This document shows positions 1 to 64,000 of a DNA stretch of 64,000 nt, in pieces. The DNA comes from Scatophagus argus (Eukaryota; Chordata; Actinopteri; Scatophagidae). Made by a program: the position numbers and the translations under genes. Position 1 is the stretch's first letter. The number at the start of each line of letters is the position of its first letter. Location of the stretch: contig NC_058504.1 in assembly GCF_020382885.2 (NCBI RefSeq), forward strand, positions 4,633,519 to 4,697,518. The letters are read 5' to 3'. The notes under the pieces are model-generated. The model saw only the letters and a program-made list of their open reading frames with translations, was not told the DNA's origin and made no database searches.

Positions 1-331
1 TCAATCTCTCTGTTCCCGACACCATTGACGAACGAACCATCAATAAAAAGAAACTCACAGCTTTCACCACACATGTTAGTCGGTTGCTTAACTAGTTATA
101 AGTTAAATAATAAGTAGATTATGTCATGTAAGAAAACATTACGAAATGTCAGCACATTTAAAAATCAGACAGTTTCCTTTTGTTTGTGATACCATCTTGA
201 TACGTAAAACCTTAATCACTGATTATGCATTATACAAAATGAATCTCAATATTGGCCCCTTTTTATCCTTTGTTTTCTTGTGAAACTCATTTTCCTCCTA
301 ACTTTGTGTACTCATGTCTTTCATCCAACAG
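1..331 (+). other. Plastin intron (partial)
   Basis: This is the 3' part of the intron preceding the first plastin exon in the window. It is AT-rich and ends in a usable acceptor (tccaacag). No coding signal is seen. Confidence 0.8.
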
Positions 332-3300
332 GAGAATCTTAACTTGGCTCTGAATTCGGCTTCAGCCATTGGCTGCCAAGTTGTCAATATTGGAGCCCAA
401 GACCTGAAGGAGGGAAAGCCGCACCTTGTGCTTGGACTCCTGTGGCAGATTATTAAGATAGGACTGTTTGCTGATATAGAACTGAGCCGCAATGAAGGTA
501 TGCATACACACACTCACACTCACACACACACACACACACACACACACAACAAAACAGACTGTAACTAACTGCAACTGTAGATACAAACTTTACATGACTG
601 TTTAACACATATTAGATTGTCAACACAAACCGATAGGACACTTGTATCAGCAGAGTCCTGCTTGTGTTCCTGTGTACAGCTATAGCAGCGCTGCTGGAGG
701 AAGGGGAGAGTCTGGAAGAGTTGATGAAACTCAGTCCTGAGGAGCTGCTGCTACGCTGGGCCAATTTCCATTTAAAGAAAGTTGGAATGTCCATATCAAA
801 CTTTTCTGGTGATATTAAGGTAAGGAAATGTCAGTGTGATGTGTGACGCTCTTACTGTATCAGCACTGAAAGAACCATTTTGCTGCGAAAGCTGAACGTG
901 GTCTCATGTGTGTCAGACAGCTTAGTTCAGAAGAGAGAGCAGTTATCTGCTTATGCTCAGTCTAATCAACATCACTCTGTGATGTGTGACACTAACAAGG
1001 ATAAATATGACACTTGTCGTTTGGTATTTTGACATATTTCTATTTGTCTTGCTGTTTCTGTGCAGGACTCCAAGGCTTACTTTCACCTGCTTGAGCAGAT
1101 TGCTCCAGATGGCAGCAAAGAGGACGTTCCTCGCGTTGGGATCGACATGACGGGTCTTTATGTGAGCTAATTAATACTTACAGCTTGAATATGCAACTTC
1201 TTATCATTAGACTGCAAGGTGTGATGCACCCTGCTTACATCTTTCTTTCTTCCATGTTGTTTACTGTTTATATCTACCGTGTATGTTGTATTATTTTAGT
1301 CAAACATTACAACTTAAGTCAGTTATGAATTTGGGCCTCACTGGATTAGAATTAGTTAATTAGTTAGCTTTTAATACACAACCACACAAACTGCTATGTC
1401 AGTGAAACTGCGGTTCACCAGTCAGTCTAAACTCAGTTGATACTTTCCATTTTGCTATCAGAGTCTGGCTTCCTGTTGGTCCACTTCCTCCTTCCTGTAG
1501 GACTGTATTGGAAACATGATATCATTCTGACTCTGAATAGTAGGCGAAGAAGTCCGTTTATTTCAGCTGAGTTTGAGTCTCTTTTCTCTTGGTCTACAAA
1601 TGTTGGTCTACAGTTGCATTTACATTTCAGGTGTTGTTTAGCCATGGTGATTGTCACTGTCTACACTAATAGCAAAACCGACATCTAGTGTAATGTGGAA
1701 ACAAGGATGATTTCTTAATTGGAAAACCACACATAAATCGTACAGAAAATCTGAATCTCTGACACATTTTTTAATTTCTAAAGTGTAAATCAGTGTTTGT
1801 TTGTGTGTCTGTGTGTGTGTCACCAGGAGAAGGATCTTACGAAGAGAGCCGAGTGTATGCTGAAACAGGCCGACCGCCTCGGCTGTCGGCAGTTTGTAAC
1901 TGCTACTGATGTCGTGTGTGGAAACGCCAAGCTCAACTTGGCCTTTGTAGCCACGCTGTTCAACAAACACCCGGCGCTCACCAAACCAGAGAACCAGGAC
2001 TGGAATCTGGAGAGTGAGCATGGATGAAAACCCACCTCTCACATAAACTTAAACCTGCTGTGTATTCCTGTGCCTGTGAAGCATCGCTCTTTTATTGCCT
2101 CTCTCTCCAGGTGAGACCAGAGAGGAGAGAACCTTCAGGAACTGGATGAACTCTCTCGGGGTCAGCCCACACGTTCACCATATTTACAGGTTGGTACATT
2201 GCTGGCTGTGCTCAGCGTTCTTACTGTTTGTTGACTCACTGATGCACAGTTCACTGTTTCATTGCTTACATGTGTGTATTTGTGTGTTGATGCAGCGATC
2301 TGCAGGATGCCATGGTGATTCTCCAGCTTTATGAGCGGATTAAGGTGCCAGTGGATTGGGACAACAGAGTCAACCTCCCTCCATTCAAGGGAGTAGGAGG
2401 AGGCCATTTGAAAAAGGTAAATGTGCATACTGCTTTTCCAAATTGCTGCAAAGTATATCCTGAAATAAGCGAATAAAGCATATATCCCATTTTCGTATGT
2501 AAATTACATAAATCTACAATGTACATACTATACATTTATAACTGTTGTTACCTTCATTTTATAACTTTATGCTGTGTAGATAACATGAAAAATGGCACAA
2601 CTTTATACTCCTCAGTGCATCTCAATATGAACAGTTGAGTTTATTGCAAAATAGACTAACTTTGTTCATGTGTGTGTGTGTGTGTGACAGATTGAAAACT
2701 GTAACTATGCTGTGGAGTTGGGTAAGACCAAAGCTGGTTTCTCCCTGGTGGGAATTGGCGGACAGGACCTCTACGATGGAAATCAAACTCTAACTCTGGC
2801 GCTGATGTGGCAGCTGATGAGGAGGTGACCTACGCTTAAAAGTGAAACTTCATTACTCGTTAATTCTGAGACGTTGGGCAAAGACCGCGTGTGTTGGCCT
2901 TCAGACTCTGGATGTGTGAGTTGCTGTACAGCTCAGAGCAGGGAGAGGGCGCTGTTCTCTCAGCACAGAATTAAAGGTTTGGCAGTTTGTGTCGGTGCCG
3001 CACAGCGGAAGGAGTGACAGGCAGATTTAAAGATCACTTCCAACATGTTTATATGTTTATTCCTTCCAGCGAAGCCATTAACAAAGCAGTCACAAGCAGA
3101 AATGCATCAGGGAAGGCGAGGCGAGAAGAATTTCCTCTCTTTGTGACTGAAAACAATGTGATTTAGGGGAAATATACTTTTATTTTATTTCACTTTAAAT
3201 TATTAAGTGACTGTACCACAAGCTGCATACTGTTTCTAGTATGTAACAATATGGTGTGATTTGATTGTTGATATTCATACAGTTGGTTTTGTAATCTATA

Positions 3301-4425
3301 TACAGGTACACTTTAAATGTTCTTGAAGACCTTGGACATGGAGAAGTTGCAGGAGATGATTTGATAGTTTCATGGGTCAACAAGACTTTAGCTGAGGCTG
3401 GCAAGAGTTCCTCCATCAAGAGTTTTAAGGTGAATTTACTTTGTAAATCAACCGTCCTGTGTACAGTATTACTGTCGGAAGAGGAAGTGTGAGCCTATGC
3501 TGTACGTGTGTACATGTGTGATGCGTCTATAACTCTGTCCAGGACAAAGCGATCAGTACCAGCATTCCAGTTCTGGACATGATTGATGCCATCCAGCCGC
3601 AGAGTGTGAACTTCGAGCTGGTTAAGACGGGAAGTCTGTCGGACGAAGACAAACTGGATAATGCCAAGTAATCACCTGCTTGTTTTTCCCTAACTGTGTG
3701 TCAATTCACAGTTGGCATTATGTTTATATCTAAATTCTGAGTGTTTAGCTGGACATTTATTTCTGCTCCCCCCTCAGCCTGACAGTGTGTTACAGTTCCA
3801 GCCACACAGGTCAGAAGGGAAGTTATTACTGAGGTTATTGTTGTGCACTTACTGTATGTGGTTAATGGCAAATACTGAATCTATTGAGGGAGTTATTATT
3901 TTATTGCTCAAATTAATTTGTTCTTTGCACGACAATCGTTTCTTTATAAAATATAATTTGTGTGCCTGCAAAAAACATTTTTCCATGTTCAAAATGTGCC
4001 ATTCCAAATTCAGAATTTGACATAAATATGAATCTATACATCAGCTGGTAATAAAAGTGATTAAATGTCAGATTTAACATTTCAGAGAACACTTAAAATA
4101 AAATTCAACATTTAAAGATGACTTCACAGATTTTCAGCCACAAACTTTCAAAACCCTCTGTAATGTAGATGAATCAGCTATGATAAGAGGAAATGACAAA
4201 GTGAAAATGTATTTGCTTTAAAAGAATCAGCTGATCTAACAGCTGTAATATGTTGTCACAGTGATCCTAACCATGACTCTTCCCCGCGGCAGGTATGCCA
4301 TTTCCATGGCGAGGAAGATCGGTGCTAAAGTCTACGCCCTGCCTGAGGACTTGGTGGAGGTCAACCCAAAAATGGTGATGACCATCTTTGCCTGCCTGAT
4401 GGGCAGAGGCATGAAGAAGGCCTAA
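332..4425 (+). CDS. pls3: Plastin/fimbrin actin-bundling protein, plastin-3-like (5'-partial)
   Basis: Ten coding exons, each with AG/GT borders and consistent phase: 332-497, 680-819, 1066-1161, 1827-2013, 2111-2189, 2296-2416, 2691-2824, 3306-3429, 3543-3667, 4293-4425 (TAA). They encode about 434 residues, matching the last two thirds of a ~630-aa plastin. The EF-hands and most of the first calponin-homology (CH) domain lie upstream of the window. Visible: the end of CH1 ([13 protein letters not shown]), CH2 ([15 protein letters not shown]), CH3 ([23 protein letters not shown]) and CH4 ending [18 protein letters not shown]. Plastins cross-link F-actin in the cytosol. Stretches such as [20 protein letters not shown] and [10 protein letters not shown] favour plastin-3; RAECML and FVTATDVV are more L-plastin-like, so the paralogue call is tentative. 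The linker before CH3 is about two residues short, and the loop after VPVDW is altered. Confidence 0.93.
506..548. repeat. (CA)n microsatellite in plastin intron
   Basis: CA repeat with two CT interruptions, starting about 10 bp after the splice donor at 498. Its closeness to the donor makes length polymorphism possibly relevant to splicing. Confidence 0.95.
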
Positions 4426-5990
4426 AGGAGACACACACACACACGCACACACACACACACACACTGTTTGACCAACACACATGGTGACTGACCGTCTTTG
4501 CCGTCATTTGATTTGATGAGACCCGAAGCGAGTGAACATAGCTGTATTATCTTGCTTTCTAAGCGGTTATTCAGCTTTAGCATGAATAGAAGTGTCACTT
4601 TAGATTCATCTATTCTGCATTCAGCTATTTGAGACTGACATAACAACAACAACATAACAGCACTGATCTTTTTAGGGCTTGAAAGAAATTTGTATTTTCT
4701 AAATGGTCAGGCACTCTGCAGTGAAGCAAGCCTTCTGTAACAGCTACACGGTGAATATTTTGGGTTTGGTTTTTTTTTCTGCATCTCAGTTTTGGTTTGA
4801 GACTTGACGGGGTGTGAGTGATTAGCAGCGTCACATTCAGAAAGACTCATACCACCCATAGCTATGAATACAAGTGTGTATGCAGTGCATGCCCAGTGCA
4901 TGCTGGGGTGGAGCTGGTGCTGCCTGTCTGTGATGCTCACTAGGGATAAGATTATTCAGGCAATCAGAGGTTGTGTTTCTTTAAATGTAAAGGCTGTGGT
5001 ACATGGGAATCATTTAAAATGGCAGCATCCCAGTGAGACTTTGCTGCAGTCTTAACTCTGCATTCCTGCTTTTTCACCAAAGGCATACTTAATGTACTTT
5101 ACCAGTAACACCTCAAAGTTTCCCATGTGTCACTGCCCCCGATATACCAACTAGGTTCTGCTGTATCTTCCAACATGGTAGCCAGTTCACAGTATGAACA
5201 TTTAAGCCATAATATTCTATACTGAATACCTTTTGGCCTTTTTATATGTGGCCTCAGCTGTGCCAGATTATTGACACTTTATGTCTTCATGCTAGAAACT
5301 ATAAAACTGAATACCTTAATTTGTTTGAATAATATGCCCATTAATTTTAAATTTTAATTAATAATTTTACTGAGATTTTAAGTGGATAATCATTAGCTAG
5401 ATCAATGGATGTAATTCATGTGTATATTTTATAAGAAAAAAATTTTTTTACTGATTGTGTTTAAAACACCTTAATTTATGCAGAAAATCCATTATAACGC
5501 CTTAATAGATTAAAATCCATTTTATCCATTATGAAACCACCAATCAGATGTATTAAATACCTGAATACTGCATAATAATTCCTTAAATGTCACTTATTTG
5601 CAGCTGAAGATATTTCATATTTCATACCCCTATCTGTACTGTTAACCACCTCAAAGAGCTTTAATGCAGGTTTTTCTGTTGCTAATTGCAGCTAAAACCT
5701 CTGGTGACAAATTTCTTGTCTTATGTGAGTTTAAAATATGAATAAATTTAATGCTGCAGTTGGATAAGTTATCTAGTTTCGTTGCTGCTGATGTTGCTGC
5801 TGTTTTTTTTTTTTGTCTCAAAAGTTTTCTAAAGATTTTTCAGCTGTTTCTCTTTATCAACTCTTTACAATCCAACTGTGGGTAAAAGTATTGCTTTACA
5901 TTATAGCAATACCTCCAAAATCCAGTGTGTACAATCAGATATATAATATTAAATAAAAGCATTTTCCATATGTTGTTTGAATTCTGCTTG
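4426..5990 (+). other. Plastin 3' UTR and probable poly(A) site
   Basis: AT-rich sequence after the plastin stop codon. It opens with a CA repeat (about 4430-4462). AATAAA signals occur at 5741-5746 and 5952-5957; the second is followed within about 40 bp by a T/GT-rich stretch (TTTGTTTGTTTCTG), which fits a cleavage downstream element. No further coding exon is seen. Confidence 0.55.
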
Positions 5991-7469
5991 TTTGTTTGTT
6001 TCTGTTCTTTCCTTTTCCATAGAAAATCTTGAGGAAGCCACTAAGATTAAGATGTTGTCAGTATTTAATTGTAATCAATGGAATCATAATTGAGTTAATG
6101 AATTGGAAAACTGATATAAAAGAATTTGACTTTTACAATTTCCTTTTAACTATCCTGTCTTGATATTTTAATTTTTTAATTGCACAATCAATTTTATTTT
6201 TTTTTTATTCAGTGTACTACTGTCTCTGTCTTATTTTCCATCTTACAATTAATCTGTTGTCTGCATATCATTTACAGGCTCCATATCACGATCACTTAAA
6301 ATATGGAGAAGCCTTTGAAATAAAAATAAAATATGTGTAAAATAATGAGGTGTAAAGCAATGGACAAATCAGTTCCATGTATCAATTTATTAGTTGATTG
6401 CAGATGAAGACTGAATTGTTTTGGTGTCACACTCCACAACTGGAGTCTCACAACTGCACGTCATTATGTAGCATTTCCTCAGTGATAGTTTTGTAGGTAA
6501 AACAAAACAAAACAAGAAACAGCGGGGACGTACTTTTAACCCTTGTGTTAAAAATAAAAAGCTGTTGCCAGGTTGTTAGCAGTATGGTTGATAGGACATC
6601 ATGACAAACATATGAATAGATGTAATCAGTGTGGAGAGGCAGCTGTTGAGCTTCCTGACCAATGCGTCTAATTCATCTAATCCGGAGTGACAATCAGTCC
6701 ACGAGAAATCACTTGCTGTTAGCCTGCATATGCTTTCATGTTTCCTGTGAGTGTGTGAGCACACTGGATGGAGACTAGAGCACATTTGGGTTCAGAAGAA
6801 CACATTTCATCTCAACTATTTATTCCTTTGCTCAATCATTGCATTTCTGAAGAAAAAGTACAGGTGTGTGTTTAAAGACACTTCTCTGTAGGTAATCAGG
6901 AGAACATACGCACACAAAGACACTTGTAGTTCAGAGGCCACTTCAAACAAGGTTCTTGAATTCAGATGAGGTTGGTAGTGAAAAGGAGCACACTGCAGCG
7001 CACACACGCAATCTGCAATTTAAATGATGCTTTTGTCAAGTGCCATGTGATTGTTCCTTTGATCCGTTCACTCCATCCATCCCTTCGTATGAGTTGTTGT
7101 GCGTCCTTCGTGATTGAGAATCAGATCAATGGACGGGATGCAGCCAAGCTGAACACATGAACTGAACTGGTGGACTGATGAACTGACGTCGGAAATCTGT
7201 CAGGAAATTTATCAGGTTTGTTAACATTTTTCTGTCTCTCCCTCTTATGATCTCTTGTAATACACAGCTTGTTGCTATGCTGCCTGGTTTCTGTGGTGAT
7301 GCGTGATCCAGGATGACCTTGCACCAGATAACCTTATTTTTCACTCTATGGGTCCATCATTGCATGTGTGCTGGTTAGTGAGTTGTGTGTTTGTTTGCCA
7401 GTCTGTGTAAGCCTGTCTATGTTTGTCTGTGCCGTGATAATGTGTTGATAATGAACTGAGTCTTGTCAT

Positions 7470-7504
<35 letters not shown>

Positions 7505-7505
7505 C
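5991..7505. other. Intergenic / 5' region of the CNG channel gene
   Basis: No coding exon is recognised. A GT microsatellite (about 7471-7502) runs directly into a TAG just before the first coding exon of the channel, so the CDS probably starts within an exon that follows a noncoding 5' exon. No promoter motif can be assigned. Confidence 0.5.
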
Positions 7506-11850
<4,345 letters not shown>

Positions 11851-12527
11851 AGCAGATACTCTGACCGCCGAAATACATAGCAATAGCACACAACATCATC
11901 AGTGCTGCAAAATACTTTTTGTTTATCTATTCATAAAAATTAAAATACATAAGTAAATACTATAAACCTTTGTTTGTTTGATGATTGATGACATTTCAGT
12001 TTTGTTTTCCTTAATGTAAGCTTGTCTCTCGACTGTCAAATTTAAAGGCCACAGACACTCAATTCAGAATCTAATAAAGATTAAAAAAACATAACAAGAC
12101 ATACGATGACACTAAAAAAAAAAATTGCTAATAATTTGGGTGAAGAGGACAGTTCACACGAGATTTCATTACTGGCTAACACAGATCTTATTCAATTCTC
12201 TGCTGTAGGAAGGTCAAAAACCTGTAAATTGGATCTGTGTCTTCGATTATGTCTTTTTCCACTAGCAGGCGGCTAATCTCTTTTTTTGCACACACTTGCT
12301 ACTTTTTTAACTGTACAACATAGAAAATTGTTTTATTTATCTATGTGAATATCTCACAGTACCTGAATAACACTTCTTTGAACAGCTTGGCAGTTGTAAA
12401 ATGTTAACTCATCCAAGTCTAAGTGAAAATAAAAGTATGAAGGATGTTAAGCTGGCCAGGGGCTGATTTGTACATTACAGCCTTTATAAATGTAGAGGAC
12501 ACAATGAAAGCAGTTTTATTTTTTACA

Positions 12528-12548
12528 CCCCCCCCCCCCCCCCCCCCC
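12528..12548. repeat. Poly(C) tract of about 21 nt
   Basis: An uninterrupted C homopolymer between T-rich flanks, about 680 bp after the CNG channel stop. Such tracts are prone to slippage and to i-motif/G-quadruplex formation. Confidence 0.95.
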
Positions 12549-12797
12549 ATTTTTCCTTTAGCAAAGTGGACTTTACATACCGGGAACTTAAAACTGTAAA
12601 CCTTTTTCCTTCCCTTGCTTTGAATGTGTTGTTTCATAGTTTGTTTTTAAATGTTTTTTACTCTTTGTCAAACTTTGAGAAAAAAATCTTTAATTCATTA
12701 CATATCAGCAGCTTTATTATTAAAAAAATTCTTTTCAAAGCTACCCGTACCCTGACTATTTATTTATCTCAGAATGCAACTACTTTACACTGAAAGG

Positions 12798-12834
<37 letters not shown>

Positions 12835-12842
12835 TGTGTGTG
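12798..12842. repeat. (GT)n microsatellite
   Basis: About 22 GT units with a GA interruption, between the CNG channel gene and the calnexin-like gene. Confidence 0.95.
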
Positions 12843-12861
12843 TTAATGAGCATGCCTCCTC

Positions 12862-12870
12862 TGACGTGGC
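12862..12870 (+). promoter_or_regulatory. UPR-element-like motif upstream of the calnexin-like gene
   Basis: TGACGTGGC matches the XBP1/ATF6 unfolded-protein-response element core TGACGTG(G/A). It lies about 300 bp upstream of the first coding exon of the calnexin-derived gene. A GTAAGA donor-like site at 12934 could end a noncoding first exon. The motif match is seen directly; its function and the exon are inferred. Confidence 0.35.
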
Positions 12871-13159
12871 CACTGCATGCTCTGCAGCAATGTCAGCGAG
12901 TGACTTGGGACCAAAGTCCAACATCACATGACTGTAAGATTTCAGGAAGTGACTGTTAAAGAACGCATGTGAGAAATCACTGTGCTTAAAAAGGTTTTTT
13001 TTTTACCACTCTGCTTCCACTGGTACTTTGTGCATGTTTTTTTCATTCTTTTCTGTCCGTTTGTTGTCTTCTGTCTCTCCCTTTGTGCCAATTATCATTT
13101 TGTCCCGGTCTGACCTTTGTTGTCATGAATGTGTGTGTATTTCTGTTTGTGTTTCAGAC

Positions 13160-13638
13160 ATGGAGATCAGCTGTGTGTTGCAGTGCATGATGCTGGTAGC
13201 CAGTGTGACACCAACGTCTGCTGCAGCACAGGTGAGACCTGCCTTTTGTTTGGAGCGGACTAAATCTATTGATCACTGTTAATCATCACATATTACTCAG
13301 TTACGTATGAAACACCTCCTGTAGGGTTTCTAGTTACCCTCCTCAGCGATGCCCCCTTCTTTCATTCTTAATCCCGTTAATTCTCTCTTTATCTCTTCTA
13401 CTACTAACCCTTTTTTCATATAAACATTTTGTGCTCACATTACCCAGGCACTGTGGTCTTTGACCTTCATATTATTTGTTGCTCGTTGTATCTGTATATT
13501 CTAGCCTGGTATCATAGAGAGCCTCCTGCTGGCCACCCACCAGCGTCCCTGGCTCTGGGGTGTTTATGTCTTCACTGTTGGACTTCCCATCATTCTCTTC
13601 ATTAGCTTTGTGTGGCCTGACAAGGTAGTGTGTGCTTG

Positions 13639-13708
<70 letters not shown>

Positions 13709-14451
13709 TTATTGTCCAGCATTAGAAATACAAGAGGCATATGTTTTTCTCTCTCAGGACACAAGAAGCACAAGAAGTAAAATTATGTTTGTGTTTGCTC
13801 GTAGAGGTTTGGGCCCCCTGATCAACAGTATTACTATAAAAAGTCTGATGATGCTCAACCAGATGATCCAGAGTTCTCCCAGGGGACAGAATCATTGGAT
13901 ATCAAGGGTAATGTTTCATTTTTAAATGAATGAGTATTGTCAGACTGTTATATTACAGTAGTTATTTCAGCAGCACTCTTCTCTCCTCAGGGAGGGCTGA
14001 CAGAGCTGTAACAAGGAGGAGAGACACTCATGGAAACCAGAAGACATCTGGCTTAGACCTGAAGGTGAGATTCAGCAGACAATGATCATTCTGAAGGCGA
14101 AAAAGCCCATTTGAAAGTATTATCACAGAGACTGTAAAATAATCTGACAAAGAACAGAATTCAGGAATGTTTGTTAGAAGTCCCCTCCCCCCATTATTAT
14201 TAGCTGAATTGTCTGGCCCTTCAATTATTAGCCCTTTAAGTTTATGCATATCATATTAGAGACCATAAGAACTGATGTACATTTTTCTTGTTGTCTTTCC
14301 AAATGAGCATATTGAATTTTCTGTTGATTTTCTTTATGAATGACTAGTGAACCCGGGGCTTACAACGTCCACTCCTGTTGGGCAGGCCCGAAAACAGTGG
14401 ATAATGACAACTCATTGTGTGTCTGCATGTGTGTGTGTGTAGGATCGCTGA
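13160..14451 (+). CDS. Calnexin/calmegin-derived mini-protein: signal peptide, transmembrane segment and tail only
   Basis: Five exons join in frame to about 125 aa: 13160-13231, 13505-13624, 13805-13907, 13991-14064 and 14443-14451 (GATCGCTGA). Exon 1 (24 aa, starting MEISCVLQC and ending TSAAAQ) looks like a signal peptide. Exon 2 (residues 25-64) has PGIIE, RPWLWGVYVFTVGLPIILF and FVWPDK, matching the membrane-proximal, transmembrane and stop-transfer part of calnexin (PGVVG, RPWLWVVYILTVALPVFL) and calmegin (SFCWPRK). Exon 3 has YYYKKSDDAQPDDPE, like calnexin EYKKTDAPQPD. The tail is short and basic, not long and acidic as in calnexin. The lectin globular domain and P-domain arm are absent, with no room for them between exons 1 and 2 (273-bp intron). 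Without the last splice, exon 4 reads through to end RFSRQ. AATAAA lies at 14746-14751. Expected as a type I ER membrane microprotein; it could alternatively be a decaying relic, but every splice site and frame is intact. Confidence 0.7.
13642..13710. repeat. (CT)n-(GT)n compound microsatellite
   Basis: About 25 CT units followed directly by about 9 GT units, within intron 2 of the calnexin-like gene and starting about 17 bp after the donor at 13625. Confidence 0.95.
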
Positions 14452-14745
14452 TGAGTGCAACGTCCTCAGGAGAAAATAAACACTACCAACATACAAGAGG
14501 ATGCAGAGCGATTACATCAATGGCCAGTCTTACTAATGACCGAATTAAACTACACTGTGAACACAACAAAGTCTCAGCACTGACTGTATTATGGTTTTGC
14601 TTCATATACGCTTGTATAATTTTAATTTCTTATACAATGCATTGTTTATCGAATATTAATACTCCCATTGTGTGTATTAATTATATTTTTTGATTGACAC
14701 ACATTGCCAAATACCATGCAACATAAGTGTTACATTTGGAGTTGG

Positions 14746-14751
14746 AATAAA
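14746..14751 (+). terminator. Poly(A) signal of the calnexin-like gene
   Basis: AATAAA about 300 bp after the predicted stop, in AT-rich sequence. This is consistent with a transcribed gene carrying a short 3' UTR. Confidence 0.5.
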
Positions 14752-14759
14752 GGACTTGG

Positions 14760-15846
14760 ATTCCTTAGTGTTTCTCAGTGTTGGAGTATCAGAGGTTAAA
14801 TAACACATAGCATTGTCTCATTACGTCAGATGGTTAAGTAAATTAGTCCCACCACCTCGTGACCGTTGAAGACAGATGGAAATATTGATCAGCATGGCTA
14901 ATAAAAAGCTCACTCTGAGAAAAAAAGGTTTGGAAATCTGATTTTTTCCCCTTTAATACAGAGGATTTAATCGTGACCTCCTCATATACACAATATGCTT
15001 TTAGCTGTGCGCTGTTTTTTATTTATATTTATAATTTGCTAAATTCTTGGAGACCTGTCATCGGTTTACAAACAGAATTGTGACCTAACCAGGAACAGTG
15101 CTATTCTGGGGTCTCATGTTTATGCTAAGGGAAGCTAGCAGGCATACAAATGGTGTCAATATTCTCATCTAACTATGGCAAGAAAGCGAATGAGGTCACT
15201 TCTCAAAAATGCTGTGAGTGTTCAGAACTAACATTCAGAGGTGTTCAGCTGTTTGCAACATGTATTGGAAAGGACACAAATACTGCTCATCAACAAAATG
15301 TCTACTTGACACTCACAGAGAATACTAGCTGGATAAGTGACCATAAAAAACAGGAAAATTAAAGAGCTGTTGAGTGGAGAACACAAGTGAGGACGAGGCA
15401 GATGGCAGATCACATACAAAACAAAAGACTGATCTGAGGATGTTGAGCAACACTTTATGATGCACTGCTGACATAGTCCCCTCTGATCAAATGCATATGT
15501 TTGCAGAGAAATGTGGTCTTTCACATTACTTTGTTATAACACTTCCATATTCTATAATCTTTTCTATTCTGTTCCATTACGTAAGGAAAAAAATAGAAAG
15601 AGAGGGGCGGATTATTGTGAAAGTGCAGCTGCTTTTGGAAAGTGTACATCTGTACTTGACACTCCCTGCATATTTTGTATATTTTATGACTGTAGAGAAT
15701 CAGGTATTTTGACAGTTTCTGTTTCTCCTTGAGCACAGCTTTGGATCCAGCTTTTACAAATCTAACTTGCTCAGAGTGAATATCAACCACATTCAACTAA
15801 ATTCTGTGAAGCAGAAGTGTTTTTTTCATGACTTTTTATCTTTCAG
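14760..15846. other. Intergenic region upstream of the FGL1-like gene
   Basis: AT-rich with no recognisable coding exon. It ends in a strong pyrimidine-rich acceptor (ttatctttcag), so a noncoding 5' exon of the FGL1-like gene probably lies here, but I cannot place it. Confidence 0.45.
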
Positions 15847-15872
15847 CTTTGTGCTGCCCAAACAAGAGGACG

Positions 15873-18764
15873 ATGGAAGGCCAGCTGCTGCTGCTACTGA
15901 TGGTCATCACAGCTTGTTCTCAGTCTCTCTGTGTAAGTACTAATCAGTCAGGCTGCTGTCATATCATATCTTGTTTGGTTCTGTCATTCTTGTAAAGCTA
16001 CTGGCTGGCTGTAACTTCACATTTTCTGGGCTCATATGGGAGCGGTATTAATCTTTTCACCAGCAAATAAATATATTTCCCAAATTGTAAAACTATTCTA
16101 GTTAGTTCTAGGTTTAGATCCTGTCCTTTATCTTTTGCTGTGAAGATGAAATGTGAAGGCAAAGTTAATAATCTGAGACATATAATAATGATCCAACCTT
16201 TGTATTCAAATTTTGAAATATTTCCTGTAATCAGCATGAAAGAGCATTTGCCTCTCCTTGAAAATCTGCCAGTATTTCACGGATCAGATGTTTGTGATTT
16301 AGTAGTTTTCAGCAGACTACCATCTTTCTTCAATGCTTATGTTTCACTCTGTATTTTATCTCCGAGTTTGGGAATGAATGTAGATAAACTCACAAATATA
16401 GCAATCCAAATGTGTATGTAGGTGTCAGACAGCTGCCATGAGGAGGCGGCTCGTCTGCGGGAACAGGAGAAGCGCCTGAAGGGCCAGCTTCAGAAACAAG
16501 AACTCCTCCTACACAGACTGCAGCTGCTCAGCCAGCCTGGCACCAAGGACAAAGGCTTACCCGACCAGAGCCAGGACACCCAGTACGCAGGTCAGCACCA
16601 TGGCCTCAGAACTGGAAAACAACACTGAAAACTAAGCTTAAACTATCCCCTTTCAATGTTTCAAACTAGAGAAACTGGAACCCGATGATTCAGATTCAGA
16701 TTCAGATTGTGAATGTTTGTATGTGTGTGCGTGTGTCAGACTGTTCCCAGCTCTTCTGTTCTGGCTTCAAATCCAGTGGTTTCTACACCATCAAACCCCA
16801 AGGCAGCCCGTCTCAAGTCAGAGTCTACTGCGACATGAGTGATGGAGGTGGCTGGATTGTGATTCAGAGACGGATCGATGGAACAGAAAAGTTTAATAGG
16901 TGTGTCTGTGTTGTGATTATTATTAGTGTAAAGCTATAAAGTAATCTGAAAGCCATCTATCTATCCATCTATCTCTCTGTCTGTAACAGGTCCTGGGCAG
17001 AGTATAAGGTTGGTTTTGGAGACACAGATACAGAACTGGGAGAATTTTGGCTCGGCAATGACAACCTGCATTACATCACTGCACAAGGTTAACACCACTT
17101 CTAGAAGCAACTTACTCAGTTTTGTAATTTAGATCGCATTAATCAATATTCATACACCGTCAATAGGTCAAATGGCTGTGTTTATTTAAAAGGTGGCACT
17201 CATAGTGACAGACCCAGAGATAATCATCACCCAAATCTGCAGCTTCAGTTTCTGAGCTCTTTTTGTTCTGGGGCCCATAACTTCACTGTTTCACCCTCGC
17301 TGCTGTCATTAACTTCTTTTCCAGTAATGGCAGGTTGTTTTCAGCAAGAATAGTGGATGAACCTGCCATATGATAGCTTCTCAGCTCCAAACAGCAGACA
17401 GACAAAGTTACACTGACCAGCTGGTAAATATGGTGGAACATCAGCTATTTCTAAACAGAGATAGAACAAAAGTGAACACTTTGCTTGTATTCGTCATGTT
17501 GCCAGAAACACGACTACAAAAAAATTCCTGATGTTGCTGTGGTCTGTTGGATGTGTCAGTAGTCACTTGTTAGCTCAGATGTTCAGAGACATTGTTTACA
17601 ACTCGTTGCATTGTGCTACACACAGGTAGGTTCTTGGGAAATTTTCTTCCTGTAATGTTTATATCTGTTACAGGGAATTATTCTCTGAGGATTAACCTGG
17701 AAGACTTTGATGGTAACCAGCGCTATGCCGAGTACAAGAACTTCAAAGTGGCTAATGAAAAGGTTGATGCCTGATATTAGAAAAACATACAAATATTTGA
17801 TCAAGTTGAAGAAGGTAACCTTAAATCTTGTGAAATTCATGTGTATGTAAGTACTTGGTGATTCTAATCATCATCTTGTTTACATAAGGTAGCCTCACTC
17901 TCTCATGTGTGGGCTTAAAGGAGTTGTCAACATTCTTGAGAAAGTTTCCTTCATTGCAGAAAGATAGATGAGAGGACTGATAGTATTTGCACTTTTTACT
18001 TGCTACAGCCAGCAGCCTGGCTAGCATAGCTTGGCATAAAGACCTGAAACAGGGGAGAAACATTCAGCTTTGGCTCTGTTCCCAGTTAAGAAAATCTGCC
18101 CACTATTACTTCTAGGGCTCACTAATTAACACAAAACCTCTTTATAATGCTTGCAAAAATCAAAGTGTAAAACAATTTGTAGTTTACTTGGTGCTGAGAA
18201 CCGATACTGTTTCTTGGCCAGTCTAGCCCATGAAAGTTGACCACCTCTCCTTGTATCTCCCTGTGCAGGATCACTACCGACTTACATTTGGAACCTATGT
18301 CGGTACAGCTGGGGATGCTCTGTCTGGAAGTTATCAGGTTGGTGTGTCAGAGTGGGCCAGTCACCAGGGCATCAAATTCAGCACCTATGACCAGGACCAT
18401 GATAACTATGATGGAAACTGTGCCCAGGAAGACAAGGGAGGCTGGTGGTTCAACAAGTAGGGGTTTTTGTGATAAGATGTAACATGCGCTTAGATACAAG
18501 CCCCTGCAGCATGATGCTCACAGTCATCCATTACAGTAAAAATGACAATGGATTGTTTCTTCCAGGTGTCACTCAGCCCATCTTAATGGTGTGTACTACC
18601 CCAAAGGGCACTACAGTGCACTGACAGATGATGGTGTCATTTGGTACACATGGAAAGGATGGTGGTACTCCCTGAAGATCAGCATCATGAAGCTTCGGCC
18701 CACTGACATCAGTATTGACCCTATTGATGATCCCAATGCTGTTCACCACACACCACTTTCCTAG
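15873..18764 (+). CDS. fgl1: Fibrinogen-like protein 1 (FGL1/hepassocin) type secreted protein
   Basis: Seven in-frame exons: 15873-15932, 16422-16590, 16740-16899, 16990-17087, 17674-17762, 18269-18456, 18566-18764; 320 aa (human FGL1 is 312). Residues 1-20 form a signal peptide with an LLLLL core. Residues 21-60 are heptad-like and charged ([14 protein letters not shown]), a short coiled coil as in FGL1. A fibrinogen C domain runs from about 77 to 300: [27 protein letters not shown], the calcium-site region [30 protein letters not shown] and [12 protein letters not shown], the last three close to FGL1. FGL1 is a liver-secreted factor and LAG3 ligand in mammals; the same role in fish is inferred. 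The C-terminal tail after MKLRP is longer than in human. Orthologue versus teleost duplicate cannot be decided. Confidence 0.92.
17200..17590. repeat. Teleost interspersed repeat, copy 3 (FGL1-like intron 4)
   Basis: Shares AGACAGACAAAGTTA-type sequence and neighbouring blocks with the copies at 7930-8100 and 9290-9530. The class is unknown. Confidence 0.45.
17930..18215 (+). repeat. Teleost interspersed repeat (FGL1-like intron 5)
   Basis: Contains CAGCAGCCTGGCTAGCATAG, GGCATAAAGACCTGAAACAG and GGGCTCACTAATTAACAC, recalled as a widespread teleost dispersed repeat. A related 3' part is present at about 26660-26810. The transposon class cannot be stated. Confidence 0.55.
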
Positions 18765-19420
18765 AGCAGACATGAGCAGGTCTCACATCTTCTCAGCTTG
18801 ACTATTTTGGAACAAAACACTGTCAAACATATTATTGGTGTGAAATTATATTTTAACTGGAAATATGATTTCACACCAACACATATCTTGTAATCCTCTC
18901 AAATACTTAATAGTATGTAGTATTTCTCACATTAAAGCACACAACCCAACTGGCAACTGGTAACAAACATACTTCCTGTGCTATCAGATCACTGTGCTAT
19001 GTGGGTGGAGCAGATTAGCAGGCACAAAGTAGCATTAGTATAGCCAAGATGAACCAAACATTAATTCACCCAGGGAAGGCAAAGTATGTTATGCCATAAT
19101 GATTGCCTGACGCAGGCAGAAACACTGAAGTGTCAATGAAAATGGTTGTAGCAACATTGGGGAGTGTGTGTTTTTTTTAAATAAGTCCTGGGAATTTATC
19201 TAAATATTATGGACATGAACATAAACTGACGACAGACAACTGCTATAAAATGCCACTCTGTGAATGAAAACAAATAACAGTGCATATCAATAGAGTTACT
19301 TCTTCAGGTGTTGCAAGTAATCACTCACAGGGTGTTCTCAACAGATCGTCTTGTGAACACATATCCAAGTCTGGCTCTCTGTCATCACCATCATAACCAT
19401 AATTTACCAAATAAAACAAG
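18765..19420 (+). other. FGL1-like 3' UTR
   Basis: After the stop there is an inverted repeat at 18835-18879, then possible poly(A) signals ATTAAA (18931-18936) and AATAAA (19410-19415). Which signal is used is unknown. Confidence 0.45.
18835..18879. other. 19-bp inverted repeat in the FGL1-like 3' UTR
   Basis: Arms 18835-18853 and 18861-18879 are complementary over 19 positions, with one T/G position that is a U-G wobble in RNA. The loop is 7 nt. The transcript would form a long stable stem soon after the stop codon. Confidence 0.85.
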
Positions 19421-19997
19421 GAAACATTTGTCAGTTGAATTATTTTTCACATTCTTTTATGAGGACCTTTAAGACCTGACCAACTGCAGATACTATGTGC
19501 ATGTATATATATATATATTTCAACCCTAACTCTAACCTTTTGCACACTTTATGTATCACTGTTGCTATTTCTGAAAGCTCATATAGATATCATCATATAT
19601 TCCGTGAAGGCTTTCCACAACAGTGTGTTTCTATGGAAATTTTTGCCCTGAAAAACAGCCATATAAGACGTTTGTCTGGATACTTTTGCCTGTAATGCAT
19701 ATGTCGATTGAGACCGTGTGGTATTGAAGCTTTTAACTGCAGCTTTTAATTGCATTTTTTTCTAGGGTACATATCACTAGTCAGGGTAAAATACATTTTA
19801 ATTACATCATACTTTACATTAATGTATTGTTGCCATGCCTTGGCAAGGCCAAAAGTCAAAGGTGGTTGTACTGTGTCTTCACAGGCTTTCATTGCATTGA
19901 GTTTAGTTACTGCTCTTTAACACTGGTTTGAAGGAATCTTCCATGTTGATATTTCTACAAACATTCACTGCTTACATCTGATTAGTTTTTGTTTTTC

Positions 19998-20065
19998 TGG
20001 TTAAACCACGTTTCCAAGCGACTCCTGTCTCTCTGGAGTCATGGGTACAGATCCTACCACTGCCA
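19998..20065 (+). pseudogene. tRNA-Leu relic (3' half) with array flank
   Basis: 20018-20065 resembles the variable arm, T arm and acceptor end of tRNA-Leu (CTCCTGTCTCTCTGGAGTC, then ATGGGTACAGATCCTACCAC, then TGCCA). The 5' half is missing. The flank 19998-20019 is nearly identical to 21490-21511 upstream of the second Leu relic, showing that the two derive from one duplicated unit. Confidence 0.55.
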
Positions 20066-20075
20066 TCCCACGCTA

Positions 20076-21000
20076 CAGTCTTGATCTTAACTAGAACAGA
20101 CTGGTAAATCTTATTTGAATTTATCTCTTTCCAAACCCCAAAAAAAGGGGTCACATCAGAACTGTTTTTCATGTAGTGGAAGGTAATAAATTGTTCACCC
20201 TTATGATGCTTCTGCATAAACATTTTCAGAACAAAGCATTCAAGTCTTTATGACAACCTAAGATTCTAGGAGCAAACGTTTCTGCTTTGCTACGTATTAA
20301 ATGTAGATACAGATTAAATCAACAATTGTGAGGCCATCCTCTTATTCAACCTCACACAGAGCAGAGTGGCGCAGCGGAAGCGTGCTGGGCCCATAACCCA
20401 GAGGTCGATGGATCGAAACCATCCTCTGCTATGCTAAAATGTTGCCACCCTCAGGGCTTCATCAAAAAAACAACAGAGAGAAAATTGTTAACATTTTCGA
20501 CCAACAAACACCCAAAGCTAACAGGACTGTTCCCTTATTGACTTGTCTGTAATTTATACTGCAAAGCACTGACTTGCAAAATACTGAATTTGACTTCTTG
20601 TCCTGTTTTGTGCAAGTTCCCTTGATTTACACTATACTCCCAAGAAATGAATGGACACCAATTTAGTTTTAATTCAACACTACTATCATCATTTCCAGGT
20701 TCTCAGTGTGTCACTCTACAGTCTTAACTAAATGCTTGACTGTAGCAGAATGGGAAATCTCATTTGAATTAACCTCAAACAAAAAACAAAAAAGCCATTT
20801 TCCATATGGAATATGAAATATGGCTCATTTTCATGATGCCTCTGTTGGATTGTTTTCAGAAAGACATTTAAGTCATGAAAAGCTCAGATATTTGGAAGAT
20901 AGACATGGTAAATTTGGTAGATTTATCTGGGAGATTTTACTCATCTGGTCCTGCTTTGTGTAAGTTAACCTGATTTATGCTGTACTCCCAAAATGCAAGA
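20076..21000 (+). repeat. Diverged tandem duplication of tRNA-flanking DNA
   Basis: 20076-20240 resembles 20718-20875 (shared ACAGTCTT, TCTCATTTGAATT-type block, TGATGC and TTTTCAGA in the same order). 20595-20645 resembles 20945-20998 (GGTCCTG..TTTGTG..AAGTT..CTGATTTA..TACTCCCAA). The order indicates tandem units of several hundred bp, each formerly with a tRNA gene. Confidence 0.6.
20360..20431 (+). tRNA. Initiator methionine tRNA (CAT)
   Basis: A 72-nt intronless cloverleaf: acceptor AGCAGAG pairing with CTCTGCT, D arm GCGC with loop AGCGGAA, anticodon arm TGGGC/CCATAAC/CCA with CAT, and T arm GATGG/ATCGAAA/CCATC. The ATCGAAA loop and AGCAGAG start are initiator hallmarks, and as far as I recall it is identical to the vertebrate initiator tRNA. 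It decodes the start codon in cytosolic translation. The nearest TTTT is about 63 bp downstream (20494-20497), rather far for a pol III terminator, so expression is uncertain. Confidence 0.93.
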
Positions 21001-21035
21001 ACAGAGGCAGAGAACAGTTTCATTTTTAATCACTG

Positions 21036-21332
21036 ACTGTGGTTTGTGGAGTTTGCATGTTCTCCCTGTGCCTGCATGGGTTTTCTCCGGGTACTCTGAC
21101 TTCCTCCCACAATCCCCAAAACATGCACATTAGGTTAATTGGCTGCTCTACATTGCCCTTGGGTGTGAGAGTGTGTGGTTGTCTGTCTTTGTGTGTCGGC
21201 CCTGTGACTGACTGCCGACCAGTCCAGGGTGAACCCCGCCTCTCGCCCGTAGTCAGCTGGGATAGGCTCCAGCTCCCCTACGACCTTGATGGATAAAAGG
21301 TAAAGAAAATGAATGAATGGATGGATGGATGG
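21036..21332 (+). mobile_element. V-SINE-type SINE, 5'-truncated
   Basis: Has the conserved central block GTGGAGTTTGCATGTTCTCC, then CCTCGCC-type tail sequence GTAGTCAGCTGGGATAGGCT, and ends in GAATGGATGGATGG repeats. The tRNA-like head seen at 34 kb is missing. It is inserted within the decayed tRNA array. Confidence 0.8.
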
Positions 21333-21489
21333 CTGTGGGTTCACACTGTTGTACCAGCAACGCAGAGCTAATTTAGAACAACAACAGGGTGAGTTTTCAG
21401 GTATAAGTCATCAAAGCAAACACAAGCACAAAAATGTCTATGGACAATGGAAATTTCACATTACCATTATTATTATTATTTTTTTCTCT

Positions 21490-21607
21490 TGGTTAAACCA
21501 CTTTTCCAAGCAAATAACAATTTCAACATCTGGCAGTGTGGACGAGTACTCTAAGGTGCTGGATTTAGGCTCCAGTCTTCATGGAGACATGAGTGCAAAT
21601 CCGACTT
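21490..21607 (+). pseudogene. tRNA-Leu (TAG) pseudogene
   Basis: 21532-21607 follows tRNA-Leu-TAG along its length: GGCAGTGTGGACGAG, TCTAAGGTGCTGGATTTAGG with the TAG anticodon, then CTCCAGTCTTCATGGAGAC. The B box is mutated (GAGTGCAAATCC instead of GGTTCGAATCC), and the acceptor stem is poorly paired. It is probably not transcribed. Confidence 0.65.
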
Positions 21608-21609
21608 AG

Positions 21610-24600
21610 TGCATCAGTCTGTGGTCTCTCGGTTCCTGCTGAATAACAGGCAGACTCATGTGAACCTCGTCTTTCTGCATCAGTGCTGTGTTTTCCATGT
21701 GGCAAAAGGTGTTGAATCTTTGACTATAACTGTGCTTCTCCATCAAACTTTTCAGGACTTTCTTTGTAGTAAAATGTGGCCCCAATATAGAGATGCATTT
21801 TTTTGAAACTCTATGTCCACTACCGGGCTCTTGCTTCAGTATCAGTGAGTTTATTACAATAATGAGCATATTTTGTTCACAGCAATGGAGGTCCATAAAA
21901 GATAATGAATAATATCAAAAGAACTACTCTGCTGCTCTCTAGTGGCAAAGTGTTTTCCCCTTTTAGAGAAGCATCATGAAGAAAAGAGCTGTTTTGCACA
22001 AACAGTAAGGGAGTAAGGGACAGAACAAATTTAGGAAAGTTAATTCAGGCATTATTAGTGCATGTGAATGTGAGGCTGTGGTTTGGATTCTGTCTCCAAC
22101 ATTTTCGTAAAAGTCCTGCGGGTTGTGTTTTTTTTTTTTTTTTTTTTTTTTTAGCGTTAATGTTCTTAAATGTATACTGTAATGTCCATATATATTATAC
22201 TATGACACTCATTGTTTTTTATGTCATCAAATGTCCCAGTATTCGAAGCTTTAAGTTTCATGCAGGTTCATTGTGTCATTCTGAAGCTTTTTGAGGCAGC
22301 AGGACCCACTATGTTGGGGAACACATAAAATCTTTGGCTGAAGAAAACAATCATAAATATTAATTAATCAGAACAAAAATGCGCTATTTCAGCATGCCAA
22401 GGTTAAATTCACAGGGTGAAATACCTTGATTATGTTCAACTTTAAGACAAACTGAGACATTTTATGAGTATTTTTGATCTTCTTCAGGTTTATCCAATTA
22501 AATCAACTGCACATGCTCCTAATATTAACAGCTCTTGTATATTGTGAGAAGATGGATTATTCAATTGTCCTGCTCTTTCCTCCTGCTCTGATCACTCCCA
22601 ATCAAGACTTTGCAGAGGTACTCGGTATGCAGAAGTGCCAGCATTAAAAGCATAATATACTGTATTTGCATAGAAAATAGTACATATCATAAATAACATA
22701 TCAGGCTGGAACTTCTTGCCTTTGTGGGTACATTGAGGGAATGAATAGGAGCACAAAATGAATAAGAGCATTAGAAAATGTGCATCAGAATTTTGGTGAA
22801 TGCAAATCTTTATAATCAGATAATCTTATCTGGTACATACAGTCAAAATCTGTCTGAATTTGGCTTCAGGTAATAGAGAAGCTTTAGATCATACACAGAG
22901 AAGTGTAATGACAATTTGTAAGTACACAGAATAACATTTGAGGTTGTTCACTCAAGTCTTGATGTAGAGACAGATCTATATGTTGCATTTCTTGCTGTTT
23001 TAGTCTTGAATGCCAAACCATCCTTCTCTCTCTTGAGTCTTGGCTCAGTCTGAACTGATGAACTGTTGCTTCCTGAGAATCTGGTAAAATACAAGTCTGG
23101 AGGAACAACTGGTGTGTGTTTTCCAGCAGCGCGCTCCATTTGCACCAAATCATTTCATTGATGGAGTGTTTCTTGCACTTGTGCAATTGTTTCCATAGCA
23201 ACTACCTAGAAGTGGGAAGTCATGTCACATCCCTGCATGCACATCTACACCCCCCCTCCTTCACACACACACACGCACACATACCTCATACAAATGCCTG
23301 TGTTAATAAGGTACCTTAAGTGAGAAGCAAATCTTAATAACAGGCACAAAGAACAAAGCCGTTCAACACTCCAAATGCAGTTTTGTGAAACAAGTTCAGC
23401 TTTCAGCAGGTTTCAGACTCTCCATTGCAGGTGTTTATTGATTGTTTGGTGATATTTGCTTCAACTTCTTCTCCTATATGTAAATGCCATTCTTGAGTTC
23501 TGTCTCTTGTGTGGATGTGGACTTTATTGTCTTTATAGGTCACCCAGAGGTTCCTTAATGTGTTTTCCGTTTGACAACCTTCAACTTACTACACCGAGTA
23601 TTCTTATCTTTTTTTGTGTTTGCTTATTCAATTAACAAAAAAATTTGTGAACAAATATCTGCACATTGTTGATAATACTGTAGGCTATAGAGATAAATAC
23701 TCTTGATCCAAATAGTCCTGAGGTTTAAAGGGCCCCAAACCAGGATTTCTAGACCAATACAAAGAGGCCATGTTGATATCAGATGTTACTCACAGAAAAT
23801 CACTCATTTCATTGGTCAATACCCTACCACAAAGAAATCCCATTTGAACAACCTACACCTACAATACATCAAATGTGTCAATAACTCTGCCTCTGCAGCC
23901 ACAACTCATACTAAAAATAGAGAAAAACAGCTACAGAGTTCTGTTCAACATACAGTCAGGCTCATTTTTAGCTCCCTTCCAGCTAAAGCATGTGATGTTA
24001 GTACATTACACAAACTAAAACAAACTGTATGTACACAGACTCATCTTCACAGCCTGTGCAGTCATTTTTATGCTTGATAAGAATTGTGCAAATATTTTTC
24101 AACCGACTCATTTTACTAATAATTTTGTCAAAATCTGTGCCCAAAATGTCCTCATCATTTCAAATTGCTATAGCAGTGCGGCTGGAACTAAAGAGGAAAC
24201 TCAGTCTCTCACAGTGCCAGTGTTCTACCTACACAGCTAAACAGAGCCAGCATGAATAATGTGTGATGAAAAATGCATCGTTTATACCCACATTGTTTCC
24301 TCTCTTGTCTCTCTGTTCATGCAGTTTTCTGACACGATGCCTTGTCCTTTGGGAGCTGAGAAACTAGAAATACCTCGACCTCCTTGTGTCAAACTCCTCC
24401 TGCCTCACTGGGAGAGGCTCTCCGGTGGCCCTGCTGACAGTGACAAACTGACAATGGCTGAATGCTCCACTTCACATTGCCAACCTTTTTCAGAAAATGC
24501 ATCTTTTCTTTTCTGATTGTCTGTTGAACTGAAGAGAGAGGGAGGCCAAAGGTTGACTGAGAAAAATAACTCCCAGCCCTCCAAGGACTTTTTCATGAAG

Positions 24601-24940
24601 AGACATGGGTTAATGTGATGGATTTGTCACTCTAGGTTTACAGCGCATTCCTCAAGGACAATTGGTTGAACACCTGGATACTGGAAGGCTCAATAGGCGG
24701 CCCCGATGTTCAACAAAACAAAAACAAATTGAAACTAAAGTTGAGCTGTAACCTTTATGTTCTAGGGTCGTGCTGTTGGGCTGTTATGCAATTTTATAGT
24801 CAGTTATGGTGTTGGATCCACTCATTAGATATTTGGTTGATGACCAACTACCTGCAAAATTAATGACATTCTCATCAATTTTAGATGCACTTTGAACGTG
24901 CTGAACTAAGACAGTGAACAGGGTCAATATTGCACATGTG
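21610..24940. other. Intergenic, no gene recognised
   Basis: AT-rich with a poly(T) run at about 22126-22152 and an RFX X-box-like motif at 23189-23202. Open frames here (for example 24259-24516) are unrelated to any family I recognise and have no supporting splice or promoter context. Confidence 0.5.
23189..23202. promoter_or_regulatory. RFX X-box-like motif
   Basis: GTTTCCATAGCAAC fits the RFX X-box pattern GTNNCCATRGNAAC. It is isolated in the gene desert, so function is only a possibility. Confidence 0.3.
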
Positions 24941-25065
24941 ATAACAGCATGTTGGCATTACCGTGTTAGAATGCTAACATTAGCATATACCATCCGATCA
25001 TCACTGTGCAGGTACGGCCTCACAGAGCTGCTAACATGGCTGTAAACTCCTTCAGTTGTTCAGTT
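24940..25065 (+). repeat. Teleost interspersed repeat
   Basis: ATCATCACTGTGCAGGTACG, GCCTCACAGAGCTGCTAACA and TGGCTGTAAAC are recalled as a common teleost dispersed repeat. The copy is short and diverged. Confidence 0.45.
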
Positions 25066-26655
25066 ATCCTTTAAAGGACCAACAGTATGGAATTATTTAA
25101 ATGACACACATACGCAAAAAGGCAAAGTTAGCTTTTGAGAATCTCACAGCAGGATAATTTATTATCAGTTTCTAAAAGTTGTAATTAACTGTCCAGGGTG
25201 TTGGATTTAAGGGAGATTAAAAAAAAGGAAATGGTGTAAAATCATCTGAGATTTAGATCCCTTGTGTTTTTGTTAGCTTAAAAAGTCATTTATATCTACA
25301 GAGAGAGCAGGTGTTTTTCCATGAATCTGCCATGAAGCACTACCACATTTTTACAGCAGCCCACAATGGACAAACCGAGCACTGGTTCCAGAGAAGGATT
25401 TGCATGTTTTCAGTGAGACGAGGAGTGTTCAGTTGGCTAAAATGTGCAAAGTCACTCCTAGATGCCACTAAATTCTACAAGCTGGAGGTTTGTGTTCATT
25501 AGTTCTTGCTGTGTGTGTGTGTGTGACTAGTTAAAATCCCACAATTAACAATTTACAGATTGTTAATTTACAATTAATTCCACACAAAATCTTTGATCCT
25601 CTTCTATCTTGCAATTGTGGACGTTTTGAACCCTGTGCCTTTTTACAAGTTGACTATTAATTACCCAGCAGTAAAGTCCCTTCATCTTAGGATTTCTGGT
25701 ACTTTTCTTTAGCAGCGTAAGTTCAAGGTAGGTGTGAGATAATGAGACAAGACACTAGTTGGCAGGCTGCTGTCGCTGCTTCACACAGACAGTTTGACAA
25801 AAATGCCTCATTCCAGGAACTGCTGGAAAATAGTAAATATGCACCCATAATGGCAGTTTTGATCTTGTGAAATTAATTGCTCTGTTTTGGGCATGAGATG
25901 TGTCAAAATAACCTGCTTGCTGATTCAAGAGCACACAGAGGAGTGTGGCCCAAAGGAGAATATTAAGAACTGGCAGCTCATAATGCATGTGGTTTTCATA
26001 CTAAAATATGACTGGAGTAGCCATTCGGAAACTCCATTTAACACAATCCTTGTTGTAAAACTGTGATTTCTTATATCTTTTTGAGTGCTGCTATATTTCA
26101 AGACACATCTAATAATAATAAAAAAAAAACTTAATTAATGCTTGAATTATAGGACTACAAATTTTATGGTATCCAAGAGAAAAAGGTCCAGGGGGAATTG
26201 GGATTACCACTAATTTAGCTTGTCTATCAAAGTGCTTTCATCACCTCCCTCTCACCAGCATCCTGCTTCTCCACTGAGGGTAGAAGCTGGCACTGATGAA
26301 TGAGATGAAATAACATTTGGACAGTTCAAAGTCTGCAGCAGGGACTTCCTTCTCCTCTCTCCTCCTCTGGGGTCGGGGGAGAATAATAACAGAAGTGGAG
26401 ATAGTGAGAAAGAGTGAAAAAGCAAGAGAGGGAAGTGGAAAAGGAATAATTGCAATACCATGTTAATCTTTCAGAGCGGGAAAAGAAGGAGAAAATGACG
26501 GGGCGGGACAGAAGATACAAGAGAAATACTATGAGGAGAGGACTAGAAAAAGAAAGATTTTCCTTGATAGTTTAACATTTGAATTAAAAATACAAACATG
26601 TCACTGTATTACAAAGATTTGGATTACAACACTGATACCAATCTCATACCTGCCT
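25066..26655. other. Intergenic, no gene recognised
   Basis: Contains a short GT repeat near 25510, a 9-bp inverted repeat (ATTAACAAT/ATTGTTAAT) near 25545-25568, and a purine-rich block at about 26380-26560. No exon is seen. Confidence 0.5.
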
Positions 26656-26810
26656 ATTCAATATAAGGCTGCAGCCAGTCCAGTTAAAAATGTTGAGCCT
26701 TGGTCCAGTCTGAGTGCTTACCAGCACCTCTAAAGCTCACCAAATCACTCAAATCTGAACAAAAAAAGTGTAAACGTGTCATTTTACAGGGGGCTTATGT
26801 GCAGTAGAAA
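26656..26810 (+). repeat. Teleost interspersed repeat, partial second copy
   Basis: ACCAGCACCTCTAAAGCTCA followed by AAAGTGTAAACGTGTCATTT and TTATGTGC resembles the 3' part of the element at 17930-18215. Confidence 0.5.
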
Positions 26811-28871
26811 ACTTTGGATGGACATTTTTTGGTTTTTGTAGATTCACCAAATGAGAAATCATTATTTAATCAGCAAAGTTTAGAGGTGCAAGGCGGTTTC
26901 TAGAGGCAGCTAAAGGACAGATGATTAGAGTGCTGTTGATCTCTGAACTGTCAGCAAGACAGTAAATAAGTTGTTGCCTGCCAGTAAGTCAGCCATAACA
27001 AAATTATTCTTATTAATGTTATTATCATTTGAATTGTAACGGAATTTCCAAAGATACCAAAGTTTGAATTTTGAATATTTCACTCAATCCAAACATCGTT
27101 CAGCTTCAGTGAAGAACTTTAACATGATTATACCGTATATGGTGATAAATGGTGGAAACACAGCTCGCTCACACACACTGGATACAATGATAGAAACACA
27201 GGGAGGACAGAAAAGGCTCCACTGAGCACAAGGACAAGGAACACAAACAAAGACGAAGGGAATAAAGGGGGCAGACAGGCAGACAGCAAAAGATAAATAC
27301 AGTAAGAAGGAGGGAAGACAGCAGAGAGAAAGAAAGTGAGACGTCACAGCTTTGGTGGGGGGAACACTGCAGAGCTGAATCCTTGGATTTGGGGGGGGGG
27401 ACATCCATCATGTACCAGTCAGAATGAGATTACTTCCTGCCACCTGCAGCACAGGAACACATAATATCATGTTTCAATTACATGCCATGCGTTTTCAATC
27501 TTTGCTTCATGGAAAGCCGTACATGGGTGAAATAGGTACTGTATCATGCTCTCCTTTCTGTGATATCTAACATCTTTCTCGTAAAAAGTCATTTTATGCT
27601 CTGAATAATTATATAATCATATAATTTGAATAGATATATGTGTTAATACACATGCTGAGTTATTTGCAGTATTTGAAGAATTTTTGAGAAAAACTAGTTA
27701 GCAATCAGAGTTAGCGCAGAGTTGGTTGTTTCCCCCTGGTTGCTGGTTGTTTCTAGTCTTTAAGGTATGGATATGTATGGCTTCAGAGTGCGTGTTATCA
27801 CTCTTTGAATGTAGAATAACAAATTCTAACACCAATCTTGAACCTCAGTGAAAAAAACAATTTGATTTGTGTAGTTCCCAAAATTTTGCACACTTTTTCC
27901 TTTTCTTAAAAAAAGTGATTTGATGTGGCACACCAACAACTCAACAAAGAACTGAGCTCAAACTGATCTAAAATACAAACCAAGCTAACGAGGGAATGTG
28001 GTGCAGGTGGAGAGACGGGTGGAGACATCATCACACAGGTGAGGGGAATGACGTGAGGAAACAAAAGGAGATCAAACCCACAGAGAGAGACAGGAGAGCG
28101 CTGGGAAACATAGGAGGACAACGCAAATGCTACCATGACACATAGCCAATTCTGATTACTCTGAATAAATAAACTTTTGTTTTATCTACACACCACAGAT
28201 AACAGACAGCACCAGTGTAATATTTTAACACAGGTTAACAGGCTGCTTTTAGGGAAACTGGTTAACATTTGCATTTATTTTACCCTGTGATCACATCAAA
28301 AACATCAAAGCGTAACCTTTTCATACTTTATTCCTCCAACGGCTTTATTGATGCTCCATTACAGCCTGCATCACATCATTGGTTAGCTGTTGGGGGCTGG
28401 GGGGGGGGGGGTCACATATAATGAGTCATCTGCTGAATATGCACTGCTGGGGAACAGTCTGTGCTGCATGGAGCACCGGCTGTTTATGCATTAAATATCA
28501 CCCACTTGAGATGCCTATATGAAGTATGTGAAAGGAGCTGAGGAAAAAGGTTGGAGAGAATAAAAGGGAAGGTGGACAGACAGATGATCTGAGGAGAAAA
28601 AAGAAAAAATAGAGAAACTGGTTGGAGGAAGACAGAGAGACAAAAGCACCAAACTGGAGGGTGAGTAGACAAAAGGAGGAGGGGAAACAGACAGACAGGA
28701 AGACAAATTCAAGGATGAAGCAAGCAGGCAATACATTAAAAACAGAAATTTGTACCACAAAGATTTACTTTCTTTTCCTGTCTAAACTGATAAGCCACAG
28801 TCCAGTAGGTTGTGCTGTTGCACTTTAATCCCATCCAGAGTAGAAGTAGTCTGGACGCTACATGGGTGTGG

Positions 28872-28902
<31 letters not shown>

Positions 28903-30220
28903 TGTGTGTGTGTGTATGTGTGTATGGGTGTGTGTGTGTAGGGGGGTACTTCACACAGCAATTTCCAAAAAGATTTACATAGGCAGTGAATCTGCAAAAA
29001 TACATGTTAGAGGGGAGATTACAGGACACAACTGTAATTAAAATCAGACCGAACCCTGTAGGGGACGGCTATAGATCTGAATCAACAGGTCAGAGAGACA
29101 ATATATTAGTATGGGCAAATGCTGACAAAGCAGTGAATGCATGATGGAGAATTCAACACAGAGTGATTACATTTGTTGGATTTAGGATTTAGGATGGCAC
29201 TGTAATTACAACCAGTGGTCTTAATCCTGCACTGTGTGATAAACTGAAATAGATGCAGCATGTTTAAAAACAGCGGTATTCTTCAGCGTCTCATGATAAT
29301 GTACTATTACAATCCAAGGATTTCATCAAAGTTTAATTTGTCCACCAGAACAACAAGCCTGATTTGACAAGCTTACCCAGATTATTAATTTATTACACAC
29401 AACATTGCCACTCCCAAAACAGGAAATTTGCTAGGTCAAAACTAAGAATCTATTTGTTCACTGCAACCCAGTGACTCAGAGTACAACACAGTATATTTGA
29501 TATCAGCAAGTAAACTGGCAAAAAGGAACCCTTGAATTCAAAATGACACAGGAGACATGCAAAACAGATCCTTCGTACTCCAAAGCCCAGGACAAGCTTG
29601 TTAATGGCATCTTGTGATGTCTCATCATACCATCTCTGTCTCCTCTTCTGTCTGCACTCACAGACACCTTGCATACATTTGTGAACATGATGTGCTCGAC
29701 GTAAGTAGTGCTTCAACTGAATTTCATCTTGGCAGAATGCTAATAAAAGAACATTGGCTTCAAAGCACAACATGTATGCTGATCAATTATGAAGTACAAT
29801 GATGGGTAAACAATTTTTGAGGTGCAGTCATGCATCTCTTTTAATGTTTATTTCTCATTTCTCTGGCAAATAAGTCACAAGATATTCTTGATGCAGCTGA
29901 TGTGTATGTGTTTTTCTCCAGTCTGTTACACCTTTCAGTATTGCTGCCCTCTAAGCAGATTAATCATGTGCACTAGCTGACAGTCGTACAGGAAATAACC
30001 TCACAATAGAAACAATCAAGAACAATATTTCTCCACCATCACCTTCCTCTCAAGCTGCAGCTCTTATTCCTGCTCTGTCCGCCTACACATGAATTCTACA
30101 GTAGCTGAATACAAGTCTAACATGTTCTCTGGGGGCGTTTTGAAGAGTGCATTGTGGGAGATGTAGGAAATCAGTAGATGCATATTCCCTGAGTGGATTT
30201 ATCTGTTATTCTCCATACTG
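26811..30220. other. Intergenic with repeated purine-rich blocks
   Basis: Purine-rich + strand blocks lie at about 27180-27400, 28000-28120 and 28530-28720. There are G runs at 27389-27399 and 28391-28411 and a GT microsatellite at 28865-28940. Long minus-strand frames here are low-complexity artefacts. No gene is recognised. Confidence 0.5.
28865..28940. repeat. (GT)n microsatellite, interrupted
   Basis: Several GT blocks broken by GGG and A, ending at a G run. Confidence 0.9.
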
Positions 30221-30224
30221 AACC

Positions 30225-30375
30225 AGTCAACCTCGAGCCAGGGTGTGCTCTGAGGTTTCTGCCTTCTAAAAGGCAGTGTCGCTTCCTCATGGGGGAGTGT
30301 CGGGTCTCTCTGTGGACTAAAGAGTCATGAGGTAACTTTTGTTGTTATTTGGCACTATATAACTGAACTGAATTG
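30225..30375 (+). repeat. Teleost interspersed repeat ending in a consensus 3' tail
   Basis: GAGGTTTCTGCCTTCTAAAA, CTCATGGGGGAGTGTCGGGT and TTGTTATTTGGCACTATATA, then ACTGAACTGAATTGA, are recalled as a frequent 3' end of a dispersed teleost retroelement. The family name is not certain. Confidence 0.55.
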
Positions 30376-33300
30376 AGCTCAGGGTACTTGATACACCATT
30401 TAATATGCTTCCATACAAAGAAATGAACACTGCTGGCTCTGGTGTCAGTGTGCTTTACAAATGCATTTTTGTGGATCCTTTTGTTTATTTTAGCAATAAT
30501 AGGCTATTTTTGTTTCAGGATATTCCCCTTTTTTTTTTTTTTTTGCCAAGATTTAGATGAAAAATTTAAATTACTTTATGTTTCTGATTTTGAACATGAA
30601 GCTACAGCCGCTACCATTACAACTGGAAACAAGGGGGAAGAGCTAAAGAGCTAGCATGTTGGCTTTGTCCTCAGGAAACAAGATATGAGCCATGTCTCAT
30701 TCCCAAGGTGTCAAACGCTGCCTTTTTGGCATGTCCCTCAGCGTCTCCTTTAGAAACAGAAGGTACCCTTGTGTGTCTGGATGAAACGTGTCATTTGTAA
30801 GCAAGTAAAAGTAAGTAAATCTTTATTTATATGGCACTTTCTATATTTGCAGGAGGGGAGATCAGTCTTCAGTGGTGGATCAAACACATAACTTTTACTC
30901 AGTAGACCAGAGATTGCATCGTATGTGTAACCAATTATGACTGATCTTGTCTTAAACTTAACCACATAGTTTTAGTGCCTACTTAAGTTAACCAAAGTGA
31001 AGGTCTATCTAGAGCACGTGTTAAGGCTTTGTGCAGATACCACAGATGCCAAATAGTACCTTGTGCATTTGGATGAGACAAATTGTTGGTATGTGACAAG
31101 CTGGGGCGAGAATGTGTTGGAAAATACGTTTGCCAGAACCCCCGAAGCTCACAAGTTAACATCTGCACAAAAGCCAAAGAGCCGGACTACCCAGTTTCAG
31201 CCTTAGCGTCAGAGACTTTCAAACTGTGAGACGCTGCTTCCCATAGAGGTCAAGCTAGTGTGAAAGGGACGAGTGTGCGCTGCTGTTATTTAAAACAAAC
31301 AAACAAACAAACAAACCAATAAAAACATAGTCATGAAATTTAGGCCTAGCGCATCAACATGGTCAACAGTTGCAGCAGCAGCAGCAGTGACTCATTGCAT
31401 GAAATGAATCATTCAAGCTATCAGCCGAAGTGACTGGATAATTTATTGGCTATTGGCAAACAATTTAACACTGCACATTGGTGATTTATTTTTTGATTTT
31501 TTTTTCATTTGCAAATTCAGCTCATTCAAAAGTCAAGTTAAGGGTAAAACAGACTCACTTTGGAGCTGTCATGGAAGGACACAGATTGTCTGGCTACCTG
31601 CAGACTCACACAAAGAGGTGAACAGGCTTCTACACAACACGGCAGCAACCATGCTGAGCCATGTACACATTTTCCTCCTGGACTCTGACAGCTTTACTTG
31701 CTCCTATCTCATATTATTCCCCCCTTCTGTATGCTTTAATGTCCGCAACCAACAACCATCAGCAGCCCAGGCTGAAGACACATGGAGGTGAATCAAGGTG
31801 TAGAAACAGTACAGAGTTGAGGTCTATGGGGACAGTGAGCCGATCCAATCAACTCCTCCTGTCAATCTCCTGCTCTACACAAACATGCACACCCACTCAC
31901 ACACATACAGATGCACTACCTGGAGGTCAATGAATGGACTGGCTGAGAAATGGTTGCCTTACCCAAGCATGAGGCTGATTAAATTAACTACCGCTGTTAC
32001 ACACTCCAGCCTACAAGACATGTCACTCCCACTGGAGAGGGAATTAGACCAGAGAGGGAGAGAGAGAGACGAGGAAGAAACATGGGACCAAAACTGACAG
32101 GAGAGACAGAGAGGAAAACAGAGGGAAGCGTAATCATTTTAAGGATAAACTGGATGAGCTTCTCATCCACACTCTCTGCACCTGAAGCTCCATCAGACAT
32201 GTCTCATCAAAAACAGTCAGAGGAGAATGACAGAATAACGTTTCTGAAGGAATCCGTAGGACCACTGAAACCAAATCTTCTTCTTCTTAAGTGATTTAAT
32301 TACAGATGCAGCTGTTCTGGTTCTCATAGCCAACAACCAAAGCTGATTCAGACACCTCTGCTCTCATCAGCATTGATCTTGGTCACAGCAGACATTACCC
32401 TGTGAATCCACTGATAAAAAACCCTGGTCAAAAACAGGATATTAGTCAGTGACACAGCTTTTTTTCCTAAGGAGAGCAAATTCTGCCAGAGCACTGATTT
32501 AAAGAATTTGATAGTTTGCATCACAGTTACACAGCTGCAGTTTTCTCCTCCTTCCAAAAATCACAGCATAGGCCAGTTCTTTCTCAGAGTGGCATTTGGC
32601 TTTAAGAAAGTTAAATACACAAACCATTTTCTACTGAGAGTATTATTCGAATGTTCTATGGAGTGGGTGCCAGAAAAATCAGTTAAAGTCCTAATTATAT
32701 GCTGGGGTTTCTGTCTCCCAGCCCACTCTGTTTTTACAGCAGCAGCAAAGAGAAATTCTACTGAAGCAGAAAAATGAGAAGAACATTGTATGCAACAGCA
32801 CATTTATCTTCAATTTCTCATGAGTTTTACAGAAATTTACAGATAAGCTATATGGCACAGAGTGATCAGTCTGTACCTGTTCAAGAGGGATTCTGTCTTT
32901 TATCTTTCTCCCTTTGCACTTGAAGTCATCAGTTTATCGTTTTACTAGAACACAATTTCCTACTATGAAAAATGTCTGTTTGTGATAAATTTTCTGTTTT
33001 GACAATCATTAAGAAATCAAAAGAAGCCAACAACTAAAGATTTCAGCAGTGGCTTCATTGAGATCCTTTCCTTATCTCCGTGGTAGGGACACTAGAGCTC
33101 TGTCGAGGCTTTCTGAGTGAATCCTCTATAATTAAAAGTGAGGCAGTTCATTTAACAAGACCCTTTTTATAGGTGGTCTTTAATGCGATGCCATTAGGCT
33201 GCGCCATCCACCCACTTTGCACACGGTAAATACTGAATACCTCTGCTCTTTTGCTCTTCTGTTGTGAACCACGGTTTCATCATCTTTTAAAACATCTTGC

Positions 33301-33409
33301 TTCTCTTCTACAACAAAAGCAGCCACATTAAGCTACGCTGTTTCCTCAATTCTTTGGCTGTCCTTGAACTTTGGAGTCTCGAAGACACAATTCTTTTCTT
33401 TGTCTAGTA
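30376..33409. other. Intergenic, no gene recognised
   Basis: Contains a poly(T) run near 30531-30544, an AAAC repeat at about 31292-31316 and a CAG repeat near 31372-31387. 33060-33240 is of more even composition and could be a conserved noncoding element, but this is only an impression. Confidence 0.4.
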
Positions 33410-34936
33410 AAGTGTCCATAAAAAGTGTTCATGTCCTTCAGTGTTTCCCTTTTTATTGTTTTTATGAATGGAATCATGGTCAATTTAATATGGCTTTTCT
33501 TGACAGAAATTTACAAAAATACTTTTTTAATGTCAAAATGAAAACAGATTTCTACAAACTAATGTCAATTAATTAAAAATATAAAATTTTAAAAAGGTGA
33601 TTGCACAAATATTCACCCCCTTCAAGTCGGCACACCTTTGCCCATATTCACAGCACTGAGTCTGTGAAGACAGGTCTCAGTCAGGCAATTTTACTCCATT
33701 CTTTTATGCAAAACTGCCACTTTGGCCACTCCAGAACATTCACCTTGTTGTCTTTAAACCATTTTTGCTGTATGTATGAGTCATTGTCTTGCTGGAAAAT
33801 AAATCCTCTCCCAAGTCGTAGTTGTCTTGCAGACTGAATCAGACTGTCCACCAGGACTTCCCTATATTTTGCTGCATTCATTTTACCCCTTTCCAGGGCC
33901 TGCTGCTGAGAAGCATCCCCACAGCAGAAAATGAACATTCTTCAACAGTGACTTTCTCCCATAAAGCTTTGACTGGACCCAGGCAACAGTTGTTGTAAGC
34001 AGAGTCTCTCCCATCTCAGCTGCTGAAGCTTTTAACTCCTTCAGAGTGGTCACAGGTGTCTTGGTAGGCTCCCTCACTAATCTCCTTCTTGCACGGTCAG
34101 TTTGTGAGGACAGCCTGCTCTTGGCAGATTCACACACGCGCTATATTCCTACCATTTCTTAATGCTGCATGTAATTGAACTCCAGGTGATGTTTAGTGAC
34201 TTAGAATTTTTTTGTATCCATCCCCTGACTTATTCTTTTCAATAACCTTTTGTTTGAGTTGCTTGTAGTGTTCTTTTGTGTTCATAGTGTAACTGTAGCC
34301 AGGAATATTGATTATCCAGTGACTGGACCTTCCAGAGCAGCACAGTGGTGCAGTGGTTAGCACTGTTGCCTCATAGCAAGAGGGTTCCAGGTTCGAATCC
34401 CGGTCTGGGCCCTTCTGTGTGGAGTTTGCATGTTCTCCCTGTGCCTGTGTGGGTTTTTTCCAGGTACTCCGGCTTCCTCTCACAATACCAAAAACATGCA
34501 TGTTAGGTTAATTGGCTACTCTAAATTGCCCCTCGCTGGGGTGGATAGGCTCCAGCTCTCCTGTGACCCTGAAGGATAAGCAGTATAGAAAATGGATGGA
34601 TGGATGTCTTTATACTACAGTCACTTGAGACACATTCACTGCACTCAGGCAATCTGCATTTCGCTAACTGTGAGACTACAAGCATCAACTGGCTGGAGCT
34701 TTGCTGAATTAGGTCAGTCAGTTTAAGGGGGGTAAATATTTACACAATCATTTATTTTACATGATATACTGTATTTTTAATTAATTGGTATAACTTTGTA
34801 TAAATCTGTTTTCACTTTGACATTAAAGGGACTTTTTTGTAAATCTTCATCAGAAAAGCAAAAAAATATGATTACGTTCATAAAAACAATAAAAGGTGGA
34901 AACCTGGAAGGTGATGGATACTTTTTATAGGCACTA
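33410..34936 (-). mobile_element. Tc1-like DNA transposon, dead, with internal deletions and nested SINE
   Basis: Long inverted terminal repeats: left starts AGTGTCCATAAAAAG at about 33411, right ends CTTTTTATAGGCACTA near 34936, each next to TA. Subterminal blocks (GAAAACAGATTTCTACAAAC at the left, its complement at the right) mark repeats of about 180-200 bp. Transposase remnants read on the minus strand: N-terminal KEHYKQLKQKVIEK and GDGYKKILSH, then TLKELKASAAEMGETL, LLWGCFSAAGPGKG, and LIQSARQLRLGRGFIFQQDND with VLEWP. The part between KSLLK and LWGCFS and the part after VLEWP are deleted, removing catalytic-core sequence. A V-SINE sits between the right terminal repeat and the ORF start. 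Confidence 0.88.
34327..34609 (+). mobile_element. V-SINE-type tRNA-derived SINE nested in the Tc1 element
   Basis: Has a tRNA-like head with A-box-like GTGGTGCAGTGGTTAGCA and B box GGTTCGAATCC, the central block GTGGAGTTTGCATGTTCTCC, then TAATTGGCTACTCTAAATTG, tail GGATAGGCTCCAGCT and terminal ATGGATGGATG. Compared with the uninterrupted Tc1 copy at 46.0 kb, it lies between CTTCCA and GTCTTTATACTACAG, so it inserted into the transposon. The tail is shorter than in the 21-kb copy. Confidence 0.85.
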
Positions 34937-34937
34937 T

Positions 34938-37900
34938 ATATTACTTTAAATACAGGCTCAGTAATTGGATGTGTCAGCATGTCAGGGACTTTGATTATTC
35001 ACACCTGTCTGAAAATGTAGATAGAAGATAGAATTTTTATTTGTGCATTCTAATGCAACCCAGTGCCTGATTTCATTTTTCTATCAGGTTTCTGAAACCA
35101 GACAGTATTCACAGCACATGATTTGTCTTTGATTTAGATGGCAGATACTGAGTTTTAGAAAACACTCAAAGCCCACCTACTAAAGTCTCAGGGCTAAGTT
35201 TATGTCAGCTGGTGTGCCAGCAGTTCCTTTGCAACCCACCTGCCAAGGAGTGATGCGAAGTCAAAGATCGAATTTCTTCTGTACCCTGGTGCTTCCAAGA
35301 GAGAATGAGATTCAATTATAGCTTAATATCGGCCCTCCGAGGAGTTCCTAGCAGGTGTGCACAGCAGATGAGCACTTGAACCAGTTAATGTCATATATCA
35401 GATACACACAGACAATCATAGACACCAGGTCCACGGCTGAAATTAAAAGTTTGTTTGTGCAAAGTAAATGGTTTAGTTAAAAAAGAAATTGACAAGCTGT
35501 TCGGAAAGGAAAAAAAGGAAAAAAAAATTCAGTGCTTGCAAAGACTCAGTCACACCTCTTTGGTTAACTCTTGAACCAAAGCCAGTCATAGACAAAGCTG
35601 AACATTTCTGACAGTTAACTGTGTTTCTGGGAGTTGTTCAGCGGCACTTCTTGTCTTTTTTACATGCAAGAAAAGGAGACAGTGACAGATTATGAGTGAA
35701 CGCATGACTGCATATTCTGCCAGCATGGAACAACTTTAAATGTCACTTTGGATCACCACCTTCATTCCTTTATTTATTTTATTTATTTTTTTATTTAAAA
35801 AATGGTACCCAGTCACACACTTTAGGACATTGCGTTGTATTCAAAGTTAGTCTTATGTCTTAACCAAGATAGGTTTAACAAAAAAAAAAAAAGTGTGTCC
35901 AATGGGAAGGACAGCTATATTTCTTTCGGGGAACTGGATTATTTTTTTTCAAATCAGCTGATAGGAACTCACTTTTGTGATTTCATTTGTCTGCGGTTTG
36001 AAGGCAGCAACCTCCTGTAATTCAATTACTAACTGTGTCTGGGTTCAGAGGTGGCTTTGCTCCAAGGAAATTTCAACATGTTTACATACCAACACTTTGC
36101 ACCATGCTTTGGCATCTATGGCCGACAAGCAAAGCCTTCCTGCCACAGAACTTTTTTAACATGAGCTGAACATGAAATGGTACTTTGGTTATGCTTTGGC
36201 AGATGGTTAGATTTAGGAAAAGATCTGTGATGTGTGTTTGGTTTCACATGGGATGCAAACTCCAGTTTCCTGGGTGAAAGTTATGTATCTTTCACATAAA
36301 ACCAAACAACTTAAAAATAGCTTTTGTTTTGTTATTTGTGGAACCTGGCTGATAAACCGGATTTACTGGATTTACTGGATGCTTAGCCACACACACACAC
36401 ACACACACATAAAACTTATCTATGTTGAAAACAGTGGTGGATGTTGCCTGTTATTTCTTTCCATAATGACCCATATTAGCATTTTATGTTTTGTTACACG
36501 ATGTATTTGACGATTATAAAAACTATTCAAAGGACAGAAGCCATGCTGTATAAGGTACAAGCTTGGCTGTAGTTACAGAAAGATTGCAGTCACAGTTAAA
36601 AGAAAACAACGTCACACCTTGTCCTAACTTTATGCAACATGAGCGAGCATCAGTGAACAAACCAGAGCTCATTGCTTCCTATTGGAGCTTCCTAAGTGAC
36701 CATGCAGCGCAATACTGATCCATCATGTTTTTGTGTTGAGTTTGAGTGTGTTTACTCCAGGTGCTCTGGCTTACCCTGCCATCAAAGACATGTATGCCTG
36801 TGCCCCTGTCCAAATCATTGTTTCAGAACTGGAGTTGGTCAGATTAAACTTGTATTTATAAACCATTTGATTGGTGGAGATTGTGAGAGGCAAACAGCCC
36901 GTAAGAAAGTGTTGCATGGAAAGCTCAGTCCAGGCGACTGACAATAAGAACCACAGCAACAACAAGGTTACTTCTTATTTTAGGTGTTGTACTCAATATG
37001 GAGGATATTGAAAAGCATGTTCACCAGAGGATGAGATAGACTAACATGAAGTGATTTTTTTAAAAATACAAACATCTGCATATCAACAAATCTTGTTTTT
37101 TTGTTGGATAGGCAACCACTTATTTGTTCGAGATTTTTCTTGTTTTTTTATGACAGCAGGAGTCCCGATGGGGACAGAATAGTTTTTATATTGGCTATTT
37201 TGCTAGGCGTGGAAGACATCTCATGCATGGTTAAATTACATCATGTTCATTTACGTTTGACCACAAAGCTTGCTGAGCCTCCATACGCTCAACACATGCT
37301 TCACACACCCGCACACTTTTAGAACTCTTGCAGGAACTGTGTATGCCAGAATGAAACCGCTGGTGAATTCTGTTTTGTCCTCTGCAACACAAAACAGTCT
37401 AGAAAGTCATTGTTGGAACAAATAGCACACACATGAAACGGGAATTTTCCTTCAGGTAAATGCCTAGAAAAACACTTTTCCAAATCTCATCTTCTTTCAT
37501 TGCTTCCAACTGACAATGAACCTGAGCTGAAACCACACAGAAAGATCAGCACAAGCTAATTCTCTCTCTGTATTGGGCAACTCCATTAACCATAATCCCC
37601 TTTGGCGAGCCAGAGGTGAATCCAACACATGGCTGCTATTGAGGTGGAATTACACATCACGATGAAGGTTGGCAGCCCAGTGTCGCGAGGGGACAGGAAG
37701 ATGATGATGCATTTTCAAAGTAGTGGAGAGGAGGGAGGAAGGTATTAGTTGGATGTGAAATGAAATCTGAATTAGCAACTTTCCATTCTTAATATTTGAG
37801 TACGGAACTTATTCAGTCATATATGTCAAGGCACAGTCGCCCAGGTTGTTGAAGACTTTAAGATTAAAAAAAAGCATAATGTCTCATTAATAGTCCAAAA

Positions 37901-40900
37901 GGTGTTTCGAAAACTATACTATATCGACAAAAGTTGTCGGACACACCTCTTTATTATTGAGTTCAGATGTGGTATGGGGCTGTTTTTCAGGGTTTGGGCT
38001 TGACCTTACTTCCAGGGAAGGGAAATCTTAATTCTTTAGCATACAAAGACTTTTGGGGCAATGCTATACTTCCCATCCCATGCTATACTTGCCTGTCTTG
38101 ACGCAGGTATCTGTTCCTCTGTTTAACTGAGGCAGTTTAGACAGCAAAAAGACATTTTGTGTTGATGATTCATCATTACGTCTCCATATAAACCACAGTA
38201 TTTATGTAATAGTGTAGTTGTCCAATGTTCAATATAAACAGGGTTTTAGAATTTGCTCTCAGTGCTTGGATTTCTCAGCAACTGGGACACCCTGCCTATA
38301 TTAAGCTAATTTTTTCTCCAGATGGGTTCATGTGCTGAATCTTTGCCAGACAGCATGTCCGTAAAAGGCTCTCAGTCTGCCTATTCCACTTAGAGAAAAC
38401 AGTCCATATCAAAGACTATGCTGTTGTAATTATGTTGATGTACTGGTATAAGTAAGACTTCACTGTTTCCTTAAAAAAACCTGTTTAAAATGAAGCCTCA
38501 GTGTCCATCTTGTCGGTAAAAACTCATTTCTCTCCGAAAACAAAGACAACGATTAGAACCTTTTTTTTTATTATCAACACATGAAGTGAAATAGAAGAAG
38601 TAAACACAACAATTTCTTAGACAGCAAATTACTATGTCACTGCCTTGTGTATTTGTAAAATGTTGTCCCATTGTAAGATAAAGTAGAATGAATCAGACTG
38701 AAAAAAATATTGATTAGACTAAAAGAAACTTCCACATTTAATCTTAATTGTATTGTTGATGAATGCTGGAACAAAGCATTTCGAATGAGCTCTTCTTTGT
38801 CTGTAACAAAGGGACATTTTCTCTTAAACTCTGCTGAGTGATGCATCATTTCATGTATGTTTTTTTTCATTCAAGACCATCAAGCTTTTTGTAGGATTTT
38901 GCTTTATTCAACTGCAAAAGCTCATTAAACACATCAATACATGTCAGAAGTATTGTTAATAAACTTTAACAGATAACAGTCATAGCACATGTTATGCGCA
39001 GTGCTAGTAAACAAAATAAGTGCAAAGAGACTCAATCGTGCGGTTGATAACAATGCTCCACAGGGAGTTAGACGAGGGCAAACCCACCTCTGCTTGATAA
39101 CATAGGTCTGCAGAAAAGCCTCATTGTCAGCTCCAACAGAAAGGCCTCACTGATTTGTGGTAGCAACCAGACACGGCTCAGTCCACTCCTTCTTCCACTG
39201 TATTCGACAAACGACTTCATCTCTTGGTGAGTGCCAAAGCTTATTAAACGTTTTCACCGGTGGCTCAGCTCTCGTCTCATCTCCCAAGAAATAGTCTTAG
39301 GGTCATTAAAGTTTCACCTTAATTTCACAGAATAATATCCTGGGGATAGAGGCTTGCTGTCACTGGCAGCCTACATTTTCACTTGTACCGCGTTGATTTG
39401 TAATGATAAAAATGATGATGTGATGAAGATGATGATGTGTTGCTTTTTTCTTCTCCTCCTCAGAGGAAATGTCTTGTCAAAATGCGAAAAGTTTCTCTTC
39501 ATAGAGGACTCTTTACTATTTATACCATAAATGTGGACTAATGATTTGGGTCCTGGGTCCTTTCTGTTAAAAAAAAAAAATCATCTCCTTACCGATTACA
39601 CCACCCTGCTTCCCAGCTAAATATTCCATTAAGGAGATCAGCATTACAAAGTCATGAAGCTGACCTTATGCTGACAAGCCTATGTAGTCTACGGTGATGA
39701 AAAAACAAGATCTCCCTTCCTTGGTATTATTCTACAGTAGTTTCAGTAAGGAATCCTACTTTTCTCTCAAAGTGCCACCTTTAACTTTGCTGCTAAATGT
39801 GCAAATGGAATTCAGGTTTTACAAATAAAATGATAATGAACTTGTCAAATACAGACAGCTAGCCAAATATGGTTAACATATGTGATTTAGTCTTAGCTCC
39901 ACGCTATGGTCAGAGAATGGTGGCCTTAGTTTTATAGTGTTGGATGTGTTGTGAATTCTGATTGAATACTGGCTTGTATGTTAATGCACATAGCGGTACA
40001 GGAAATGCCCACACAAAGACTGACCTAATCCGGAGCAGGGGAGCAGGGCTGTCAACTGGTGGCGAGTTGGATCAGGTGGTGGGGGAGGATGCAAGATAGA
40101 CCCAACAGACATAAACAAACAGTGACAGTTTCCCAGGAATGTCTGACTGAGGACCCTGTCAAGATGGTCTTCAGCTCCCACCTAAGGCAGAGCTTTGACT
40201 GCACTACATACACAAATACAAAGTATTTCACAAACTTTTTTTCAGTTTTTGTAGTGTGCGCAGCATCAGTGCTGATGCCATTTTATATGTGCAATTCACA
40301 ACCTGAGGCCAGGGGTCAAGCCATCATTTTGGAGGTGTTGTGATATTTTTTAGGATATGAGATGCTAATACTTAAATATAAAGTGATGCTTTTTGTTCAT
40401 AAGTTCAGTGAAATGCTGATAAACTCCTCTAGCTATCTCACCTCTGCTCCCATTTCAGTCAATGTCAACCCCCTCCTCCAGCACATCTGCTCCAGCACCT
40501 CTCGTCTCACCCTCACCACTGCTAATGTGCATGGCTAGAGCAGATGGCGTGTACTATCATACACACACACACACACACGCACAGACACAGATGAACACAT
40601 GCACCTGATACACATAGGCCCCTGTTTGTTTTCTCTTTTAAAAGGGTGAATGTGTCAGCTGAGATCAAGCTGGAGGATGGTGAACTGGACAAATAGTGTT
40701 GCAGGGTGAGATTAATCAGTACACAACGTTAGTCTGCTGCTTACACAGGGGATGAGGCCTTTTTGAGTGCCTGATTAGGTCTGATGTGTGAAGTGATGGC
40801 TATGCTTGGCTGTCCTTTTCCATTAGAAGTGAGGCTTTCAAAGCACCAGGTTCAAGGACCATGGTAAATGCAATGCTGGCAGTATGGAAAGTTAGTGAGA

Positions 40901-41280
40901 TGGATGGAATTGGATGTGTGGGTCAGTCAGTTGATGACCAGGCAAAGGTTCATCACCTGAGAGCTTGTTTTGAGTTGTACCTCAAAACTAGACAAGAGAG
41001 CAGCTGATTGTCAGAGTTATGAAAAAGTGCACCTGAAGTCGAACAGCTCGAAGTTAGTTTTCTTTTTTTTTTATTGTTGATGTTGAAATAAAAATCTCAC
41101 TACTATTGTATGAAGTTGGACACGAAGGACTAATGGGTTAGTTAAACTTGTCAAGAGTTGCAGTTCATGGGTGATTTATCTGGGGCTTAATGGCGGTGCT
41201 CAAGGATATTTGAAAGTGTGTACACAGGCAAGGGCCTTTCTTGAACTGAAAAATTTGGCAAACTTTTAAAAAATGCTACG
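34938..41280. other. Intergenic gene desert
   Basis: No coding exon is recognised. Simple repeats: T/A-rich 35761-35815, A run 35880-35892, CA repeat 36389-36409, CA repeat 40560-40578. Stretches at about 35160-35380, 37560-37700 and 39030-39250 have more balanced composition and few simple repeats; they could be conserved noncoding elements. Confidence 0.4.
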
Positions 41281-41325
41281 AAATATGTTTTCACAAATGG
41301 GATCTCCGTTTGTGAAAACATATTT
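41281..41325. other. Perfect 17-bp inverted repeat (hairpin)
   Basis: Arms 41281-41297 (AAATATGTTTTCACAAA) and 41309-41325 are exact reverse complements with an 11-bp spacer (TGGGATCTCCG). No flanking TA duplication or transposon body is seen. Confidence 0.95.
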
Positions 41326-41723
41326 GGTTTAATTGTTTGAAACCGAACAGTCTATTAGTTATGTCTGTCTGATCGATGTCTTGTCACTGACTTTCATTGC
41401 AATCCTGAGCACTGCGCTCATTTCAACGTTATCTGCACCTGTGTGGACACTTAAAGCTGAAACATATGCAATGAAATGAGGCTCCTTCATGACCAAAGAC
41501 ATAAGTGAGTGAATGAGACTGGTGCTGGTGGTGTTTGCAGATGGGGAGTGGGTGGAGAGTGATTCATTGCGAAGAGGATGGTGAGTAGGGGGCTGCCACA
41601 GAAACCAGACATACAGCTCTGCTGCTGCATGGGCAGGTGTGCAGCTTTACTGAAGCAATGCATTAATGTTGAATGCAGAGAGAGAGATGATGAAATATAC
41701 ATCACAGTATGATTGCTTTCCAT

Positions 41724-41724
<1 letters not shown>

Positions 41725-41763
<39 letters not shown>

Positions 41764-41782
41764 GAGAGAGAGAGAGAGAGGG
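41725..41782. repeat. (GT)n and (GA)n compound microsatellite
   Basis: About 16 GT units, a short spacer (TACTAG), then about 10 GA units. Confidence 0.95.
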
Positions 41783-44550
41783 AGGTGGGGTGTGTGCTCT
41801 AACCTTTGGTTTGGGAAGTTTGGGAAAAAAAGGTAAGATCCTGTTTTGTTGCTGGATTAGTGTACTATATCGGCAACTCTATGAGTATGTGGTTATGACA
41901 ACTATGTATAACTTCGTAGATGCACTATTCTAAACTTTTAAGTCTAAACTTCTAAACATTTCAATAAAGAGAGCCTAATAATAAAGAATAGAGAGTGAGA
42001 TAATTCAAGTCGAATGAGTTTATTGAAAATAGACTTGGCAGGAAGTAGAACACCACAGGAAACATTAATGAACGAGGTGATGAAGGAGACTTCCCCCTGG
42101 AGTCTACACACTGGTGGTGGTGATGAGAAGTGATGCTGACTTCATGGAAGGGAAACTTGTACGTGGAGGAACTGACTGGAGATGACCCGACATCCGTGGT
42201 GGTGGTGGAGGTGAAGGGGTGGAGGTGGATTGCCAATCATCACCGGGCTGAAATAACAGTTGAATGACAGCCCAGAGGGAGAGCACTTTTGATTGGCTAA
42301 AGGAAAATGTGACAGGCTATGATTGGAAGAAGAGGAAAATGAAAAAATGGGGCTTAAGGATCAAAAAATGATCAGAAAATGCCTGTGACTTAAAGGGCAT
42401 GCGCGAAGAGACAGTCAACATGCATGTTCAACAGCACAATTTCATAAAGATTCAAGTGCGCAACAAGCTGGACTTGCTTGTCTTTGCCTAAAATTAGTAA
42501 ATTAAGATCATATAAGATTTAGATGTAGCTCAGGGTATGAAGTTAAGAAACTGAGAGAGCCTGGAAGGCTTGCACATTGTGCTGTAGCTCGCAGTGCAAC
42601 TGGCATAGTAAACAAAAAAAAGTCCCTCACAGTTCCGCCTGTCCAATTAGCCAAGTAGCTTTATGCTCTGTGACATGCACACTACAGTAGACAAAGGAAT
42701 CCCAGACAGCTGGAAGCATCTCTAAACATACTTTCATTATTTGAAGCTAATCTGAGCCAACAGCACTTTAACAGCTAACAGCAGAGACATCTGGCCTTCC
42801 TTCTCTCTTTCTCTCTCTGATTCCCTGTTGCTTTCTGTGTTGCTCTCTTTGTCATAATCTATGCCTCCATCACCTTGCAGCTCACTCATTAATTATCAAA
42901 ACAAATGCATTTTTGCTCACATTGTGGTTTTATTGTAATGTTTACTGCATTATCTACTCCAAAAACTGTACGCTTCTCCATCTCTGCGTTCACATATTTT
43001 GAGTTCTCCACTTTTGTATATCATAGGAGTCGTGCAACTGAAGCATTGCAGGAGTGCTCTTCTATGCAGAGTTGAATAGATAACCTTGCTTCTAAAAGGA
43101 AAAAGGTAAATGCTTCATCCAAAGACTTTCAAACCTTTCAACATCTTCACATGACCAGGCGACAAGGAGAAAGCCATAATTTCCTTGTTGACGTAATGAT
43201 GTCCTCAAAATCCAAGGCAACCCTCTTACGTTCTTTCTTTCATCGCTTTGCTCTCTTTCTTTTATTGCTGCCTTTCTCTCAGCATGTCACTGTTTTTCCT
43301 TTATTCTGTTGTCCCACTGCTTGTTTTTTATGGATGCCTGGTTGAACCCAAAACCCCAGGCAGGCAAAGCAGCTCGACCGTGGAACCACTCGGCAGAGGA
43401 AGGAAACTGCAAAGCTGCAGTAATAACGTCCCTGTGAATATTTTAGACACAATTTATTTTTAATCCGCCGGCTGGAAATCAGAGTGATTCAGTTCCATAT
43501 TGTGGCCCCTCTGGGTGTTTCGTTGCTCATACTTTTTTAATGACCACACTTCTGTCCATCCAGAGGGTGGGAGGGAGCTGGGCCTATAACTCTGTAGGTG
43601 GAGGACATGTAATCTCAAGATTAGATTTGACCATTTGGGGGAAAAGAAAGTAGCACCTGCACCTCTAAGATGTTTGATAGCCCAAATTTATAACAAAGGG
43701 CACTTATTCAAATATAAACACAAATTTGTAACACTTGGATACTGTTTATATGAAATTAGAAAAGAAACACATTTTATTTTTGCTGAAGTGAGACGGTTTG
43801 TGCCTTTTGACAGTCACTGGTAGCTACTGCAACTGTATTAAGTGGTTGGAGCTACACACATAAAGTATACTGTAAAGCACCTGATAGATTACATCAGATC
43901 ACATCAGCTCAGAAGTACCTTGGTGGCTTTAAGATCTAACATGAATCTCGTGTGATGGCTTAGTTTGAGTCCAAAAGGGTCATGAGAATACAGCCTTATG
44001 TGACAGAGAAATAAGAACATGAGGAAATGTCTGTATACATATATAAAGGTATGTCTTTTAAGCTGAAAGAGCAACTCATCACTCATTGCTGAGCTTCCCA
44101 TAGCACTCCCATTGTGTTCGTTAAAATTTAATTGATTACACGCAAGAGCTTTTTTGCGTCTGTGCGTGGCTGTGTTTGGCATCACATGTGACTCTTGCCT
44201 CATTTAAGCCTCATTTTGATTGGCATCTGGAGCCACAGTTCCATGACAGGGTTTATTATATATCCTGTGTTAGGGTCTGAGCTCAGTGTTTCATAAGGGC
44301 CATTACCTAAGATTGTATTACTAAATTAAGGCCGTCGGGACTTGCTTGCCCCCACTCAAGCGGCTCTGATGCTTTCTCAAGGGAAATGAAGAAATAGGCA
44401 ATAGACAGACTGACAAAAAGGACCACTGAAGCACATTAAATATTCCTCTCTGCCAAGGAGATCATCTTGATATGTATTCATATTATGCATATAGGAGCTT
44501 ACAGTATGTACTGTATCCACAATGACTCTAAGGAATGCCAAAATTGTTTA

Positions 44551-44582
<32 letters not shown>
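44551..44582. repeat. (ATT)n microsatellite
   Basis: About ten ATT units without interruption. Confidence 0.95.
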
Positions 44583-45659
44583 TAAAACTCTCAACTATCT
44601 GTAACTGACCTTTGCTGATTAGGGCTGGAGTCACCAGGGTCACTAATGATATATATTTTCATCTTGTAACCTTAATTTGCGCCATACATCAAGAGGCATT
44701 TCTTTGAGAGTATACGAACAGGCATATCAAGGACAACTGGGTAATTGCCCCTCAGAAATAACATGATACACTTTGACTGCAATTATTTGAGTTAACTCTT
44801 CAGAGAGATCCACTTTACTGACACTGATGTCATACTGGGTACAATGCAACAAATTGCTAAGATTAAGGGAAATCTTGTCTACGGTCCACCGTTGGTTACT
44901 AAGTTCCTCATATTGGTATAACTGGTCATGTAAGCTATACAAGTAAATATTGTAGATAGATTTTTTGCAGATAGATGAAAGACCAAGGTATTTTTCACAT
45001 GAATGAAAACATTATCATAAACTAAGGGTCAGGACCAGTCAGAGAACTTTTCACTCACTGAGAACAATAAATATTCTTACTGACCAACTTGGAGAAATGG
45101 AGGAAAAGAATTTGCTGGAAATAATATTATTTTGTTTTTTACTTCTCTCCTCTGAGGTGTCCTTTATTCCTAAAACCAGTTCAGGTACAGGTACCAAATT
45201 CAAGGGGTTCTGTAAAGGGTTGTTCACAGTGTTCAAACTTCTTGTTCATTAGTCTGAATGCACATAATTGAGTACAAGCAATCAAGGTCAAATAGTTGCC
45301 CTCTTGTGTATACAATCATTAAGATAATAAACCATCAAAATGATCTCATTGGATCTCTCAACTGAGCCTTTTGTATTAGGGAAAAAACCCTCACAAATTG
45401 ATAAATTTGATCCTCACACCACCTCCTTACAACGTGTGACCTACAAAATGATTTGAATTGCTGTAACTATCTAGTGATCAGCCGTTCCTGATCTCAAATA
45501 GCCTTGGGGCTGTGTAGGCAGACTGTTCACAGACCCTCCCCCTTCACTATAACTGTAGATTTCTTTTATCTACGCCATATTCTGAATGTACAGAGCAAGC
45601 TTTCAATTAGGCACTGGGATATTTTGTTCCTGTTAATCTATATTCACAGTACTCATGCA

Positions 45660-47203
45660 CAATACCTATAAAAAGTACTCCCTCCACCCTCTTGGATGTT
45701 TTCTCTTGTCATTGCTTTTATAAATAGAATCATTTTTAAAACAAAACTTTACAAAAAAGACTTTAGTGTGAAAATGAAATCAAATTTCTGCAAAGTAATG
45801 TTAATTATTTAAAAATATATAATAGAGAATAAGTGATGGCATAAATATTTGCCTCCTTTAAAATGACTGACCTAATTCAACAGAAGTCCAGACAACTTTT
45901 GCTTGTAGCCTCACAGTTAATAAGATGGAGATCACCTGAGTGCAGTGAATGTGTCTCAAGTGACTGTAGTATAAAGACACGTGTGCATGGAAGGTCCAGT
46001 CACTGGTTAATCAATATTACAGGCTACAATTACACCATAAAGACAAAAGAACACTCCAAGCAACTTAGAGAAAAGGGTTATAGAAAAGCATAAGTCAGGG
46101 GATGGATACAAAAAATTTCTCAGTCACTGAATATCCCCTGGAGTTCAATCAAATGCATCATTAGGAAATGGAAGGAATATGGCTCATGTGTGAATCTGCC
46201 AAGAGCAGGCTGTCCTCACAATCTGAGTGACTGTGCAAGAGGGAGAGTGGTGATGAAGGCTGACAAGACACCTGCGACCACTCTGAAGGAGTTAAAAGCT
46301 TCAGCAGCTGAGATGGGAGAGTCTCTGCATACAACAACTGTTGCCTTGGTTCCTCATTAGTCAAAGCTTTATGGAAGAAAGCTCATAGATCTCATTAGAA
46401 TTTGTTTTAAAGGTACAAGGTCAACTGGAAGTAGATTCTTTGGTCTGATGAGACCAAAATAGAGTTTTTTTGGCCATCAGACTAGATGCTATGTTTGGCA
46501 GACATCAGACACTGCACATCACCACAAACACCATCCCCACTACGAAGCACAGTGGTGGCAGCTAGTGGGGATGCTTCAGAGCAACAGGCCTTGGAAGGCT
46601 TGCTTGAGTTACAGGGTAAAATGAATGCAGCAAAATATAATCCTGAGGACAATCTGATTCAGTCTGCAAGAAAACTACGACTTGGGAGAGGATTCATATT
46701 CCAGCAAGACAATGAGGCATACAGCAAAAGATACACAGAAATGGTTTAGAGACAACTAGGTGACTGTTCTGGAGTGGCCAAATCAAATCTCAGACCTCAG
46801 TCCAAAACAGAATTTGTGGCTGGACTTGAAAATAACTGTTTACGCCCAACTCCTGTGCTACCTGACAGAGTTTGAGCGGTTTTGCAAAAAAGAATGGAGT
46901 AAAATTGAATTGTCCAGATGTGCAAGCCTGACTGAGGCCTGTCCACACAGATTTAGTGATGCGATTGTGGCCAAAGGTGTATATACTAAATACTGAATTG
47001 AAACAGGGGAATATTTATGCAATTACTTACATATCTTTAATTAATTGACATTACTTTGCAGAAATCTGTTTTCACTTTGACATTGAGGTATTTTTTGTAA
47101 ATTTTTGCAAGAAAAGCCAAATTAAATTGATTATGATTCCATTCATGAAAACAATACAAGGGAAAACATCCAAGGGGTTGAATGGCACTTTTTATGGACA
47201 CTG
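45660..47203 (+). mobile_element. Tc1-like DNA transposon, nearly full length, inactivated
   Basis: About 1.54 kb. The left terminal repeat starts near 45660 (CCTATAAAAAGTACT), and the right ends TTTTTATGGACACTG at 47203 followed by TA. The terminal repeats extend about 190 bp. Transposase on the + strand is broken over frames: KTKEHSKQLREKGYRKA near 46038-46090 then a stop, TLKELKASAAEMGES near 46280-46320, a catalytic-core region with LIQSARKLRLGRGFIFQQDN at about 46650-46710, then VLEWPNQISDLSP, LWLDLKI, LTEFERFCKKEWSKI and VAKGVYTKY to 46996. Stops and frameshifts preclude activity. It is the same family as the 33.4-kb copy, in opposite orientation. Confidence 0.9.
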
Positions 47204-48105
47204 TAGTAATTGCTCTAAGAGCAGGTGTTTGAAGGTGTTCAGCTGATTCTTATTCAGAGTAATTCAGCGCACCAAAGTTTTTCTTATTTATCAAACATAA
47301 CAAGCAATCAGACAATGCAAGGGCAAGAAGCAGGGCTTTTCACTGAGTGAAATGGCCCTCCATGATGGAGATCTGATGAAGTTTACACCAAGTAACAAAG
47401 AAATGCAAGAAGAAAATGAAAGTGTTTTTCATTGTGCAGAAGAAGACTGTACTTAGTTGAGTTAGATGATGAGTCATATTTCAGTGTGTTGATTGAAAGT
47501 CTTTCACATTTGTTCAATTTCACGAATCCTGAGAATAGAGTAGAAAGGTGCACAATCATCTGTTGTAAAGTTCTTGTCATATATGTCAGATATGTCTTTG
47601 CTACTGCTCAAGGTTCCTGAATAATTTATTGCAACACTCACGCAAGAATTTTTTTTGTTTTTTTTACCTTTATTCCCCATCATCTAGATCATATTTTTCA
47701 ATTTGGACTATAATCCCCATTCATATCTTAACATTCAGTTATTAGTCCTTTATGCAGTAGTTCCAGTAAGGAAAATGAGTGTTGCTATATAGGCAATATT
47801 CTAGGGGTTCAGACGGGTCAAATGTGATACTCATGCATTAGTACTGGATGTCACTGTGAAAGGTCATTTTTTTATGCTGATATCGAATTCATTTATCCTT
47901 TAATAATCCTGAAATATCCTTTAACAATGAACTAGAATATATGTTCAATCAAAGCAGCCAGCAGGAGTATTTAACTGGTTATGAAACAGTCTCATTTCAT
48001 TACTGATGCCTCTATAGGACAATCCACAAGGAGACTGGATAGTCCTATATTTATTATTAAAGTCCCTCCCCACATCAATTTCCCTGTGAAATCAGATCAA
48101 GCAGT

Positions 48106-48174
<69 letters not shown>

Positions 48175-48847
48175 TGGCTAGATAGATAGATACATAGTAA
48201 ATGCTTGTTTAGCATATGCATATGTGATTATTGTGATAATTGTATACTTATGAACCTGATGAATAAATGCAAGTTGGTGAAATGTTTTGCAGATATGCAC
48301 AAGACAAAAAGAATCTTTTAAAGCCTTTATAGGCTCTGAGGCAGATTATTCAAATCGGAACTGAGTATATAATGCTTCTCTTTTTCTTTGCTCACCCAAT
48401 CATTTATTCAACAACTTTATATATGCATTGCATAAACTATATACCTTATCAATGTGAAATACCTTTGTGCATAGGATTCAAGGGATGTTTTAAAGGCAAC
48501 TCTGTGGAAAACATATTTTCAGTGGAAGAGTGATTCTGTTCTCTGGGACTAAATTATTAACACACAACTACAATGGGTATTTTCAGTTTGGACTGCAGTT
48601 TACAATATTAATACCCTTAACCATTTCTGCCTATCATCCTGAGAACTGTGTACCTTTAATTGAATAGGAACATTGCAGCATCAAGCAAATTTGCCAACAT
48701 AGCGACAATGACCTTACAGTGTGGTGAGGATGACAAAGGCTGTTAAAGTTAAAGTCTTGCCATGCATGTAGAAATAATGGGAAACTGCATAAATTGTATG
48801 AAGCATGCAGTATTTTTCTTGTTATGTGGTCCTATGAACAGTGTTTT
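47204..48847. other. Intergenic, no gene recognised
   Basis: AT-rich. A CA then TA compound microsatellite at 48105-48165 is followed by GAGA and GATA units. No exon is seen. Confidence 0.5.
48105..48195. repeat. (CA)n(TA)n compound microsatellite
   Basis: CA units run into TA units, then GAGAGAGA and a few GATA units. Confidence 0.95.
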
Positions 48848-48879
48848 AAAGTAGTCTCCAGTTATCTGGAGACTACTTT
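48848..48879. other. Perfect 14-bp inverted repeat with 4-nt loop
   Basis: AAAGTAGTCTCCAG (48848-48861), loop TTAT, then CTGGAGACTACTTT (48866-48879). A perfect hairpin in AT-rich intergenic DNA. Confidence 0.95.
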
Positions 48880-51720
48880 CTTCTTTGGTTTCATTAATAG
48901 TGTTTAATGATCATAGGGAAGTGGATTTATAACTGATTTATAATTATTAATATATCTATATCACAAAAATGGCATAATTCTCTACATTTGTTTTATATTT
49001 AATTCTTCTGACACTTTAACATTATTAACTTACTAATTGATGAACAGCACTGAAAAACCATCAAATAGGAGAAATTTGAGAGTTGATGAAACACACAGTT
49101 TTGGTAATCCCTTGTGATATGCTGTCTGCTACTCAGTAAAGCCAAAGAAAAAAGAGTAAAAAAAAACTGCCATGCACTTTTTAAATTTCAATAATTAAAT
49201 AATGGATTAGAATGATGCCCATCTGAAATGTGAAGAGGACATGCCCTGGTCTTCAAGTTACTGATGTGAATCTCTATCTGTTTCTGAATCTCACTGAGGG
49301 TTTCAGAGCTCCCTTTAAGGGCCTCTCTCTTCCTAAATGCTGTGAGCATCTTTGCTCATTCGACCACATAATGACAGAGGTGATTGCAGAGGCTACCAGG
49401 GATCAGTGGCAGATGGAAAGAAACAAGACATTCTATGATGTGGAAGATAGTAATGTCCCACAGGGCTGATGTCGCTGGATTTCAAATTCAGAATCAACGA
49501 GCATGATATTAAAAGGAAGATGCTTAGTAGATATGAAGTTTGTTTTTGAGTATGAGGATTTATTCTTTGTAACATGTGTTTTTGGCTCTGATGAAGTTTT
49601 AAGCCTTCATGGTTTAAAATTCCATACCATAAAGACTAGTAGTACAAGAATAAGTTGACGGTCTGTATACGGTCAAATGCTTTGTGGGCTCTGTATAAAA
49701 GAAAAATAAGAACAAAATAAAATAGAAATCATGCAAGAGCAATTAGGCTCAAAAAGTAAAATACCAAGAAAAGGGAATAATAATCCTCTTTCATGTGTAT
49801 TTCTTGTTGCATGTGGGTTACTGTTTGAGTATGTGTTAATGGGTTAATCTATCAGCTTGGTCAGATGAGTGGTGATGTGTTGGTAGTAAACGGTGCGTTG
49901 TTGGTGTATTAGAAATAATTTTTTTTAAATCTGCATGTTGGCTGTTAGTTTGTTGTTGACTGACGGCTGAATGTAGGGAGATACAGACAGAGACTGAGAG
50001 GACAGAGAAGTCTAATGCTGTGATAAATAGAAGTGCTGGGCTAGATCAGGAATAAAGCAGTGGGTGGGGGTTGGCGTGGGTTTTCATTTAGATGAGAAAG
50101 CTGCTGAGGAGCACCTGTCGTCACAATCTGTCCTCCTCCACAGTATAGCTCTGTAAGTCTGCACAGACAGTGGCTGCTTCAAATCTGTGACTGTGGTGTT
50201 CGACTGAAATGTTTGATTTCGATCTTTATCTCTGCTTCTCTCTCACATAACTACGCCATTTCACTCATTCTCAAACACAACATCTCACACTGTCTCTTTC
50301 TCTCTGAGGCATCCATACAGTGCATGCTCTGTTTTCTTATGCGTAAACAAGGGGATAAAACTTCAACAATGGACAGCTATTCCCATGTACCATGTCCATA
50401 TGTACACTGTAGCAGGTCATTCATTTTTTCATTAATTAATTTTAAATTTTCTATACCTGCTTTTTCTGCACTGATAATATAGATGGATGAAGTTTATCTG
50501 AAGCAATGAGCGCAAACATAACATTGATGGGAGTGGCCCCTGGGTCTCCTCACTAATAGGCCCTGACACCTTGGCATGGGCTTGATAGATCAGGGGCCAA
50601 ATAGACGAAGGCTGCAGGCATGGAAAACCTCACTATGGCCTGACAGAAAACCATAGTGGCTGAGATCCATCACCCTCTGGGGAACTGTGTGCATGTGTGT
50701 GTAGATTTACAGAGTGTGTTGTGTGAGGGGGACATCACTGGCAAATGAAAATCTACCGAGTGCCAGGTCTCACACAAGGCGGGGTTGTTTTGCCTTCTGG
50801 ACTACCTTGAATATGAAATGTTGGTATTTGTATGTCTGTCACTAGGAAGCTTCAAAGTTGAACCCAGAAGGAACACAGCTCATAGGTATTTCACTGATAT
50901 CTGTTTGGAGTGGAGATGGATTTGGATTGGTGTTACTGTTCTGCATGTGAAAAATAATTTGACAGCATTTCTGATCAGAACGGCATAGTATGTGACCTAT
51001 TGTATACCTTTCTTAAAATAAGAAGGAACTTCTTCAAACTTCAACTAAAACTAGTAAAAAAACAAGAAGCTCTACTCATACTTTTACATCTGCAGTTTGA
51101 TTAATTTGCACTGGTATTGTTGCATTACAGTTCTGGTTTTGTTCTTGTTCACATTTACTAATTACAAAGTAAGAGGTATAATGATTTGACTTTGGTGTTA
51201 TCCTTTGTCGTAAGCGACAAATGGTACCACTTTGAGAAATCAAACGTGCAGTTTTTTTGCCTGGATTATTAACAAATTGCAAACATTATTTACTGATAAC
51301 TGTACTTCATCTGTCATGAATAATGACAGACAAGCAGAAACAGAGATGTCCAGGGAACTGACAACATACAGGACAAGGGCACGACACTCCTCACGCTTTT
51401 TGTTTTAACCCCTTTTCACTGTCTGATGTGATCACTTCCCTGCACATATTTGCTGACGCAGATAAATGTTACCATGGTTACCAGATGATCTTGCGTAGTT
51501 AGGTAGATTGAGGTTGCTTCAGATCAGCAGATAAGTCTAAATAATTAGATTTTGAATTCATACTGAAGTGACATCCCCTTTCATAAAATCCCGTGGCTGG
51601 TCGGTGTTACAAACCAGAAATTAACTGACTGTAACAGATGGATCAAGACCCAACACAGTCATGGAGTGGCTGTTTGGTTAGCACCAGAGTTCACTTGACA
51701 GCCTAAATTAGATGAGGTGA
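48880..51720. other. Intergenic, no gene recognised
   Basis: No coding exon or known repeat is identified. Short frames at 49230-49469 and 50213-50482 lack family resemblance and splice context. Confidence 0.45.
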
Positions 51721-51840
51721 TTATATTCAACTTTACTGTCATTGATCACAGGATACAAGTACAAATACAATGTAATGAAGTTCAGAATCATACCAGAAGT
51801 GCAAAAAGTGCAAAGTGCCCAAGAAGTCCAGACTATGTAT
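51721..51840 (+). repeat. Teleost interspersed repeat, short copy
   Basis: CAACTTTACTGTCATTGATC, ACAAGTACAAATACAATGTA and AGAAGTGCAAAAAGTGCAA are recalled as the end of a dispersed teleost element. It is diverged. Confidence 0.45.
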
Positions 51841-54337
51841 CAGTTAATTAAACAGACCAAACAGGCTCACCAGCAAGAACTTCTTTGACTAGGACACATG
51901 CAAAAGCATTCATGTGTGCTCTTTGTTCCCACTCATAGTGGTCACACATCCAAAAAGTCCCCTGTGCTTGTAAAATAAAGAAACTTTCTCTTGCTTTCCC
52001 CACATTGCATGGGTGCATGCACAGCGAGCTACCATCAACACCAGACGTTCACAAGCATAATGAGAATTCCCCCGATCAATAAATTAAGAGAGCTCTGCTA
52101 AGCACACAGTGTGATAAGCAACGGTCTAGCTGGGAGTGAGATCTGCCAACATCGAGGATTCCTGGGACACAGATGGAAGTTGGATAACAGACAGCCCAGC
52201 ACTGTGTGAGACCTTGTTGTCAAAAGGTTACATGTTTAGTCTCCACAATAGCCAGCCTTTCAGAGCTAGATGTATGGCATTTATTTGGCCAAAGACAAAT
52301 GTCCTGATGCATTTACTTACATTCAGCTGGGATTTGCTTGACATTACAAGGCACTGATCATGTTGAACAGGATCGAAGATCACCTATTAATAATGTACTC
52401 AGACTCTCTTCCACATTTTCCCACACATGCAGGGATTCTGCTCCTGCTACTTTCCAAAATTGCGAAAATTAGCAGGTGACACCCACTAGCGCTTGAGTTT
52501 ATCCTTACACCTGTAGACAAAGACAGGGCAACAACACAACACCTTAACAGGATATTACCCCTTAGGATTCAGAGATATCAAAGCACATAGCTCAGATTTT
52601 ATCTAATGCTGCTTTCCGGTTACTGTTAAAGGAAGAGAATGGGTCAGTCCCTCCATGGCCAATCCACCTGGCAAATGTGTAAATGCAGCCCTAGCTCAGA
52701 AACATGGTGCTGTACATTGTCCCTCACTGGTGGGAATCATCCTACGAACAAGCGCCAGGCCACATCCTGTCCGCATCTGTCCTCACCCATGGGTATTTTC
52801 CACCCACCTAGAAAGTGCGTCCTTCTCACTTCCTGTGGTGTTGGTGGGAGATAACATGAGTATCCACCTGCATTACAGCCCTCTCACAAAGGCTTGTGCT
52901 GACAGGTGAGAAGAGGTGGTTCCCCAGGCCAACAAGCAGATCTGGCTATGACAAGCATGACAACGTATTGTAACAGGCTATGACTACATAAAGGGAAAAG
53001 AGGATAAATCTACAAGCTGAAGAAAACCAAACTATTTGCAAGCAACAAATCAGCCTGCATGCAAAGATTCTTATTGTCTTAAATATAAATCTGCATAGTT
53101 TTTTGGTATGGCAGCAGACTCACAGCTGGTGCATTATTCATAATGTAAGTTTAGAGGTCAGGGCAGAAGTTGGAAAACTGAGCAAAGATACTTCCAAAAG
53201 ATGCTAATTTTTTGCATTCAAAGACAACCCCTGATTAGTCAGAATGGGTTTTTATGTTTTTTTGATGTTCTGATATAATTCAGTATAGACTTTCAACACA
53301 TATATTTTGTGAAGTCTTGTTTAACAGACAACCAGAAACATTTACACACATCTTCTCAAGACTTACCATGGATGTCCAAAAGACATTTTCACAGAGTTCT
53401 TGATGAGTGTCTGAAAATAGCTCATGACTGAATAATGCTGAAACAATTTATTGGGCAATTAAATATTTTTAAATTATTTTTTCAATAGTTCTCCTAGCTA
53501 GATATCCAAGGTCCCAGCCTGAAAGAGAGTGCAGATATTGCATCTGTATTGTGTTCAAAAAATGGAGAATAACGTTTGAACTAATGGACGTGATGCAACA
53601 TCATATCTCTGATGTTTATGGCTGGGTAAGTTTATGCAAGCAATAATGTCATGCACATGTCCAGAATGTGAAAAAAAATGCCAAAGAAAAAGTAATTTTC
53701 TGATACATCTTAAATCTTTCATTTGTTTTAAGCACAACAGTTAAAATATGTTGTGAACACCGTGTTCCATGGGTAAATGGTAGCAGAGCAGTTACTTGAA
53801 ACAGATACTGCAAAGTGACTCAACTTGACTGAACAGAGATGACGTGCAAAAGAAGCCATGCAGAGACCTCAGAGAAATATACCATCACCTAAATTTATAT
53901 TTCTTTTTATATTAACAACTCATTATGCCCAAAATTTGATTTGCCCATTACTGAAAGGTACCATGCGACACACCTGCTGAGTGCACTGGGTGCAGTAGGA
54001 ACTGCTAATCCGGCTGGGAAATTCCAGCTGCTTATTGAAAGCGTGCTGCTGGGGGACTGACGCAGAGGGGCTGTTTTTCATTCTATGACAGGCAGCTTAT
54101 GAGTTTTTAGTCCCCAGGACTTTGAGAACTCACCCCCAGTCATGTAATTCATGATGTCTGTCCCTTTTTTTCATTGGGTCAATCTGTTATTTAATAGGTG
54201 GATCTGTGCCCAACAACTTACATTTTTCTCTTTATTTCCATTTTGACAGTGATTTTCCAGTGGTGTCAGATTTATGTTTCATGTAGAGCACAAAGTAAGT
54301 CCTTGTGCACAAATTTAACAACAGAGGGTTGGGATTC
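51841..54337. other. Intergenic, no gene recognised
   Basis: No exon is recognised. 52600-52910 and 53960-54110 are richer in GC than their surroundings and non-repetitive; they could be regulatory, but nothing specific is seen. Confidence 0.4.
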
Positions 54338-54450
54338 CATCCATCCATTTTATATACCGCTTATCCGTCAGGGTCGCGGGGGAGCTGGAGCCTATCCCAG
54401 CTGACTACGGCCGAGAGGCGGGGTACACCCTGGACTGGTCGCCAGTCAAT
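54338..54450 (-). mobile_element. V-SINE-type SINE, 3' end fragment
   Basis: Starts CCATCCATCCATTTTATATA, then GGAGCTGGAGCCTATCCCAG and CGAGAGGCGGGGTACACCCT. This is the reverse complement of the V-SINE tail seen at 21.2-21.3 kb. Only about 110 bp remain. Confidence 0.8.
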
Positions 54451-54616
54451 AGGGTTGGGATTTTTTTTTCCAAAATTCCCAAATCTTGTGAAAAGTCTCT
54501 CACTTCATTAACTCTTCATTTGCTGATATTGGTAGAAACTGAACAGGGTTCAGAGGAAATTTCCCTTCATCTCCGCAAGGAGACCTCCCACTTTACCTCC
54601 CACTTTACCTCCTACT

Positions 54617-54626
54617 CTATAAATAG
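54617..54626 (+). promoter_or_regulatory. Candidate core promoter: TATA box that is also a MEF2 site
   Basis: CTATAAATAG is a perfect MEF2 consensus (YTAWWWWTAR) and contains TATAAA. It is preceded by a 13-bp tandem repeat (CCCACTTTACCTC twice) and followed about 15-37 bp later by a CTC-repeat tract (54641-54663), where transcription could start. A splice donor CAAT|GTAAGT follows at 54737. Promoter activity is inferred from spacing only. Confidence 0.4.
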
Positions 54627-54647
54627 AAGGCTGGGCTAAGTCCTCCT

Positions 54648-55061
54648 CCTCCTCCTCCTCCTCTTTGTCTTGCTCAACCCTCAACCTGATGAAGAGTCAT
54701 GATAGTTTGCCATGTGTGTTCTGAGAAATCCTCAATGTAAGTAAAAATGGAAGTTAGCTGCATGATCTTTGATTTGTCAAATAATTAATATTAACGATGA
54801 TGCAATTATTTGGCTATTCATTATTTAAAATATTAATGGTGTTTTAATTGGTAGCGTAATATCATCACAGCAATCATTAAAATCAACCTTCACATCATTC
54901 TGGATAAATAAACTGAACAAACAGATTGCAACTCTTGTTTCCTAGTGATTTGTGACTCCAGTTAGAACCGTATATCCAAAACAGAAATCATGTGCAATCG
55001 TGAGGACATGCTGGGTCAAAGAAAATGGAACAATACAAAGAAGACAGCTTCAGCAAGCCCT
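54648..55061 (+). other. Candidate first two exons of an unidentified gene
   Basis: Putative exon 1, about 54648-54736, ends at GTAAGT and holds a 12-codon uORF (54689-54724). Putative exon 2, 54946-55061, lies between a pyrimidine-rich acceptor (TTGTTTCCTAG) and donor CCT|GTGAGT. It contains ATG at 54990 and an open frame of 24 codons (MCNREDMLGQ, then RKWNNTKKTASASP) up to the donor, in phase 0. The spacing from the TATA/MEF2 box fits a pol II transcript. I recognise no family. No convincing third exon is found, so it may extend beyond the window, be a lncRNA, or be coincidence. Confidence 0.3.
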
Positions 55062-55304
55062 GTGAGTAGTCACAACACCACCAACCTTCTAGAACCACAT
55101 ATTTTAAGAAGCTCAGATACATTTCACTTTGGCAACTCACCCTTTGTTGTCCTCTTTCTGGTGTGAGTGAACCATAAATCTAATCTCAGCCAAAATGCCT
55201 TTGCTTTCCTAAAACATTCTCATTTGTAAGGTCTAAAGCTCTTAATGGTCCTCACAAAGATAGAACCACTAGGGCAAATACGCTTCTAAACATGCACCCA
55301 GTCC

Positions 55305-55306
<2 letters not shown>

Positions 55307-55355
<49 letters not shown>
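55307..55355. repeat. (CA)n microsatellite
   Basis: About 24 uninterrupted CA units, followed by a CAGCTGCTGATCAGCAGCAG palindromic stretch at 55359-55378. Confidence 0.95.
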
Positions 55356-55358
<3 letters not shown>

Positions 55359-55399
55359 CAGCTGCTGATCAGCAGCAGCATGGGTCTTTGCTCACACAT

Positions 55400-58300
55400 A
55401 GCTAAAAGGCATTTTGCCCATGTGAATAGCATTGCAATCTACATAGGCTACATAAATCAGGGCAAGCCAACACGATGAAAGATTTAATCTCAGTGGTCTT
55501 CGGTGGACATGGAAGATCCATCTTCCCAGACGAGAGGTCCATTTCCCTTGACATCACTGACAATGCCAGTTCTATCTGCCACTGAGAAATACGGAGGCAG
55601 ATTCTGTCTGTCTGAGAGTGGACTCTTCCTTTAGAAACCAAATGAGTCCTATATCGAAGGCTAATGCCTGAGATCTCTTCCATTTCATTTATTTCTAACT
55701 GTTATTTAGGAGAAATTTTGACATGAATATAGCATTGTTGACAGATAAAAAATATTTTATTTCCAACTCGATAAACAATCTGTTGTAAAAATTGTTTAAA
55801 TTTCAGCTCCTTATTTGCAGAAATTAATATTTTTTTAATAAAGGTGGACTGGAAATAGCAAGGGACTTACTTTTACAGCTTAAGACTTTTTGCACAGATG
55901 GCAACTCACTGTGACACTCCCCAAACAGCTGCTGCCTAATTTGTCCTTCGTCAGATGAGCTGCAATGTTGTTTACCAATTTCCTATCACAGTCATCATTA
56001 TTTTGAAGCTTTCTTCATATATCATTTATAGTGCATCAACATATGGTAGGATTTTGCTGAATTAGAAGTCTGTTTTGACTAGGGCAATATTTGATATATT
56101 CGTTGCCTGATTTCTGTACTGAATCTTGAAACATTTCTATTAAAAAGGTAACCTTAGATCTCTCTGATTGTGAACCACATAGTTTCTCTACAGTTCACTT
56201 GACTAACAAAGGAGACTTTGCTATGTGGAATTTGAATATAATAAATGTAAATCAGTTTAGTTTTTAACGTGAAGAAACAGAACATAAATGTAATGTTGCA
56301 CTACAGGACCAAGACATATACTGTATACTTTGATATTTGTTAAAGAAAAATGTTTCAAAACAAAGATGAAGGACATACATGTACGTATTTAAAAATCCAA
56401 CATCTAATCCAACATTTCACTGCTGTTGGTCTGATCCATTTTCTTGAGCGCTCACAGCAGCATCTAAAGAGGGTCTTCCTCTGTACGTTGTCATTTATCC
56501 CACAACGCTACAAGGCAGACCATTAGTTTATTGCTCGGCCAGTACTGGCAAGCTAGTGAGCATGAACAATGCAAAATATATTGAAGGGGAGAAGGGAAAC
56601 ATTCTCCACTGATAAAATGAGAGAAAAACAGAATTGTCTGTGTCTGAGTGCTGTTTTTGTTGGTGTTAACATTGCCAAATCAATCCCAGTCTAGTTAAAA
56701 GCCAATGAAGAAGGGCATTTGGACACACACACACTGACCACATATAGTACTTAATCTGTCCACCACAGAGGAGACCTGTAAATTAAATAAACATGATCAA
56801 AGTACAACACTCCAGATTGCTTTATCTCTGAATGTCCCTGCTATTAAACACAGCTGCTGCGTCTGCTATGACATTTCAGAAGAAATGCCACCTCGGAGCT
56901 GCTTGTACACCATCGATGTGCTTGAAGCACTGAAAAACAACAGAACAACAGCTTTTCAAGGTCCGTTACCATGGAAATGTGTTCGACCTTGTTCTAGAGA
57001 GAGGCTCACGGTTCATTTTGGAGCCCGTCTCATTGTCACTCTAGCCGAATCATGCACGATTATATCCTTGCTCCGCAGAGAAAAACTCAACAGCTGCTTG
57101 TTCTGTTCTCATGGGTGACTTAAAATGGTGGCATGCATGGAAGAGCAGCCCCCTCCCCCCTCTCGTACACCAACGTGCAGCTACAGGGATGACACGCTGT
57201 ACTGGAACATGAGAAACCCAGCTAACACTGTTGCCATGGCAACCCAGCCAGAGGATAACTGTTTTACAGCATAAAACACCACCCACCACCTTGGCTGCTT
57301 CAGAAATATATTCCTCCTCTTTGCTCTGTGATGAGATGTGTTGCTTGTCAGTCCTGATGTCTGATCACTCACTGCTGTGATTAGGAGACTTCTTGTTAAA
57401 GACTTACCTTTTTGACCCTCTAAAACTACATACAAATGAAAGAAGTAAACATTAATGAACCACCCTATTGTTGGCTATGCATAATAGGATCAGTAATTAA
57501 TTGAAAATGTCACATCTGCATTGGAAATGTCATTGGTTTTAAGAGGTGTACCCCAACTCATAACATTTTCTCTTAATCCTCTCCCTTTAGTATCACTTCA
57601 AGGCAAAATAGATAACGCTTCTGCTGGCAGTATTTTATTTGGGGGCATTGTCACATAGCTTCTGGAAGGAATTTTAACCACCAATACACAAAAGATCATT
57701 GTTTCCTTTTTGTAAATTATTTTTTATAAAAAAAGGTCTGGAAAATACAACACTGAAGTACATACATTATACATTATTCTACAGAAGTGAGGTACATGTT
57801 TTTGTCAGCAGTATGAATTGCTCTTATAGTTTTTATTATGGCAATAATGTGAAACAGATACTTCTTCATCTTCCTCTATTCTTCTTCTTCTTATTATTAT
57901 AGTATTAATCCTGTTATGCTAATAAGTAATGATAGTATTAACATTATGTATGAATAATGTATATATTATAATGTAATGTATGTATGTATTATGAATCAAG
58001 TATCAAAAAGACATAATTACACAAAAATGGAAACCTCCAAACGTTTGCATTTAATTTTGCTCTGTTGCCATAAGCATCACTTCACTGTGTGGGTTTGTGA
58101 GACACAAACAAATCCCTGTCCATGGCCATCTGAATCATTGCAATGTAAATTAACATGGTCCTGTATAAGCAGTACTGTCTTGCTAGCTTAGGTACTAACT
58201 TGCGCAAGCGGACGGTGCCATCCTCTTGGTCTTCATTCACTATGACAGTAAACCTGAGCTGTTGTTTTAGACCACAGAGATACTGTTGCTGCAGACCTTT

Positions 58301-60410
58301 TGAAATTGAATACTTTTCAAGACCTGTCATATCCTCAATATGCTCCATCTTCTTCCTAAATGGATAAAGTGGTCAATATTAATTTGACATAAATTGTCAC
58401 CTTGATTGTGTTCTGGTGACATTCAGGTGAGCCATCATCTTCATTAAATTTGGGGGCTGACTGCTAAGCTGCTGGACACACTACGTGTTACTTGTAGTTG
58501 GAGAAAAAATTAAGATAAAATAAATTAAAAAGAAAATAAATTACACCATAGCTTTTGTTTAGAAATGAATCTTCATTTTAAACTTGATAGTAACAAAAGG
58601 ACAAAAACAGGGTTTCAGCACTTTAACCATATCACACTTCTGGGTACAAAAAGCTCTTGAATCTTAAATCTGCAACATCATTGCTGTGTTGGCATTTCTG
58701 TGCTATTGCTGCATTTTAATGAGGCCAAGGCAAGCAGTCAGGCCTTAGTTAATAAACCTGAAGATGAAACATTGGCCTGGCTGTGCTATTGATGTCTACT
58801 ATGTGAGGTGGCAGATTCAGGCCATTCCCTGTGTACCTTCTGTCATCATTAGCTTCTGCCCAGGGAGGATCCTATCAGGACATCCATTGACAACTAACAA
58901 TGTGAAATGTAGAGGAAGAGAGAGACAGAGCTGATACCTCTCAGGCTGATTGCTCACATGGGTGAAGATTCATTTTGCTTAAGCATGCCTCCGTGCCATG
59001 ATTGGCTGAACTAATGGCCCATAAGCACAGTTGATTACCCAAAGGTGGTGAGACTGATTGGTGGAATGACAGCATGGCTCCTGGAGAATTTAACTTCACA
59101 AGGTATATTCCATATAGAATAAAAACAAAGTAGTATTAAAGGTTGGTTCACCTTTTAAAATCATCATCCACATAAATATTCATAATACAGTATTTGAAAA
59201 GAACATGTTACACTGGTACTGATGATGTTATGTTTGCACTGTAGCCATGGGACAATACTAACCTTTAAGAATTCAGTGGTCTCACAGCAAAAGCTACAAG
59301 AGAAAAAAAAGAGGGGCTCCAAGAGAAACTGATTAAGGTTATGCAAATCTCTTTATTTTGGTTGAAAGTCAAGCAGCACTATGTGAGTCATAAATAGGAA
59401 AATAACAAACATTGTTTAAAAAGCATAAATTCTTCTGTTTTAAAGGTAAAATATATTTTTTGTAAATAAATGTGCTTCTTTCAAACAGTGGATATCTAAT
59501 TTCTCAACTAAATCCTTCCATGGTTAATAAGGATTGAGAAGACGTACAATAGAAAGGCTTAATTCTTCAACACCTTTAAGCTGTAGAGGAACGGTAACTC
59601 ATGTCTATCTTCTAAGCTCCACTCCATCTTATGAGATGGTCTTACAGTAAAGCTTTTAATTTTCTTGCTTTTTACTCATTTGTAAAACTTCTAAAGTTGA
59701 GATACAGTATATTGCATCTTTTCTTACATAATGTGAAATATGATGACAGCAGGTGATGTGCACTGGGGTTAATCCTATTACCATAAATAATCTTGCATAT
59801 CATAACCCTAACCAAAGAGTGTTCATAAATCATACTTTCAGAGTATATATGGGATGGCCCTCAAGTCACCTATCTTGTTAGCAAGGCTGTTTCAGTGCTT
59901 TTACAGTACATGCAGATATTTGTCAACAATAGGAAACACAAAAAAAGTGTTGGAAGTGAGACCAGAAGTCCACCAGGAAAACCCCTCCTGTTCAGGATGT
60001 GTAGTCTGATCAGATGTGTGCAGTAGCCATCTGATCCATTTCGGCACCAGGTGGTGAGCAGGTCCTCATCTGTGTTTAGATCAGGACACGTAAGAGGGTT
60101 GGGGATGGAGGATGTGGTAAACAGAGTGTGATTTTTGCCTGGAGGAAGGAGCAGATTTTTAGAAAGTCAACGTGTTTGTGTTCCCTCTCTCTTCAAGATA
60201 GCATCCTCGATTCCAACATGTCACATATTCACATTCTGCAGTGTAATTTACAGGAAAGTTTAACTAAATGCACATGGCTTCATATTTGGTGGAACAAGCA
60301 TAGGTTATAGCAGGTTTCAAACTGTGTGTAACAATAGTGTACAGAGGGTTAAGAAAAGGTGTGATAGGAGGGCACAGCAGCAGAAAATGCAGCTTCATGC
60401 AACAGCAATT
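55400..60410. other. Intergenic, no gene recognised
   Basis: AT-rich desert. 56880-57260 is less AT-rich and carries two RFX X-box-like motifs. 58680-58880 and 58960-59090 are non-repetitive, balanced blocks that could be conserved noncoding elements. A short minus-strand frame at 58199-58258 resembles an anticodon-binding-domain tail and is treated under findings. Confidence 0.4.
56965..57243. promoter_or_regulatory. Pair of RFX X-box motifs
   Basis: 57230-57243 is GTTGCCATGGCAAC, a perfect palindromic X-box for RFX factors. 56965-56978, GTTACCATGGAAAT, differs from the consensus only at the last base. They lie 265 bp apart in a locally less AT-rich segment, which fits an enhancer of an RFX-regulated gene, though the target is unknown. 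Confidence 0.4.
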
Positions 60411-60412
60411 AT

Positions 60413-60720
60413 CAGTGGTAGAAGTGCTTATACTCAAGTAAGAGTAGCAATATAACCCTTAAAAAATACTCTGTTACATGTAAAACTCAAGATTTCACTT
60501 TTGTATTAAAGTAAAAGGTAGAGTCCTTTCAGGGAGCTATATTAGTACATACAGTATGTTACTGTAATATCATAATTGACAGCCGATTAAGCTTACAGCT
60601 AATGGAGGTGGAGCACTTTTAAGTACTTTACATGCTGTTGGAAAGTTTAATCTATAGCACAGTAGGCTATCTTTAAAGTGAAATCATGTTTTGTTTGTAA
60701 AATCTGTACAGTAATAAAAA
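60413..60720 (+). repeat. Teleost interspersed repeat
   Basis: AGTGGTAGAAGTGCTTATAC, TCAAGTAAGAGTAGCAATAT, TTAAAGTAAAAGGTAGAGTC and GGAGGTGGAGCACTTTTAAG match my recollection of a very common teleost dispersed element with an ACTCAAGTAA-type core. The class is not assigned. Confidence 0.5.
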
Positions 60721-63700
60721 AGAACAGTTGGGAGAACTGACTGATTCTGGTTACTGTGGCCCTTAATTCAAGTTCCTTTAAATTCATTCATTTAAATCAC
60801 CACTTTGAGTGAGTCCTGAAGAAACAGTCCATTTACTATGAGGAGAAAGTGTAACCAAACATGATTTTAATATGATGTAATTAACTGCAAGGTGGGATGG
60901 AAAAAACAAACAACTGGAGAGGAACATAATTAGGAGAAGAGAAGGGATTATCGTTATCTTTATGGGGCGGGCACAAGTCAACCATCTTAATGGAGACGTG
61001 TGACCTTCATTACCACTCAGCAGAATGAGGGTGGACTAAAGGCACCTCATCACTTAACTGCTTTAAACTTGTAACTATGAGATTTATTCCCCTCCATGGA
61101 TTGCAATACTCCACAAAGTTTAGTCTGTGGTTACCATGGAGAGGCTGGTGGACAAAATCTTGTATCTACAAAAAGAGAGTTTTTAAAGAGTAAAAAATTA
61201 ATCTTCATTTCTTGTGTATGTGCTTGTGTTTCTAACACAATGGTTGCATGGTTTCAAATGTCATGGAAGCTGTGAATGTGTGCAGTATATGATCAAATTA
61301 TCCTTAAATAGAAACCTGACAATTCCTGAAAATACTATGGTACCAAGTGCACAATTCTTTGTGATATAATGATACTACTGTGGGTTGATTAATTGCTTTC
61401 TATTTATTATTTGTACAAAAAAGCATTTACATAAGCATGTAATAATATTCTGCAAAACTTTTTAATTAAAGCTGTGTGCAACGCTTAGATCAAACACCAA
61501 CCTCCTGGGCTGAAAAATAAAGCCAATATTCAAGTGCAGTTTCTCAAATTGCCACTTGGGGCTGGCACCAAACCCGACTCTCTTCTATCTTCCATTTCTT
61601 CAAGACCTCACATTAAAATGCCCAACTTCATAGCAGAAGTAAACATGATTACAGCCTGGTATGTAAACTGTTTTGGTCTCTGTAGCTAGTTTTACTGTTG
61701 ATGACAACTGTTTATATTAAGACTTAAAGTTGTGCATAATTAGGGGTTGTGACAGCACTGAGTGACAGCCAGCTGCAAGTTGTCAGCTAATCAGAGTCAC
61801 CAGACTTGACCTCTTGGTTGTGCCTGAGGTGTTATGTTATGTTTGGAGAACTTTTCATACAATTATCTGACAAATAATATGGCTTGCTGTGCAGTTAAGT
61901 AGTACAAAGAGATCACATAAACAACTGACCTTACTAATCTGTAGACAGCTGTGTGAATTGGTGAGATCTGGATAAGAGAGCTGTGTGCAAAGTCACATTG
62001 TTTTTTCTTTGAAATTTTTGGGATTAAAGGGTAGATTTACCTTCACTCTAACCTCTGCAGCAGTGAGTGTGGAGCTGCTGATATCCATTGCAGTGTATTG
62101 CAGTTCTCCCTTGAATTAAGGGAAAATATGCTTGGGTGTAGATGCACATGCAATGGGAAAAAGAAAGAACTACAGTCTCTGGTGAATGTTCAATTTAGAC
62201 AGAGGATCAAGTGACACGAAAGCCATAGGATTCTGCTGGATTCATTAAATTGTACAGTAAGGTGTTCTGGCTTTTTGCACAAATTATGTGAATAAACATA
62301 TTCTTATGTACATACCTGTTTGCCTATTTTTTTTTATTAGCCAGAAGTTGGATACACTCAGGCTGGGGTGGACCACATTGAGCTTCATATGTGTCTCTTC
62401 AGCTACTATTCATATATAGTGTACAGTGTATAGTGAAACAAATGAATTCTGTCACCTCGCTGTCTTCTTTTAAAACTGGAACTCAATGGTCCTGATTTTC
62501 TGAACGGCAAGCAGAGACAACATTTAGCTGAATTTAAATTAGTTACTTAATCATGTTTCATCTCATTTAAAAATGCATTGTGTAAAATAGTTGTTTTTTG
62601 ATTCTTATTCCAAGGTTGTCAAATACCGACATTCACAAGTGTTTGTATTTGTATTTTACATCTGGGAATGAGACTAAAACCAGCTATCTTACGCATTACC
62701 CCTTAAAACTCCTATCTATTTAAGATGATAAACAAAAATTATGACCTCACTTGAATTAGTAGCAACTCATTTTAAATAAATGACACGCACTGAGAGATAA
62801 CAAGAGATCAGCCACTTTTATTTAGAAAGAGTCCCAAAAAATAAACAAGTTAGCACACATTCCATATACAAAATGTCAGTGAGAATAGCCTGAATATGCC
62901 ATGAAATTGATAAGCAACTACGGTATATGTCTGTTGTTGATTACAAAAAACAACAGTGATAATAATAGTACAGTTAACCTCCCTTTGTGTTGCAGTGGAG
63001 AACTTTTCATAGCTTAATTTCAGAAAACAATGTAAAATAAAATGTGTCTTATAATTAAAAGTGCTCCTCTGTATAAGTTTTAGAAAGAGTCTAACTTATG
63101 TTAATATTGAATGATTGAAAAAAAAACAACTTTATTTTTCAAATAAGAAACCAAATTTAGTATTTCATGGAAGCAGAGTAGCTTTGACGCTATACTCAAC
63201 AGGGGCTATAATTTTTCAAATTTTTACTTTTTATATAAAATATATGTATATATGTGTATATTCTATATATGTGTAACATTGTATTTCCAATTTTAAACAG
63301 TTAACCTCACAACTTTAACATTAAAATGAAAACGCATGTTTGGCAAGAATGAAACAAACTTATGTAGTATTTGCGTCAAAACATGCAACTGGTGCTACTT
63401 CATTGTCGGATCAATGCAAAATACATGGAGACTGGAAAACAAAGCGAAAAGGCTATTGTATTAGCACTGTCATTGTCACCAACTGTACATCTAGTTACAA
63501 AAGTTACAGAATGTATCATTTACATTCACTGAGATGACAGTGATTGATTATATTAAGACTATATCCATATCTACTGGCACTAGAATTTGGCACTCGCACT
63601 TATTTGGCATTTTAAACCACCACGTAAACCATGTGGATGTTGATGCCTCTTTTTGTTGTCACTTCAAAATGTGATGCAATAACACCATACCATACTGTTT

Positions 63701-64000
63701 TTTTTAGTTTTTTTGTTTTGCATTCATAGCATGTAAACAGATTAATTTCCTCTTGAAAGTAGAACAACCCTGGTCCTTGTCAGAAAAAATACAAACAACA
63801 AAAGCACTGAAGCAAACAAAGAGACAAAAGTGTAAAGCAAAATTGCGGCACCAAGTCTGACAAGAAAACATAGAAGCATTGATTCCAAATGTCAAGCATT
63901 GACATATATTTCATATTAACACCAAATGTTAAAGAATAAAATATACAGGAAAGTTTAGAATAGGAATTAATTACATGATTTCAACATCTCAACCCCATAT
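60721..64000. other. Intergenic, no gene recognised
   Basis: AT-rich, with few simple repeats apart from short A/T runs and an AT-rich TATATA segment near 63236-63270. No exon, RNA gene or known mobile element is identified. Confidence 0.45.

What the first reader, a model, noticed from the sequence alone, without database searches (positions are those of the whole stretch)
13160..14451. A calnexin/calmegin gene stripped to signal peptide, membrane anchor and tail
Four introns with good splice sites join a signal-peptide-like exon directly to exons matching the calnexin/calmegin transmembrane segment (RPWLW..Y..TV.LP) and proximal tail (YYYKKSDDAQPDDPE). The lectin and P domains that define the family are absent, and the 273-bp first intron has no room for them. 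Frames and phases are preserved across all joins, which is unexpected for a neutral relic. The product would be an ER membrane microprotein of about 125 aa that might mimic the calnexin anchor (palmitoylation, ribosome/translocon contacts, assembly) without binding glycans. The tail has lost the acidic run and ends LDLKDR.
Basis: partly seen in the sequence, partly recalled or inferred. Interest (0 to 1): 0.82.

Follow-up and report, generated by a model that had tools for sequence, protein, structure and literature searches.

The report
A calnexin reduced to its anchor
Spiny-rayed fish carry a small conserved gene descended from a third calnexin (a protein-folding helper of the cell's secretory membrane) that has lost its whole sugar-binding part and kept only the signal peptide, membrane anchor and short tail, which suggests that the anchor does a job of its own.

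Summary
Confirmed, and larger than reported. The five-exon, 125-aa model is exact and 100% identical to a database protein, calnexin-like [Scatophagus argus]. Short relatives from about 70 named fish mostly share the layout signal peptide / calnexin transmembrane segment / RFGPPDxxYYYKK tail. It is not a stripped canx or clgn: both lie elsewhere in this genome with lectin exons. It belongs to a third calnexin paralogue, full-length in sharks, bichir, sturgeon and several teleost groups. Loss was stepwise: the P-domain decayed in cypriniforms and is gone in salmonids, Umbra and Osmerus, which keep the lectin domain; short forms make one clade inside the long ones, 98/98. Anchor and juxtamembrane residues stay near-invariant while the distal tail drifts, so a neutral relic is unlikely. 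Function is inferred: a lectin-less ER microprotein acting at the translocon/TRAP or on membrane clients. RNA reads and dN/dS could not be examined.

The parts
12862..12869 (+). TGACGTGG, a UPRE-like (ATF6/XBP1) motif upstream of the gene; may be chance
   Evidence: 2 matches to TGACGTGR in the 64-kb window (both strands), one of them here; none in the 9-kb canx and clgn loci; no ERSE match in any of the three. Motif name recalled.
12928..12972 (+). Short upstream ORF (MTVRFQEVTVKERM*), resembling the N-terminal extension of some database models; possible 5' leader
   Evidence: position, translation; P0012 begins MTTRIQEVTFKERVES
13160..13231 (+). Signal-peptide-like exon, MEISCVLQCMMLVASVTPTSAAAQ, phase 0 end; 3' splice site directly before it
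   Evidence: identical to P0001 residues 1-24; same arrangement before the ATG of canx/clgn. No signal-peptide predictor was run.
13505..13624 (+). Lumenal stub + transmembrane exon, PGIIESLLLATHQRPWLWGVYVFTVGLPIILFISFVWPDK, phase 0/0
   Evidence: same boundaries and phase as the TM exons of clgn (117 bp) and canx (120 bp) of this genome, read
13805..13907 (+). Juxtamembrane cytosolic exon, RFGPPDQQYYYKKSDDAQPDDPEFSQGTESLDIK(G)
   Evidence: R65-P68 and Y75 invariant in 76 short forms
13991..14064 (+). Distal tail exon, (G)RADRAVTRRRDTHGNQKTSGLDLK
   Evidence: aligns with RKRDSQRAQKKSDLELK of Osmerus P0123
14443..14451 (+). Last two codons (DR) and stop TGA
   Evidence: DR end identical in P0001
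14475..14480 (+). AATAAA polyadenylation-signal candidate (another at 14746-14751)
   Evidence: read from the sequence

Best explanation
The locus is a working protein-coding gene: the Scatophagus argus member of a third vertebrate calnexin paralogue that lost its P-domain and then its whole lectin domain before the acanthomorph radiation. SHOWN by sequence: intact five-exon frame, calnexin-type exon borders, conservation in short relatives of about 70 named fish, nesting of short forms inside the long paralogue. INFERRED: the signal peptide targets it to the ER and is cut, leaving a type I microprotein of about 100 aa with a lumenal stub of roughly 15 residues, one calnexin-type helix and a 63-residue near-neutral cytosolic tail. 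It should not bind monoglucosylated glycans or ERp57, because those domains are missing. MECHANISM, inferred, about 30% likely: it works through the conserved helix and the WPDKRFGPPDxxYYYKKSD juxtamembrane segment, occupying the place that calnexin's anchor is thought to take beside TRAP-gamma at the ribosome-translocon, and so tuning membrane-protein biogenesis without entering the glycan cycle; holding client transmembrane helices is about as likely (see rivals).
For: Exact model and identical database protein. TM-exon borders and phases equal to canx/clgn of the same genome. Third-paralogue rows are one side of a 100/99 branch in a 32-row tree. Short forms are one clade inside the long ones in two anchor trees: 99/94 with calmegins and 98/98 without them. 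Domain map of 43 rows shows graded loss. In 76 short forms the juxtamembrane and core TM residues are near-invariant; in 10 representatives anchor identity is 0.78 against 0.29 in the distal tail of the same genes. Mean anchor identity to shark, sturgeon and Chanos outgroups is 0.62, 0.66 and 0.77, against 0.62-0.67, 0.68-0.72 and 0.83-0.87 for four lectin-bearing forms. Three short-form ORFs in 'lgn' contigs (which I take to be SRA assemblies) have TM and cytosolic exons joined without intron (P0030, P0049, P0069), as spliced RNA would. AF2 gives helices 2-15, 27-37, 40-60 and no ordered tail. A TMD and cytoplasmic helix on TRAP-gamma was provisionally assigned to calnexin in cryo-EM (PMC11186639, passages).
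Against: No RNA-seq, proteomics or localisation data were available; most relatives are automatic gene models. dN/dS not computed: no DNA of other fish. The anchor evolves somewhat faster in short forms (mean within-group identity 0.795 over 76, or 0.80 over 74 without two doubtful rows, against 0.85-0.91 within five long groups). The TRAP idea is weakened because the same paper calls di-palmitoylation crucial for the TRAP-calnexin contact while 0 of 76 short forms have those cysteines. AF2 pTM is 0.28 and the tail is below 60 pLDDT, so no cytosolic helix is predicted.
Confidence: 0.87

Rival explanations
1. Decaying remnant: the lectin exons were lost and the anchor exons are a slowly eroding relic that still has an open frame by chance or recent loss.
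For: Anchor slightly faster in short forms than in long groups; the distal tail and C-terminus differ between lineages; several short models lack pieces, e.g. P0063 without a proper N-terminus and P0057 without signal peptide.
Against: Near-invariant anchor in 76 short forms including Lampris, Gadus and percomorphs, with a much more variable tail in the same genes. A neutral relic of that age would not be expected to keep R65-P68, GLP and YYYKK. Intact frame across five exons.
Confidence: 0.05
2. Annotation artefact: the short proteins are fragments of full-length calnexins whose lectin exons were missed by gene prediction.
For: Some database models of this paralogue clearly are partial or odd (sturgeon P0073, 208 aa, versus P0081 of another sturgeon, 546 aa; Labrus P0074 without TM exon; Myxine P0126).
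Against: In this genome the intervening DNA was read: intron 1 is 273 bp and no credible lectin match was found. All 25 calreticulin-family matches scored in the genome fall at five other places, canx, clgn and three calreticulin-type loci. Short forms form one clade, not scattered losses.
Confidence: 0.03
3. Real gene, but the anchor acts as an intramembrane chaperone for client transmembrane helices and not at TRAP or the ribosome.
For: The title of a 2022 study, seen only in reference lists (paper not held), says that calnexin recognises clients within the membrane. The TM core is conserved, including GLP, L55 and F56.
Against: The longest invariant run lies at and just outside the membrane border (WP.KRFGPP..YYYKK), pointing to a cytosolic or interface partner.
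Confidence: 0.3
4. Real gene acting as a competitor: it occupies calnexin's membrane or translocon sites and so lowers lectin-chaperone recruitment.
For: It keeps a calnexin-type anchor (51% and 46% identity to the clgn and canx TM exons of the same genome) and lacks the lectin.
Against: No binding data. Absence of the CC pair and a different juxtamembrane segment (WPDKRFGPP versus CCSGKKQ) argue for a different partner rather than competition.
Confidence: 0.2

Closest known systems
Third vertebrate calnexin paralogue, full-length form (si:ch211-274f20.2 type; e.g. sturgeon P0081, Hemiscyllium P0093, Chanos P0095)
   Same: Anchor and proximal tail: RPWLWG.YVF.V.LP.....WP.KRFGPP...YYKK or close to it; in many bony fish a C-terminal KKSDLELK-like end; signal-peptide part followed by Q in many bony-fish forms. 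By trees the short forms lie inside this group.
   Different: Full-length forms keep the lectin and P domains; S. argus keeps neither.
Lectin-only members of the same paralogue in salmonids, Umbra and Osmerus (P0094, P0104, P0096, P0123)
   Same: Same anchor and tail; P-domain already gone.
   Different: Lectin domain retained with 5 of 6 glycan-site residues examined; E217 is Q in 4 of 4, as it already is in Amia, Anguilla and Albula forms that keep the P-domain.
Calnexin (CANX)
   Same: Signal peptide, type I anchor RPWLW..Y..TV.LP, proximal YKKTD..QPD tail; TM exon borders and phases.
   Different: No lectin or P domain, no palmitoylated CC, no strongly acidic tail, no RNRKPRRE-type end.
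Calmegin (CLGN)
   Same: WP after the TM segment; TM exon borders.

Membership tests
Calnexin family (PF00262 membrane-bound lectin chaperones) | Globular lectin domain with glycan-site residues | tested here: not met
   No Pfam hit; no credible lectin exon in the window; in 10 of 10 short rows the lectin columns hold only stray residues (S. argus 12 of 218 and 3 of 61; the most are Gadus 43 of 218 and Nothobranchius 24 of 61), with no glycan-site residue kept
Calnexin family (PF00262 membrane-bound lectin chaperones) | P-domain arm with repeat motifs (ERp57 site) | tested here: not met
   0 of 131 P-domain columns and no motif 1 or 2 in 10 of 10 short rows (the motif patterns also undercount in true P-domains)
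Calnexin family (PF00262 membrane-bound lectin chaperones) | Calnexin-type transmembrane segment at matching exon borders | tested here: met
   E 7.4e-13 to calnexin 8rjc_9; same exon borders and phase as canx/clgn
Calnexin family (PF00262 membrane-bound lectin chaperones) | Juxtamembrane cysteine pair for palmitoylation | tested here: not met
   0 of 76 short forms have Cys at these positions; 0 of 74 without two doubtful rows
Third calnexin paralogue (si:ch211-274f20.2 type), by descent | Groups with the long forms of that paralogue and not with canx/clgn | tested here: met
   28 short and long rows on one side of a 93/92 branch (long-branch warning for the calmegin rows, rough bootstrap); 100/100 when both calmegins are left out. 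Only 76 columns.
Third calnexin paralogue (si:ch211-274f20.2 type), by descent | RFGPPD..YYYKK juxtamembrane signature | tested here: met
   Present in S. argus and, with small changes, in sturgeon, bichir, Amia, shark and teleost long forms
Third calnexin paralogue (si:ch211-274f20.2 type), by descent | Conserved gene neighbourhood (CNG channel - gene - fibrinogen-like) in long-form species | not tested
   Window order shown by Pfam and by fused models P0119 (Scortum) and P0124 (Etheostoma); no DNA of long-form species
ER-resident type I membrane protein | ER localisation and topology | not testable with these tools
   Only a signal-peptide-like N-terminus and one predicted long helix, 40-60

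The most novel reading that the evidence does not exclude
The anchor, not the lectin, was the indispensable part of this calnexin paralogue all along: a lectin-independent translocon or intramembrane function, carried by the transmembrane helix and the WPDKRFGPPDxxYYYKKSD segment since the shark-bony fish ancestor, let the P-domain and then the lectin domain be discarded step by step, leaving in acanthomorphs a natural experiment that isolates the calnexin anchor's own activity.
Probability: 0.4. Interest if true: 0.8.

Novelty: new variant of a known kind. Interest (0 to 1): 0.64.

Why it matters
Calnexin is usually presented as a lectin chaperone tethered by an anchor. A paralogue that keeps the anchor nearly unchanged while discarding first the P-domain and then the lectin domain, over a graded series of living fish, argues that the anchor and its juxtamembrane segment have a selected function of their own. 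It supplies a ready-made minimal protein for testing what calnexin's anchor does at TRAP/Sec61 or to membrane clients, free of glycan binding. It also shows that 'calnexin-like' database labels on the short fish proteins would mislead anyone assuming a lectin.

Tried and rejected
Hidden lectin exons: searched with five relatives, none credible. Origin from canx or clgn: rejected by the trees, both genes being present elsewhere with lectin and P exons. A second copy of the short gene in the genome: only this locus plus the canx and clgn TM exons matched up to E 10, among the 4 candidates scored. Palmitoylated-anchor idea: no cysteines. Loss of an acidic run: the five long forms measured lack it too. 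UPR control: one UPRE-like motif about 290 bp before the ATG, but none in the canx/clgn loci used for comparison, so weak. Fold search: not run, since a single-helix model with pTM 0.28 would give meaningless matches. dN/dS: not possible, because the collections that give DNA hold, as described, bacteria, archaea, viruses, phages and plasmids.

Dropped before counting were P0057, P0071 and P0174, whose N-terminal side is too short; P0071 is an eel fragment of a long form. The anchor tree was rebuilt without calmegins because one search warned of long branches. In one search five rows (Umbra, Osmerus, Carassius, Oncorhynchus, Amia) have unusual composition.

Literature: two searches found no paper. 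The listings (7; 20 of 26; 9; 20 of 97; 20 of 28; 15; 1; 14) showed, by title or abstract start, no description of a lectin-less calnexin; the library is open-licence PMC only. A medaka paper (passages) clones one CNX; a salmon paper (passages) reports two duplicate calnexin loci. It cites a rainbow-trout paper on two calnexin genes encoding distinct proteins, which is not held, so I cannot say whether that concerns this paralogue.

Full report
WHAT IS THERE. The protein equals, over its full 125 residues, a UniRef/nr entry called calnexin-like from Scatophagus argus, so the window is from the spotted scat or a very close relative; the lineage is Acanthomorphata, Percomorphaceae. Neighbours by Pfam, each from one or two open frames, are a calponin-homology gene at the left edge (plastin-type by my reading), a cyclic-nucleotide-gated channel ending near 11.85 kb, and a fibrinogen-C gene at about 16.7-18.8 kb. 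Two fused database models, P0124 (Etheostoma, channel + this gene) and P0119 (Scortum, this gene + fibrinogen-C), show the same order.

RELATIVES. The first protein search listed 80 proteins, mostly of 97-135 aa and mostly named calnexin-like or calmegin-like, one Si:ch211-274f20.2, with the same layout in most. With the profile search (120 of 128 listed) I count short forms from 74 named fish, plus one labelled lamprey that is probably contamination; I take the fish to be acanthomorphs, having looked up only three of their lineages and that of Osmerus. A search scored on the anchor of a sturgeon relative but open to long proteins found 80 proteins among 89 candidates. The best 43 rows (94-141 bits) are, apart from one fused model, long proteins carrying the RFGPP..YYYKK-type tail, from sharks, rays, bichir, sturgeon, Amia, eels, anchovy and Denticeps, carps, catfishes, characins, salmonids and smelt, plus two unnamed contigs. 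Tetrapod entries in that list were named calnexin or CALX and scored 61 bits or less. That is no proof of absence in tetrapods; gar, coelacanth and lungfish did not appear by name. In this genome the calreticulin family occurs at five places: two calnexin-type genes (C2 5.30 Mb, which I read as calmegin; C12 23.4 Mb, calnexin) and three that I read as calreticulins. The anchor search matches only this locus and the TM exons of those two genes.

DESCENT. In a 32-row tree of long proteins, 19 rows of the third paralogue are one side of a branch with support 100/99, apart from 10 calnexins, 2 calmegins and a hagfish protein. In a 40-row tree of the anchor region alone (76 columns) the 12 short forms make one clade, 99/94, among the long forms, and canx + clgn stand apart, 93/92; that tree carried a long-branch warning for the calmegins and an unsettled bootstrap. 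Rebuilt without them, the short clade has 98/98 and the split from calnexin 100/100. So one loss of the lectin suffices for the species sampled, between the split from Osmerus (Stomiati) and the split of Lampris and Gadus from other acanthomorphs. No aulopiform or myctophid was identified among the names listed.

STEPWISE STRIPPING. Nine cypriniforms have 3-74 and no repeat motif by my pattern. Four salmonid/Umbra/Osmerus rows have 6-10 while keeping 211-217 of 218 lectin-N columns. Ten short rows have 0. Some long rows are imperfect models: Ictalurus and Tachysurus lack the last lectin part, Denticeps lacks part of the lectin, and Garra (195 aa) keeps only ends. Glycan-site residues Y165, K167, Y186, M189 and E426 are kept in the four P-less euteleost rows, and E217 is Q in all four; E217 is also changed in Amia, eels, Albula and Gymnothorax, which keep the P-domain, and in Carassius. 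Residue roles are recalled. P-domain loss in cypriniforms looks independent of that in salmonids and smelt, because Chanos, characins and most catfish rows keep the domain.

WHY THE FRAME SURVIVED. In the genome's canx and clgn, the exon carrying the signal peptide ends in phase 0 and the TM exon starts in phase 0 with PG/PS; in both, a 3' splice site lies directly before the coding part of the ATG exon, as in this gene (read by eye). Joining the signal-peptide exon to the TM exon is therefore in frame, so one deletion, or fixation of an exon-skipping isoform, could strip all remaining lumenal exons at a stroke (inference). Long bony-fish forms often have Q at the end of the signal-peptide part, as S. 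argus has.

CONSTRAINT. Of 79 short sequences with the motif, 76 had enough N-terminal sequence and were counted; a few species occur twice and two rows are doubtful. R65, F66, G67, P68, Y75, W61, P62, G50, L51, P52, L55 and F56 are in 76 of 76, and the same stay invariant in the 74 rows left without the doubtful two. Over 10 diverse short forms, mean pairwise identity is 0.78 in the anchor block and 0.29 in the distal tail. Distances to fixed outgroups are close to those of lectin-bearing forms, modestly larger from Chanos and sturgeon. Within-group identity is lower than in five long groups (0.795 versus 0.85-0.91), so some acceleration is likely. S. argus itself carries V60 where 73 of 76 have M. 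This pattern fits purifying selection on the anchor, not decay, but it is a protein-level argument drawn from gene models; dN/dS is outstanding.

EXPRESSION. No RNA-seq was available. Of 28 proteins known only from 'lgn' contigs in the hit lists, 6 have the TM and cytosolic exons joined without intron (short: P0030, P0049, P0069; long: P0108, P0113, P0168) and 22 do not, running into intron or lacking the motif. Joined exons on 0.9-4 kb contigs are what cDNA would give; that is an inference about contigs that I could not read, and P0030 also carries sequence like that just before the ATG here.

MECHANISM. The product should be a type I ER protein: signal peptide, a stub with a predicted helix 27-37, a membrane helix 40-60 and a disordered tail (mean pLDDT 60.5). 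Calnexin's TM segment and a cytoplasmic helix have been provisionally placed on TRAP-gamma in ribosome-translocon maps, with the tail near 28S rRNA (PMC11186639, passages). The retained part of this protein corresponds to that part. Against a simple copy of calnexin's contact: the paper states that di-palmitoylation is crucial, and the cysteines are absent here. The juxtamembrane segment WPDKRFGPPD..YYYKK, characteristic of this paralogue, may supply a different membrane-interface contact. A second possibility is direct binding of client TM helices, a property of calnexin known to me here only from the title of a 2022 EMBO J paper in reference lists. I give about 30% to the translocon reading and 30% to the client reading.

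VERDICT. A conserved, already auto-annotated, but in the searches made undescribed domain-stripped calnexin. It is a calnexin by descent but not by the defining lectin feature, and it most likely works through its anchor.

Noticed in passing
window 12862-12972: UPRE-like TGACGTGG followed about 60 bp on by a 14-codon upstream ORF similar to N-terminal extensions of some database models (P0012, P0027); possible promoter and 5' leader.
   Followed up: partly
P0074, P0079 (Labrus bergylta models): Predicted isoforms skip the TM exon and join the signal-peptide exon to RFGPPD, which would give a non-membrane product.
   Followed up: no
P0126 (Myxine glutinosa model, 317 aa): A hagfish calnexin-type model joins an N-terminal acidic part directly to the TM segment without lectin; artefact or an isoform of the same kind.
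   Followed up: no
P0035 (labelled Lampetra planeri): A percomorph-like short form on a 28-kb contig assigned to a lamprey; probably contamination.
   Followed up: no
window 33883-34140 (-) and 46094-46996 (+): Open frames resembling Tc1/mariner-type transposase fragments (recalled resemblance, no search made).
   Followed up: no
P0050, P0052, P0058, P0064, P0065: Some short forms (surfperch, mullet, rainbowfish, killifish, Goodea) end differently, in an HKRM-, HKRT- or HQRS-type tail in place of KSDLDLKD.
   Followed up: no
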